Shown here: positions 1-64,000 of the stretch, one piece after another
How the letters are laid out: every line of letters starts with the position of its first letter
Position numbering within the stretch: position 1 is the first letter of the stretch
From: Cymbidium sinense
Lineage: Eukaryota; Streptophyta; Magnoliopsida; Asparagales; Orchidaceae
NCBI GenBank assembly: GCA_021442155.1
Contig: CM038228.1
Coordinates: 89,919,737-89,983,736 of the forward strand
Reading direction: 5' to 3'
DNA length: 64,000 nt
Translations under genes and position numbers: made by a program
Notes under the pieces: generated by a model
Databases searched by the model: none
What the model was told of the DNA's origin: nothing
The model's input: the letters and a program-made list of their open reading frames with translations, nothing else

Positions 1-385
1 AATTCTATCCAATTTGGACCTCTCCCAATTAAATTTCCAAAAATCAATCCTTTGAAAGCTACCTTAGTTGTCTTTAGAAATAACCACTTATTTCTTAATT
101 GAGAGTATTCTTAGGAAGAGACCCTTCTTAAGATGTAATTAACTATAGACGCTTACCTTTATAGGGAACCATGATCCCAGGATAAAATTGGCCCTATTCT
201 ACTTTTCCATGTAGTTCAAGGGAAAATACTCTGGTACACGAAAGACCCATTAGCCTTAGGAAGGTTTGGAAATGATTGAATCCATTATAGAAAGCATGTT
301 TATCTTTTGAGATAATATATTTATTCCTTAATGCCATATTTGATTATTTAAATAAAATATTCTTAAACTTATGTGGTGTCATTTC
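1..385 (+). repeat. Inverted LTR fragment (PBS-proximal end)
   Basis: This stretch is the reverse complement of the LTR block at about 10205-10550: segments such as taattaactatag, acccatta and tatggtgtca occur in the same order. It therefore lies opposite to element A and is cut about 100 bp before the expected LTR end, joining the aRH region directly. The integrase, 3' UTR and 3' LTR of element A are not seen beyond it in this window. It could be an LTR of another element inserted here, or the product of an inversion. Boundary is good to about 20 bp. Confidence 0.6.
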
Positions 386-394
386 TTTCTCATT

Positions 395-910
395 GAGAGA
401 TAACCAACAAGTCTTGAGTTGATCAACAAGGGATAGGATTTGTTTATTTTGGACTCTTAATGGAATGGACTCATATTTCAGACGTGTCAATTCTTTGGAA
501 GGTTTGGCCAAAGCATCTTCCACTTTCTCTACTCATGGAATCTTGTAGATGGTGATTTCAAGAATTTGGCAGCGACTTCATGGTATACTCATGATAATGA
601 TGAAGCTTTGATTTGAGAACCTTGTAGGATCCAAAATTTGATTGATGACCACCTAAGAATCCCCAAGGATGTTGATGCTCTTGACACACATTGTAATAGC
701 TAACTCCAAGCTGAGAATCAAAGCCTCATACTTGACTTCATTAGTGCAGGGATTAGAAAGATAGTATGATAATCTCTTCACATCACGGACTGACGTTAGG
801 AGAACTATTCTACTCTTGCCTTTCCTGGAAGAGTAGATCATGGTGCTTCCCCTTTATGAAAAGAAGCTGCACCATCAAAATATATCTCCCATCGATAGTT
901 GTCAACCTCC
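395..910 (-). pseudogene. Second RNase H (aRH) domain, element A
   Basis: Decayed second RNase H of a Tat-type pol; it would degrade the RNA strand during reverse transcription. Readable on the minus strand: YFDGAA near 890-866 (first catalytic Asp), then TNEVKYEAL (Glu) and ILGDS (second Asp) in an open stretch at 841-653. That is the D-E-D order of RNase HI folds. The peptide ends at a stop just after GDS and the C-terminal part is readable only in other frames. It lies between RH1 and the point where integrase should begin, which is lost to the inverted LTR at the left. Equivalent domains lie in elements B and C. Confidence 0.7.
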
Positions 911-1490
911 CCTAAGTTCATGATTTGTTCATCAAGGAGATCGTCATTAAGCGAAGAATTAGTAGGAAGTGGGTGTGCTACTAAGAAATCTGCTAGTGTT
1001 TGTTCTTTTATCGCGTGGAGGGGTAAAAATGTAATATCAAACTACAAGAAAATCATGGACCATCATGCCAAACATCCAAATAGCATTGGCCATGTCATGA
1101 GATACTACAGTGGATTGGTTCTAGAAATCAAGTTCACCTTATGAGAAAGCATATAGTGTTGTAACTTTTGGGATGAAAAGATTAAAGCTAGGCAATATTT
1201 CTCAATAGATGGATAGTTCACTTCAACTGGAATCAAATAATAGCTAAGGTAGTAGAGAGCACTCTCCTTCTCTTTGTCATTGAGTTGGGCCAACAAAGCA
1301 GAGAGTCATCTAATGCAATAGTGTAGAGGATGAGTGGCCTGCCCATGATAGGGGCTACTAGAACTGGGGGCTTCACCAAATACTACTTGATATCTTCAAA
1401 GGTATGTTGGCGCTTATCATCCCACTTGAACTTGGCATCCTTTTTGACAAAAGCTGAGAATGGATTGCATCTTTTTGATAGGTTGGAAAT
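911..1490 (-). pseudogene. First RNase H (RH1, Ty3 type), element A
   Basis: Minus-strand remnant of the RNase H that follows RT in Ty3/gypsy pol. Seen: LILYTIALDDSLL, then KESALYYLSYYL, NYPSIEKYCLAL and QKLQHYML, the standard end of this domain. At the place where Ty3 RNases H usually have TDAS, this copy reads YTIA, so the usual catalytic Asp is not there; element C reads YTAT at the same place. The segment from 911 to about 1100 is the spacer toward aRH. A frameshift separates the first motif from the rest. Confidence 0.7.
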
Positions 1491-2330
1491 AAAGTGTCTT
1501 AGATATGCAAACCATCCTTGGAAAGATCTGAGTTGAGTTACTCTTAGGAGGTGGCATTTCTAAGATAGCTTTGATCTTTTATGGATCTATTTCTATTCCC
1601 GGTGTTGGATAACAAACCCAAGGAATTTTCCTGAAGTTACTCCGAATGCACACTTCAGGGGATTCATTTTGAGGTTATATTATCTTAACCATTCAAAAAC
1701 TACTCTTAAGTCAAAGAGATGATCTTCCTTTTCTCTGAGCTTGATTACTAGATCATCAACATAACTTCAACTTGATGATGGATGAGTTCATTGAAGATCT
1801 GAGTTATGGCCCATTGGTATGTAGCACCAGCATTTTTAAGGCTAAAAGGCATGACCCTATAATAATATATTCTATTGGGGTTCAAAAGTAGTGTTTCTTT
1901 CATCTTGGGGCCATCTTGATTTGGTTATAGCCACATGACCCATCCATAAAGGAGAAAACTGCATGAGATGTGGCGATGTCCACCATTAATTCTAGTATAG
2001 GAAGAGAAAACTCATCCTTAGGACATGCCTTGTTTAAGTCCCTGAAATTGATGCATATATGAATTTGGTCATTCTTCTTCTTAACTAGGATGACACTGGC
2101 TAACTAGGTAGGGTATTTTTCTTCCATGATTAAACCAACATCGATTAGTTTCTTGACTTCAGAAATGACCTATTGTTCAATTTCTAATCGCATGCGTCTA
2201 GGAGCTTGCTTGATAGGGTTAGCGCTAGGATCTATTACTAGTTTGTGGACTGCTAGGTCAAGAGATAATCTGAACATCTCTTCATAACTCCATGCAAAGC
2301 AGTCTTTAAACTCAGTTAATAGCCTAACTA
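1491..2330 (-). pseudogene. Reverse transcriptase, element A
   Basis: RNA-dependent DNA polymerase domain on the minus strand. Recognisable blocks in order: INFRDLNKACPKDE (about 2050-2005), FSFMDGS (about 1955-1935), and the catalytic YVDD encoded by 1763-1752, followed by LVIK and a charged stretch. The blocks lie in different frames with several stops, so this is a pseudogene. The same blocks occur in B and C, and the N-terminal ones in D. Confidence 0.8.
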
Positions 2331-3210
2331 AGTCATTAGTTTCTTCTTCATTTTAGCGAACTGATATATATCGGGAATGGATTTTCTTCCGTTCTAAGGA
2401 TTGATTTCTTTAAGCTTGTCGATTATTGAATGAATCTCCTCTTCAAATTTTGATGGTGCATCTTTTATTTGGAGATCATCTGGATCATCTAAGGTTTCTA
2501 AAGACATGTTCTCATAAGAGTTGGTGTTGTGTGAAAAAAACTATTATACTCCAAATGATTGGTAACAACTAAGCAGTAATCATTGTCATCGACTGGACTC
2601 ACTATTTCTAATCCTAATCCTGATCTTGATTGTGCTTCTTTGCCTATATTATTCCACAGCTTTTCAAAATACTCTGACCTATGCCTAGAGCATGTATGAG
2701 GAACCAAACCTTTCTATATAAGATTATGAACATAAGGTGAGTAAAAGTCAAATGATAATTCCATTAATTCTTTATATGAGTTTTTCTCAAGTTCTACATC
2801 AACTTCAGGACTTGAGGAGAATGATGCCAAAAGAATCTCTTCACTTCATATCTTTGGAAGACTGAGGGGCCTCCTTAACTATTAAACCTTCAAATTTTTG
2901 AGATGAAAGTGAGGTTAGAGCTAAGGTTCCTAACTGTTGCCTGATAGTTTTACATACATCTGATTCAAATACTTTGATTTGTCTGGAGGCTCGATCTTCA
3001 TCGTAGTCAAGCTCGAGTGTCACCTCCAATGAAACACGCTGAGAGGGTTGGCTGGTATGTTAATCACATTGTACTTGTCCTCCGAACTGGTTTCCAAGTC
3101 TATATGAATAGTAGGGGTACTCTTATGAACTGGAACATAACTTGGTGATGGCCAACCAGGTCTTCCACCTTTGAACCTCTGCTTCTACCGCCTGGTGGTT
3201 GAGTCATCCT
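2331..3210 (-). pseudogene. Protease-RT connector of pol, element A
   Basis: Acidic region between protease and RT, read on the minus strand. In copies B and D the same stretch reads as a conserved block ending with EFKDCFTW / EFKDYFTW just before RT, which is the usual entry to RT in plant Ty3/gypsy pol. Upstream parts (peptides at 2707-2498 and 3029-2841) align with 27.1-27.5 kb in B and 42.0-42.5 kb in C. I know of no enzymatic role. Broken by several stops. Confidence 0.55.
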
Positions 3211-3279
3211 ACCCACATGTCCATATGATGGAATGAATTAATGGGTGGAATGTGATATGCAACTCTATTTCTTCTTCAA

Positions 3280-3410
3280 TTTCCCTTTCTTGTTCACTTA
3301 CATTTTCATTTTTTTTTTCTTTCTTTTTCTTTTTATTTTTCTTCATTTTATTTTTCTTTTTCATTTGTGTTTGAATTTTGCCCAAGTTCATGAGAAAGGG
3401 TGTTTTGAGG
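3280..3410 (-). pseudogene. Lys/Glu-rich low-complexity linker in pol, element A
   Basis: A pyrimidine-rich plus strand (runs of T with single C) gives, on the minus strand, a polypurine run coding almost only Lys, Asn and Glu. It lies in an open stretch at 3490-3209 between the protease and the RT connector. The same low-complexity tract stands at the same place in B (about 27820-27895) and C (about 42618-42665), so it is a feature of the family. It could be a flexible linker. Confidence 0.55.
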
Positions 3411-3945
3411 AAGATAGTAGGTTGCATCCTCATATATCTCAACCTCTCTAACTGAAAATGGATTTTCATCTCCTTTGACATAGTACTCAATCCAATCCTT
3501 CCTAAACTTGATGCACTGATAGAGGGAGGATGGAATCATCTTATTCTGATGTATCCAGGGCCTACCGAGCAAAGAGATGAATGAAGTATTCAAATCAATG
3601 ATATAAAATTCGGGCTCCAATCTTCTAGTCATCTATCTCCAAAGGTAACACTATGGAACCTAAAGCCTGCTCGCCTTGTTCATTGAATCCTCTCAACATC
3701 ATCTGATCTCCTCAGAGTGTGGAGATGTTGATCCTCAAATAGGTAAGGGTCTTTAGACTCATAATGTTCACCGATGCACCTAGATCAGCAAAAACTCTAG
3801 AAAGTCTGAATCTACCCATGTCAACTATAATATAGATGGGACGGTTATACTCCATGTCTCCCAGAAGAAGGTCTTCATATATGAAAGTGATCCCCTGGGC
3901 TTCTCTGGAATAATGTACCTCCTCTTTAATAGAGGACATCTAAGC
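3411..3945 (-). pseudogene. Aspartic protease, element A
   Basis: Retrotransposon aspartic protease, which would cut the polyprotein. In the open stretch 3939-3712 the active-site loop reads FADLGASVNIMS; in 3632-3411 the C-terminal part reads FYIIDLNTSF and LLGRPWIHQNKMIPSSLY, a signature of Tat/Ogre-type proteases. The active-site triplet is D-L-G, not D-S-G or D-T-G; element C also has D-L-G. The two halves lie in different frames or are separated by a stop near 3660-3700. Confidence 0.75.
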
Positions 3946-4640
3946 TAAGCATATTTCAGGATCAAGGAGAGACTTGATTAACGATCCCTCATCTCTTTGG
4001 ATAAGACAAGGACATCATATATGCTTAGCTTAGATGAAAACTTTCTTAGGTGAGAGAGGACATTATAGTCCACCTTGGGCTGATCCTCCATAAGCATATC
4101 CAAGGGTGGAGCATCTTGTGGAGGGGCTTCTCTATTCTCTAAACCAATGGCCTATTTCCCTCTATCTTGAGGTGCTACCCTAGGAGATAGAATCTTTCCA
4201 TTACAGAGGTTGACTTCGATGATCTCAAAATTCTACCTACATGTTAGGCTCACCTACAATTTCTCCTATGGGACCCTCGAAATCGAATGATTCCAAGTCT
4301 ATCTCAAGTGGTGAACCCGTAGCATTCAGAGTAGTAAAATCCAACTCTAAATCAGAAAGAGGAATATTGAAATTATTATAGTTGTTTAGACTTGAAGAGT
4401 TATTAGGAATAGATTCAGACAACCCATCAGAAGTGACACATATATAATTCAAGCTAGCTTTATTCTTCAATTTCTTGGATTTGATAGGAGGTACAAAGTA
4501 GAAATCAAGTAAAGTAAGAGGAATGAGGGATTTGATGCCCTCATCTAGACATGTCTACTAGAAGAAGAAGAACTAGTCAAGTAGAAGTAATGTGGTAGCA
4601 ATGGTGGAATGGAGGGACTCGATTGGTGGTTGCTAGGCTA
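3946..4640 (-). pseudogene. Gag-pol spacer, element A
   Basis: Region between nucleocapsid and protease. An open piece at 4470-4237 is rich in Asn, Ser and Leu (LNNYNNFNIPLSDLELDF); the equivalent in C is 43845-43510 with a similar run of Asn and Ser. No recognised domain. The paired segment in C shows it belongs to the element and is not an insertion. Confidence 0.45.
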
Positions 4641-5145
4641 TCTGCAAGTACATGCCGCTATTGTTACCTTGAGCTCCCTTTCTTTGAGTTGGCTCTAGCA
4701 ACTTACAAACCTTCCTTGATGTTGGAGGTTTGAGCTGACTCAAGCACCTACAAGGAAAGTTTCTTGATCGTTGATATAATTTTCTTAGAGGTTTTGGATA
4801 AGGAGATATCCCAACCTTCTTCAATTTTGGAAGGATCGCAAGTATCCCCAAAAATTACTCTAATGGAACTGGATGGTTGTTCCACAAGGTATTCCTTCGG
4901 GATGACTATAGTGTCTGTCTTGAAATTATGTTCAAGCCAGTCCTTAAATGTAAAATAATCTTCCAAAACATGACCTAGCATATGGTGGTAGGGGCAAAAG
5001 TTAGGATCATGGCTTTTTCCCACTTCCCTCGATCTCTTAAGTTTGGGTAGTTGAAAATCAGGCTTCTTTAAGAGATTCTTAAAGATCTTCCTGATTACCT
5101 CCCTCTTAAATGAATAAGGCTTGTTAAGTTTATCCAAAAGAGTAG
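4641..5145 (-). pseudogene. Nucleocapsid / zinc-knuckle region, element A
   Basis: Open stretch 5137-4748 on the minus strand contains CPYHHMLGHVLEDYFTFKDW. This matches the altered zinc knuckle of Tat-type gag, C-x2-H-x4-H followed by an acidic E-D and usually a final Cys; here that Cys is Tyr. A Lys-rich start (FKNLLKKPDFQLPKLKRSRE) fits nucleic-acid binding. Family knowledge suggests RNA packaging. The C copy has the Cys-His part partly deleted near 44.2 kb. Confidence 0.6.
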
Positions 5146-6225
5146 GTGGACCATAGCTACCTGGAAGTGGGTATGTGTACCGCTACTATTGAAGATGTGG
5201 CTAAGGAGGAGGTGGTGCAGGCAGTAGAGACTGTTGTGGCAATCGGTAGGGCTACCTCAATGGTGACAAAGGAGGTGGAAGCGATGGCTGTGGAGCACGA
5301 GGTCTCTCAAACTACTCTCTGGATGATTGTTTCCCCTTATCTATTGCTAACACTTCCCCAGAATTCTTCTCATATACCTTATGCTGCTTTAGCTTTGTTG
5401 GTAGATCTAGATAAAGTAACTGTTTGGCTTCTCCTTGCAAGTTAGCCACCTTTTTGATTAATTTCTCAAAGGTTTTGATGGTGAAACCTTTGAGCATGAA
5501 GGCGACTGGGCCATGGATATTCTTAAGTAGAATCTCGATGCCGTACTATTCAAATAGATGTCGCTCACATTTCATACTCAAATTATGTTATCTGAGAATG
5601 TAATCAATGAGGGACTCACCAAAATTTTGTTGAGCCACAACGAGATCGCCAATAATGACCCTTTGCTGAGCTCTAGTAAACCTCTTAATAAAGAGTTGCT
5701 CCAACTCAACAAAAGTCTTCATTGAACTATTGGGAAGTTCAACATACCAATCAAAAGCTATCCCTACTAAGCTACTGATGAAGAGATAGAAGAGTAAAGT
5801 GTCACTACCACCAGCATTGCAACAACTAGCTCTGAAATGTGCGATGTGCTGCCTCAGGTTCCCACTGCCATTAAAACTCTTGAAAGAAGGTGGCACAAAA
5901 CCCTTAGGATATTGGATTGTATCGAATTCTTTTAGGTAGGGTCTACCCTTTGGAACCAATGATCCTCCTCGGGCTTGAGCCAATGCTTCCTTCACCTGCT
6001 TCTCAACCATGCTCTTAATATCTTTTTCTTATATGGAGGTACTATCCACTACCTTCCTATACATGTTGGTGCTACCTTGCTCTACTAGAGGTAAAGTCTT
6101 GGCTGGGTCCAAGACATGCACCAACTCTAGCTGACTGGTCTCAGCTATGGTAAGATGAACTGTTGGGGATTGGTTTTGCAATGCTAAGACAGCTATTAAC
6201 AGATCTTCAAGCCTATTTTCCATCC
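5146..6225 (-). pseudogene. Gag capsid region, element A
   Basis: Best-preserved coding piece of element A: 140 open codons (6010-5588), plus open parts at 6223-6029 and 5497-5312. It carries the hallmarks of the plant Retrotrans_gag family: FNGSGNLRQHIAHFRASC, then LFISSLVGIAFDWYVELP, FVELEQLFIKRFT and NFGESLIDYILR. It would build the particle core around the RNA. The region 5146-5310 linking it to the zinc knuckle has a biased His/Leu/Pro composition in the minus frames and no domain. Element C has the same region at 44.6-45.2 kb, much more broken. Confidence 0.75.
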
Positions 6226-7908
6226 TATCTATATTTTCATCTTTCTACTTTATCTATGTTAGAGGTGTTAGTGAGTGGTCTTCTCGCCGCCTCAACACCT
6301 TCCATAGTCTCCTACTCTCTAAGGAGGGATCCCCTAATATCTACCATGCAAACCTCTGCTGAGTCTCCCAATAAATCATCTTCATTGGGATCAAAGCTGA
6401 TCTTCTCATCATTAGACTGGTCATATCCTTGGATCTCCTTCTTCTCTATAAATAAGGGCTACTATATCATCTAGAGAATGATCTATCAAAACTGGCATAA
6501 ATGACTTTGGATGATCGGTGGTGGGATCACTATCATGTACCGCGGAGGCAATCTCCCCTACTCGGAGAATAAACCACAGTGAGGGCCTCTGGAAGAAATG
6601 TCCTCTAGCGTCACTAAATGCGCGGGTGACACTCCTAGGAGGCTCTATCATCATATGTGCAACTGTGTTGTCACCCTCTCCCTCGATAACTATTGCAATC
6701 ATCTCTATGTCCCACTGCTGTGGTGGTGGTGAAGGGACAACCACTATGCTTCAAGGTCGTCATTCCTTCTTCACCACTACTGGAGAATAAGGTCAGTAGA
6801 GAGCTCACTACCATAGAGGTGATGTAGATGGGATGGGATCTCTCATAGCGATCATGCGGGTCCTCTTCTCCCTCGATGTGGCCTTCATGGTTTTTAGTGG
6901 AACTAAAGATGCTGGAACATGTATCAGAGATGGCAAACGGGGGGTAAAGTGATGTGATGGAGATGACACTGACTCTCTTGGAACATGAGCTACTCTCATG
7001 TGATGGGTAGTCCCCGTGAGCAGAATACTATTGGTATGATCAATGCGGGAAGTGCACCAATCAAGAAAATCAATGAGTGCAGAGGCCGCTGACTACCGAC
7101 TAAACCTCTTTCTCTCTTGGTTGATGATATGAACTGAGGTTTGGGCCTCCCTGGCACTCTCCTATTGAAGATGCTTCCCCATGCTGTGGGGGATAACAAA
7201 TCTCAAATCAAACTAAGCCCCAAAGTTAGATCTTTCGTAGGCTCTGCCAAGCTGGCATAGAACTGAACGGAGGCTGGCATATGACCTCCTACTCTGACTA
7301 ACTGGTAGTTGAAACTAAACCATTGGTGGAGGTGAAGCAAAGATCCTCATCCTCGTGTGGGACAAAGAGAGGATGGATTGTTTAAGTGGGGAAGCCAAAG
7401 TGGGCAACTCCTCAATAATAGACTGTGTTGATGCCTCCATCACCCTAGCGATGCAGGTGTGGTACCACTTTATCATGTGGTTCTTGTTCCTCCTTTGGGC
7501 CTTGGTGGGGCTAGAAGAGTAAGAACTAGACCCAACCTCAAAAGCAGGGGGGATCAGGGGAGCCTTCTCCTTGGAAGATGCTAGTGAGTGGGTGCTAGCC
7601 CCTAGCAGGTAACAGGGAACCACAGCCGTACACATTAACACTTCTTGGAGTGGGAAATGCCACTACCTTTCTCTTTAGCAAGGGAATATTAGAATTTGAT
7701 AGCATGTCAACCGGAATGATTAGCTCCTGCAAAGTCACTGTGGTCCTACTAACAGTCATGAGGGGAGTGCCCTCACATGTAACCCGAGCCCCCTCAAAAC
7801 CTCATCCAAAGTGAATGAGGTGGACAAAGTTAGAGCGGGGAAGGCTAGCCTGATCTAGGGCTAGATCTATCCTGTGGGGAAAGGTAAACACATATCTCTA
7901 TGCAGCCA
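6226..7908 (-). pseudogene. N-terminal/upstream ORF before gag, element A
   Basis: About 1.7 kb of minus-strand sequence upstream of the gag core, with coding character in pieces: 6744-6421, 6999-6808, 7199-6996 and 7641-7315 (Ser/Pro-rich, with NHMIKWYHTCIARVMEAS). The likely first codon is the ATG at 7908-7906, but the fourth codon is TAG, and element C shows the same ATG with TAG at codon 4. Further on both copies share GFEGARVTCEG / F-GAKITCEG. Ogre-type elements are known to have an extra ORF ahead of gag; whether this is that ORF or a gag N-terminus I cannot tell. Function unknown. Confidence 0.5.
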
Positions 7909-7974
7909 TTGCTATTAACTAAAATTGAGACAGAACTGTAACTAAAACTGACGTTGAATGAAAGTCTGCAATGT

Positions 7975-9840
7975 TAAAAATAAATTTAAATTAGATTCCT
8001 ATTGATTTTGATTTTAGAATTCAAAATTTGAACCCATACTCAACATCTTGAAAGTGTTAAGTTGGGCTCAAAATAATTTAGAATAGATTTTGAGATTTGA
8101 TTAGAAAGAGGAATTTTTGGATGTAGAATCCACTTTTGACAAATTTGGATATGTTGAAAATGGGTTCAAATATTTTTGAAGAGATGCTTCCATAGGTTCA
8201 TATTTGAATTTTAATTTTGATTTTAAGGACCCTTTATTTAACAAATTTGGTATGTTAAAGTAAAGGTCAATTTTATATTTTGATTTGTGATTTTGGGAAT
8301 TTACTCAGCAAATTTGGGTATGCTGAGTGAGATGTTTGAAAAAAAATTCTTCTTCTTTTTTCTTTGTTTGCTTTATTTTGTGAATCATTTGTGATTTGAA
8401 AAATGGAATTCTCATTTAGCAAATTTGGGTATGCTAAATGAGGAAATCCAAGTGTGTTTTATTTTTGGATATTTTTGAAAATAGGACTCTTAACAAATTT
8501 GAGTATACTAAGAAAATCCTAATGTGTTTCTTTTATTTTTAGAGGTTTTTATTTTGAAAAGTAGGATCCCTAGCAAATTTTAGCATGCTAAGAAAATCCT
8601 AATGTGTTTCTTTTGTTTTGGATTTTGATTGAAAATGAAGACCTCACTTTAGAAAATATGGTGTGCTAAAATGAAGTTTCAATGTATTTTAATTTTGTGA
8701 AATGGAAATTTCACTTAGAAAATTTAAGTATGCTAAAATAAATTCCAAAAATGTGTTTAAAATTTTTGTGTTTTGATTTTTTTTTTGAAAATGAAGTGTT
8801 CACTTTAGCAAATATGGTAAGCTAAAGAATGAAATCCCAAAAGTGTTTCTTGTTATTTTGGATTTTTGTCAAAAAAATGGAGACTTCACTTTAGCAAATG
8901 TGGTATTCTAAAATGAAGTTCCAATGTATTTTTGAAATTTTGTGAAATGGACATTTCACTTATCAAATTTGAGTGTGCTAAATGAGATTCCAAAAATGTG
9001 TTTCAAATTTTTGTTTTGGAAAAGGGAGACTTCATTTTAGCAAATGTGATATGCTAGAATGAAGTTTTAAATATATTATGAAAATTTTTGCTTTTGTTGA
9101 TTTTGAAAAGAGAGATTTCTATTTAACAAATTTGGGTATGTAAGATATATGTTTCATTTTTCCAAAGATGTATTTTGTGTGTGATTATTGCTTTTGAAAG
9201 AGGAAATTCTAACTAATCATTTATGGAATATGTTAAGTGGAGTTTAAAAAATAATATTATTTTATTTGGAAGTGAAATTTCCATTCAATAAATTTGGGTA
9301 TATTGAATGGAGATATTCATGTGCTTTTTAAATTTTTTTTTTTAATTTTGATTGAAAATGAAACCTCCATTCAATAAATGTCGGTATATTGAATGGAGAG
9401 GTTTCATATGTGCTTTTTGAAACTGTAAAAATTCCAACTTAACAAATGTGAAATGTGTTGAGTGGAATCTCAAAATTGTGATTTTACTTGAAGATGTAAC
9501 ATCCATCCAACATATTTGGATGTATTGAATGGAAAGGCCCATCTTTAAATTTTATGCTTTTGAAAACATGATAGTTGGAATTTTATTTTTGAAAATGAAG
9601 TCTTCATCAAAATGAATTGAGTGAAGAAGTTCGTTTGTGCTTTTTAGAAAATAATGAGTGTTGGTTTTATTTTTGAAATGTTTCTACATGTAATAATTGT
9701 GGAAAATTGTCAGATGTAGTGAAAATATTTTATTAAGTGTAGTTTAGTGCTTTTGAAAAGCAAATCTTTTATGAAGGATTTGTTTTATCTTTATTTTTGA
9801 AATGAACCTTTCCTTACCATAAAAAAATGATAAGGAGGAA
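7975..9840 (-). repeat. Leader array of about 20 covarying hairpins, element A
   Basis: Between upstream ORF and PBS, units of about 60-100 bp recur. Each contains an inverted repeat around a conserved core AATTTGGGTA (plus strand). Clear examples: 8303-8328 (ACTCAGCA / TGCTGAGT), 8411-8442 (CTCATTTAGCA / TGCTAAATGAG), 9280-9311 (TCCATTCAATA / TATTGAATGGA), 8228-8268 (16-bp arms), 9361-9404 (16-bp arms with a 2-nt bulge), 9029-9065. Loops are alike while arms differ and still pair. Some units have decayed arms (for example near 8700 and 9140). Seen directly in the sequence; function unknown. Confidence 0.75.
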
Positions 9841-10081
9841 GTCTTTGATCATTTTCTTTTTATTCAATTTTCATTTTTACCCATTGGGGAACCCGATGGG
9901 GGTTTTAAGACTAACACAGGGTGAGGTCCTAAAACCTAAAAATATTGGCTAGCTTAACTTAAGGATGAAATAAGCTAAGTGCCAATGGAAAGAAAGATAG
10001 TCTTAGATTCACACAAAAGTATAAACCCACTATTGATACTTGGAGATGACAATCATTTACCAAAGATGGAGAGAGGAACCA
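9841..10081 (-). other. PBS-proximal leader, element A
   Basis: Short piece of leader between hairpin array and PBS. It includes acccattggggaacccgatggg at 9878-9900, which itself contains an inverted repeat (CCCATTGGG... and its partner). It has no ORF of the element's sense. The matching part of element C is missing because of the inverted LTR and an adjoining deletion. Confidence 0.4.
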
Positions 10082-10099
10082 TCCCCATCGGAGTTGCCA
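10082..10099 (-). other. Primer binding site, tRNA-Arg-like
   Basis: Read on the minus strand from 10099 to 10082: TGGCAACTCCGATGGGGA, ten bases downstream of the LTR end. It begins with TGG, the complement of tRNA CCA, and as far as I remember the 3' end of plant tRNA-Arg(ACG) it differs from a full complement at two positions. Tat/Ogre elements are known to use tRNA-Arg. Only element A still has a PBS in this window. Confidence 0.7.
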
Positions 10100-10232
10100 G
10101 AAATATCCATGGTGAATTTTTTTTATTTTTCTTTAAGATTGAATATTTCCATCTTCAATCTATATGGATAAAATGAAGATAAGAATATAGTCATTGCATT
10201 TGGACACCATGTAGAACCACAGATGTTCTTAT

Positions 10233-10297
10233 TAGGGTGATCGAGTATGACATTGATGGGAGGTGTACTATCTCGAAAGATAGAAGTCATCACCCTA
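10233..10297 (-). other. Conserved double stem-loop near the LTR end
   Basis: Outer arms TAGGGTGAT (10233-10241) and ATCACCCTA (10289-10297) pair perfectly over nine bases. Inside them lies CTATCT-CGAA-AGATAG (10268-10283), a six-base stem with a four-base loop. In the LTRs at 28.1 kb and 53.65-53.72 kb the same two stems are recognisable. It would sit in the transcribed R/U5 part, 120-190 bases before the PBS. Confidence 0.55.
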
Positions 10298-11757
10298 CAA
10301 TGGACCTAATTACCTCAATAAGGACTCCTAAAATAATGGGTCTGCATATGTATCAGAGATTCTTCCCCTACTTTACATGGAAAGGAAAAGTAGGGTTTAT
10401 TTTAAATTAGATTTATTTTAAATCGGGTTCATTAAGTTCTCTATGGAGGCAAGCCTCTATAGTTAATTACATCCTAAGGAATGTGATTCCTTAGGAATAC
10501 TCTCGATTAAGTTAAATAATAGTTATCTCCAAAGATTTTGAAAAGGTAGGACTATCAATCGATTGGTTTATTTTTAGAAAGTCAAATGGGATTGATCAAG
10601 AAGAGGGAGTTCTTATCGAAGCCAAATGAAAATAAGTAGGGGTTGCTTAAGATACTAGGAAGCCTAGTAGGCATCCCAAACAACCCTATGGTTGGGCTTT
10701 ACATTTTTGAAATTGAATTAATGTGTTTTGAGTTGAATTTTCATTAGAATGCTAAGGCTTACAATTCCATGGTACAAGGCTATGAAAATGCCTAAGAGGT
10801 GAGGATTTACACTTATAGCCCGTAAAGGGGAGAAGCAACCTCAAAACCTAAATCTAGGGAGCTTTGGTGAGGGCCAAAAGCATGACCTAAATCTAAGGCA
10901 AAAATGGGTATTTGGTTTACCTCCACAAGAGAGGATAAGTCACCTGACTATTGCACTTACAATTGCCTGGAGGTGGTCGCCAACTAACTCCTCCTACAGT
11001 TTTAAATTCATGTAGGAAAGTCTTTATGTTTATGCAAGATAACAAGATTGTCATTTATTTAGAAAGAGACTAAGTCCTTAAACACACTCCCTAAAGAGAC
11101 TAGATTATGTAAGGACATGCTTCAAATGACTTAAATTTAATACAAAATTTTCATATGTTTTATTTTTATTTTGGACAATCATTTGACTCAGGCTATAGGA
11201 TTCATATGCCTAATGCATGAGAAATAAGATTATGGGCCAAAATTAGCAAGATAAGGAGGTGTATTTTTTATCATGACTCTCATAGGTCAAGCCAAGTTCT
11301 CTAGCAAAGGTGGAAGCCCTCCAATTCAAGAGTGAAATAATATGCTTTTATGCATGATGTTAGAAAAAGAAGTACACATCCAGCTAAAGGGTTGCTAATT
11401 CTTTTATCTTAATTTTAACTTAGGCTTTAGCTGAGGTTATGAGTTGTTTACTTTTAATTTTGATTTGATTAATTTAGTAGAAGATTTATTTTTCTCTAAG
11501 AGCCTAACCGTCATCTAGGTCATACATCAATGCAAGAAAGAAACTAGGAAAAGGATGCCATCTTAATGCACAAGCTAAACAAAATATCAAATATTTTATA
11601 AAGCTAACGAAAAAGAATGAAAGGCTATTTATGGTCGGGCACCACTGCACAAACCCAAAAAAAATGGGTAGCTAAGCTCTACACTTATACAACCCGGATT
11701 ACAAATGAATTTAATTTACAATCAAGTAAGGAAATTCATGTTGTCGGGGTCATCATT

Positions 11758-11815
11758 TCTTATTTTCTTCTTTCTTCTCTTCTTCTTTCTTCTTTCATCT
11801 TCTTTTGGTTCCTTC
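11758..11815. repeat. CTT-rich polypyrimidine tract in LTR
   Basis: Irregular TTC/TTTC repeat. The same site in other LTRs differs in length: longest at 29560-29635, short at about 55155-55195. It is a variable simple repeat inside the LTR. Confidence 0.7.
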
Positions 11816-13429
11816 TTTTGGATGTTTGGAATGTGGTTGCTCCAAAGGCTTTACAGGTACATAAGATGAGATCTTATGACCAATGTTCATCTTAATCTCC
11901 GATAACAATCATCCTAAAATCCTAATTATAAAAGTACATGAAAAGGAAAAGTAAATCTAACTAACACCTCTAAAACAGAGATTAGCTAAACAAACCATAC
12001 AATTTCCAAGAATGTATATTGGACTTATCACCCCACACATGGGTAACCAAGTCCACCTGGCCTATTGGATTATGCTTAGGGGGATAAACACCTACACAAC
12101 AAAAGCACTTATATTTTTATTACAGTGCCCCTTAAACATAATCTCCTGTAGAAGATAATGATTAGACTAAATCATCCTACCATTCATTCTATGCATATAC
12201 ACCTTAACATCCAGACTAAAAATAATACATCACAAAATAAAAGCAAACATCAAGCCATGCACCACCCTAACCTAAAGCTAGAAATTGTGAATTTGCCTAA
12301 TGTGTGTGCTTTAAAAGGTTTGTGTGGTATGCTTAGCTATGGATTTAAGGTTTAGATTTTCTAAGTATGAAAATGTTCAACTTAGAGGATGGTTTCAATT
12401 TATTTTCTAAGTATGACATACACATTTATGGTTTCAATTTAGTTGTTCAACCCACACCATCACCATGCAAAGGAGATCACATACAACGGCTAGTTTCTCA
12501 TGGGATGAAACTTCACTTCACAAAGGACCAAACTATGGCTAATCTAAGCTCAGTTTAATGGAATACCTTTTCAGAGGCTATCACCGATGCTCGATTCCCT
12601 TGAAGTAGCTTCGTCTAGTGAAGACGAAGCCTTGTTGAAGGTTTAAGGTGTTAAAATTGGATGGATACTTCTATGGATCAACTTCACCTTCACTTGAGCT
12701 CGGTCTTGGTCAAGAGTAGTCCTCCCTTGCTTGGAGAACTTGTATGAAGCTTGAGGTCAGTTCGATTTGATCCTCTGAGGGTACTTGAAGGAGGAATTAG
12801 GTTGGTTTTGAGTATTAGCTGAGATGGAATTCAAGTGGAGCTCCCCTATTTTCAATCTATGAAAAATCGAGAAAATGAAAATTCAAACTCACTCTAGAAA
12901 GCTTGGGGAAGCTTGCAATGGCTTGCTCTGACTTCCCTAAGCTCAATCAAATTGGAGATTGATGAAATGAATTGGAATTAGGGGGAGTATATCTCCCCTA
13001 GATCAATTAGATGGCCAAGAAGGATCTTGCCATTTTGATCCAATTGATCTCATTACATGGGTTTGTTAGGCTGTTAAGAGTGTCCTTGCATTCAGTTTGG
13101 AGTGTAGAGTGGAGTAGTGAGCTCCCATGTGGCTTAATTGAGTGGAGGAGGGATTACATGTGCTTCATTTCAAGTGAGGTGGTTGATTTTAGCCTTAGGT
13201 TGGGTTGGGCTGACCCAAACCCATTGGGTTAGGTGTCATCTTAGTGTCCACTTGGTAGAGGGTCAAGTGGTCATGAAGATGACCAAATTCAAGTGAATTT
13301 GGCCAAGATTTTCACCTAGGGTAAATGGTCATTTGGCTTGGGTTTCACTTTGAATATGTTTGGTATGATTGAAAAATGGGTTGGACCAAGTTTCAATGGA
13401 TCTGGAGTTGATTTGATATGATTTGGCTC

Positions 13430-13830
13430 ATGTTGACCAATTTAGGTCAAAATGGGTCAACTTAGGTCAAGTTGACCAGTTGGTCAAATTGGGTCAAACC
13501 AAGGGTTGGATCAAGTTCATATGGCCATTTCAAATGTGTTGGTGGTTTTGGTTTGGTTCAATTTGATTTATATTTGGATTTGGTTCATTTGAGTTCATTT
13601 AGGTCAAATGGGTCAAGGTGACCAATTTGTCCCATTTGACCTATTTGGGTTAGGTCATGGGTTGGCTTAGATTTCATTGGTCATAAAATGGATTGGCATC
13701 TTTGTTTCCAATCAATTTAGTTTATATTTGAGTTTGGTTGAATTTGACCTTTTAGGTCAAGTTGGGTTCATAGTCAATTGGGCTAGGTTAGGTCTAGTTG
13801 GCCAATTGAGGCTTGGTCAAGTTCAACAAT
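13430..13830. promoter_or_regulatory. Dense GGTCAA/TTGACC (W-box-like) cluster, LTR of A
   Basis: Seven TTGACC or GGTCAA hexamers occur within about 70 bp (13437-13505), in both orientations, and more follow to 13830. TTGAC[C/T] is the core bound by plant WRKY factors. In element sense this lies in the upstream (U3) half of the LTR. The motif sequence is seen; binding is inference. The cluster recurs in every LTR copy that keeps this block. Confidence 0.5.
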
Positions 13831-14612
13831 TATTTTGAAATGAAATTAACCCATTGGTTTCAATCAATTTGGCTTAGATCAAGTTTTGACACATTTTGAC
13901 TTTTAGGCCAAGTTGGGTCAACACAGGTCAAGTAATGGGCTATTAGGCTCAAATGTTGACTTGGTAAAGTTCAAAATTAGTCATGAATGAGTTTTGATCA
14001 ATGGTTTTAATGAATTTGGCCTATGGTGGATTTTGGCTATGTTGGGTTTCATTTTAGCTAAGTGTTGACTTGGTCAACCCTTAGGTTTGACTTGGTTTGA
14101 CCCAATTTGAGTGATTGATCATCTCATGATGATTGTTGGTCATGATGAGAGGCTTAGGTTGGCTTAGTTCAATCCAATTTGGTTAGGATTAGAACTTGGC
14201 TCATAAAGGGTACTTTAGGTCACTTTAGGTCACTTTAGGTCAAGTGAGCCTAAGTAGGTCAAATGGCTTGGTCAAAGCTTGATTTGAGTTTAATTAAACT
14301 CACATATGGACTTATGACTGAAATATAAATCCAGTTGCAAGTGGTTTAAAGTCAAATGGGTTTTGACTCATTTGATAATTTCAAGTTTAAAAGGGTGAAC
14401 ATGAGATTGACTTGGGTTTGATTTTTTGAATTGATTTTGGTTTGGTTGAAGTTTATGTTAATATTTGGATTCATTTTAGGGTTGATTGAATCATGAAGAA
14501 AAATCAAGGGTTTGGCATTTAAATTGAATTGGCTAAGTTCAAGATTTTGACTTGAAAGGCTTAGGTTAGATTTTGATTGAATGAGTTTGATTTTGGGGTT
14601 TGTTTTGTTTGA

Positions 14613-14980
14613 ATTTATATTTCATTTATATTTGTGAATATAAATGAGAATATAAATGGTTATGAAAATTTTATGAATTTGAAGTGATTTGAACTTGATT
14701 TAGGCTAAGTCCTTAAGGAATCAAAGTGACTTAGGAAAGATTTTTGATTTGGATTTAGTTTGATTGATTTGAATTTATATTTCATTTATACATGTGAATA
14801 TAAATGAGAATATAGAGTTGTGAAAATTTCTTGAATTTGAATTGATTTAGATTTGATTTAGACTAAGTCCATAAGAGGGAATCAAAGTGACTTAGAAAAG
14901 GTTTTTGATTTGGATTTAGTTTGATTGATTTGAATTTATATTTCATTTATTCATGTGAATATAAATGATAATATAGATGG
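14613..14980. repeat. Three AT-rich hairpins, about 160-bp period, LTR of A
   Basis: Three near-copies start at about 14613, 14773 and 14934. Each has a 20-base arm (begins ATTTATATTTCATTT), a loop of about four bases, and a complementary arm (AATATAAATGAGAATATAAA). The first pairs almost fully with a one-base bulge. Sequence between them is also repeated, giving a tandem array of about 160-bp units. Confidence 0.7.
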
Positions 14981-15711
14981 GTTGTGAGAAAATTTCATGA
15001 ATTTTAATTGATTTAGATTTGATTTAGGCTAAGTCCATGAGAGGGAATCTAAGGACTTAAGACATATTTTGACTTGGATTTTCAATGATTAGCTTCAATC
15101 ATTTATTTCAATCATGGATTTCAATCATTTAGAATTGATTTGAGTTTGGAGAAAATCAATTAAGTTGGAATTGATTTAAGTTTGACTTGAAGGAAGGAAG
15201 TGAGGAATTTGGTTCAAGCTATAGGGTAGGCAAATTTTCCTAACACCCTTAAGGAATGACCTATTCTTATGGCTAACTCTTCAAAGTCTCTAGGGTTAGA
15301 TTGAGTGTCCACCTAATCACTAGATGTATCTTAAGACTAAAGATCTCTTAAATTCTAAGAGAAGTCCTATGTCTAAGATGGAGGGGTTGAGAGCTCATCC
15401 TAAAAATGAGATCAACAATTTGCTCTAAATAATCATATTCAATAAGAAAGACATCTTAGGACTAATTAAGGTGAATTACTATCACATAACACAACCATTT
15501 ATTTCTTTCCAACATGTATACCATGCATATGAAAGATCCTAAACATAGCTATACATGCAATACACTTAGCACACTTTAATGATGAGTGTAAAGAGATTTT
15601 GTTTAAGAAAATTTAGATATTCCATGAATGCATGTTCTTATTAAGTAGAAAAAGAGGGACTCTTTTATCCATTAATCAAATACATATTTACATGTATAAA
15701 AGACATTAGTG

Positions 15712-15812
15712 AGTACGGTGCCATTATTTTTTACACCAGGGGTATAAGGTACAAGACCTACTTGGGGCTACTTAAAGCTTCGCAACCCCGGGATGTCCAA
15801 ACTAATATACAA
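15712..15812 (-). promoter_or_regulatory. Conserved LTR block, possible core promoter (LTR of B)
   Basis: About 100 bp that stay readable in all four LTRs with this region (15712-15812, 30734-30834, 56289-56388, and inverted 52341-52440). Shared parts include GCCATTATT, CCAGGGGT, AAGGTACAAGACCTACTT and GTCCAGACTAATATA. In element sense it starts near a TATA-like stretch (perfect TATAAATA only in the inverted copy; here GTAAAAAATA). AGGT/ACCT arms can form a small hairpin. Promoter role is inference. Confidence 0.35.
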
Positions 15813-17404
15813 CTTTTCTTAAATACATGTGCATGTACAAAAAGAAAGCAAATGGATGAAGAGTCATGCAAAAGATTTTTTTTATTTGATTTGGTTATGC
15901 AATTTATATGTGTAAATGTGAAAATCCTTCTTAAGTCAAAACATGGAAATGTATACGAATAGATCTAAGAAAGTGTTATGTTCTTCTCAAATGAACTATA
16001 CACTTTGCAAATCCTATATAAGTCCATGTTAAGAGAGGTGAAGAAAGTCACAAAAAATACAACTTATGTTATGATCACATGCAAGCTTATAGGTATTTAT
16101 TAGAAGCATACCTTCACTTTTAATCTTTGATTTATAGGTTTTGAAAATAACTTTTGGTTTAATAATGATAATAGCCACTCATATTCTTACTTTAGCCAAA
16201 ACATGCAATTTCACATAAAGAAAATATTTTATTTAATTTGATTTTTTTTTTAAAAGATATGAATGCATGATTTCATATGGCATACAACATTTAACATGCT
16301 TGGAAAGAAATAAAGTGATGTAAACATATGATTACATTCACCCTAATTAATTCCTAAGGACAATCTTATAAATAAGATTATTTAAAGTGAATCAAAATTG
16401 CTTAAAGAGACTTTTATTTTTGTTTTGAATTTGATTTGAAAATGATTTATGAGAAAGGGTTTGCTAGTCATAACCCATTTCCCCCATGTGTGAATCAATT
16501 TAGTTTAATTTTAGAACAATTATATTTATTTTATATTTTGTTTAGGTTAAAGTGTGAATTAAATCCATTAATTACCCCTTACCTATACTACTTTAACATA
16601 ATTAACCAAACAATTATGACCCAACATATGATATGCAACCATATGGAATTTAAATCAGTAATGCACCTAAGAAAGAAAGGGGCCTAATGCAATTAGCTCA
16701 CAATTATTGATTAATTAAACTAAAGGGTTTAATTAAGTACTTTCAAAACCTTCCCACACATGTGAGTTGGATATGATTTCCTTAAACTTACCTTAGACTT
16801 TTGACCACCTATAGATCTACACAACAAGAGATTGATTAATTTCATATTCGTTTTGAAAATTTGATTAGATTAATTAAGAAAATCATTAGTAGAATAATCC
16901 TTAATTAGGTTTAGATTAAAGAAGAAAGGGGGTTTAGGGAATAACTTAGGGAAAATATCTCAAACCCATTCCATAACCTTCTCTTCACTTAAATAATATT
17001 TAATTATATTAATTAAGAGATTAAATCACTTTTTACATGCTAAATTACTCTTAATTATATTAAGAGGGTGATTAGGGGTTCATTAATTAATTTTTATAAT
17101 TAACTCTTTGATAAACTCTAAGAAAATTAAAGGAGGCGGAAGTCATCCCACTAAACATGTCTGAGAAATTTGGAACTAATTAATGAAGTCATTAGGGAGT
17201 AATAAAGGTTATTAAATTTCTAATTAAACCCTAATTAAGGAAAATCCACTATTTAAAATGAAATAAAAATAATTTTAATAGATTCCCCTCTAAATTATCT
17301 TTAAATTGAACTTAAGTTTGCATTTTTTGGATTTTTCTACATTTAGTTATGAATTTATGAAGTTTTTGTGATTATTGCTTAATTAAATGATCTAATTAAT
17401 TAAC

Positions 17405-17700
17405 TAATCCCGTCGATGCCACGTGGGCTGCTGACGCGACACACGCTTTCCACATGGCATGACAAGATTGGTTATTTAAGTTGTCACATTGTGCGCTGCA
17501 TTAGTTGGTAGCTCGACGTGCTTTCCCCTAGGTCTTCCGATCAAGGATCTGACGGTAAGGATCAAACTCGTGGTTATAAAGGATTTTAATCAGAGGATCT
17601 AATCATTTCAATCAAGGTCGTCCATCCAAAACACGTGGGATGGATGGCCCATGATTCATCCACTGCAGGAGAGGCGAGGGTCATCCTATTGCTTGATCAG
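17405..17700 (-). promoter_or_regulatory. GC-rich LTR block with two G-box motifs
   Basis: In otherwise AT-rich LTR this block is GC-rich and holds CpGs: GCCACGTGGG at about 17420 and ACACGTGGGA at about 17632, both with the palindrome CACGTG bound by plant bZIP/bHLH factors. The same block in C's 3' LTR (about 32400-32560) has lost the CpG (GCCATGTGG), as expected for methylated cytosines. Confidence 0.4.
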
Positions 17701-18734
17701 CTCACTTGAGTTGATTGAATTGAACCCACACCATCAAGAAGCATAGGGAAGAACATCCAATGGTTGAATTTCAATGGGATTACAATTCCCTTCACAAAGG
17801 ACTAAGAATTTTTCAAATGAGGATCGATTTTGAACAATACCTCACCGGAGGCTATCACTGGTGCTTCCAATGGAGGAGGTAGCTTCGTCTTGTGGAGACA
17901 AAGCTCAGTTGAAAGTTTCAAGGCTTGATTTGATTTGAAGTGGATCTTCCAATTGGCCAAGGCTCCCTCCAATGGCTTGCGGCTTTGTTCTAGGTCTCCC
18001 TTCCCATGGCTTGGATGCTTGCGAAAAGCTTTGGGTGAGCTCGACTTGCCTCCTTTATGGTGCTTGCTAAGTAAATTGAGGTTTGGTGGAGAATTGAGCA
18101 AGTTGGAAAATCCTTAGTCCTCCCCTATTTTGGCTATGAAAGAAACTGAGATGGAGAAGTTCAAATGAGCTTGGGAATGCTTGGAAAACTTGGAGAAGCT
18201 TGCCTTTGCTCCTCTGAGCTCAATCAAATGTAAAGAAGATGGTTTGAGTGGGAATGATGGGGAGTATATCTCCCCTTCCTTGGATCAAACGGTCGAGGCA
18301 TGGCTTGTCATTTTGATCAAATTGAGGAGGTTGAATAGTTTGTTTAGGTTGTTCTGAGCTCCATGTGCTTCGATTTTGGCAGAGGAGTGGAATGGAGGAA
18401 GTGCACATGTGTTAGGTGAGTGCAGGAGGTGATCCAAGTGGAGAATTTCCATTAGAGGGGTCAATTTGGCCTTGGGTTGGGACATGGATGACCCAAACCC
18501 ATTGGGTTATATTCACCACCTTCCTTGGTGTCCATGTGGTCTACTAGGAGGATGCCTAGTGGCCATGAAAAGGAATTGACCAAATTCCAAGTGGATTTGG
18601 CCATAGGTTACCCTTTAACCTAAGAGTAAAATGGTCATTTGGCCTTGATTTTGATTTGGACAGATTTGAAATGATTCAAAAATAGGTTGGGACAAATTTT
18701 AAAGAATTTGGAGTTGATTTGATATGCTTTGGCT

Positions 18735-19090
18735 CAAGTTTACCTATTTAGATCAATATGGGTCAACTTGGGTCAAGTTGACCAATTTGTCAAATTGGGT
18801 CAAACCTTGGGTTAGGTCAAGTTCATATGACCGTTTGAAGTATTTTTTTATCATTGGTATGGTTCAATTTGGTTTATATTTTGTTTTGGTTCATTTGAGT
18901 TCAATTAGGTCAAATGGATCAAGTTGACCAATTCAACCCATTTGACCCAATTAAGTTAGGTCATGTGTTGGTTTAGGCTTGGTTGGTCATTTGAAATGTA
19001 TTGCAAGCTTTGGTTTCAATCAATTTTGGTTTGACCTTTTAGGTCAAGTTGGGTTTATGGTCAGTTGGGCTAGGTTGAATTTAGTTGACC
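18735..19090. promoter_or_regulatory. W-box-like cluster, LTR of B
   Basis: Same GGTCAA/TTGACC field as at 13430-13830, here with hexamers at about 18761-18830, 18905-18955 and 19030-19060. Confidence 0.45.
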
Positions 19091-19893
19091 AATTGAAGCT
19101 TTGGTCAAGATAAACAAGTGATTTAGAAAGAATTTGACCCATTGGTTGCAATCAATTTGGCTTATATCAAGATTTGACGCATTTTGATGTTTTAGGTTAA
19201 CTTAGGTGAACTTGGGTCAAGTGGCCAATTTGGCTCAATTAATGGTTTGATCATGTTCAATCATTGATTTTGGATTGATTTAGATTAATGGTTTTAATCA
19301 ATTTGGCCTATGGTGAATTTTGGCTAATTTAGGTTTCATTTTGGCTAAGTGTTGACTTGGTCAAAGGCTAGGTTTTATTTGGTTTGACCTAATTTGAGTG
19401 ATTGATCCTCCTAAGATGATTGTTTCTCACAATGTGAGGCTTAGATGGGCTTAGTTTAATCCAATTTGGATTGGATTAGAATTTGGCTCAAAAAGGTGCT
19501 TTAGGTCACTATGGGTCAAGTGAACCTAAGAGAGTCAATTGGCTTGATCAAGGCTTAATTCAAGTTTGGTTGAACTCACATATGAACTTATGATTGAAAT
19601 ATAAATCCAATTATAAGTGATTTGGAGTCAAATGGGTTTTGATTCATTTGACAATTTCAAGTTCAAAGGATGAACATGGGTTTGATTTGGGTTATTTTGA
19701 TTTTGGTTTGATGATTGAGGTTTATGTTTATATTTGGTTTTGATTGAAGGAATTGATTGTTTGAAGAAAAAATCCAAAGGTTTGAATTGATTTGAGAATG
19801 ATTTGGCTAAGTTCAAGAATTTGACTTGAAATAGCATAGGTTGGATTTTGGTCATATTTGGGCTTGAGTTTCAAATTGATTTTGGTTGTTTGA

Positions 19894-19940
19894 ATTTATA
19901 TTTCATTTACATTTATGAATATAAATGAGAATACAAATGG
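19894..19940. repeat. AT-rich hairpin, LTR of B
   Basis: Single copy of the 45-bp hairpin found three times in the LTR of A: arms beginning ATTTATATTTC and ending GAATACAAAT around a short loop. Confidence 0.55.
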
Positions 19941-20049
19941 GTTATGAGAAAATCTTTTGAATTTAAAATAATTTGGATTTGATTTGGCTTGGTCCATAAG
20001 ATGAAATCAAAGGGCTTAGGAAAGATTTTGGATTTGAATTTGAAGCTGA

Positions 20050-20290
20050 TTTGAGAAAATCAATTGAGTTAAAATTGATTTAAGTTTTGATTTGGAATTG
20101 ATTGATGATTTAAGAAAATCAATTGAGTTGAAATTGATTTAAGATTTGATTTGAAATTGAATGATGATTTGAGAAAATCAATTGAGTTAAAATTGATTTA
20201 GGTTTTGATTTGACTTGATTCATGATTTGAGAAAATCTATCAAGTTGAAATTGATTTAAGATCTGATTTGGAATTGATTTGAAGGAGGGG
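20050..20290. repeat. About 59-bp tandem repeat, four units, LTR of B
   Basis: The words GAGAAAATCAATTGAG (or one-base variants) start at about 20053, 20112, 20171 and 20229 and are followed each time by TTGATTTAAG and TTTGATTTG. The array is longer here than in the other LTRs, pointing to local expansion. Confidence 0.6.
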
Positions 20291-20689
20291 AGCAAGGATT
20301 GGGGTTAAGCTATAGGGTTGGCGAGTTTTCCTAACACTCCTAAGGCATAACCTATTCCTAAAGCAAACTCTTTTAAGTCTCTAGGGTTAGGTTAAGTGTT
20401 CACCTAATCACAACAAGTGTCTTAAGACTAAGGAACTCTTAATGTCTAGAGGAGTCTTATGTCTAAGATAAGCTCACTCCAAAGAGGTCAATAAGGCTCA
20501 ATATGTGTGGTGTGACGGACAAGGCATACCACACGTGATTGGCAGATGATCAATAATGCTTGAATGATCACAAGCACTAATAGAAACGATTACTCATAAA
20601 CTTGAGATGTAGAGAGAATATAGAGCTTAGTGCAATGCAACTCTACTTATGCCTAAGACATAAGAGAGTGAGGGAGGAATCCACTAGGG

Positions 20690-21000
20690 ATTAAATATGT
20701 GAACCTTTTACTAGGGGAAAAGGTTCAAGTCATCCACTAAGAGATGAGAGGTTTAATTTGATTTGAATCTCATTGGGGAGAAAATTGATTTGATTTATTG
20801 ACTTATGATTTGGTGCTCCACTAGGGATGAAAATGTGAACTCTCCACTAGGGGAGCAAGTTTGAGTAATCCACCGGGGATAAGAGGTTGTGAAATTCTCT
20901 AGGGGATTAGAATTCGAGATCCTCTAGGGATGAATGATGTAAACTCTCCACTATGGGAGCAAGTTCAAGTCATCCACTGGGGAAATTGAAAAGATTTGCA
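20690..21000 (-). repeat. CCACTAGGG-motif repeat zone, 3' UTR of B
   Basis: TCCACTAGGG, TCCACTAAG, CTCTAGGGGA and similar words recur about every 30-60 bp, often after GAACT or AAGTCAT. The same zone lies in element C at about 35620-35880. Too irregular for one clean period. Confidence 0.5.
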
Positions 21001-21071
21001 TCTCACTGAGGAGAAGTGGATTGATTTGATTTATTTAATTTGGTTTGACTCGACTAAGACGGTTGATTGGA

Positions 21072-21125
21072 TTTGTTTTGTTTGTTTTGTTTATTTTGTT
21101 TGTTTTGTTTGTTTTGTTTATTTTG
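21072..21125. repeat. TTTGTTTTG simple repeat
   Basis: Short run of TTTGTTTTG / TTTATTTTG units in the 3' UTR of B, not expanded in C. Confidence 0.75.
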
Positions 21126-21183
21126 TCTCCACTGGGGAGGTTAGAAGGGATTTGTTTCAGATTTTTAAATTTTGAATTTTTGA

Positions 21184-22490
21184 GATGGACCCTGTCAATT
21201 TGTGATGGACTGCACTGAGTAGGGGTCATGTTGGTCTTGGTCTAGCTTAGATTTACCAATCCAAGGGGGTAGTCTACCAACCACGTAGTAGGACTATCCA
21301 AATAAAGGGGTTGCCTTTCGATATGCAGTAGTTGTACTAGGAAGAAAGCATAGTAGACTTACATCCTCCAAAATAGGGATCAGTCATTGGGGTGATCAAT
21401 TGGTGACACAACAAATCTAACTCAACCTGAGGCTGACTATTGGGTGAATGTCATTGGGGGACTCAAATCAGCTCAAAGAGTCAAAATTAATTTTATTTTT
21501 TGTTATGTTTGATGGATCCCATAGGTTTTTGATGGGCTGCACTGAGTAGGGGCCATGGTGCCTTGGCCTAATTTAGATTTACCAATCCAAAGGGAGTAGC
21601 TTCCAGACTGAGGGGGGAACTATCCGACCAAAGGGTGCCTTTCGGTTTGCAGCAGTTGATTCAGGGAAGAAAGCTCGGGGACTCACATCTTTCTTAAATA
21701 GAAGACCGCTATGGTGATTAGTTGGTGACACAATGAATCAAACCCAACTTGAGGCTGACTAATGAGTGAATGTCACTAGGGGACTTAAATCATCTCAAAG
21801 ATAGTCAAAATTAATTTCATTTTTTATTATGTTTGATGGATCCCATAGGTTTGTGATGGACTGCATTGAGTAGGGGTCATGTTGGCCTTGATCTACTTTA
21901 GATTTACCAATTCAAAGGGGTAGTCTTCCAACCACATAGTAGGACTATCCAACCAAAGGAGTGCCTTCCGGTTCATAGTGACCAATTCAGGGAAGAAAAT
22001 ATGGGGACTCACATCTTCCACTACAAAAGACCACTAGAGTGACACGTTAGTAAGGTAACATGTTAACCCGACCTAGGGCTAACTACTAAGTGAATGCTAC
22101 TAGGGGATTTAAATCAGCTCAAAGACAGTCATAGTTTATTTCATTTTTTTTAGTTATATTTAATGGATCCCATCAGTTTGCGATGGATTGCACTGAGTAA
22201 GGGCCATGGTTCCTTAGTCTAATTTGGATTTACCAATCCAAAGGGAGTGGCTTCCTGACCGAGAGGAGAACTATCCGACCAAAGGGTGCCTTTCAATTTG
22301 CAACAGTTAATTCAGGGAAGAAAGCTCAATGAATCACATTTTTCCTGAATAGAAGACTGCTGGGGTGACACATTAGCGAGGTAACATACCCGACCTAGGG
22401 TTGCCCATCAGTTGTGACAGTCATGCTAGAAAGAATGTGTAGTAGACTTACATCTTTCAAAGCATAATGACTATCTGGGTAACCTGTCTG
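21184..22490 (-). repeat. About 325-bp tandem repeats, 3' UTR of B
   Basis: Unit starts at 21184, 21511, 21835 and 22162 (spacing 327, 324, 327), each beginning with a form of GATGGATCCCAT then GATGGACTGCACTGAG and TTTACCAATCCAAAGG. A more diverged start is at about 22701. Element C carries units at 36034, 36357 and about 36672. Such 3' UTR repeats in Tat/Ogre elements are known sources of satellite DNA. Confidence 0.8.
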
Positions 22491-22690
22491 TGGCAAAATA
22501 GATTGAATCCGACCTAAGGATGACTACTAAGAGAGTGCAGACCCAAGGACTTATCTCTACTCGAGTAGTCAGGAAATTTCTATAGGGAGTTCTGTTGACA
22601 CTCCCCTAAAGATAGGATACGTGCTTGGGGAAAGGGCCACTAAGGGCTTGAGTTCCTAATTCACAAGAAAATTAATTTATTTATTTATTT

Positions 22691-23480
22691 TTTTATTTAT
22701 CGTGGACCCTGTTAGTTTGTGAGGGATCATACTGAGAAGGATCTTATATTAACCTAGACATATCTCAGATTTAGTGAACCAAGGGAGAATCTATGCATCC
22801 GGTGAATAAATTCTCTAACTGCAGTGGTGGCTACTAGGAAAGGGGCCTGTCCAACCCAAGAGTAGCACGGGTAGTGTCTAAATGGGGTCGCAAAGGATGT
22901 GATCCAAATAGAGTGCCCGTAGGGAGAGGGGTTGTTTAGGGCTTTATCCAAAACCCTGGAGAATATAATATCTATAGGTATTCGGTGGCCAACTCAAGGA
23001 GAAAGCTCAGGGACTCATATCCACCAAGAGTGTTATATCCACTGGGTGAGTCTTGTCATCATAGCAAACATCAACCAACCTAAGGTGCCCATTGATTTAT
23101 GATAATTAGCCTAGGAAGAAAGCATCAGTCTTCCTCATCGACTATTTGGATTTATCTTATTTCGGCAGTCTATCGACTAGGGGACTGAGTGAATGCCACT
23201 AGGGGACTTATATCAACTCAAAAGTAGTCAAGAGGAAAGGAGCCTCTGGGAGACTTATCCTAAACCTCAAATATACTCAACCTAGTCAGTGTATGATGGC
23301 TAGTTCAAGAAGAAAGCATGTAGGCTTACATCCTCTTAAACAGAGTCAACATGAGGTAGCTTACTGGCTGTGTAGTGAGGTCTACTAAACTAATAAGGTG
23401 CTCGTGTTTGCCATGGTCAAGTCAACAAGAAATCATGGGGACTCACATCTGGACAAGTGACCATTGGGGTGACGGACTAG
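22691..23480 (-). repeat. Diverged repeat zone, 3' UTR of B
   Basis: Phrases such as AAGAAAGC...GGACTCACATC, GTGACxxACTAGC and GTGAATGCCACTAGGGG recur with irregular spacing, showing older copies of the same repeat type as at 21184-22490. Counterpart in element C: about 37190-38000. No gene seen. Confidence 0.5.
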
Positions 23481-23599
23481 CGAGGTAGTATGTCAGCCCG
23501 ACCTAGATCAACTAATGAGTGATTGCCACAGGGGGCTTGCTCCCACATCAAAATAGCCTGAGACAAAAGATATGTGTTTGTTTTTGTGCTTGTGTTAAA

Positions 23600-23870
23600 G
23601 GGAATAGGATGCCTCTTGGGTTCTCTCACACCTACCCTAAACACACTGGGAATTTGATTAAATGGTTCCATGAATGGTAGTTGTCATCCCACCAAGAAAG
23701 GATGTCGCATGGGTTCTCTTACTCCTAACTTAAATGTGCTAGTCGAAATAGGATGCCTCTTGGGTTCTCTCTCAGTAGTAGTCTTTGTTTATGTTTGATG
23801 TTGTGTTATGAAAGAAGGATAGGATGCCTCACGGGTTCTCTTACACCTACCCTAAACACGTCATGGTGGA
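23600..23870 (-). repeat. Short repeats next to integrase end, element B
   Basis: Four copies of AGGATGCCTCxxGGGTTCTCT (or AGGATGTCGC) followed by ACACCTACCCTAAACA or a variant, at about 23606, 23699, 23750 and 23821. Element C has four at about 38096, 38187, 38239 and 38318. Confidence 0.6.
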
Positions 23871-23933
23871 TTCGCAAATAAGCAAACAACGCTTCAAAAT
23901 AAGAGAATATTTTGATGAATTGGAATAGTATTT

Positions 23934-25100
23934 TTATTTTTGAAGATAATTATTTTCAAACATGATTTTATGGGTAGTATTATTCAAATAGAGCCCATTT
24001 ATTAGAAGCATCGGGTGTTCCCCTTTACAATCAATAAGCTGATAAGATCCTCCTTGGTAGGCCTTCTCTATGACAAAAGGGTCTTCCCAAGTGGGTTCAA
24101 ACTTGCCTCTCATCTTTCGATGAGCAAAAATTGGTCTCCTTAGAACTAATACAAGCTCTCCTACCTGAAAAGTTCTAGGCCAGACCATCTTGTTGTGAGC
24201 TTGAATCATCTTGGTCATATACAACTTCGAGGTTCTAGCACACCCATAGGTGTCTCTCCTTCAAACATTTGAGCTCTTCTAACCACAACTTAGCATTCTG
24301 CTCTGTAGTGATTTTACTACCCATTGTTATCCTTAGTGATGGGAGTTGAACTTTTAATGGTAGAATGACTTTAGATCATACCCTAAGGAGAATGCGAGGT
24401 ACATTGAGTTGAATTTTTGTATGTAGTGCGGTATGCCCACAAGCTTAGTTGATCATGCCTTCTCTTATGTATCAGTGTCTTCTTTAGTATCTATGAGAGT
24501 TTTGTTGAATGCTTACGCTAGCCATTTCACAGGTAGTAGATGGTGGAGTATCTCAATCTATACAGTATCTTACGGTAAAATTTTGATCTTGGTGCTCTTG
24601 AATGTAGTACCATTATCGAATATAATTCATTGAGGCACCCAACATATATGATATGGTTCTAAAAATTAGAGCACATCTTGGTTGTGACCTCTAGTGGGAT
24701 TGCCTCGCCCACTTGGAAAAGTAGTTGGTGGCTAAGATGAGCGATGACCCTTGGGAAGGAGGATCGATGGGACCCACAATGTAGGTACCCCAACACTTTC
24801 GAAGGCCAATGTATGTAGAATGTTGGGTGGTTGATGGACCACACCATGTACTTATTGATGGCATCTCTAACCATATTCATGTAGTCTAATCAAGGCCGTA
24901 TCCTAGTCTCTTGATCTTTTCATCTTTTGACTTGATCATTGACGAATGTACCGGTCACTTCTTTGATTTATGTTTGTCTACAAACCACATTTGATCGAAG
25001 ATCATGACCGGTGTCATCCACAAGTGCATATTAGAGAGCTCTCTATTTCATCTAATGGGCTTGTGACTTCTCTTGAGGTAGTTTTCCTCTAATCAAGTAA
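23934..25100 (-). pseudogene. Integrase, element B
   Basis: C-terminal domain is open over 96 codons (24224-23934): FQVGELVLVLRRPIF, GKFEPTWEDPFVIEKAY and GGSYQLIDCKG, a GPY/F-type module. The core lies at about 24900-24400 in broken frames; the second catalytic Asp is present in IFDNGTTF (about 24625-24605), directly preceded by an in-frame TGA that element C has at the same codon. The N-terminal zinc part is at about 25060-24900, heavily decayed. It would insert the cDNA into host DNA. Not functional. Confidence 0.75.
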
Positions 25101-25640
25101 TCTATGAATGGTTGCCTCCAATCCAGCTCCTCAACCTTTTGAATCTCCTTGAGAAAGTCTCTCGATGAGTTCAGCATCAATAAGGGATAGGACTTATCTA
25201 TTTTGGACCCTTATTGGAATAGACTCATCTTCCGGACATGCCAATTCCTTAGTGAGTTTGGCCAAGGCATCTGCTACTACATTCTCTCTTTGAGGGACCT
25301 TGTAAATGGTGACCTCAAGGATTTGGGCCAACAGCTTCATAGTAAACTCATGATAGTGACAAAGCTTGGGTTTGACCTTAGGACCCATCGGTTGATGACC
25401 GTTAAGAATCCAGTAAATATTGATGCTTTTGACACACTATAATGGATAACTCTAGATGAAAGCCTCTACTGACTTCATTATTGGAGCATGGATTGGAGAG
25501 TATGAGAATCTCATCACATCATAGTTAGAGTTAAAGATCTATTCCCCCCTACCTTTCACGGAAGAGTAGATGGTGGTTCTTCTAAAAGGAAGTCTCAAAA
25601 TACATCTCCCAACGGTGGTTGTCAACCTCCCCTAAGTTCA
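25101..25640 (-). pseudogene. Second RNase H (aRH), element B
   Basis: Minus-strand remnant. The open stretch 25388-25194 corresponds to the C-terminal half (MKLLAQILEVTIYKVPQREN and DALAKLTKELA, the usual end of aRH, with an Asp-Ala-Leu-Ala motif). The N-terminal YFDG motif is damaged by a deletion near 25590. Confidence 0.6.
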
Positions 25641-26100
25641 TGATTTGTTCATCAGGGAGATCGTCACTAAGTAGAGAGTCAGCAGGAAGTGGGTGTGTTG
25701 TTGAGAAATCCTCTAGTGCTTGTCCTTTTACTGCATAGAGGAGTATGAATGTAATGTCAAACTATAAGAGAATCATAATTGTCTGAATAATGTCGGTCGT
25801 GTCATGAGATACTATAGTGGATTGATTTTTGAAATTAAGAACACCTTATGAGAAAGCTTGTAGTGTCATAGCTTTTGGGATGCAAAGATTAAAGCTTGGT
25901 AATGTTTCTTAATAGGTGGGTAGTTAACTTATGGGGATCACAATGCGAGGTAGTAGAGATTCTTCTTTCATTGCTTGGGCCAAATAAAGTTCCATGGGAT
26001 TCATCCAATCAAGAATGTAGAGGATCGGCCTTGCGATAGAGCTAGGCCGGTAGCTTCACTAGATACTCCAATCACCCTTGGAATGATCTAAGTTGAGTTA
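25641..26100 (-). pseudogene. RH1 and spacer, element B
   Basis: Aligns with 905-1490 of element A (shared plus-strand phrases such as aacctcccctaagttcatgat and ccttatgagaaagc) but shortened and without a readable frame. Annotated by position and DNA similarity only. Confidence 0.5.
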
Positions 26101-26760
26101 GACTTTTAGGGGGTGTCATTTCTAAGATAGCTTTGATCTTTTCTAGGTCTATTTCTATTCCTCGATGTTGGACAACAAACCCAAGGAACATCCACCACAC
26201 TTGAGTTCATTTTAAGGTTGAATTGTCTTAACCGTTCAAAAACTACTCTTAAGTCAAAGAGATGGTCTTCCTTTTCTTTACTTTTGACTACTAGATCATC
26301 AACATAGCACTCAATTTGATGATGAATGAGTTTGTTAAAGATTTGAGTCATGGCTCGTCGGTATGTAACACTAGCATTTTTAAGGCCAAAAGGCATGACC
26401 TTATAACAAAAAATTCTTATCAGGGTTCAAAAAGCAGTGTTTCTTTCATCCTCGGGGGCCATATTGATTTGGTTGTAGCTAGATGACCCATCCATGAAGG
26501 AGAATACTGCATGACATGAGGCAATGTCTACCATTAATTCTAGTATAGGAAGAGAAACTTCATCCTTAGGACATGCCTTATTTAAGTCCCTAAAATTGAT
26601 GCATATGCAAATTTGACCATTTTTTTCTTGGATGACACTGGCTAACCAGGTAGGGTATTTTTCTTCCCTGATAAAACTAACATCAATCAATTTCTTAATT
26701 TTAGAAATGACCAATTGTTTAATTTCTAATTACATGCCTCTAGGAGCTTGCTTGATAGGG
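26101..26760 (-). pseudogene. Reverse transcriptase, element B
   Basis: Two open pieces. 26714-26427 gives ICINFRDLNKACPKDE, FSFMDGSSSYNQINMAPEDE: the N-terminal finger/palm. 26396-26106 starts with MPFGLKNASVTYRRAM and carries the catalytic YVDDLVVKS, YVDD being 26306-26295. The two are split by a frameshift at about 26400-26425, and the first has no canonical start of its own, being internal to the polyprotein. This is the clearest RT in the window. Confidence 0.85.
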
Positions 26761-27999
26761 TTAGTGTTAGGGCTATTAGTTTGTGGTACATCGAGATAAT
26801 CAGAGCATCTCTTCATTACACCATGTAAAGCAGTCCTTAAACTCAATCAATAGCCTAACTAAGTCATTGGTTTCTTCTTCGTTCAGCAGAGAACGGATGT
26901 ATATCGGGCATGGATCTTCTTCTGTCCCGAGGTTGATTTCTTTGAGCTTGTCAATAGTTGAATGGATTTCTTCTTCAAATTCTATTTGTGCATCTTTGGT
27001 TTTAAGATCATATGGATCATCTAAGTTTCTAAACACACTTTCTCATAAGAGTTAGTGTGGTTTGAGAAGAACCTATCAGACTCTAAATGATTGGTGACAA
27101 CTAAGCAGTAATCATCATCATCGATTGGACCCACTGTACTGAATACTAGTCCTGATCTTTATTGTTCATCCCTGCCTTTTTTGTTCCATAGCTTTTCAAA
27201 ATACTCTTACCCATTTGGATCATGTATAAGGAATCAAACCTTTCATTGCAAGATTAAGAACACAAGGCGAGTACCATTCAAAAGGTAATTCCATTAAATC
27301 TTTATATGAATTATCCTCAAGTTCTACATCTATTTCTGGACTTGAGGATGATGATCACAATGGGAATCTCTTTAGTTTGACATCCATGGAAGACCTAGGG
27401 GCTTTATAAACTACTAAACCTTCAACTTTTTGAGAAGAAAGTGAGGTTAGAGCTAAAGTTCCCAACTGCTATCTCATAGTTTTACATAAACCTGATTCGA
27501 ATACATTCATGCTTTGTTTGGAGGCCCAATCTTTGTAGCTCAGTGTCACCTCAATGAAAGAAACTGAGGGTTGGTGGTATGCTAATCACATGAGACTCAT
27601 CCTTCGAGCTGGATTCCAAATCTATGTGAATAGCAGGAGTACTCCCGTGAACTAGAACATAGCACCTATTGGCTAGTAGCCAACCAGGGGGTCTTACACC
27701 TCTGTGCCTCTGTCTATGCCTCCCTGGAGGTGAGTCATCCATTTACATTGTGATGGAACGAACTATGGATGGAATGTGACATGTGGCTCTACTTCTTCCT
27801 CGGTGTCCTTTTCTCGTTCACTTGTATTTTCCCTTTTATTTTCTTTTTCTTTTATTTTTCTTTTTCTTCTTTTTATTTTTATTTTGTGTTTGCATTTTGA
27901 CCAAGTTCATGAGAAAAGGTGTTTTGATTTTAAGGATGATTGTAGGTTGCATCCTCATATATCTCGACCTCTCTAACTGAAAATGGCTTTTCATCTCTA
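26761..27999 (-). pseudogene. RT connector, K/E tract and protease stub, element B
   Basis: The open piece 27036-26800 reads NLGTEEDPCPIYIRSLLNEE and LIEFKDCFTW, the conserved lead-in to RT. Upstream, 27742-27551 equals the Pro/Arg-rich part of A and C, then the pyrimidine tract 27820-27895 (K/E tract on the minus strand) and the last about 90 bp of the protease region, ending at 27999 where the LTR of C begins. Confidence 0.65.
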
Positions 28000-28094
28000 T
28001 GATGAAATTTTCTTATATACTTCCATCTTCAATCTATGGATAAAATGAAGATAGAAATATACTCTTCATTTGGACAGATCAGAGATATTCTTAT

Positions 28095-28155
28095 TAGGGG
28101 TGATGACATTGAGGAATAGTGTACTATCTTGAAAGATAGAAGTCACCATCTTACA
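28095..28155 (-). other. Double stem-loop near LTR end, 3' LTR of C
   Basis: Same structure as at 10233-10297: outer arms TTAGGGGTGATGAC and GTCACCATCTTA with mismatches, inner CTATCT-TGAA-AGATAG perfect. Confidence 0.5.
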
Positions 28156-29559
28156 ATAGACCTAATCACCTAATAAGGACTCCTAAGGACAATGGGTCTT
28201 CGCATGTACCAAAGATTCTTCCCCTAATTTACATAGAAAAGTAAAGTAGAGTTTATTTTAAATTGGGTTCATTAAGTTCCTTATGGAGGCAAGCCCCCAT
28301 AGTTAATTACATCTTAAGGAATGAGATTCCTTAGAATATTCTCGATTAAGGTAAATGATCATTGTCTCCAAAGATTTCAAAGATAGGACTATCAATCAAT
28401 TGGTTATTTTTGAAAGATCAAATGGGATTGATCAAGAGGAGGGAGTTATTATCAAAATCAAGAGGAGATGAGTAGGGGATGCTCATGATACTAGGAAGCC
28501 TAGTAAGCATCACAAACTATCCTATGGTTGGGCTTTACATTTTTGAAATTGAGGAGAATTGTTTATTTGAGTTGAATTTTTATTAGAAATTTAGGGACTT
28601 TTCACAAGATCATGGAAATGCCTAAGAGGTGAGGATTTATGCTTATAGCACACAAAGGGGAGAAGCAACCTCGGATCCTAAATGTAGGGAGCTTTGGCGA
28701 GGGCCAAAGCACGACCTAACTCTAAGGCAAAAATGAGTATCTGGTTTACCTCTATTGGAGGGTAAATCACTCAACTATTTAGACTTACAATCACCTGGGG
28801 GTGGCCACCAACTAACTCCTCCTACAATTTTAAATATATGTAGGCAAGTCATATGCATTTATAAGATATCTAGGTTGTTATTCATTTAGAAAGAGACTAA
28901 GTTCTTAAACAACCTAAGAGACTAGATCATGTAGGGTATGAGTTAATGACTTAAATCTAATGCAAATTTTATTAAGTTTTATTTTCATTTTTGGACAATT
29001 GATTTAACACAGGCTATGGGATTCATATGCCTAATGCATGAGAAATTTGATTATGGGCCAAAATCAGTAAGAAGGAGGTGTGTTTCCACCATGGCTCTCA
29101 ATGGTCAAGTCAAGTTCCCTAGCAAAGGTGAAAGCCCTCCATAAGCAAGAGTGGAACAAGCTGCTTTTTATGCATGATGTGAAAACATACAACATCCAGC
29201 TAAGGGGTTGTTAAATTATTTATCTTGTTTAATAACCTAGGCTTTAGCTGAGGTTATAAGTTATTAATTTTTAATTTTGAGTTTATTAATTGGATAGAAA
29301 ATTTATTATTATTTTTAAGAGCCTAATCGCATCTAGGCCATTCATCAAAGCACGGAAGAAACTAGGAAAATATGTCATCTTAATGCACAAGCTAAATAAA
29401 TATCAAATAATTTATAAAGCTAGCGCAAAAGAATAAGAGGCCTTTTGTGGTCAGGCTCCACCGCACAAACCTAAAAAGAAATTGGGTAGTGAGCTCTACC
29501 CTTATACAACCCGGATTACAAATGAATTAATTACAATAAATAAAAGAATTCATGTTATA

Positions 29560-29635
29560 AGTTCTTCATTCTTCATTTCTCCTTTCTTCTTTCTTCTTTT
29601 CTTTCTTCTTTCTTCTTTCTTCTTTCTTCTCTTGG
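29560..29635. repeat. TTCTTTC polypyrimidine tract, 3' LTR of C
   Basis: Longest version of the variable CTT tract of this LTR family, with five or more TTTCTTC units in a row. Confidence 0.75.
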
Positions 29636-30733
29636 CTTGGTTGGAACATGGTTGCTCCAAAGGCTTCACATGGTGCATAAGACATAGTCTTATGACCAAT
29701 GTTTATCCTAATCCCCCATAACATTCATTCTAAATTCTAATTGCAAAAATTACATGAAAATGGGAAAAGTAAATCTAACTAAAACCTCTAAAACAGAGAT
29801 TAACTAAACACACCAGACAATCCCAAGCATGTATATGAATAAATTGGACTTAGCACTCCACACATGGGTAATTGAGTCCACCTGGACAATTTTTTGATTA
29901 TGCTTAGGGGTATAAGCAACCTGCATAGCAAAAATCATTTATATTTTTATTACAACGCCTCTTAAGCATAATCCCCTGTAAAATAATAGTTAGACTAAGA
30001 TCTCCCTACCATTCAGTCTATACATATACACCCTAACATCTAAACTAAAATATCACATCATAAAATAGAATCAAGCATCAAACTATGCACCGCCCTAACA
30101 TAGAGCTAGAAATAGTGACTTAGCCTAATGTGTGTGTCATTTAAAGCTTGCATGAAGTGTCTCAGCTAGGCTTTAAGGTTAAGATTTTCTAAGTGTGAAA
30201 GGGTTCAACTTAGAGGGTGGTTTCATTTAAGTGATTTAGTTAATTTTTGTAAATTTTATTTGATGATTTGATTTGGTTTGAATGAACCTACACGCAATTA
30301 CTAAATGTTGTAAAGAGCGAAAAAGAGAAGTGAACTTCTCTTTCCTCCCTACCTTAACTAATTTCTAATGTAGATTCATTAGTGATTTTTTTAGTGAATA
30401 TTTTATTATGTGTTTTAATTAATCCTAATTAGATTTTCTCTAAATAAACCTATTCAATAAGAAAGGAATTTTAAGATTAATTAAAGTGAATTACTATGAC
30501 AAAACACATAACCATTTATTTCTTTCCAACATGTGTATCATGTATATGAAATGATCTTAAGCATATCTATACATATAAATGTAAATATTTAGCACACCTT
30601 AATGGTGAATACTAAGGGATGTTGCTTAAGAAAATTTGGATGCTTCATGATGCATGATTTTGTTAAGTAGAAAAGGGAGGGATTCTTTTATCCATTAATC
30701 AAATGCACATTTACATGTATAAAAGATATATGT

Positions 30734-30834
30734 GAGTACGGTGCCATTATTTTCTACACCAGGGGTGTAAGGTATAAAACTTACTTGGGGCTACTTGAAC
30801 CTTTGCAACCCCGAGGTGTCCAGACTAATATACC
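30734..30834 (-). promoter_or_regulatory. Conserved LTR block, possible core promoter (3' LTR of C)
   Basis: Equivalent of 15712-15812. The element-sense TATA-like stretch is GTAGAAAATAATGG here, so not a clean TATA box. Tentative. Confidence 0.3.
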
Positions 30835-33559
30835 ACTTTTCTTAAATACATGTGCATGTACAAAAAGAAATTAATGGAAAAAGAGTCATGCAAAAGATTT
30901 TTATGTTTGATTTGGTTATGCAATTTACATGTGTAAATGTGAAGATTCTTCTTAAAGGTTAACATAGGAATGAATAGAAATTGATTTAAGCAAGTGTTGT
31001 GTTCTTTTTAAATGAACTATACACTTTGCAAATCCTATTCAAAACTATGTTAAAAGAGAAGAGAAGGAAAAGTCACATAATGCACATCTTCTATTGTATT
31101 CACATGCAAGCTTATAAGTAATTATAAGTAGCATACCTTTCATTTATCATCTTTGATTTATAATTTTTTTTAAAAAAATAATTTTGGATTTAATACTGAT
31201 AATAACCATTCATATTCTTATTTTAGCCAAAACATGCAATTTGATATAAAGAAAATATTTCATTTTAAATTATTTTTTTCAAAAGACATGGATGCATGAT
31301 TTCATATGACATACACTATTTAGCATGCTAGAAAAGAAATAAAGTGATGTAAGCATGTAACTTCATTCACCCTAATTAATTCCTAAAGACAATCCTTTGG
31401 AATAAGATTATTTAAAGTGAATCAAAGTTGTTTAAAGAGATTTATTTTAATTTTGAGTTTGATTTGATTTTAGGAAATGTGAAAAGGTTTGTTGGCCCTA
31501 ACCCATCTCCCACATATATGTGTTGTTTTAGTTTAATTTTTAGAACCATTAGATTAATTTTATGTTTTTCTTAGGTTAAGGTGTGAATTAAGTTCATTAA
31601 TTACCCCTCACCTACACCTATATATTAAAATAATTATGAGCCAACATATGATATGCAACCACATTGAATTTAAATCAGCACCCTAAGAAAGAAAGGGCCT
31701 AATGCAATTGGCTCATAATTATTGATTAATTAAGCTAAAGGGTTTAATTAAGTAATTTCATAACCTTTCCACACATGTGGGTTGGAAATAATTTCCTTAA
31801 GCATACCTAGGTTATTGAACACCTAAGTATCTACCCAGTAAAGATTGATTAAGTTCAGATTGATTTTGAAATTTTGATTAAGCTAATTAAGAATATTATT
31901 AGTGGATTAATCCTTATTTAGGTTTGGATTAAGGAAGAAAGGGGTTTAGGGAATAGCTTAAGGAAAATATCCTAAAATTATTCTATAAATCTCCTAATTA
32001 CTTAAATAATATTTAATTATCTTAATTAAGTCATTAAATCACTATTCACATGCTTAATTGCCCTTAATTATATTAAGAGAGTGATTAGGGATTCATTAAT
32101 TGATTTCTCTAATTAACTCATTAATAAATTTCAAGAAAATTAGGGAGGCAGAAGTTCCCCCTAAATATGTCTAAGAAGTTTGGAATTAATTAATGAAATG
32201 ATTAGGGAGCAATTAGGGTTATTAAGATTTTAAAAAAACCATAATTAAGAAAAATTCACTATTCAAAATCAATTAGAAATAATTTTATATTATTCCTCTC
32301 CGAATTATCTTTAAAATGAGCCATCATTTATATTTTTCTGATTATTTTGCATTTAGTTATGTATTTTTAAATTCAGTGATTAAGGATATAATATATAACT
32401 AATTCCATGTCAGCCATGTGGATTATGCATGTGCGCTTTCATATTGCGATGGATTTGATTTTTTTTTTTAAGTTGTCAAATGGATTTAAAGTGGATCCCA
32501 TGGAAAAATTCTCTAATTAATGATCCAAAATCATCATTCATTTATCCATCTAAGGCTGATCTTCAGCTTGGATTGAGTAGGGATTAAACACACACCATCT
32601 AAGAGTAAAGAGGAAGACATCCAACGGTCAATTTTAATTGGGATGATACTTTCTTTCACAAAAGACCAAAGAATTCTATACTAAGCTCAGTTTTGAAGCA
32701 TACCTCACTGAAGGCTATCACCGGTGCTCCTAACCATTGAGGTAGCTTCGTCTAGTGGAGATGAACCTCTGTTGAAGGTTTGAAGGCTTAGGTGAGTGGA
32801 CCTTCCTATTGGCCAAAGCTTTCTTCAAAGGCTTGTGGCTTTGGTCTAGCTCCCTCTTCCCGTGGCTTAGATGCTTAGAACTTGACTTGGGTGAGCTCGA
32901 TTGGGTCCTCTGATGGTGCTTGCAAGAGGAATTGGCTTTTGGTAGAGTGATGAATGAATTGGAATTTCTTCCTACCTCCCCTATTTTTGGCTTGAAATGA
33001 GAATGGAGAATTAGGAAGAGCTTAGGGATTACTTTAGAGAGCTTGGGGAGCTTGCCTTAGGTCTCTCTGACTCAATCAATTGTAAGTGATGTCAATTGGA
33101 ATGAAATTAGGGGGAGTAAATCCCCTACTTGGATCAGATGGTCGTGAGCTATCCTTCTATTTTGATCAAATTGATCACATGGAATGGGTTTATTAGGTTG
33201 TTATAAATGCCATGTGATTCAATTTTGGTAGAGAAGAGTAGTGGAGGAGTTTCTCGTGTGTTAAATAAGAGGTATGGGGTGATTCCATATGCTCATTTTC
33301 CATTGGGTGTTTGATTTTGGCCTTGGGTTGGGTTTGGCTGACCCAAACCCATTGGGTCATGTGCACCACACTTATTAGTGTCCACTTGGTCCACTAAGAG
33401 GGTGCCAAGTGGCCATGAAAGGATTTGACCAAATTCAGTGGAATTGCCATAGGTTACCCTTGACCTAGGGTAAAATAGTCATTTGGATTTTATTTCAATT
33501 TAAGGCAGATTTGGAATGGTTTGAAGTGGGCCAAATTTCAATGAATTTGGAGTTGATTT

Positions 33560-33920
33560 GATATCATTTGGCTCATGTTGACCCATTTAGGTCAAAATGG
33601 GTCAACTGGGTCAAGTTGACCAATTGGTCAAATCAAACCAAGGGTTGGGTCAAGTTCATATGACCATTTGAAATATTTGGTATCATTGGTTTGGTTCAAT
33701 TTGGTTTATATTTGGTTTTGGTTCATTTGATTTCACTTTAGGTCAAATGGGTCAAGTTGACCAATTTGACCCATTTGACCCAATTGAGTTAGGTCATGGG
33801 TTGGTTTAGGTTTGGTTGGTCATTTGAAATGTATTGCAAGCTTTATTTTCAATCAATTTTGGTTTAGTTTGATTTTGGCTTGCTTTGACATTTTAGGTCA
33901 AGTTGGGTTCATGGTCAACT
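33560..33920. promoter_or_regulatory. W-box-like cluster, 3' LTR of C
   Basis: GGTCAA/TTGACC hexamers in both orientations, dense at 33577-33650 and 33740-33795. Confidence 0.45.
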
Positions 33921-34758
33921 CGGCTAGGTTAGGTCTAGTTGGCCAATTGAGGCTTTGGTCAAGTTCAACAAGTGATTTAGAATGAACTTGACCCATTGGT
34001 TGCAATCAATTTGGCTTAGATCAAGATTTGACACATTTTGATTTTTTAGGTCAACTTGGGTCAAGTGGCCAATTGGGCTATGTTTGGCTCAAATGATGAC
34101 TTGGTCATGTTCAATCATTGATCATGAATTTATTTTGATCAATAGTTTCAATCAATTTGGCCTATGGTGGATTTTGGCTAGTTTGGGTTTCATTTTGGCT
34201 AAGTGTTGACTTGATCAACACCTAAGTTTGACTTGGTTTGACCTAATTTGAGTGATTGATCATATTATGATGATTATTGCTCACAATGTGAGGCTTAGGT
34301 GCGCTTAGTTCAATCCAATTTGGGCATGATTAGAATTTGGCTCAAAAAGGTGTTTTGGGTCACTTTGGGTCGAGTAAGCCTAAGTGGGTTAATTGACTTG
34401 ATCAAGGCTTGATCAAGTTTGGTTGAACTCACATATGGACTTATGATTGAAATATTAATCCATTTGAAAGTGATTTGGAGTCAAATGGGTTTTGATTCTT
34501 TGATAATCTCAAATTCAAAGAATGAACATGGGTTTGATTTGGGTTTGAATTTTGAATTTAGTTTTGGTTTGATGATTGAAGTTTGTGTTTATAGTTGGAT
34601 TCATGATAAAGGATTGATTGAATCATGAAAAAACAATCCAAGGGTTTGGATTGATTTGAGTTTGACTTGGCTAAGTTCAAGAATTTGACTTGAAAAAGCA
34701 TAGGTTGTTTTTAGGTTAGATTTGGGTTTGATTTTTGAATTTGGTTTTGGTTATTTGA

Positions 34759-34982
34759 ATTTATATTTCATTTATATTTGTGAATATAAATGAGAATATA
34801 AATGGTTTATGTGAAAATCTCTTAAGTTTGAATTGATTTGGGTTTGATTTGAGCTAAGTCCATAAGATGAAGTCCAAGTGACTTAGAAAAGGTTTTAGAT
34901 TTGGACTTAAGTTTTGGATTTGGTTTTGGTTATTTGAATTTATATTCTATTTATATTTGTGAATATAAATGAGAATATAAAT
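34759..34982. repeat. Two AT-rich hairpins, 179-bp spacing, 3' LTR of C
   Basis: Hairpins at 34759-34803 and 34938-34982 with the same arms as at 14613-14980; both still pair well. Confidence 0.7.
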
Positions 34983-35428
34983 GGGTTATGATAAAATCTC
35001 TTGAGTTTAAAGTGATTTGAATTTGATTTGAGCTAAGTCCATAAGATGGAATCAAAGTTTAGAAAAGATTTTGAATTTGGAATTAACTGGTTTCAATCAT
35101 TTGAAATTGATTCATGATTTGAGAAAATACATTGCAATTGATTTAAGGTTTATTTTAGAATTGGAGTTGATTTCAGTTTGAGGTTGATTTGAATTTGGAG
35201 TTTGATTTGAAAGAAGGAAGTGAGGATTTGATTCAAGCTATATGGTAGGCAAGTTTTCCTAACACCCCAACCTATTTCTATAGCTAACTCTTCTAAGTCT
35301 CTAGGGTTAGGTTAAGTGTTCACCTAATCACTAGAAGTGTCTTAAGACTAAGGAACTTTTAGTGTCTAAGAGGAGTCCTATGTCTAATATGGAGGAGTTG
35401 AGAGCTCATTCTAAAAATGAGGTCAATA

Positions 35429-38400
35429 AAGATCTCCTAATAGGTGTGGTGTGACTGACAAGGCATACCACATATTGGTTTTGACCAGATGATCAACAAC
35501 ACCAAATGATTACAAGCACTAATAAAAATGATCTACTCCTAACTTAAGGTGTAGAAGGAACCAAGAGCTTAGTGCAATGTGTCTCTACTCATGTCAAAGA
35601 CATAAGATCATGAAGGAGGAATCCGCTAGGGACTGAGTATATGAACTTTCCACTAAGAAAAAAAGCTCAAGTCATCCATTGGGGGATGAGAGGTTTGATT
35701 TGATTTGAGTCTCACTGAGGAGAGATTTGCTTTGATTGATTGATTTAGTGTTCGGTGCTCCACTAGGGATGAAAAAGTGAACTCTCCACTAGGGGAGCAA
35801 GTTCAAGTCATTCACTGGAGGAAAAAGAGGTTGTGAAATTCACTAAGAGATTAGAATTCGGGATCCACTAGGGAACCATAAAGACTTGCATCTCACTGAG
35901 AAGAAGCAGATTTATTTGATTTATTTTGATTATTTGGTTTAACTCCAATAGAGAGGAGGGTTGAATTTGTTTTAGATTACTCCACTGAGGAGGTTGATTG
36001 ATTTATTTCAGATATTTTTTTTTTGAATTTTGAGATAGACCTTGTTGGTTTGCGATGGACAACACTGAGTAGGGGCCATGTTGGCCTTGATCTAGCTCAG
36101 ATTTATCAATCTAAAGGGGTAGTCTACCAACCACATAGTAGGACTAACCAACCAAAGGGGTTCCTTTCAATTTGTAATAGTTAATTCAGGGAAGAAAGCA
36201 CAGGGGCTCGCATCTTTCTGAATAAAAGACCGCTGTGGTGACACATTAGCAAGATAACATGTTCCCAACCTAGGGCTGACTACTGAGTGAATGTCACTGG
36301 GGGGCTTAAATCAGCTCAAAGATAGTCAAGATTAATTTTATATTTTTAATCATTTTTTATGGATCCCATCAGTTTGCGATGGACTACACTGAGTAGGGGC
36401 CATGTAGGCCTTGATTTAATATAGATTTATCAATCCAAAGGAATTAGTTTCCCGGCTAAGGGGAGAACCATCCAACTAAAGGGGTGCCTTTCAATTTGCA
36501 ATGGTTAATTCAAGGAAAAAAGCACGGGGACTCACATCTTCCTAAATAAAAGATTGTTGGGTGACATGCAAGGTAATCAACCCAACCTAGGTCGAATAGA
36601 GTGAATGCCACTGGGGGGCTTAAATTAGCTCAAAGATAGTCAAGATTAATTTTATTTTTTTAATTATTTTTTATGGATCCCATCAGTTTGTGATGGACTA
36701 CACTGAGTAGAGGCCATGTAGGCCTTGATCTAACACAGATTTACCAATCCAAAGGGATTAGTTTCCCGATTGAGGGGAGAACTATCCAACCAAATAGGTG
36801 CCTTTTGGTTTACAACGGTTAATTCAGGGAAGAAAGAACGAGAACTCATGTCTTCTTGAATAAAATACCACTGGGGTGACATATAATTAAGGTAACATGT
36901 TAACCCGACTGAGGGCTGCCTGTCAGTTTATGACAGTCATGCTAGAAATAATGCATAGTAGACTTACATCTTTCAAAGCGAAATGACTGGGGTAACCTAT
37001 TTATGCAAATAGATTGAACCTGTCCTAATGGCGACTACTGAGAGAGTGCCAACTGGGACTTATCTCTACTCAAGAGTAGTCAAGAAATTCTTATAGGGAG
37101 TTCTGCTGACACTACCCTAAAGATAGGATGCCCGCTTGGAAAGGCTTGGGCTTAATTCCAAATCACAGAGAATTTATTTGTTTGTTTATCATAACCTATT
37201 TGTTAGAAATTATACAAGGAGCTTATATCGCCTCAATTATATCGCTTTTATCAACTGGAGAATGGAACAAATTCTCCAACCATATGGGTAGCTACTAAGA
37301 AAGGGGGGAGTGTCCAATCAAAGAGTAACCCAAGTATTGTCTAAATGGGGTCGCAAAGGACATGATCCAAATAGAATGCCTGTAGGGGAAGGGTCCACTA
37401 AGGGCTTTATCCAAAACCCTAGAGAAGATAATTTGCATAGGTATTCGGTGGACAACTCAAGGAGAAAGTACAGAGACTCATATCTACCAAAAGTGGTGTA
37501 TCCACCGGGTGAGTTGCTGTCAGCATAGCAAATATCAACCAACCTAAGGTGCTAGCTTTGCACAATCGCCTAGGAAGAAAGCATGGACTCACATCCTCCT
37601 ATAGAACTAGATTGTCGGGATAGTCTATCTTCGCTCAATAGTGCTATCCCACCTAGGCGACTACCGAAAGTGAATGCCACCGAGGGACTTAAATTAACTC
37701 AAGAGTAGTCAAGAGGAAAGGAGCCTCTGGGGGACTTATCCTAAACCTCAAATATACTCAACCTAGTCAGTGCATGGTGGTTAATTCAAGAAGAAAGTGC
37801 AGGGACTCGCATCTTCTTAAACAAAATCAACATGAGGTAGCTTATTGGCTGGGCACTAAAGCCTACCAAACTAAAAAGGAGCTTATTGGTTTGCAATAGT
37901 CATTTCAGGAAGAAAGTGTGGGGACTCACATCCACCAGCCAAGTGACCACTTGGGTGATCTACTAGCAAAGTTGTATGTTAGCCCGACCTAGAGAAGCTA
38001 ATGAGTGAGTTCCACAGGGGGATTTCTCGCACATCAAAGAAGCTCAAGATAAAAGATATGTGTTTATTTTTGTTTGTGTTTGAGATAGAAGGAATAGGAT
38101 GCCTCTCGAGTTATCTCACACCTACCCTAAACATGCTTGGGAATTGATGAAATGATGCCATGAATGGTAGTTAGGATTCCACCAAAAAAGGATGTCGCTT
38201 GGGATGTCTTACACCTAACTTAGTCGTGCTAGTCAAAATAGGATGCCTCTTAGATTCTCTTACACCTATTTTAGTAGTGTGGGGAAATCATGTTCAATTA
38301 TGTTTTTGTGAAAGAGGATAGATGCCTCTGGTCTCTTACACCTATCTAAACATGTCATGGATTCACAAAAAAAAAGTAGATAACACTTTGAATGAAGAAA

Positions 38401-38455
38401 AGATTTTGAAGAATTGGAATGAAATTTTGTTCTTTTGATGATAATTATTTTCAAG
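35429..38455 (-). other. 3' UTR of element C
   Basis: Counterpart of 20494-23930: GTGTGG/CCACA arms, CCACTAGGG-rich zone (35620-35880), tandem repeats (36034 onward), diverged repeats and the AGGATGCCTC repeats beside integrase. It is about 400 bp shorter than in B, mainly through fewer tandem units. No gene seen; open frames at 37310-37542 on both strands are chance. Confidence 0.65.
36034..36960 (-). repeat. About 320-bp tandem repeats, 3' UTR of C
   Basis: Units begin at 36034, about 36357 and about 36672, each with GGATCCCATCAGTTTG-like and GATGGACTACACTGAGTAG words. One unit fewer than element B. Confidence 0.75.
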
Positions 38456-39590
38456 CATGGTTTTATGGGTAATATTTCTTCAAATAAAGCCCATTAATTG
38501 AAGCATCGGTGTTCCCTTTACAATCAATGTTGATTAAGATCCTCTCCTTGGTAGGCCTTCTCTATGATAAAAGGGTCTTCCCAAGTGGGTTCAAACTTGC
38601 CTCCCATCTTTCGAAGGCAACAATTGGTCTTCTTAGAACTAAAACAAGCTCTTCTACTTGAAAAGATCTAGAGACTAGCTTGATGTGAGCTTAAATCATT
38701 TTGGCCTTGTATACTCGAGGTTATGGCATGCCCATAGGCATTTATCCTCCAAACCTTTGAGCTCTTCTAACTGCAACTTTGCATTCTGCTCTGTAGTGAT
38801 TTTGCTACCCAATTTATCATTAGTGATGGGATTTGAACTTCTAAGGGTAGAATGGCTTCAGACCCATACACTAAGGAGAATGGGGTAGATTGAGTTGGAG
38901 TTTTGTATGCATGGACCCACAAGGCTAACCGCTCATGCCACTCGATTGTCGAGCATCTTTAATATCTGGATGAGAGTTTTGTTGAATGCTTCTGCTAGGC
39001 CATTTGCCCTGGGATAGTAGATGGTGGAGTATCTCCAATCTATACCGTGTCTTAGCAAAGCTATTGATCTTGGTGCTCTTGAATGCAGTACCATTATTGG
39101 ATATAATTCATCGAGGCACCCCGAACCTATATACGATATGGTTCTTAAAAAATTGGAGCACATGCTGAGCTATGACCTCTCTGAGTGGGATTGCTTCTAC
39201 ATACTTAGAAAAGTAGTCAGTGGTAGCTAAGATGAATCGATGACCGTTGGAAGAAGGAGGATCGATAGAACCCACAATGCCGGTACCCCTAACACTCAAA
39301 TGGCCATGAGGCCAATGTAGGATGTAGAATGTTGGGTGGTTGATGTAGGATCACACCTGTACAACATGGCGGCATTCCTAGTGTAATCATTGAAGATCTA
39401 GTCTCTTAATCTTTTCTTTTATCTGCAGATCGGATTGATGTGCTCTGCATAGACCTAAATGTACCTTAATCACGATCTTATGGGCTTCGTGTTTGTCTAA
39501 ATAATGTAACCACATTTGATTGAAAGATCGTCGATACAAGGTGTCATCCAAGAGAGCATAGGAGAGAGCTCTCTGTTTCATCTGATGGGC
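38456..39590 (-). pseudogene. Integrase, element C
   Basis: Three parts on the minus strand. Zinc-binding N-terminus in 39581-39387: ALLDDTLYRRSFNQMWLHYL and HLGLCRAHQSD. Catalytic core in 39299-39108: IDPPSSNGHRFILATTDYFS (first Asp in TDYF) and VEAIPLREV. The second catalytic site reads SNNG (about 39095), Asp changed to Asn, preceded by an in-frame TGA shared with element B. A piece at 39163-38933 holds IDWRYSTIYYPRANGLAEAFNKT in another frame, with the third catalytic acid (Glu) in GLAEAFN. The C-terminal GPY/F-like part is at about 38700-38460 in broken frames. Inactive. Confidence 0.8.
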
Positions 39591-39639
39591 TTGTGATTTC
39601 TCTTGAGGTAGTTTGCCAGTGTTCAGGTAATCTATGAAT

Positions 39640-40180
39640 GGTTGCCTCTAATCCGATCATCCTTTCAAACGATAACCTCCCTTCAAGAGAAAGTCTCGAG
39701 TTCAACGCCAATAAGGGATAGACATCTATTTTGGACCCTTATAATGGACTCATATTTTGACATGCCAATTCCTTGGCAAGTTTGGCCAAAGCATCTGCTT
39801 CTATTCCTCAGGGACCTTGTAGATGGTGACCTCAAGATTTGGGCCAACAACTTCATGGTATACCATGGTAATGATGCTTGGGTTTGAGAACCCAGGACCC
39901 GAATTTGGTTGATGAACAACTGAGAGTCCCCATAGATATTGATGCTTTTAACACACATTGTAATGGCTAACTCTAGTCCTGTAATCTAAGCCTTATACTC
40001 AGCTTCGTTGTTGGTGCATAGATTGGAGAGATAGTATGAGAATCTCATCACATTGCGATCTATGGTTAACAGAATTATTCTACCCCTATCTTTCTTGGAA
40101 GAGTAGATCGTGGTTCTTCTCCTTTATGAAAGGAAGTTGTACCATCAAAATACTTCTCCCAACAGTGGTTGTCAACCTCC
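39640..40180 (-). pseudogene. Second RNase H (aRH), element C
   Basis: YFDGTTSF at about 40160-40140 supplies the first Asp; the open piece 39958-39683 begins MCVKSINIYGDSQLFINQIR, which gives the later Asp and the QLFINQI helix typical of aRH. The Glu-bearing piece between is in another frame. Same layout as in A. Confidence 0.65.
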
Positions 40181-40750
40181 CTAAGTTCATTATTTGTTTG
40201 TGGATCATCACTCCGGAGAGTCAGGAAGTGGGTGTACTAAGAAATAGTCCTTTAACCACTTAGGGTACAATGTGATATCAAACTGAGAAAAATCATGGAC
40301 CAACATGCCAAACATCCGGATAATGTCAGCCATGTCATGAGAAACTATAGTGGATTGATTCTTGAAATCAAGTTCACCTTATGAGAAAGCATATAGTGTC
40401 ATAGCTTTAGGATGCAAAGATTAAAGCTAGGCAATATTTCTTAATAGGTGGGTAGTTCACTTCAGTGGGGATCAAATGATAGCTGAGGTAGTAGTGAGCA
40501 TTCTCCTTCTCTTCATCATTGGCTTGGGCCAACAAAGTGCCAAGGGAGTCATCCAATGTAGCTGTGTAAACGATCAATGGCCCCGCCTGGATAGTCGGAA
40601 CCGGTGGTTTCACCAACACCGCTGATATCTTCAAAGGAATGCTGGCACTTGTCATCCCTCTTGAACTTGGCATCCTTTTTGACAAGTGCTAAAATTGGTT
40701 TGCCTCTCCCTGATAAGTTGGAGATAAAGCATCTTAGATATGCCAACTTA
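40181..40750 (-). pseudogene. First RNase H (RH1), element C
   Basis: Open 40685-40407 contains LIVYTATLDDSLGTLLAQAN, ENAHYYLSYHLIP, NYPPIKKYCLALIFAS. This is the RH1 fold that follows RT, with YTAT where TDAS would be. 40746-40549 overlaps in another frame and gives MAYLRCFISNLSGRGKPI, the RT-RH junction. Confidence 0.75.
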
Positions 40751-41055
40751 CCTTGGAAAGATAGTTGACTTTAGTGTCATTTCTAAGATAGCTTTGATCT
40801 TTTGGATCTATTTCATACAACAAACCCAAGGAACTTTGACTTTAATGCACACTTGATTCATTTTGAGGTTATATTGTCTTAACCATTCAAAAACTACTCA
40901 AGCAAATAGATGGTCTTCCTTTTCTTTTGGACTACTAGATCATCAATATAGTTCAACTTGATGATGAATGAGTTCATTGAAGATCTAAGTCATGGCCCTG
41001 GTATGTATACAGGCATGACCTTATAACAATATTCTAAAAAAAGTAGTGTTTCTTT

Positions 41056-41187
41056 CATTCTTATGAGGAGAAGGATCAAACTAATCAGCTAAGACTTATG
41101 ACTCCTATTGTATATATAGAAAGATTTATTCAATAATGTGCATGGTTGATAGATTTGAGTTTAGCTTTTAAAAAAGAGATATTATAT

Positions 41188-41284
<97 letters not shown>

Positions 41285-41305
41285 CTTAATGATTCCATCG
41301 TTTCC
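41056..41305. mobile_element. 250-bp insertion in RT of C with 16-bp direct repeats
   Basis: AAAGTAGTGTTTCTTT occurs at 41040-41055 and again at 41306-41321; A and B have it once. The 250 bases between are absent from A and B and contain a long TA run. A 16-bp duplication fits a target-primed insertion (LINE/SINE-like), but no tail or internal promoter is obvious. A local duplication with microsatellite growth is the alternative. Confidence 0.5.
41190..41284. repeat. (TA)n microsatellite
   Basis: About 90 bp of almost pure TA inside the insertion in RT of C, starting with ATTATATTATATTATA. Confidence 0.9.
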
Positions 41306-41600
41306 AAAGTAGTGTTTCTTTAATGAGCCATATTAATTATACATGACCCATCCATGAAGGAGAATACTGAGATGAGGGATGTCCACCATTAATTCTCGGT
41401 ATAAGAAGAGAAACTCATCCTTAGGACATGCCCATTTAAGTCCCTAAAATTGACGCATACTTTCTTAATCTGACACGCTAACTAAGTAGGATATTTTTCT
41501 TCCGAAAAAAAGATCGATCGCTTTTGACTTCAAAATGACATGTTGTTCGATTTCTAATCGCATGCCTAGGAGCTTGCTTGATAGGGGATTGCTTTTGCTA

Positions 41601-42600
41601 TTGCTACATTAGAGATAACTGGCATCTCTCATGATCCATGCAAAGTAGTTCTTAATCTCAATCAATAGCCTAACTAAGTCATTGGTTTCTTCATTCAATA
41701 ATGAACCATGTATGTTGGGTGGATTTTCTTCCATCCGAGGTTGATTTCTTTAAGCATGCTCATTGAATGGAATGGATCTCTTCAAATTATGGAGGGTGCA
41801 TCTTGATTTGGAGATCATCCGATCATCTAAGTTTCTAAACACATTCTTCATAAGAGTTAGTGTGGTTGAGAAGAACCTATGATTGGTAATACTAAGTAAT
41901 CATCACCCGACCCATTAAAAATCCTAGTCTTGATCTTGATTGTGCATCCTTGTCTCTATTATTCCACAACTTTTTGAAGTATTCTGACCTGTGCTTAGAC
42001 CATGTATAAGGAATCAAACCTTTCTTTACAAGATTAAGAACACAAGGTGAGTACCAATCAAAAGGCAATTCCATTAATTCTTTATATGAATTCTCCTCAA
42101 GTTTTACATCAGCTTCTGGACTTAAGAATGTTGATCTCAATAGGAATCTCTTCTGCTTCACATCAATGGAAGACTTAGGGGCTTCCTTAACTACTAAACC
42201 TTCAACTTTTTGAGAGGAAAGTGAGGTTAGAGCTAAGGTTCCTAACTACTGCTTGGTAGTTTCACATAAATTTAATTTGAATATATTCATGCTTTGCTTG
42301 GAGGCCTGGTCTTTGTCACTATCCGGCTCGAGTGTCACCTCTAATAAAGCCCGCTGAGAGGGGTTGGCTGGTATATTAATCACATGAGACTTGTCCTCCA
42401 AGTTGGATTCCAAGTCTATGAATGTAGGGGTACTCATGAATTGAACATAACCCCTGTGGTCAAACAGGGGTCTTCCACCTGAACCTCTATTTCTACCTCT
42501 GCCTGGTGGAGGTCGAGTCATCCTACCCACATATCCATATGATGGAATGAACTATGGGTGAAATGTGATATGTGGCTCTACTTCTTCCTTGATATCCTTT
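41601..42600 (-). pseudogene. Protease-RT connector, element C
   Basis: Same connector as in A and B. Open pieces 42161-41892 (with WYSPCVLNLVKKGLIPYTWS) and 42530-42246 (starting MGRMTRPPPGRGRNRGSG). RT-proximal part is badly shortened. Confidence 0.55.
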
Positions 42601-42633
42601 TCTTGTTAGCTTGAACTTTCATCTTTCTTTTCT

Positions 42634-42666
<33 letters not shown>

Positions 42667-43195
42667 ATTTGAATTTTGACCAAGTATATGAGAAAAGGTG
42701 TTTTGAGGAAGATAGTAGGTTGTATCCTCATATATCTCAACTCGATCCCATCTTTTCAGAACTTGATGCACTGATGTAAGGAGGATGGAATCATCTTGTT
42801 CTAATGTATCCAAGGTCTATCGAGCAAAGCAGTGAATGAAGTATTCGATTCAATTATGTAGAATTTTACTTTGGCCTTCTAATCACCTATATCTAAAGGT
42901 AACACTATGGAACCTAAAGCCCTTTTTCCTTGTTCATTGAATCCTCTTAACATCATCTGATCTCTTTAAAGTGTAGATGTCAATGCTCAAGTAGGCAAGA
43001 GTCTTTAGACTCATAATGTTCACCGACACACCTAGATCAACAAGAACCATGGAGAGTCTAAATCTGCCCATGTCCACTGTAATGTAAAGGGGACGGTTGT
43101 GCTCCATGTCCCCTAAAAGAAGGTCTTCATCTATGAAAGTGACTCCTGGACTTCCCAATAATGTGCCTCTCCAATAGGATCCTGAGCTAAGCATT
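42601..43195 (-). pseudogene. K/E tract and aspartic protease, element C
   Basis: The polypyrimidine run 42618-42665 codes the Lys/Arg-rich end of an open piece. Upstream, 43194-42934 contains YITVDMGRFRLSMVLVDLGV then SVNIMSLKTLAYL: the protease active-site loop with D-L-G, as in A. LLGRPWIH-type sequence is present at about 42830-42800 but broken. Confidence 0.7.
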
Positions 43196-44590
43196 CAAGA
43201 AGAGCTTTGATTAATGATTCCCTCATTTCTTTGGATAAGACAAGGGCATCATATATGCTTAACTTAGATGGAAACTTTCTTAAGTGAGAGAGAACATTGT
43301 AATCCACTCTGGGCTGATCCTCCACAAGCATATCCATGGGTGGAGCATCTTGTGGAGGAGCTTCTTGATCATCTAGATCAATGACTTGTTTCCCTTTATC
43401 TTGAGGTGCTGGCCTAGGAGGTGGAACCTTGCCACTAGGGAGGTTGACTTTGATGATCTCTTGTGGAAAGTTAGTGGAAGATTCTACCTACGCCGCTCAC
43501 CTGCCTTCTCTATGGGACCCTCAATCTGATGATTCCAAGTAAGTCTATCTCAAGAGGTGACCTCGTATTATTTAGAGAAGAAAAGTACAACTCTGAATTA
43601 AAAAGAGAAAGATCAGAGCTGTTATAGTTATTATTTAGACTTAGAGAGCTTTCTAAAAGAGTAGAATTAGACAACCCATCAGAAGTGAGATAGATGTAAT
43701 TCAAACAAGCTTTATTCCTCGATTTCTTGGATTTTGAATGAGGTACATAGTGAAAATCTAGTAAAGTAAGTGGGGTGAGGGATTTGTTGCCCTCATCTAT
43801 GGATATAAGATGTTTACCAGAGGAAGACCCAAGTAGAGGTGTCAAAAGTAGGCCGCAACTATGGACCTGGAGGCAGGCTCTGCGGTTGCGCTACTTGGCT
43901 ATCCCTGACATATACACCGCTACTGTCAGCTCCCTTTTCCCAAGTTATCTTTGGAAACTTGCAAACCTTCCTTGATATTGGAGGTTTGAGCTACCTCAGG
44001 CACCTGCAAGGAAAGTTTCTTGATTTTGGAAATAATTTTCTTAGAGATTTGAAATAAGGAGATATCCCAACCTTCTTTGGTTTTGAGAGGATCATAGGTA
44101 TCCCCAAGGATTACCCTAATGGAACTGGATTCCATATTCCTTTGGGATAACTATGGCTATGCCTTGAAGCTATGCTCAAGTCCTTGAATGTAAAGCAATC
44201 ATCCAAAATATGGCCTACCATGCATGGAAAAAGTTAGGATCATTGTTTGCCCACTTCCTCGCCTTCTATGCCTGTAGAAAGTTTCTTTAATAGATTCTTA
44301 AAGATTTTCCTAACTACCTCCCTCTTAAATGAATATGGTTTGTTTAGTTTATCCATAAGAGTAGTGGATGGTAGCTACCGCGGTATGTGTACCACTGCCA
44401 TGAGTGGCTATGAGGAGGCTAAAGGCCATGGAGGTTATGTATGGCAAGATTGGTGGTGGTAGAGGAGGTGAAGTGGCGGTGGAGCTCAGCTCATATTGCT
44501 CTCTCCCTACTTCCCTTATTCACCACTGCCCCGCTTCTTCTCATAAGTTTTCTTTTTTGGCTTTGTAGATTGATCCGAAAAGGCAACTAT
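43196..44590 (-). pseudogene. Gag-pol spacer and nucleocapsid region, element C
   Basis: Open 43845-43510 (Asn/Ser-rich, NNNYNSSDLSLFNSELYF) and 43337-43131 (VDYNVLSHLRKFPSKLSIYD) match A's spacer. 44135-43926 matches the end of A's nucleocapsid piece (SSIRVILGDTYDPLKTKEGW). The Cys-His knuckle itself is largely lost at about 44200-44260. Confidence 0.55.
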
Positions 44591-45300
44591 CCTATTCTCC
44601 TTGTGTTAGCCTTGTTGATTAGCTTTTCAAATATTTTGATGGTAAAACCTTTGAGCATGAAGGCAACCGAGATATGAATATTCTTTAGAAGAATTTTAAT
44701 GGCATGCTTTTCAAACAACTGTGGATCACATTTCATACTCAAATTACCATCTGATAATATAATCAATGAGGGACTCACTGGGGTGTAGAGCTTTATAGTC
44801 TCCCTTTGTCGAGCTCTAAAACCTCTAATGAAGAGTTGCTCAACTCATCAAAAGTCTTCACAAACTGTTGGGAGTTCAATACCAATCAAAGGCTATGCTC
44901 GCTAAGATAAAAAAAAGTTAGAATAATGCATCCACCAAAGAATGCAAAAATGGCCCTAAATGCTATGTGTTGTCGAGTTCGCTACCATCAAAGCTCAAAA
45001 AGAAGGTGGTACAAAACCCTTAGATACTTGGATGACATCAAATTCCGAATCTACCCTTTGAACCGATGATCCTCCTGCTCTTAACGCTTTCACCCACGCT
45101 CAACCATGAGTTTAATGTCTTTTTCTTGCACGGAGGTACTATCCACTACCTTCTTATACAAGCTTGGGTTGCTATTTCATAGATAAACTTGTCGATCCAA
45201 GACATGCAACAACTCAGTGACCTATAATAGGATGCACGGGCTTGGTTCTGAAGTGCCAAGACTACTGCTAGCATATCCTCAAGCTTCTTTGCCATCCTAT
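44591..45300 (-). pseudogene. Gag capsid region, element C
   Basis: Aligned to A's gag at DNA level (shared phrases such as gagggactcac, gaagagttgctc, aaaacccttag). Many small deletions; the longest readable piece is 44778-44587. Pseudogene. Confidence 0.6.
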
Positions 45301-46655
45301 CGATTTGTTCATCCTTTGCTTTAATTGAAGGAGGTGTTGGTAGTCGGTCCCGCTTGGTTGCATCACCTTCAAACGATCATGAAGGAGAACCCCCAGATCT
45401 ACCATGTGCACTCCTTGAATCCTCCAATCATCATCTTCATTAGATCAAAATTGACCTTCTCATCCTCTAACCAGATATCCTGATCTTCTTCTTCCACACA
45501 TCTTACAATGTCATCTAGGATTGGTCCAACTAACAGTATAAAAAAGATCGAGGTCGACCATAGGATCACTATCATGAGATCTAACCTCCCTCTAAGGGAT
45601 CTTGGACTATGCTCACCAGAGAGGATGCTTCATCGATCTGGGTGGAGTGGTACTCTAGGAGGATCTATGGAGACAAATGGTATTATCTCCTCTACTACTA
45701 TCTCCATAACCTGCTGTGGTGGTGGTGGTGATGGAATGACTACTATACTTCAAGGTTGTCATTCCTTCTTCACCATAACTAGGGTAGAAGGTCGAGCAGA
45801 AGAGCTCAGCCTCACCTCAGTATGAAGTGTAGATGGAATGAGATTTCTTGGCTATAATCGGATCACTAGTAGGGCTATCTTCTCCCCAGATGCAGCCTTC
45901 ATGGCTTCTGCTGGAACAGTAGATGATGGAACTTGTACCAGAGATGGTGGGCGTGGAGTAGAGCAATGTGTGGAGGCACCACCAACTCTCTCTGAGTAGG
46001 AGCTCCTCTCTTAAGATGGGTAGTACCCATCAATAAAATGCTCTCAGTATGATCGATAAAAGCAGGATGGAAAGTCCATGAGGGTGAAATCAAGGCGTAT
46101 ACCCACGCCTCCCTCGCTAGTAATCTTGACTGATACCTAAGCCTCCCTAGCCCTCTCCTATCTAATGTACTTCATATGTACTTCCTCTTCTATAGACTGG
46201 GAAACTACCTCGAGCTCCTTCATTATGAGAGTATGATATCGCTTGATCATGTGGTTCTATTTTTCTTGAGTCCTGTGGGACGAGCAGTGAACTAGCCACT
46301 CAGGTAGCAGATAATCCTAATTAGGGTGAGCCTTCCCCTTGGAAGCCAACGAGTGGGTACTAGCCCATACTAGGGCAGAAAGGGGAACCATTGAGCACAC
46401 TGGCACTATAACTACTTATGCTATGGGAACTACCACAACCTTCCTCTTCAGTGAGGGAAACTCTAAGTAAGATGGCATCTCAACTGGATGATGCATCACC
46501 ACGCCTCACTGGCTTGTGAGGTCCCTCACAAGTGATCTTAGCCCCTCAAAACCTCCAAAATGAATGAGGTGGGTGAAGTCGATGGGAGGTTGGCCCAAGG
46601 GCCAAATCCATCCCAAAGGAAATAGTCACGCATTTCTATGTTGCCATTTGAATGA
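45301..46655 (-). pseudogene. Upstream ORF before gag, element C
   Basis: Counterpart of 6226-7908. NHMIKRYHTLIMKE at about 46255-46215 matches A's NHMIKWYHTCIARV. The start ATG at about 46648 is followed by TAG as fourth codon, as in A. Product unknown. Confidence 0.5.
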
Positions 46656-46739
46656 ACTGAACTAAATTGAACTAAACTAAACTGACTGAAATAGACTGAA
46701 AGTCTACAATGTTGAAAATAAGTTTGAATCAGATTTCTA

Positions 46740-47692
46740 CTTTAATTCATTTTTTAGAATTTGAACCCACACTCAACAATTTGAATATGTTAAGTGGGGC
46801 TCTTTGATTTTGGAGAGATTTTGAATTTAGAATTGGTAAGGAGATTTTTGGATCTAGAATCCATTTTCAACAAATTTGTGTATGTTGAAAATGGGTTCAA
46901 ATATTTTCGGAGAGAGATTGATGCTTCCATAGGTTCATATTTGATTTTGATTATTGATTGTTTGGGGACCCTTCATTTAACAAATTTTAGTATATTAAAG
47001 TAAAGGGTCAATTGATTTTGTATAGATTTGTGATTTTGGAATTTACTTACTTAGCAAATTTGGGTATGCTAAGTGAGGTGTTTGAAAATAATTTTCTTCT
47101 TCTTTTGCTTGTTTGTGAATCATGTGTGAATTTTGAAAATGAAATCTTCACTTAGCAAATTTGGGTATGCTAAATGAAGAATCCAAAAGCTTTGTTATTT
47201 TTGAAAAGAGAATTCTTTTACTTAGCAAATTTGGGTATGCCAAATAAATGATCCAAATGTGTTTTATTTTTGATGATTTTGAAAAGAGTATTCTTAGCAA
47301 ATTTAGGTATGCTAAAGAAATCCAATTGTGTTTTTGTTTTTGATGATTTTGAAAAGAGGATTCTTTACTTAGCAAATTTGGGTATGCTAAATAAAGGATC
47401 CAAATGTATTGTTTTGATTTTATTTTATTTTATTTTTTTTTATTTTTTGAAAAGAGGATTCTTAGAAAATTTAGGTATGCTAAATGAAGAATCCAAATGT
47501 GTTTTTGTTTTTGATGATTTTGAAAAGAGGATTCTTTACTTAGAAAATTTGGGTATGTTAAATAAAGGATCCAAATGTATTTTGTTTTGGTTTTTTTTTT
47601 TTTTTGGAAAGAGGTTTCTTAGCAATTTAAGTATGTTAAATGAAGAATCCAAGTGTATTTGATTTTTGTGATTTTGATCTAGAAAAGAGGAT
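46740..47692 (-). repeat. Leader hairpin array, element C (about 11 units)
   Basis: Same array as 7975-9840. 46857-46898 has 16-bp arms (GAATCCATTTTCAACA / TGTTGAAAATGGGTTC), 47049-47074 reads ACTTAGCA / TGCTAAGT around AATTTGGGTA. The latter differs from its partner in A by a matched C-to-T and G-to-A pair. Later units (47215 to 47640) are alike, at 70-80 bp spacing, which suggests recent local duplication. Cut off by the inverted LTR at 47693. Confidence 0.75.
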
Positions 47693-48084
47693 TGTTGACC
47701 TCATTTTTTAGAATGAGCTCTCAACCCCTCCATCTTAGACATATGACTCATATTAGATATTAAGAATTCTTATTAAGATTATTTTGATAAAGATGAACAT
47801 TAACCTAACTCTAGAGACTTAGAATTAGCCATAGGAATAGGTTATTTTGGGTGTTAGTAAATTTGTCATTTGAACCAAATCCTCACTTCTTTTTTTCAAG
47901 TCAAACTCCAAACTCATACCAACCTCAATTCCAAAAACAAACCTTAAATCAATTCAAAATGATTGAAACCCATGATTGATTTCCAAACCTAAAACCTTTC
48001 CTGAGTCACTTTGATTCCATCTTATGGACTTAGCCCAAGTCAAATTCAAATCAATTCAAACTCAAGAGGTTTTCTCTTAGCCCA

Positions 48085-48400
48085 TTCTCATTTACTTTTA
48101 CAAATATAAATGAGATATAAATTCAAATAACCAAAACTAAATCCAAAAATCAATTCCAAATTCTAAACCTTTCCTAAATTTGATTAAAAAAGAGATTTTC
48201 ATAATATTTATATTCTCATTTACATTCACAAATATAAATGAGATATAAATTAAAATAAAACAAATCCAAAATCAATTCCAAATTCTAAAGCCTTTCCTAA
48301 GTCACTTTGATTCCATGGCTTATCCCAAATCAAATTCAAACCACTTCAAACTCAAGAAATTTTCTCATAACCCATTTATATTCTCAATTATATTCACAAA
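48085..48400. repeat. AT-rich hairpins in the inverted LTR
   Basis: Three copies at about 48090-48125, 48210-48255 and 48365-48415 of the AATATAAATGAGATATAAAT type; arms more eroded than in A. Confidence 0.5.
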
Positions 48401-49239
48401 TATAATTGAAATGTAAATTCAAATGACCAAAACTAAATTCAAAACTCAAATCCAAATTCAACCAAAATAACCTAAGTTTCAAGTCATTGAACTAGCAAAT
48501 CAAACTCAAATCAAGCTAAATTGATTTTCTTCATGATTCAATCAATCCTTCAATCATGAAACAAAATATAAACACAAACTTCAATCATCAAGCCAAAGCT
48601 AAATTCAAAAATCAAACCCAAATTCAACCAAAATTTAACCTAAACCTTTCAAGTCAAATTCTTGAACTTAGCCAAATCAAACCCAAATCAAGACAAACCC
48701 TTGATTTTTCTTTATGATTCAATCAATTCTACAATCATGATACCAAATATAAACATAAACTTCAATCATCAAACAAAACAAAATCCAAAAATCAAACCCA
48801 AATCAAACTCATGTTCACCCTTTGAACTTGAGATTGTCAAATGAATCGAAACCCATTTGACTCCAAATCACTTGCAAATGGATTTATATTTCAATCATAG
48901 GTCCATATGTGAGTTCAACCAAACTTGAATCAAGCCTTGACCATGACCCACTTATGCTCACCTGACCCAAAGTGATCTAAAGTACCCCTTTTAAGCCAAA
49001 TTTTAATCCTACCCAAATTGGATAGAACTAAGCCACCTAAGCCTCACATTGTGAGCAACAATCATCATGAGATGATCAATCACTCAAATTGGGTAAAACC
49101 AAGTCAAACCTAAGCATTGACCAAGTCAACACTAAGCCTAAATGAAATTTAAACTAGCCAAAATCCACCATAGGCCAAATTGATTGAAGCCATTGATTAA
49201 AACCAATTCATGATCAATGTTTGAACCTGACCAAGTCAT

Positions 49240-49780
49240 CATTTGAGCCTAACCTAGCCCAATTGGCCACTTGACCCAAGTTGACCAAACTTGACCTAAA
49301 AGTCAAAATGTATCAAATCTTGATCTAAGCCAATTTGATTGCAACCAATGGGTCAATTTCAGTTTAAGCTACTTGTTGAACTTGACCAAAGCCTCAATTG
49401 GCCAACTAGACCTAACCTAGCCCAATTGACCATGAACCCAACTTGACCTAAAAGGTCAAATTTAGCCAAAATCAAATTAAATCAAAATTGATTGAAACCA
49501 AAGCTTGCAACATATTTTAAAAGACCAACCAAATATAAATCAACCTATGACCTAACCTAATTAGGTCAAATGGGTCAAATTGGTCAAGTTGACCCATTTG
49601 ACCTAAATGAAATCAAATGAACCAGAACCAAATATAAACCAAATTGACCAAACCAATGATGCCAATACATTTCAAATATTCATATGAGCTTGACCCAACC
49701 CTTGGTTTGACCCAATTTGAACAATTGCTCAACTTGACCCAAGTTTACCCATTTTGACCTAAATGGGTCAACATGAGCCA
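49240..49780. promoter_or_regulatory. W-box-like cluster, inverted LTR
   Basis: TTGACC/GGTCAA field, densest at 49555-49605 and 49680-49775; in this copy it runs in element sense on the plus strand. Confidence 0.45.
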
Positions 49781-52340
49781 AATGATATCAAATCAACTCC
49801 AAATTCTATTAAATTTGGACCAACCCAATTTCAAACTATTCTAAATCTATCCAAAGTAAAATCAAAGTCAAATGACCATTTTACCCCTAGGTCAAGGGGT
49901 AACCCATGGCCAATTCCACTTGAAATTTGGACATATCCTTTCCATGGCCACTTGGCACCCTCTTAGTGGAATAAATAAACACTAGTGAGTGTGGTGCACA
50001 TGACCCAATGGGCTTAGGTCAGCCAAAATGGACCACCCACTTGCAAATGAGCACATGTGAATCACTCCTCCACCTCATTTGGCACATGGAAACTTCTCCA
50101 CTACCTCCCTCTGCCAAACTGAACCACATGGTGTCCAATACAGCCTAACCAACTCAACCCATAGGATCAATTTGATCAAAATGGCAAAGCTATGCTCAGT
50201 CATCCTTCTAGGGAGATATACTTCTATTTCATTTTCACCACCACACTCAATTGGCAAGGAAGCCAGTAGCAATCCCAAGCTTCTCCAAGCCTCCTCAGCT
50301 CTTTGCATTTCCATTTCAATTTATCAAAATAAGGGAGGTAAGGAATTCTATCTCACTCAATACTCAATTTTAGCTCAATTTGTCCTTCAAGCACCTTAAG
50401 GGGACCCAATCGAGCTCACCCAAGTCTTCATTCAAGTTCTCAAGGCATGGGAGAGGGGAGTTTGATCAAGGTTGCGCTTTGGTTCATAGGAAGATCCATT
50501 CAACCTCAAGCCCTCAAATCTTCAACACATCTGCTCCACTATTAAGCTACCGATGGTTGGGAGTGTCTGATAGCCTCCATGAGGTATGGATCAAATGAGC
50601 TTATATTGTTTGGTCCTTTGTGAAAGAAACTTCACCCCATGTGAATTTGATCGTTAGAGCTCGGATCAAGCCCTAAAGGGTGGATGGTTGCCCTCTCCCG
50701 CAAGTGAGCTTAGTGACAGATCATGGACCGTCCATCCATTTTGGATGACACCCTATATCATGATTTTTGATTTATCCTTAAGAATTATTTATAATCAGAC
50801 CATCACCTTATCGAACGACGAGAGAAATGATGCCACATGCACATGACAATAAATAATGAATATCATGACATGGAAAGCATAGCAAAATATAAAAATTATA
50901 TATAATAATATTTGTGAAGATAATCCAAAGGAGAATAATAAAATTAGGTTTGATTGATTTTGAATAGTAGATTTTATGGGTTTTTGGGAATGTAATTATA
51001 TGTTAATTACTAATTATTCCATTGATTAATTCCAAACTTCTTAGGTAAGTTTAGTGGGATGACTTCTACCTCCCCTAATTTTCTTAGAATTTATTAATTA
51101 TTTAATTAAGGGAATGGCTTAATTCATCTCTAATCATTCCCTTAATCAATTAAATGATTAATTAACCTATTAAATGAGATTAGGATGTCTTATCTAAATC
51201 TCTTCCCCTAAGTCCATTTTACTTGAATGAAAACTTAATTAATTTAGTAAATAAATCAATGATTTGATCATTTCATTAAATAGCATAATTAACCATACTC
51301 AAAATTGAAAATTAATCCAGAAACTTAATCACTTAATCAATTCCTTCTTGGGTAGATGCTTAGGTGTTCAATAACCTAAGTAGCTTAAGGAAATCATATC
51401 TAACCCATATGTGTGGGAAGGTTATGAAAGTACTTAAATTAAACCCTTTAGTTTAATTAATCAAATTGAGCCAAATGCATTAGGCCCTTTCTTTCTTAGG
51501 TGCATTGAATTTAAATTTCTTGTGGTTCTATGTCATATATTGGCTCATAATTATTTGGTTAAATATGTTAAAGTGGTGAAGGGGTAATTAATGAACTTAA
51601 TGTACAACCTAAGTAAAACATAAAATCAATTTATGTTCTAAAAAATTAAACTAAAATAATATACACATGTGAGAGATGGGTTAGGACCAGCAAATCCTTT
51701 TCACATTTCCTAAAATTCAAATCAAACTCAAAACCAAATCAAAATTTTCTTAAACTAACTTTGATTCACTTTAAGTAATCTTATTCCATAGGATTGTCTT
51801 TAGGAATTAACTAGGGTGAATGAATTTACATGCTTTCATCACTTTATTTCTTTCCTAGCATGCTAAGTGTGTATGTCATATGAAAATCATGCATTCATGT
51901 CTTTTGAAAAGTCAAATTAAAACTATATGTTTTATGCCAAATTGCATGTTTTGGCTAAAGTAAGAATATGAATGGATATAATCACTACTAAATCCAAAAC
52001 TATTTTTAAAACTTAGAAATCAAATATTATAAATGAAAAGTATACTATTTATAAGTACTTATAAACTTGCATGTGAATAGCCTAAAATGTGTTACGTGAT
52101 TTTCTTCTCTTTCTTAACATAGGTTTGTATGAGATTTTCCAAGTGTATAGTCCATTTGAAAAGGACATAACACTTGCTTAAATTCATTCTTATACACTCC
52201 TATGTCATTACTTAAGAAATAATTCCACATCACACATGTAAACTAAACAATCAAACAAAAATCAAACAAACATAAACTTTTTACATGATTCTCTTTACAT
52301 GCATTTCTTTCTATACATGCACATGTATTTAAGAAAAGTG

Positions 52341-52440
52341 GTATATTAGTCTAGACACCCCAGGATTGCGAGGCTTTAAGTAGCCCCAAGTAGGTCTTGT
52401 ACCTTATACCCTTGGTATAAATAATGGCATCCTACTCACT
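52341..52440 (+). promoter_or_regulatory. Conserved LTR block with TATA box (inverted LTR)
   Basis: Best copy of the conserved block: TATAAATA at 52416-52423, after CCAAGTAGGT-CTTGT-ACCTT arms at 52386-52405. It lies about 4.7 kb into the LTR in element sense. If it is the core promoter, U3 is about 4.7 kb long. The distance is seen, the role is inferred. Confidence 0.4.
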
Positions 52441-53654
52441 TATATCTTTCACACTTGTAAATGTACATATGAAAATGGATAAGAGAATCTCTCTTTTTCT
52501 ACTTAACCAAATCATGCATCATGAAGTATCCAAATTTTCTTAAGTAACATCCCTTAGCATTCATCATTAAGGTGTGTTAAACATTTCCATTTGCATATAT
52601 AGATATGCTTAGGGTCTATCCATATGCATGTTACACATGTTGGGAAAGAAATAAAGTGTTGTGTGTTTTGTGATAATAATTCACTTTACTTAATCTTAAA
52701 ATGCCTTTCTCTTTGAATAGGTTTATTTAGAGTTGTTCTAAACTTAGATTAATTAAAACACATAATAAAATATTCACTAAACAAAAGTCATTAATGAATT
52801 TACCATAGAAATTACTTAAGGTAGGAGGAAAGAGAAGTTATCTTCTCTTTTCCTCTTTATAACATTAGTGAAAGTAGTTCATTCAAACCAAATCAAATCA
52901 TGAAATAAAACTTAACTAAATCAACTAAACCACTTAAATAAAACCACCCTCTAAGTTGAATATTTTCATACTTAGAGAACCTAAACCTTAAAGCCTAACT
53001 AAGCATACCACACAAACCTAATACGGCACACACATTAGGCTAAGTCACCACTTCTGGTCCTATGTTAGGGTGGTACATGGTTTGATATTTGCTTTTATTT
53101 TGTGATGTAATATTTTAGTCTAGATGTTAGGGTATATGTGCTGACCAATGGTAGACGATCTAGTCTAATCATTGTCTTCTGGGATTGTGCTTAAGTGCTA
53201 ATAAAATATAAGCTTGATGTGTCTCTACCCCTATGCATAATCTAAAATAGGCCAGGTAGACTTGGTTACCCATGTGTGGGGTATTAAGTCCAACATACAT
53301 GCTTAGGATTGTTTGGTTTTCTTAACTAATCTATGTTTTGCAGGTGTTAGTTAGATTTACATTCCCTTTTCATGTAATTTTACAAATAAGGATTTGGAAT
53401 GATTGTTATGGGGGATCTAGATGAACATTGGTCATAAGATTATGTCATACGTACCATGTGAAGCCTTGGAGCAAACCATATTCTAGCCAAGTCAAAAGCA
53501 AGAAAGAACCAAGAGAAGAAATGAAGAGTGAAGAATGATGACCCCTTATGGTGAAATATATTCTCATCTTCATCTATCCTCTTTTTGAAAAGGATAAATG
53601 AAGACAAAAATATAAACCTTTTTGGGTTGCCATGTAGATTTGCAGATGTTCTTA

Positions 53655-53720
53655 TTAGGGTGATCAAGTGCGACATTGAGGAGAGGTGTACTATCTTGAA
53701 AGATAAAAGTCACCACCCTA
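53655..53720 (-). other. Double stem-loop near LTR end, 5' LTR of C
   Basis: Outer TAGGGTG (53656-53662) with CACCCTA (53714-53720); inner TATCTTGAAAGATA. Third copy of the structure described at 10233-10297. Confidence 0.5.
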
Positions 53721-56288
53721 TAATGGACCTAATCACCTCAATAAGGACTCCTAAGGACTATGGGTCTTAGGAATGTACCAGAGATTCTTCTCCTACTTTA
53801 CATGAAAAAGTAAATCAAGGTTTATTTTAAATCAATTTTGTTAAGTTCCCTACAGGGGCAAGCCCTTATAGTTAATTACATCCTAAGGAATAAGATTCCT
53901 TAGGAATACTCTTGATTAAGGTAAATGAGCATTATTTCCAAAAATTTTGAAAGGTAGGACTATAAATTAATTGGTTTATTTTTAGAAAGTTAAGTGGGAT
54001 CGATCAAGAGGATGGAGTTCTTATCAAAGCCAAATGAAAACCAGTAGTGGTTCTTAAGATACTAGGAAGCCTAGTAAGCACCCCAAACTACCCTGTAGTT
54101 GGGCTCTACATTTTGAAATTGAATTAATTTGTTTGAGTTAAATTTTTATTAGAAATGTAGGGCTTAAAATTCCATAATACAAGGTTATGAAAATGCCTAA
54201 GAGGTGAGGATTTATGCTTATGGCCTGCAAAGGGGAGAAGCAACCTGAACCTAAATATAAGGAGCTTTGGTGAGGACCAAAAAGCACAACCTAAATCTAA
54301 GGCAAAAATGGGTATTTGATTTACCTCCACAAGAGAGGATAAACCACTTGACTATTGGACTTACAATCGCTTGGGGGTGGCTATCAACTAACTCCTCCTA
54401 TGATTTTAAAACATGTAGGCAAGTCAAAATGCTTTTGCAAGATAGCTAAGCTTGTTGTTTATTTAGAAAGAGACTAAATCCTCAAGCACTCCCTAAAAGA
54501 TTAGATCATGTAAGGGCATGCTTTAATGACTTAAATCTAATGCAAATTTTTCATATGTGTTTATTTTCTTTTTGGACAATCAGCTTGACAAAAGCTTTAA
54601 GATTATTTATGCATAATGCATAAGAAATTAGATTATGGGCCAAAATCAGTAAGATAAGAAGGTGTGTTTCCACCATGGCTCTCACAGCTCAAGCCAAATT
54701 CTCTAAAAAAGATGGAAGCTCTCCAATCAAGAGTGAAATAATATATTTTTTATGCATGATGTTATAAAAGTAAGTCAACATCCAACTAAGGGTTTGTTAA
54801 TTCTTTTATCTTGATTTATAGCCTAAGCTTTAGGTGAGGTTATTAGTTATTTATTTTTATTTTTGAGTTGATTAATTTGGTAGAAGATTTATTTTTTGCT
54901 AAGAGCCTAATCATCATCCAGGCCGTACATCATACCAAGGAATAAACTAGGAAAAATATGCAATCTTAATGCACAAGTTAAACAAACATCAATCACTTTA
55001 TAAAACTAGCGCAAAAGAATAAAAGGCCATTTGTGGTCAGGCTCCACCTCACAAACCCAAAAAAAAATTGGGTAGCCGAGTTCTACCCTTATGCAGCCCA
55101 GATTACAAATGAATTAATTACAATTAAGTGAGGAATTCATGTTATGGGGGTCTTCAATCTTCATTTTTCTTCTTCCTTCTTTGGTTTCTTCTTTTAGATG
55201 GTTGGAGTGTGATTGCTCCAAAGGCTTCACATGGTACATAAGTTGTAATCTTATAACCAATGCTCATCTTAATCCCCCATAACAATCATTCTGAAATTCT
55301 AATTACAAAATTATATGAAAATAAAAAAGTAAATCTAACTAAAACCTGCAAAATAGTGATTAGCTAAACAAACCACACATTCCCAAGAATGTATGAGAAC
55401 ATATTGGACTTAGCACCCCACACATGGGTAAGCAAGTCAACCTGGCCTATTGGATTATGCGTAGGGGATATGCACTGCACATCAAAAGTAATTTTTATAT
55501 TTTATTACAACGCCCCTTAAGCACAATCCCTAGTATAAGATAATGATTAGACTAAATCATCCTACCATTCAATCTATGTGCATACACCCTAATGTCCAGA
55601 CTAAAATAAGACATCACAAAATAAAAGCAAAGCATCAAACCATGCACCTAACCTAAAGCTAGAAATGGTGACTTAGTCTAATGTGTGTGCTTTAAAAGGT
55701 TTGTGTGGCATGCTTAGCTAGGCTTTAAGGTTTAAATTTTATAAATATGAAAAGTTCAACTTAGAGGGTGGTTCATTTAAGTTGTTTTAATTGATTTAGT
55801 TGATTTTTATTTGATGATTTGTTTAGGTTTGAATGAACCTACAATTAATTACTAAGTTATAAAGAGAGGGAAAAGAGAAGAAGACTTCTCTTTCCTTCCC
55901 TACCTTAAGTAATTTCTAAAGTAGATTCATGTTTGATTTTGTTTAGTGAATATTTTATTATGTGTTTTAATTAATCCTAAGTTTAGATTTTCCCTAAACA
56001 AACCTATTCAAAAAGAAAGGCATTTTAAGATTAAGTAAAGTGAATTAATATTACAAAACACACAACACTTTATTTCTTTTCCTGCATGTATAAGATGCAT
56101 ATGGATGAATTCTAAGCATATCTATACATACAAATGAAGATGTTTAGCACACTTTAATGATGAATGCTAAGTAGTGTTACTTAAGAAAATTGGAATGCTT
56201 TATGATGCATGATTTTCATTAAGTAGAAAAGAGGGATCTCTTTTTATCCATTCTTCACAAGACATTTATATGTATGAAAGACATAAGT

Positions 56289-56388
56289 GAGTACAGCGCC
56301 ATTTTAGCACCAGGGGTGTAAGGTACAAGACCTACTTAAGGCTACTTAAAGCCTCACAACCAGGGTTGTCCAGACTAATATACCACTT
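56289..56388 (-). promoter_or_regulatory. Conserved LTR block, possible core promoter (5' LTR of C)
   Basis: Equivalent of 15712-15812; the TATA-like part is eroded (GCTAAAATGG in element sense). Confidence 0.3.
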
Positions 56389-57969
56389 TCCTTAAATACA
56401 TATGCATGTATAAAAGAAATGAATGGAAGAAAAGATGCAAAAGTTTATGTTTATTTGTTTGATTTGTTTATGTAATTTATATATGCAAGTGTGGATGTCC
56501 TTCTTAAGTAATAACATAGGAATGAATAGGAAAGGATTTAAGCAAGTGTTGTGTTCTTTCAAATGAACTATACACTTTGCCAAATCCTATTCAAAATTAT
56601 GCTAAAAGAAAAGAGAAGGAAAACTACACTATGCATATCTTTATATTTCTACTCACATGCAAGCTTATAAATAATCATAAGTAACATATCTTTTAGTTTT
56701 GATAATTGATTTATAAGTTTTGAAAATAATTTTAGATTTTATAGTGATAATAGTTATTCATATTCTTTATCCAAAACATGCAATTTGACATAAAGGAAAT
56801 ATTTCATTTTTACTTTGATTTTTTTTAATAAAAAAAGTATGAATGCATGATTTTTATATGGTATACACATTTAGAATTCTAGGAAAGAAATAAAGTGATG
56901 AAAGAAATGTAAGTTCATTCACCCTAATTAATTTCTAAAGATAACCTTATGAATAAGATTATTTAAAGTAAATCAAATTTATTTTAAGGAGAATTTAAAT
57001 TTTGTTTGAGTTTGATTGAAATTTGAGAAATGTGAGATGAGTTTGTTGGTCCTAACCCATTCCCCCATATGTAATTTATTTAAGTTTTATTTTTAGGTGA
57101 TTAGATCAATTTTATTTTGGTTAAGGTGAATTAAGTTAATTACCCTTACCTACACCACTTTAACATATTTAATCACATAATTATGAGCCAATGATATGAC
57201 ATAAAACCACACACAAGGAATTTAAATCAGCAATGCACCTAGGAAAGAAAGGGCCTAATGCAATTGGCTCACAATTAGTGATTAATTAAATTAAAGGGTT
57301 TAATTTAAATACTTTCATAACCCTTCCCAGACATATGGGTTGGATTTTAATTTCCTTAAGCTACTTAGGTTATTGAACACCTATGCATCTACCCAAGATG
57401 AATTAGTTAAATTATAGAATATTTTTATTTTAAAATTTTGATTAATTAAGCCATTTTATTAAATGATTAAATTATTTAATTAATTTTGCACCTTAATTAG
57501 ATTTTAAACCAAATGAAATAAACTTAAGGAAAAAAGATATGGGAAAGAATCCCTAAGTTTACTCACTATCCTAAGGTAATTAGCAAAGTTAATTGGTGAA
57601 TTTACCACTCTTTAAAAGATTAATTAACCATTTAGTGGATTAAGAGAGTAATTAGGAATGAGCCAAGCAATTATCCTAATTAAGCCACTACTAAATTCCA
57701 AAAAAATCATGAGAGGCAGAGATCATCCCATTATTCAACCCTAAGAAGTTTGGAATTAATTAGTGGAATAATTAGGGAGTAATTACATTCCCAATAAAAC
57801 CATCATTCAGAAAATATCACTATTCAAAATCAAGTGAAATTAATTTTAGAATATTCCTTTTTGAATTACCTTTCCAATGCTTTTAAATTTGTAATTTTCT
57901 AATTTTTTTACAATTAGTTATGAATATTTTAAGTTTCCATGATTATTAAGTAATTAATCCCTTAATTAT

Positions 57970-58260
57970 ATGGCTAATCTGCCGCCAATCGGAAGCCGAG
58001 GCGGCTTTCCATGGTCGATGCCACTTAATTTTTCACATCATAGCGCCACATCAACGATGATGATATGTGATTTCTCCCCATCTATCTGATCAAGGAACGA
58101 ACGGCTAAGATCAAGCCCGCAGTTCTTAAGGGGTTAATCCATGGATCCTACACATCTAAATCATGGCTGTCCATCCAAAATGCACGGATGTTTGGCCCAT
58201 GATCCATCACTGATCTTCCCTATAGGAGAGGACATCCATCCACCCTTTAGGGCAAGATCC
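57970..58260 (-). promoter_or_regulatory. GC-rich LTR block, 5' LTR of C
   Basis: Equivalent of 17405-17700 but without the CACGTG; it has GCCGCC (57981-57986) facing GGCGGC 16 bases later, and CCAATCGG between them. Confidence 0.35.
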
Positions 58261-59189
58261 GAGCTCGATTGAGCTCGAATTGAACCCAAATTCAACCCAC
58301 ACCATCATCATGCAAGGGAGATCACATCTAATGATCAAATTCTCATGAGGTGAGAATTTCTTTCACAAAGTACCATACCATGGCTAATTTAAGCGTTGAG
58401 GCATACCTCATCAAATGCTCCTCAGTTCTGAGAGGTTCGCTAGTGGAAATGAAGCCTTGTTGAAAGTTTGAGCATTTGATGAGTGATCTCTATGGACCAA
58501 GCCTTCAATTCCTTGTGACCTTGATCAAGTACCACCTCCCTTGCTTGAGATCTTGTGAAGCTTGGGGTGAGTTGATTGATCCTCAAGGTGCTTGCAAAGG
58601 AATTGGATTGAATTTGAGTATTGGCTAAGTTGGATTTCACTCCCTATTTTGGTTTGAAGAAATCCAAAAAAAATGGGAAATGGAAAATGCTAGAAACTTG
58701 GGGAGCTTGTCACTTCCTCAAGTTCCTATGCTTCAATCAATAGAGAATAGAATGAAATTAGGGGAGTATATCTCCCTAGGATGATCACAAGCTCCTGCCA
58801 TTTTGATCCAATTGACCTCCTGAGTGAGTTTGTTAGAGTTAGGTGGCATTCTGGCAGGAGGTAGTGGAGGAGTGCCATGCTTGAAATGAGTGGAGGAAGG
58901 ATTCCCATGTGCTCATTTCCATGGGGTGGTCGCTTTTGACCTTTGGGTTGGGTTTCTGAAACCCAATGGGTCATGTGCACCATGTCCATTAGTGACCATT
59001 TGGTCCACTAAGAGGATGCCAAGTGTCCATGAGAAGGAATTGACCAAATTCCAAGTGGTTTTGATTTTAGGTTACCCTATGGCCTAGGGGTAAAATGGTC
59101 ATTTGACATTGATTTGAGTTTGAATATATTTGGTATAATTGAAAAATGGGTTAGGCCAAGTTTCATTGAATTTGGAGTTGGTTTGATAT

Positions 59190-59660
59190 GATTTGGCTCA
59201 TGTTGATCCATTTAGGTCAAAATGGGTCAACTTGGGTCAAACTAAGGGTTGGGTCAAGTTCATATTACCATTTGAAATATTTTGGCATCATTGGTTTAGT
59301 TTAATTTCATTTACATTTGAATTTAGTTCATTTGATTTCATTTAGGTCAAATGGGCCAAGTTGACCAATTTGACCCATTTGACCTATTTTTGGGTCATGT
59401 TTGGTTGGTCATGTATGTTGAAGGTTTGGTTTCAATCAATTTTGGTTTAATTTGATTTGGCTCAATTTGACCTTTTAGTCAAGTTGGGTTCAAGGTCAAT
59501 TGGGCTAGGTTAGGTCTAGTTGGCCAATTGAGGCTTTGGTCAAGTTCAACAAGTGATTTGGAATGAACTGAACCCATTAGTTTCAATCAATTTGGCTTAG
59601 ATCAAGTTTTGACACATTTTGACTTTTTAGGTCAAGTTGGGTCAACTTGGGTCAAGTGGC
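59190..59660. promoter_or_regulatory. W-box-like cluster, 5' LTR of C
   Basis: GGTCAA/TTGACC field with dense parts at 59210-59260, 59343-59385 and 59625-59660. Confidence 0.45.
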
Positions 59661-60282
59661 CAATTGGGCTAGGTTAGGCTCAAATGATGACTTGGTCAAG
59701 TTCAAACATTGGTCATGAATGAGTTTTGATCAATGGTTTCAATCAATTTGGCCTATGGTGGATTTTGGCTAGTTTAGATTTCATTTTGGCTAAGTGTTGA
59801 CTTGGTCAACCCTTAAGTTTGACTTGGTTTGACCCAATTTGAGTGATTGATCATCTCATGATGATTGTTGCTCACAATGTGAGGCTTAGTTGAGCTTAGT
59901 TCAATCCAATTTGTAGGATTATAATTTGGCTCAAAATACTTTAGGTCACTTTGGGTCAAGTGAAAGTAGGTAAAATGGCTTGGTCAAAGCTTGATTTGAG
60001 TTTGATTGAACTCACATATGGATTTATGATTGAAATATCCATTTGCAAGTGATTTGAAGTCTTTTGGGTTTTGAACAATTTCAAAGTTCATGAAGTTTGA
60101 CTTGGTTTGATTTATTTGAGTATGATATTTGATTTATAGGATTCAGGATTGATTGAATCATGAAGAAAAATCAAGGGTTTGACTTGATTTGAAATTGATT
60201 TGGCTAAGTTCAAGAATTTGACTGAAAGGCTTAGGAATTTTGATTGAATTTGAGTTTGAGTTTTGAATTGATTTTGGATATT

Positions 60283-60479
60283 TGAATTTATATTTCATTT
60301 ATATTTGAATATAAATGAGAATATGAATGATTATAGAAAATCTGAATTTGAATTGATTTGATTTGATTTGGCTAAGATAAGAAAGTGACTTAGGAAAGAT
60401 TTTTTATTTGGATTTGAATTTTGATTTAGTTTGATTGAATTGAATTTTTATATATTATATATATATATATATATTTTAT

Positions 60480-60513
<34 letters not shown>

Positions 60514-60710
60514 GGAATATAAATGAGAATATAAATGTTGTGAGAAAATTCCTTGAATTTGAATTGATTTAGATTTGATTTAGGCTAAGTCCATAAGATA
60601 GAATCAAAATGACTTAGGAAATATTTTTTGTTTGGGTTTTGAATTTTGAATTTGGTTTGATTGATTCAAATTTATATTTCATTTATATATGTGAATATAA
60701 ATGGGTTTTG
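60283..60710. repeat. AT-rich hairpins and TA run, 5' LTR of C
   Basis: Hairpins of the 45-bp type at about 60285-60325 and 60668-60705; between them the middle one has been replaced or expanded by a TA-rich run (about 60447-60513) that is not in C's other LTR. Confidence 0.6.
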
Positions 60711-61164
60711 ACAAAATTCTTTGGATTTGTTAGATTTGATTTAGGCTAAGTCCATGAGAGTGAATCAAAGGACTTAGGAAATAATTTTGAATTTGGAATT
60801 TCAATCATGCGCTTCAATCATAAGTTTCAATTGTTTGGAATTTATTCGTGATTTGAGAAAATTCAATAAATTGATTGGTTTGAGGGGAGTTGAGTTGTAT
60901 GAGTTTGGAGAATCAATCAAGTTGGAATTGATTTGAGTTTGACTTGAAGGGAGGAAGTGAGGAATTTGGAGTTAAGCTTAGGTAGCAAATTTTCCTAACA
61001 CCCTAAGGCATAACCTATTCCTATGGCTAACTCTTCTAAGTCTCTGTGCTAGGTCGAGTGTCCACCTAATCACTAGAAGTGTCTTAAGACTAAGAACTCT
61101 TAAAGTCTAAGAGAAGTCCCATGTCTAAAGATGAGTTGAGAGCTCATCCAAAATGAGGTCAACA

Positions 61165-61857
61165 AGGACAACCAAAGGACATCCTCAATCAAGACCAAGA
61201 CTGAGCATGTCCAAATATAATGACAACCATTGCCTAGTCATCATAAATCATTTAGAGTCTGATAGGTTATTCTCAAATCATGTTAACTCTTATGAGGAGG
61301 CATGTTAGAAACTCAAAAATATGAGATGCACCGCTAGAGTTTAAAGAAGAGATCACAACCATCGACTCAAAGAAATCAACTTGGGAATTGAAGATAATCC
61401 ACGTTCGACATACATTAGTTCCTTATTGAATGAAGAAGAGACCATTTACTTAGTTAGGCTATTAACTGAGTTTAAGGACTACTTCACATGGAGTTATGAA
61501 GAAATGCTCGATTAATCTTCTCATGTGGTAGTCCATAAACTAGCAATAAAATCTGAAGCTAATCTTATCAAGCAAGCTTCTAGATGCATGTGATTAGACA
61601 TTGAACAACAGATCATTTCTAACATTAAGAAGCTGATCGATGATGGTTTTATTAGGGAAGAAAAATTTCCTACCTAGTTGGCCAGTGTCATTCTAGTTAA
61701 GAAGAAGAATGGCCAAATTCACATATCATTTTTTTAATCTAAATAAGGCACATCCTAAGATAATTTCCACCAATCAATTGATGGTGGACATTGCCTCATC
61801 TCATGTAATTTTCTCCTTCATAGATGGCTCATCTGGATACATCCAAATAAACATGGC
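61165..61857 (+). pseudogene. Element D: RT connector and RT N-terminus, plus strand
   Basis: Pol fragment opposite to A-C. It starts right after the LTR of C with the connector region, continues through a readable part with SLLNEEET, LTEFKDYFTWSYEEML (about 61405-61515), then the RT start with IKKLIDDGFIREEKFPT and HISFF-NLNKAHP (stop and shift at about 61674 and 61735), and FSFIDGSSGYIQINMA, where it is cut by an LTR start at 61858. It has fewer deletions than C. Confidence 0.75.
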
Positions 61858-61997
61858 TGTTGACCTCACATTTGGAGTGAGCTTTCAACTTCTCCATATT
61901 ATATATAGGACTCCTCTAGATATTAAGAGTTCCTTGGTCTTAAGACACTTATAGTGATTAGGTGAACACTTAATCTAACTCTAGAGACTTAGAGGAG
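61858..61997 (+). repeat. Start of an inverted LTR, 140 bp
   Basis: TGTTGACCTCAC follows directly on the RT codons of element D, so an LTR is inserted there. Only the first 140 bases are seen before a second LTR start. Confidence 0.65.
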
Positions 61998-64000
61998 TGT
62001 TGACCTCACTTTTGGAGTGAGCTTTCAACTTCTCCAACTTAGACATAGGACTCCTCTAGACATTAAGAGTTCCTTAGTCTTAAGACACTTCTAGTGATTA
62101 GGTGAACACTTAACCTAACCATAGAAGAGTTAGCCATATGAATAGGTTATGCCTTAAGGGTGTTAGGAAAACTTGCTACCCTATATCAAACCAATCCTTG
62201 CTTCCTCCTTCAAATCAATAAATCAAATCAAATCAATTCAACTCAATGATTTTCAAATCAAATCATCAAATCAAACCAAAATCAAACTTCAATGATTTTC
62301 AAATCATCAATCAAATCAAATTTTAAATCATTAAACTCATTGATTTTCTCAAATCATCAACCAAATCAAAATTAAATCATTTTCAACTCAATTTTCAAAA
62401 TAAAATTCAAATAAATTCAAATCAAACTCAAAATCAAAATCTTTCCTAATCCCTTTGATTTCATCTTATGGACTTAGCCAAACAAATCCAAATCATTTCA
62501 AAAAAGATTTTCATAACATTTATATTCTCATATTCACAAATATAAATGAAATATAAATTCAAACAACCAAAATCAATTCAAAACTCAAGCCCAAATCTAA
62601 CTAAAATCTAACATATGCTCTTTCAAGTCAAATTCTTGAACTTAGCCAAATCATTCTTAAATCAATTCAAACCTTTGGATTTTATCTTCAAAAAATCAAA
62701 TCCTTCAATCAAAACCAAATATAAACATAAACCTCAATAATCAAACCAAAATCAAACTAACCAAATCAAACCCATGTTCATCCTTTAAACTTGAAATTGT
62801 CAAATGAATCAAAACCAATTTGACTCTAAATCACTTGCAATTGGATTTATACTTCAGTCCATATGTGAGTTCAACCAAACTTGAATCAAACTTTGATCAC
62901 GCCAATTGACTCACTTAGGCTCACTTGACCCAAAGTGACCTAAAGCACCTTTTTGAGCCAAATTCTAATCCAACCCAAATTGGATTGAACTAAGCCCATC
63001 TAAGCCTCACATTGTGAGCAACAATCATCCTAGGATGATCAATCACTCAAATTGGGTCAAACCAAGTCAAACCTAGCCTTTGACCAAGTCAACACTTAGC
63101 CCAAATGAAACTCAAACTAGCCAAAATCCACCATAGGCCAAATTGATTGAAACCATTGATCTAAACCAATCCAAAATCAATGATTAAACATGATCAAGTC
63201 ATCAATTGAGCCAAACCAAGCCAAATTGGCCACTTGACCCAAGTTGACCTAAAAGTCAAAATGGGTCAAATCTTGATCTAAGCCAAATTGATTGTAACCA
63301 ATGGGTCAAATTCATTCTAAATCACTTTTTGAACTTGACCAAAGCAATTGGCCAACTAGACAACTAGCCCAATTGACCATGAACCCAACTTGACCTAAAA
63401 GGTCAAATCAACTTGAAATCAAACCAAACCAAAATTGATTGAAACCAAAGCTTGCAATATATTTCAAATGATCAACCAAGCCTAAACAACCCATGACCTA
63501 ACCTAATAAATGGGTCAAATTGGTCAACTTGACCCATTTGACCTAAGTGAACTCAAATAAACCAAAACTAAATATAAACCAAATTGAACCAAACCAATGA
63601 TACCAAAACACTTCAAATGGTCATATGAACTTGACCTAATGGAAGGTTTGACCCAATTTGACCAATTGGTCAACTTGATCCAAGTTCACCCATTTTGACC
63701 TAAATAGGTCAACTTTAGCCAAATCATATCAAATCAACTCCAAATTCTTTGAAATTTGGCCCAACCAATTTTTGAATCATTTTAAATCTGCCCAAATCAA
63801 AATCAAGGACAAATAACCATTTTACCTTTGGGTCAAAGGGTAACCTATGGCCAAATCCACTTGAAATTTGGTCAATTCCTTTTCATGGCCACTTGGCATC
63901 CTCTAGTGGACCACATGGACACCAAGGAGGTGGTGAACATGACCCAATGGGTTTGGGTCAGCCATGCCCAACCCAAGGCCAAACTACCCCCCAACAAAAA
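61998..64000 (+). repeat. Second inverted LTR start, runs off the window
   Basis: TGTTGACCTCAC again at 61998 and its next 140 bases match 61858-61997 closely; the LTR then continues through the AT-hairpin block (about 62515-62565) and the W-box-like cluster (about 63225-63720) to the window end. No gene in it. Confidence 0.75.

What the first reader, a model, noticed from the sequence alone, without database searches (positions are those of the whole stretch)
7975..9840. Array of about 20 hairpins with covarying stems and a fixed loop in the retrotransposon leader
Seen: unit after unit carries an inverted repeat around AATTTGGGTA. The arms change (ACTCAGCA/TGCTGAGT, CTCATTTAGCA/TGCTAAATGAG, TCCATTCAATA/TATTGAATGGA, 16-bp arms at 8228-8268) but stay complementary. 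Changed stem with kept pairing plus constant loop is the mark of selection on structure. The array lies between PBS and first ORF, where a transcript would carry a string of hairpins. Inference: repeated binding site for Gag or a host protein, a packaging or translation signal, or a source of small RNAs. I know of no such described array in Tat elements.
Basis: partly seen in the sequence, partly recalled or inferred. Interest (0 to 1): 0.85.

Follow-up and report, generated by a model that had tools for sequence, protein, structure and literature searches.

The report
Covarying hairpin array in retrotransposon leader
The untranslated leader of an abundant plant retrotransposon family carries a string of about twenty hairpins whose stems change sequence yet stay paired around a similar loop, which points to a selected structure whose job is not yet known.

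Summary
At 7990-9840, minus strand, lies an array of about 20 stem-loops (16 anchored by a conserved loop) between a PBS-like site and the ORF1/gag side of a decayed Ty3/gypsy, Tat/Ogre-like element. A second copy lies at 46754-47690. Arms pair within units far better than between units, and the helix covaries beyond phylogenetic nulls. The 18-nt core occurs about 151,000 times in the genome, its reversed control 39 times. Across 62 array copies, paired stem sites change together about twice as often as expected, slid pairs about once. Pairing is 90% in unit sequences shared by five or more loci and 66% in private ones. This fits selection in propagating copies, then decay. Corrections: the loop is conserved, not fixed. 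RNA level is not shown, since G-U and A-C mismatches are balanced and fold energies do not favour the sense strand. The small-RNA idea is weak. Best reading: a multivalent leader RNA element bound by Gag or a host protein; the function is inferred.

The parts
7990..9840 (-). array of about 20 stem-loops in the leader of element 1
8130..9534 (-). the 16 loop-anchored units (cores starting at 8138, 8240, 8307, 8418, 8492, 8572, 8651, 8717, 8807, 8893, 8962, 9039, 9125, 9287, 9373, 9509 on the + strand)
8023..8056 (-). additional stem-loop nearest the ORF1 side, homologous to 46767-46799
   Evidence: fold; its homologue is a model hit, E 0.035, not used to build the model
10082..10099 (-). PBS-like site TGGCAACTCCGATGGGGA; LTR 3' end at about 10110. 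tRNA type not determined
   Evidence: read; LTR homology of three copies stops at about 10110; similar site upstream of the array in L015 and L027
5591..6028 (-). gag piece of element 1
   Evidence: PF03732 E 0.0051, 17.5 bits, below its cut-off of 24.1; 66% identical to a Dendrobium catenatum protein
46754..47690 (-). second copy of the array (element 2): 10 loop-anchored units plus one at 46767-46799; cut at about 47691 by another LTR
40410..40688 (-). RNase H piece of element 2, fixing the sense of that element
   Evidence: PF17919, 36.1 bits, cut-off 29.8

Best explanation
The array is a family-wide leader element of an abundant Tat/Ogre-like retrotransposon. Each unit is a hairpin with a conserved 9-10-nt loop (sense UACNNAAAUU, most often UACCCAAAUU) on a stem of about 7-17 bp. 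What was kept in the propagating copies is pairing plus loop, not stem sequence. Shown: the structure, its position and the coupled evolution of the arms. Inferred: the hairpins act in the genomic RNA as a multivalent binding platform, most likely for the element's Gag, marking full-length RNA for packaging; a host RNA-binding protein is the next candidate.
For: Within-unit pairing above permuted arms. Helix covariation above a phylogenetic null with 26 units (80.8 against 0.09, sd 13.7, maximum 41.0 of 400) and with 160 diverged units (174.5 against 0.4, sd 27.0, maximum 93.7 of 150). Coupled change across 62 genome copies. Outer arms are the least conserved part (0.35-0.38 pairwise identity; flanks 0.42-0.44; inner arms 0.72-0.73; loop 0.81) yet pair. 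Pairing is higher in shared than in private unit sequences. Inner arms (positions 1-4) change at 1.10-1.21 times the spacer rate between copies under 10% spacer divergence and at 0.58-0.63 times above 15%. Position between PBS side and ORF1 side in 41 of 62, where retroviral packaging signals usually lie (recalled).
Against: No strand preference: G-U 212, A-C 215 over pairs 2-11, 40 and 35 in units shared by 3 or more loci; sense fold energy lower in only 15 of 34 units. The loop does not show a fall in relative rate with depth (0.41-0.61 of spacer in close copies, 0.63-0.70 in distant ones), and loops were the anchor, so loop constraint is partly by selection of units. In one search two of five measures do not exceed shuffles (pairs with double change 92 of 500, pair types 314 of 500). 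In one search, 7 of 14 stem pairs show no covariation alone. No expression, probing or binding data.
Confidence: 0.45

Rival explanations
1. No selection on pairing: units are palindromes kept alike by templated correction (for example self-priming or strand switching in reverse transcription) and by exchange and duplication of whole units.
For: Whole-unit differences between close copies are seen, tandem duplication is evident, and no strand preference is found.
Against: In comparisons under 6% divergence, double changes are few (19 of 6683 stem pairs, 11 of them giving a Watson-Crick pair; 15 unit comparisons listed, reciprocals included, judged by eye mostly whole-unit differences). Private unit sequences are less paired than shared ones, the opposite of ongoing correction, though shared units are less mutated by definition. 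The set of close copies is small.
Confidence: 0.2
2. The pairing is selected at the DNA level: each unit is a dyad or cruciform-prone site for a dimeric or architectural DNA-binding protein, so the array is an enhancer or insulator in the leader, as the Su(Hw) site array is in Drosophila gypsy.
For: Mismatch types show no RNA strand preference. The unit core GCATACCC fits the last eight positions of the gypsy site consensus quoted in PMC2374998 (passages), also a clustered AT-rich array in a 5' untranslated region.
Against: Third pair from the loop is G-C in 14, A-U in 8 and G-U in 1 of 26 units and is the strongest covarying pair of 2485, so the GCATA core is not what is kept. Arms drift freely, unusual for a DNA site (recalled). 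Su(Hw) is not known from plants (recalled).
Confidence: 0.17
3. The array acts on translation or RNA processing: it blocks scanning, aids shunting or internal entry to ORF1, or is removed by splicing.
For: Leader of about 2 kb with about 20 sense ATGs per array (1156 in 58 arrays; 0.80 of the dinucleotide expectation of 1446.5), so simple scanning to ORF1 is unlikely.
Against: Known shunt structures are one large hairpin after a short uORF (recalled), not many small ones; nothing here tests translation.
Confidence: 0.12
4. The hairpins are precursors of small RNAs.
For: Repeated stem-loops in a leader that a genomic transcript would carry.
Against: Most scored stems are 7-17 nt with mismatches, shorter than usual Dicer-like substrates (recalled); arms vary too fast to keep a target.
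Confidence: 0.03

Closest known systems
Hypervariable 3'UTR tandem repeats of Tat/Ogre/Retand elements (PMC7004042 and PMC11963269, passages; Macas 2009 only as cited there)
   Same: Degenerate tandem array in a noncoding part of a Tat-type element, many copies genome-wide
   Different: Here the array is at the 5' side, between PBS side and ORF1 side, and its units are hairpins with covarying stems; the passages read mention no hairpins
gypsy insulator of Drosophila (PMC2374998, passages)
   Same: [quoted passage not shown] core partly alike (GCATACCC)
   Different: There a DNA sequence is bound by a zinc-finger protein; here the matching core bases are exchanged as pairs and pairing is what is kept
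Structured retroelement and retroviral leaders, e.g. Ty1 5' end (PMC4974528, passages)
   Same: Structure near the 5' end of the genomic RNA, where packaging and priming signals lie
   Different: Ty1 has one compact fold; here one small hairpin is repeated many times. The paper states that the structure of Ty3 RNA was uncharacterised in 2016
Orchid Ty3/gypsy element Gypsy_Pa_2799 (PMC9289625, passages)
   Same: Orchid Tat-nested element, sister to Ogre, with large LTRs; the gag piece here is nearest a Dendrobium protein
   Different: Described for an added 2-ODD (ALKBH-type) domain; the passages read mention no leader array. I did not look for such a domain here

Membership tests
Ty3/gypsy LTR retrotransposon | gag and reverse transcriptase/RNase H of this superfamily, in order after the leader | tested here: met
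   RVT_1 57 bits (cut-off 29.6) in a neighbouring copy (26109-26426), RT_RNaseH_2 36.1 bits (cut-off 29.8) in element 2; gag of element 1 only 17.5 bits, below its cut-off of 24.1
Tat clade (Ogre/Retand) | second RNase H (aRH) between RNase H and integrase | tested here: inconclusive
   a piece at 39686-39985 (-) lies in that place but has no Pfam match; its likeness to aRH is recalled
Tat clade (Ogre) | PBS complementary to tRNA-Arg | not testable with these tools
   PBS-like site read; no plant tRNA set was at hand
Tat/Ogre 3'UTR hypervariable repeats | array between pol and the 3' LTR | tested here: not met
   array lies upstream of ORF1/gag in sense; both flanks in order in 41 of 62 copies
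gypsy-type insulator site array | conserved sequence core of the protein site | tested here: not met
   third pair from the loop G-C 14, A-U 8, G-U 1, unpaired 3 of 26; strongest covarying pair
known Rfam RNA family | match at the gathering score | tested here: not met
   0 matches in the window and in 5 of the 60 fetched loci
structured RNA element | helix covariation above a phylogenetic null | tested here: met
   with slid controls; own script, not R-scape
structured RNA element | preference for sense-strand G-U over A-C mismatches | tested here: not met
   212 against 215; 40 against 35 in units shared by 3 or more loci
retroviral-type packaging signal | specific binding by Gag and need for encapsidation | not testable with these tools
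   no binding or particle data

The most novel reading that the evidence does not exclude
A plant retrotransposon lineage has evolved a multivalent RNA recognition platform: one similar-loop hairpin repeated up to about 28 times in its leader, read as a group by Gag or a host protein, with stem sequence free to drift and only pairing kept. It would be a natural counterpart of an engineered MS2-hairpin array, and a packaging or RNA-condensation signal of a kind I have not seen described for LTR elements.
Probability: 0.3. Interest if true: 0.85.

Novelty: new variant of a known kind. Interest (0 to 1): 0.68.

Why it matters
How plant Ty3/gypsy genomic RNA is chosen for packaging, or kept apart from translation, is poorly known (recalled). 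A hairpin repeated about 20 times per leader, with pairing preserved while sequence drifts, gives a concrete and testable cis-element in a family whose core occurs about 151,000 times in a 3.5-Gb genome. It also shows that Tat-type leaders, not only their 3'UTRs, can hold tandem arrays, here with a structural constraint. If the DNA-level or mutational reading wins instead, it would be a clear case of covariation that is not RNA structure, a caution for covariation screens.

Tried and rejected
Relatives outside the genome: viral contigs by DNA pattern and by RT or gag pieces gave none; genome contigs by gag alignment gave none. A two-core pattern there gave one Treponema record (L001), on reading a stretch with unrelated G-rich repeats.

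Strand tests: window z-scores are lower in sense (means -2.28 and -2.45) than antisense (-1.04 and -0.38); 115 control windows give -0.78 and -0.76. I do not use this as proof of RNA function: absolute unit energies are alike (means -12.4 and -12.7), and the antisense null is G/T-rich. Wobble counts gave no bias (25 and 19; 212 and 215).

Rows dropped: searches use the 26 loop-anchored units and leave out the weaker stem-loops. One search drops self hits, alignments under 400 columns, query units with fewer than 9 of 12 pairs, and divergence of 0.3 or more; each pair of loci can count in both directions, hence (about 25 pairs of loci per matching). Below 0.1 divergence the ratios rest on few double changes (4, 15 and 23) and slid versions scatter from 0 to 9 there. 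One search kept 160 of 1101 units. The loop anchor is lax: on the opposite strand it still finds a mean of 10.4 places per locus, so part of the 1101 units may be chance, which should dilute the signal. In the first 20 loci the covariance model found 315 where the anchor found 398. The 60 loci are no random sample: all are from contig C1, from the 100 places listed, each with an exact core.

Full report
What is there. The window (G000:C15:89919737-89983736 of a 3.53-Gb genome) is a nest of decayed related Ty3/gypsy-type copies on both strands. It has no complete stop-to-stop frame of 150 aa or more. On the minus strand element 1 reads: LTR (3' end at about 10110, where homology of three LTR copies stops), PBS-like TGGCAACTCCGATGGGGA (10082-10099, read), leader, ORF1-side region (start codon not resolved), gag piece (5591-6028). 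That gag piece is 66% identical to a Dendrobium catenatum protein, so the host is probably a monocot near orchids; this rests on that hit alone. Element 2 has the same order further right; its leader, about 46640-47690, is cut by another LTR insertion.

The array. Sixteen units between 8138 and 9526 and ten between 46869 and 47637 share a core, sense AGCA-UACCCAAAUU-UGCU, with variation. Arms 12 deep are complementary within units in 234 of 312 cells, against 182.5 expected from permuted arms (0 of 20,000 reach it); for the second copy alone 151 of 20,000 do. A covariance model built from these 26 units finds them again, by construction, and on the minus strand at E up to 0.1 only one more, 46767-46799. 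The best place outside the two arrays has E 0.39. Rfam has no match.

Covariation in the window. With 26 units, 83.0% of cells form standard pairs, against at most 48.2% with the partner slid by 1-3 columns; the covariation score is 0.446 against at most 0.188 slid and 0.248 (sd 0.021) shuffled. Two other measures do not exceed shuffles: pairs with a double change (9, reached by 92 of 500) and further pair types (21, reached by 314 of 500). Against an R-scape-like null of my own, which replays the parsimony substitutions of each branch at random columns, the summed stem statistic is 80.8 (null 0.09, sd 13.7, maximum 41.0 of 400). One of 14 pairs is significant alone, so the strength lies in the helix as a whole. 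Clear single cases: units 8307 and 47053 correspond and differ by one exchanged pair (CTCAGCA/TGCTGAG and CTTAGCA/TGCTAAG); units 8418 and 47154 differ by another, with a further one-sided change.

Genome copies. The 18-nt core with up to 2 mismatches occurs 76,093 + 74,881 times; the pattern read backwards 20 + 19 times. I fetched 60 array loci from contig C1 and added the two of the window. Anchored units per array: minimum 5, median 18, maximum 28, with the lax anchor described under Tried and rejected. In the first 20 loci the median spacing is 68.5-87 nt, and within-unit Watson-Crick pairing of 309 distinct units is 68% against 51% permuted (maximum of 2000: 53.5%). ORF1-side sequence lies downstream in 53 of 62, PBS-side sequence upstream in 47, both in 41; two flank matches were misplaced.

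Coupled change. Between copies, both partners of a stem pair change together 1.84, 2.12 and 2.21 times as often as expected in the three bins from 0.1 to 0.3 flank divergence; slid pairs give 0.77-1.29. In the deepest bin 4024 of 5752 double changes give a Watson-Crick pair, against 512-853 of 1925-2602 at slid pairs. Random disjoint matchings of loci, without shared comparisons, give 2.24 (2.5-97.5%: 1.85-2.66) against slid means of 0.97-1.19, and the true register leads in 300 of 300. For 160 units all under 72% identity the stem sum is 174.5 (null 0.4, sd 27.0, maximum 93.7 of 150). The strongest of 2485 column pairs is stem pair 3; three of 14 pairs have E below 0.05 and seven show nothing.

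Selection or mutation? Three results favour selection in the propagating lineage. Pairing is 90% in unit sequences found in 5 or more loci (8 units), 79% in 3 or more (62), 71% in two (82) and 66% in one (699), though shared units are less mutated by definition. Arm positions 1-4 change at 1.10-1.21 times the spacer rate between copies under 10% spacer divergence and at 0.58-0.63 times above 15%, while positions 9-12 stay at 0.91-1.16. Between copies under 6% divergence the few double changes, 15 unit comparisons listed with reciprocals, look by eye mostly like whole-unit differences rather than isolated repairs. Against: the loop's relative rate does not fall with depth (0.41, 0.61, 0.53 in close bins; 0.70, 0.70, 0.63 in distant ones), unit exchange is common, and close copies are few.

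RNA or DNA? Unresolved. If sense RNA were selected, mismatches should lean to G-U over A-C. They do not (212 and 215 over pairs 2-11; 595 and 631 in private units, 40 and 35 in units of 3 or more loci). Mean unit energies are alike on both strands. The RNA reading rests on position, on freely drifting arms, and on my knowing no DNA palindrome site whose arms drift so (recalled).

Mechanism. I favour a multivalent RNA platform: leader hairpins with a common loop bound by Gag (packaging) or a host protein. Shown: structure, position, coupled evolution, presence across the family. Inferred: RNA level, ligand, function. Arrays hold about 20 sense ATGs each (1156 in 58, against 1446.5 expected), so ORF1 is unlikely to be reached by simple scanning; the array may bear on that too.

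Known or not. Tat elements are known for tandem repeats in the 3'UTR (passages of PMC7004042 and PMC11963269; classification passages of PMC6317226). The gypsy insulator is an array in a 5' untranslated region (passages of PMC2374998). I saw no description of a hairpin array in a Tat leader in the searches. These cover open PMC papers, and beyond the passages named I saw listings and starts of abstracts only; Macas 2009 and other subscription papers were not seen. I file it as a new variant of a known kind: a tandem array in a Tat untranslated region, and a structured retroelement leader.

Noticed in passing
21199-22368 and 36048-36879: Tandem arrays of 324-bp and 314-bp units lying between LTR-like and pol-like stretches on the minus strand, the usual place of Tat/Ogre 3'UTR repeats.
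   Followed up: no
14608-15081 and 34716-35086: Tandem repeats of 161 and 179 bp inside LTR-like sequence, similar to each other in their consensus units.
   Followed up: no
47252-47659 (+): A 136-aa open frame on the antisense strand runs through the repeat units; likely a by-product of the repeat, not a gene.
   Followed up: no
41179-41284 and 60449-60513: AT/TA microsatellites, left out of the hairpin counts.
   Followed up: no
P0004, a 396-base contig filed under Klebsiella pneumoniae: A bacterial record encodes a piece 72% identical to this plant gag; probably plant contamination of that assembly.
   Followed up: no
40 of 62 arrays' flanks; L015, L027: PBS-like sites vary between copies (TGGCAACTCCGATGGGGA here, TGGCAACTCTGATGGGGA in L015, a shorter form in L027; one search saw it in 3 of 22 sequences with a strict pattern). 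The tRNA type was not determined.
   Followed up: partly
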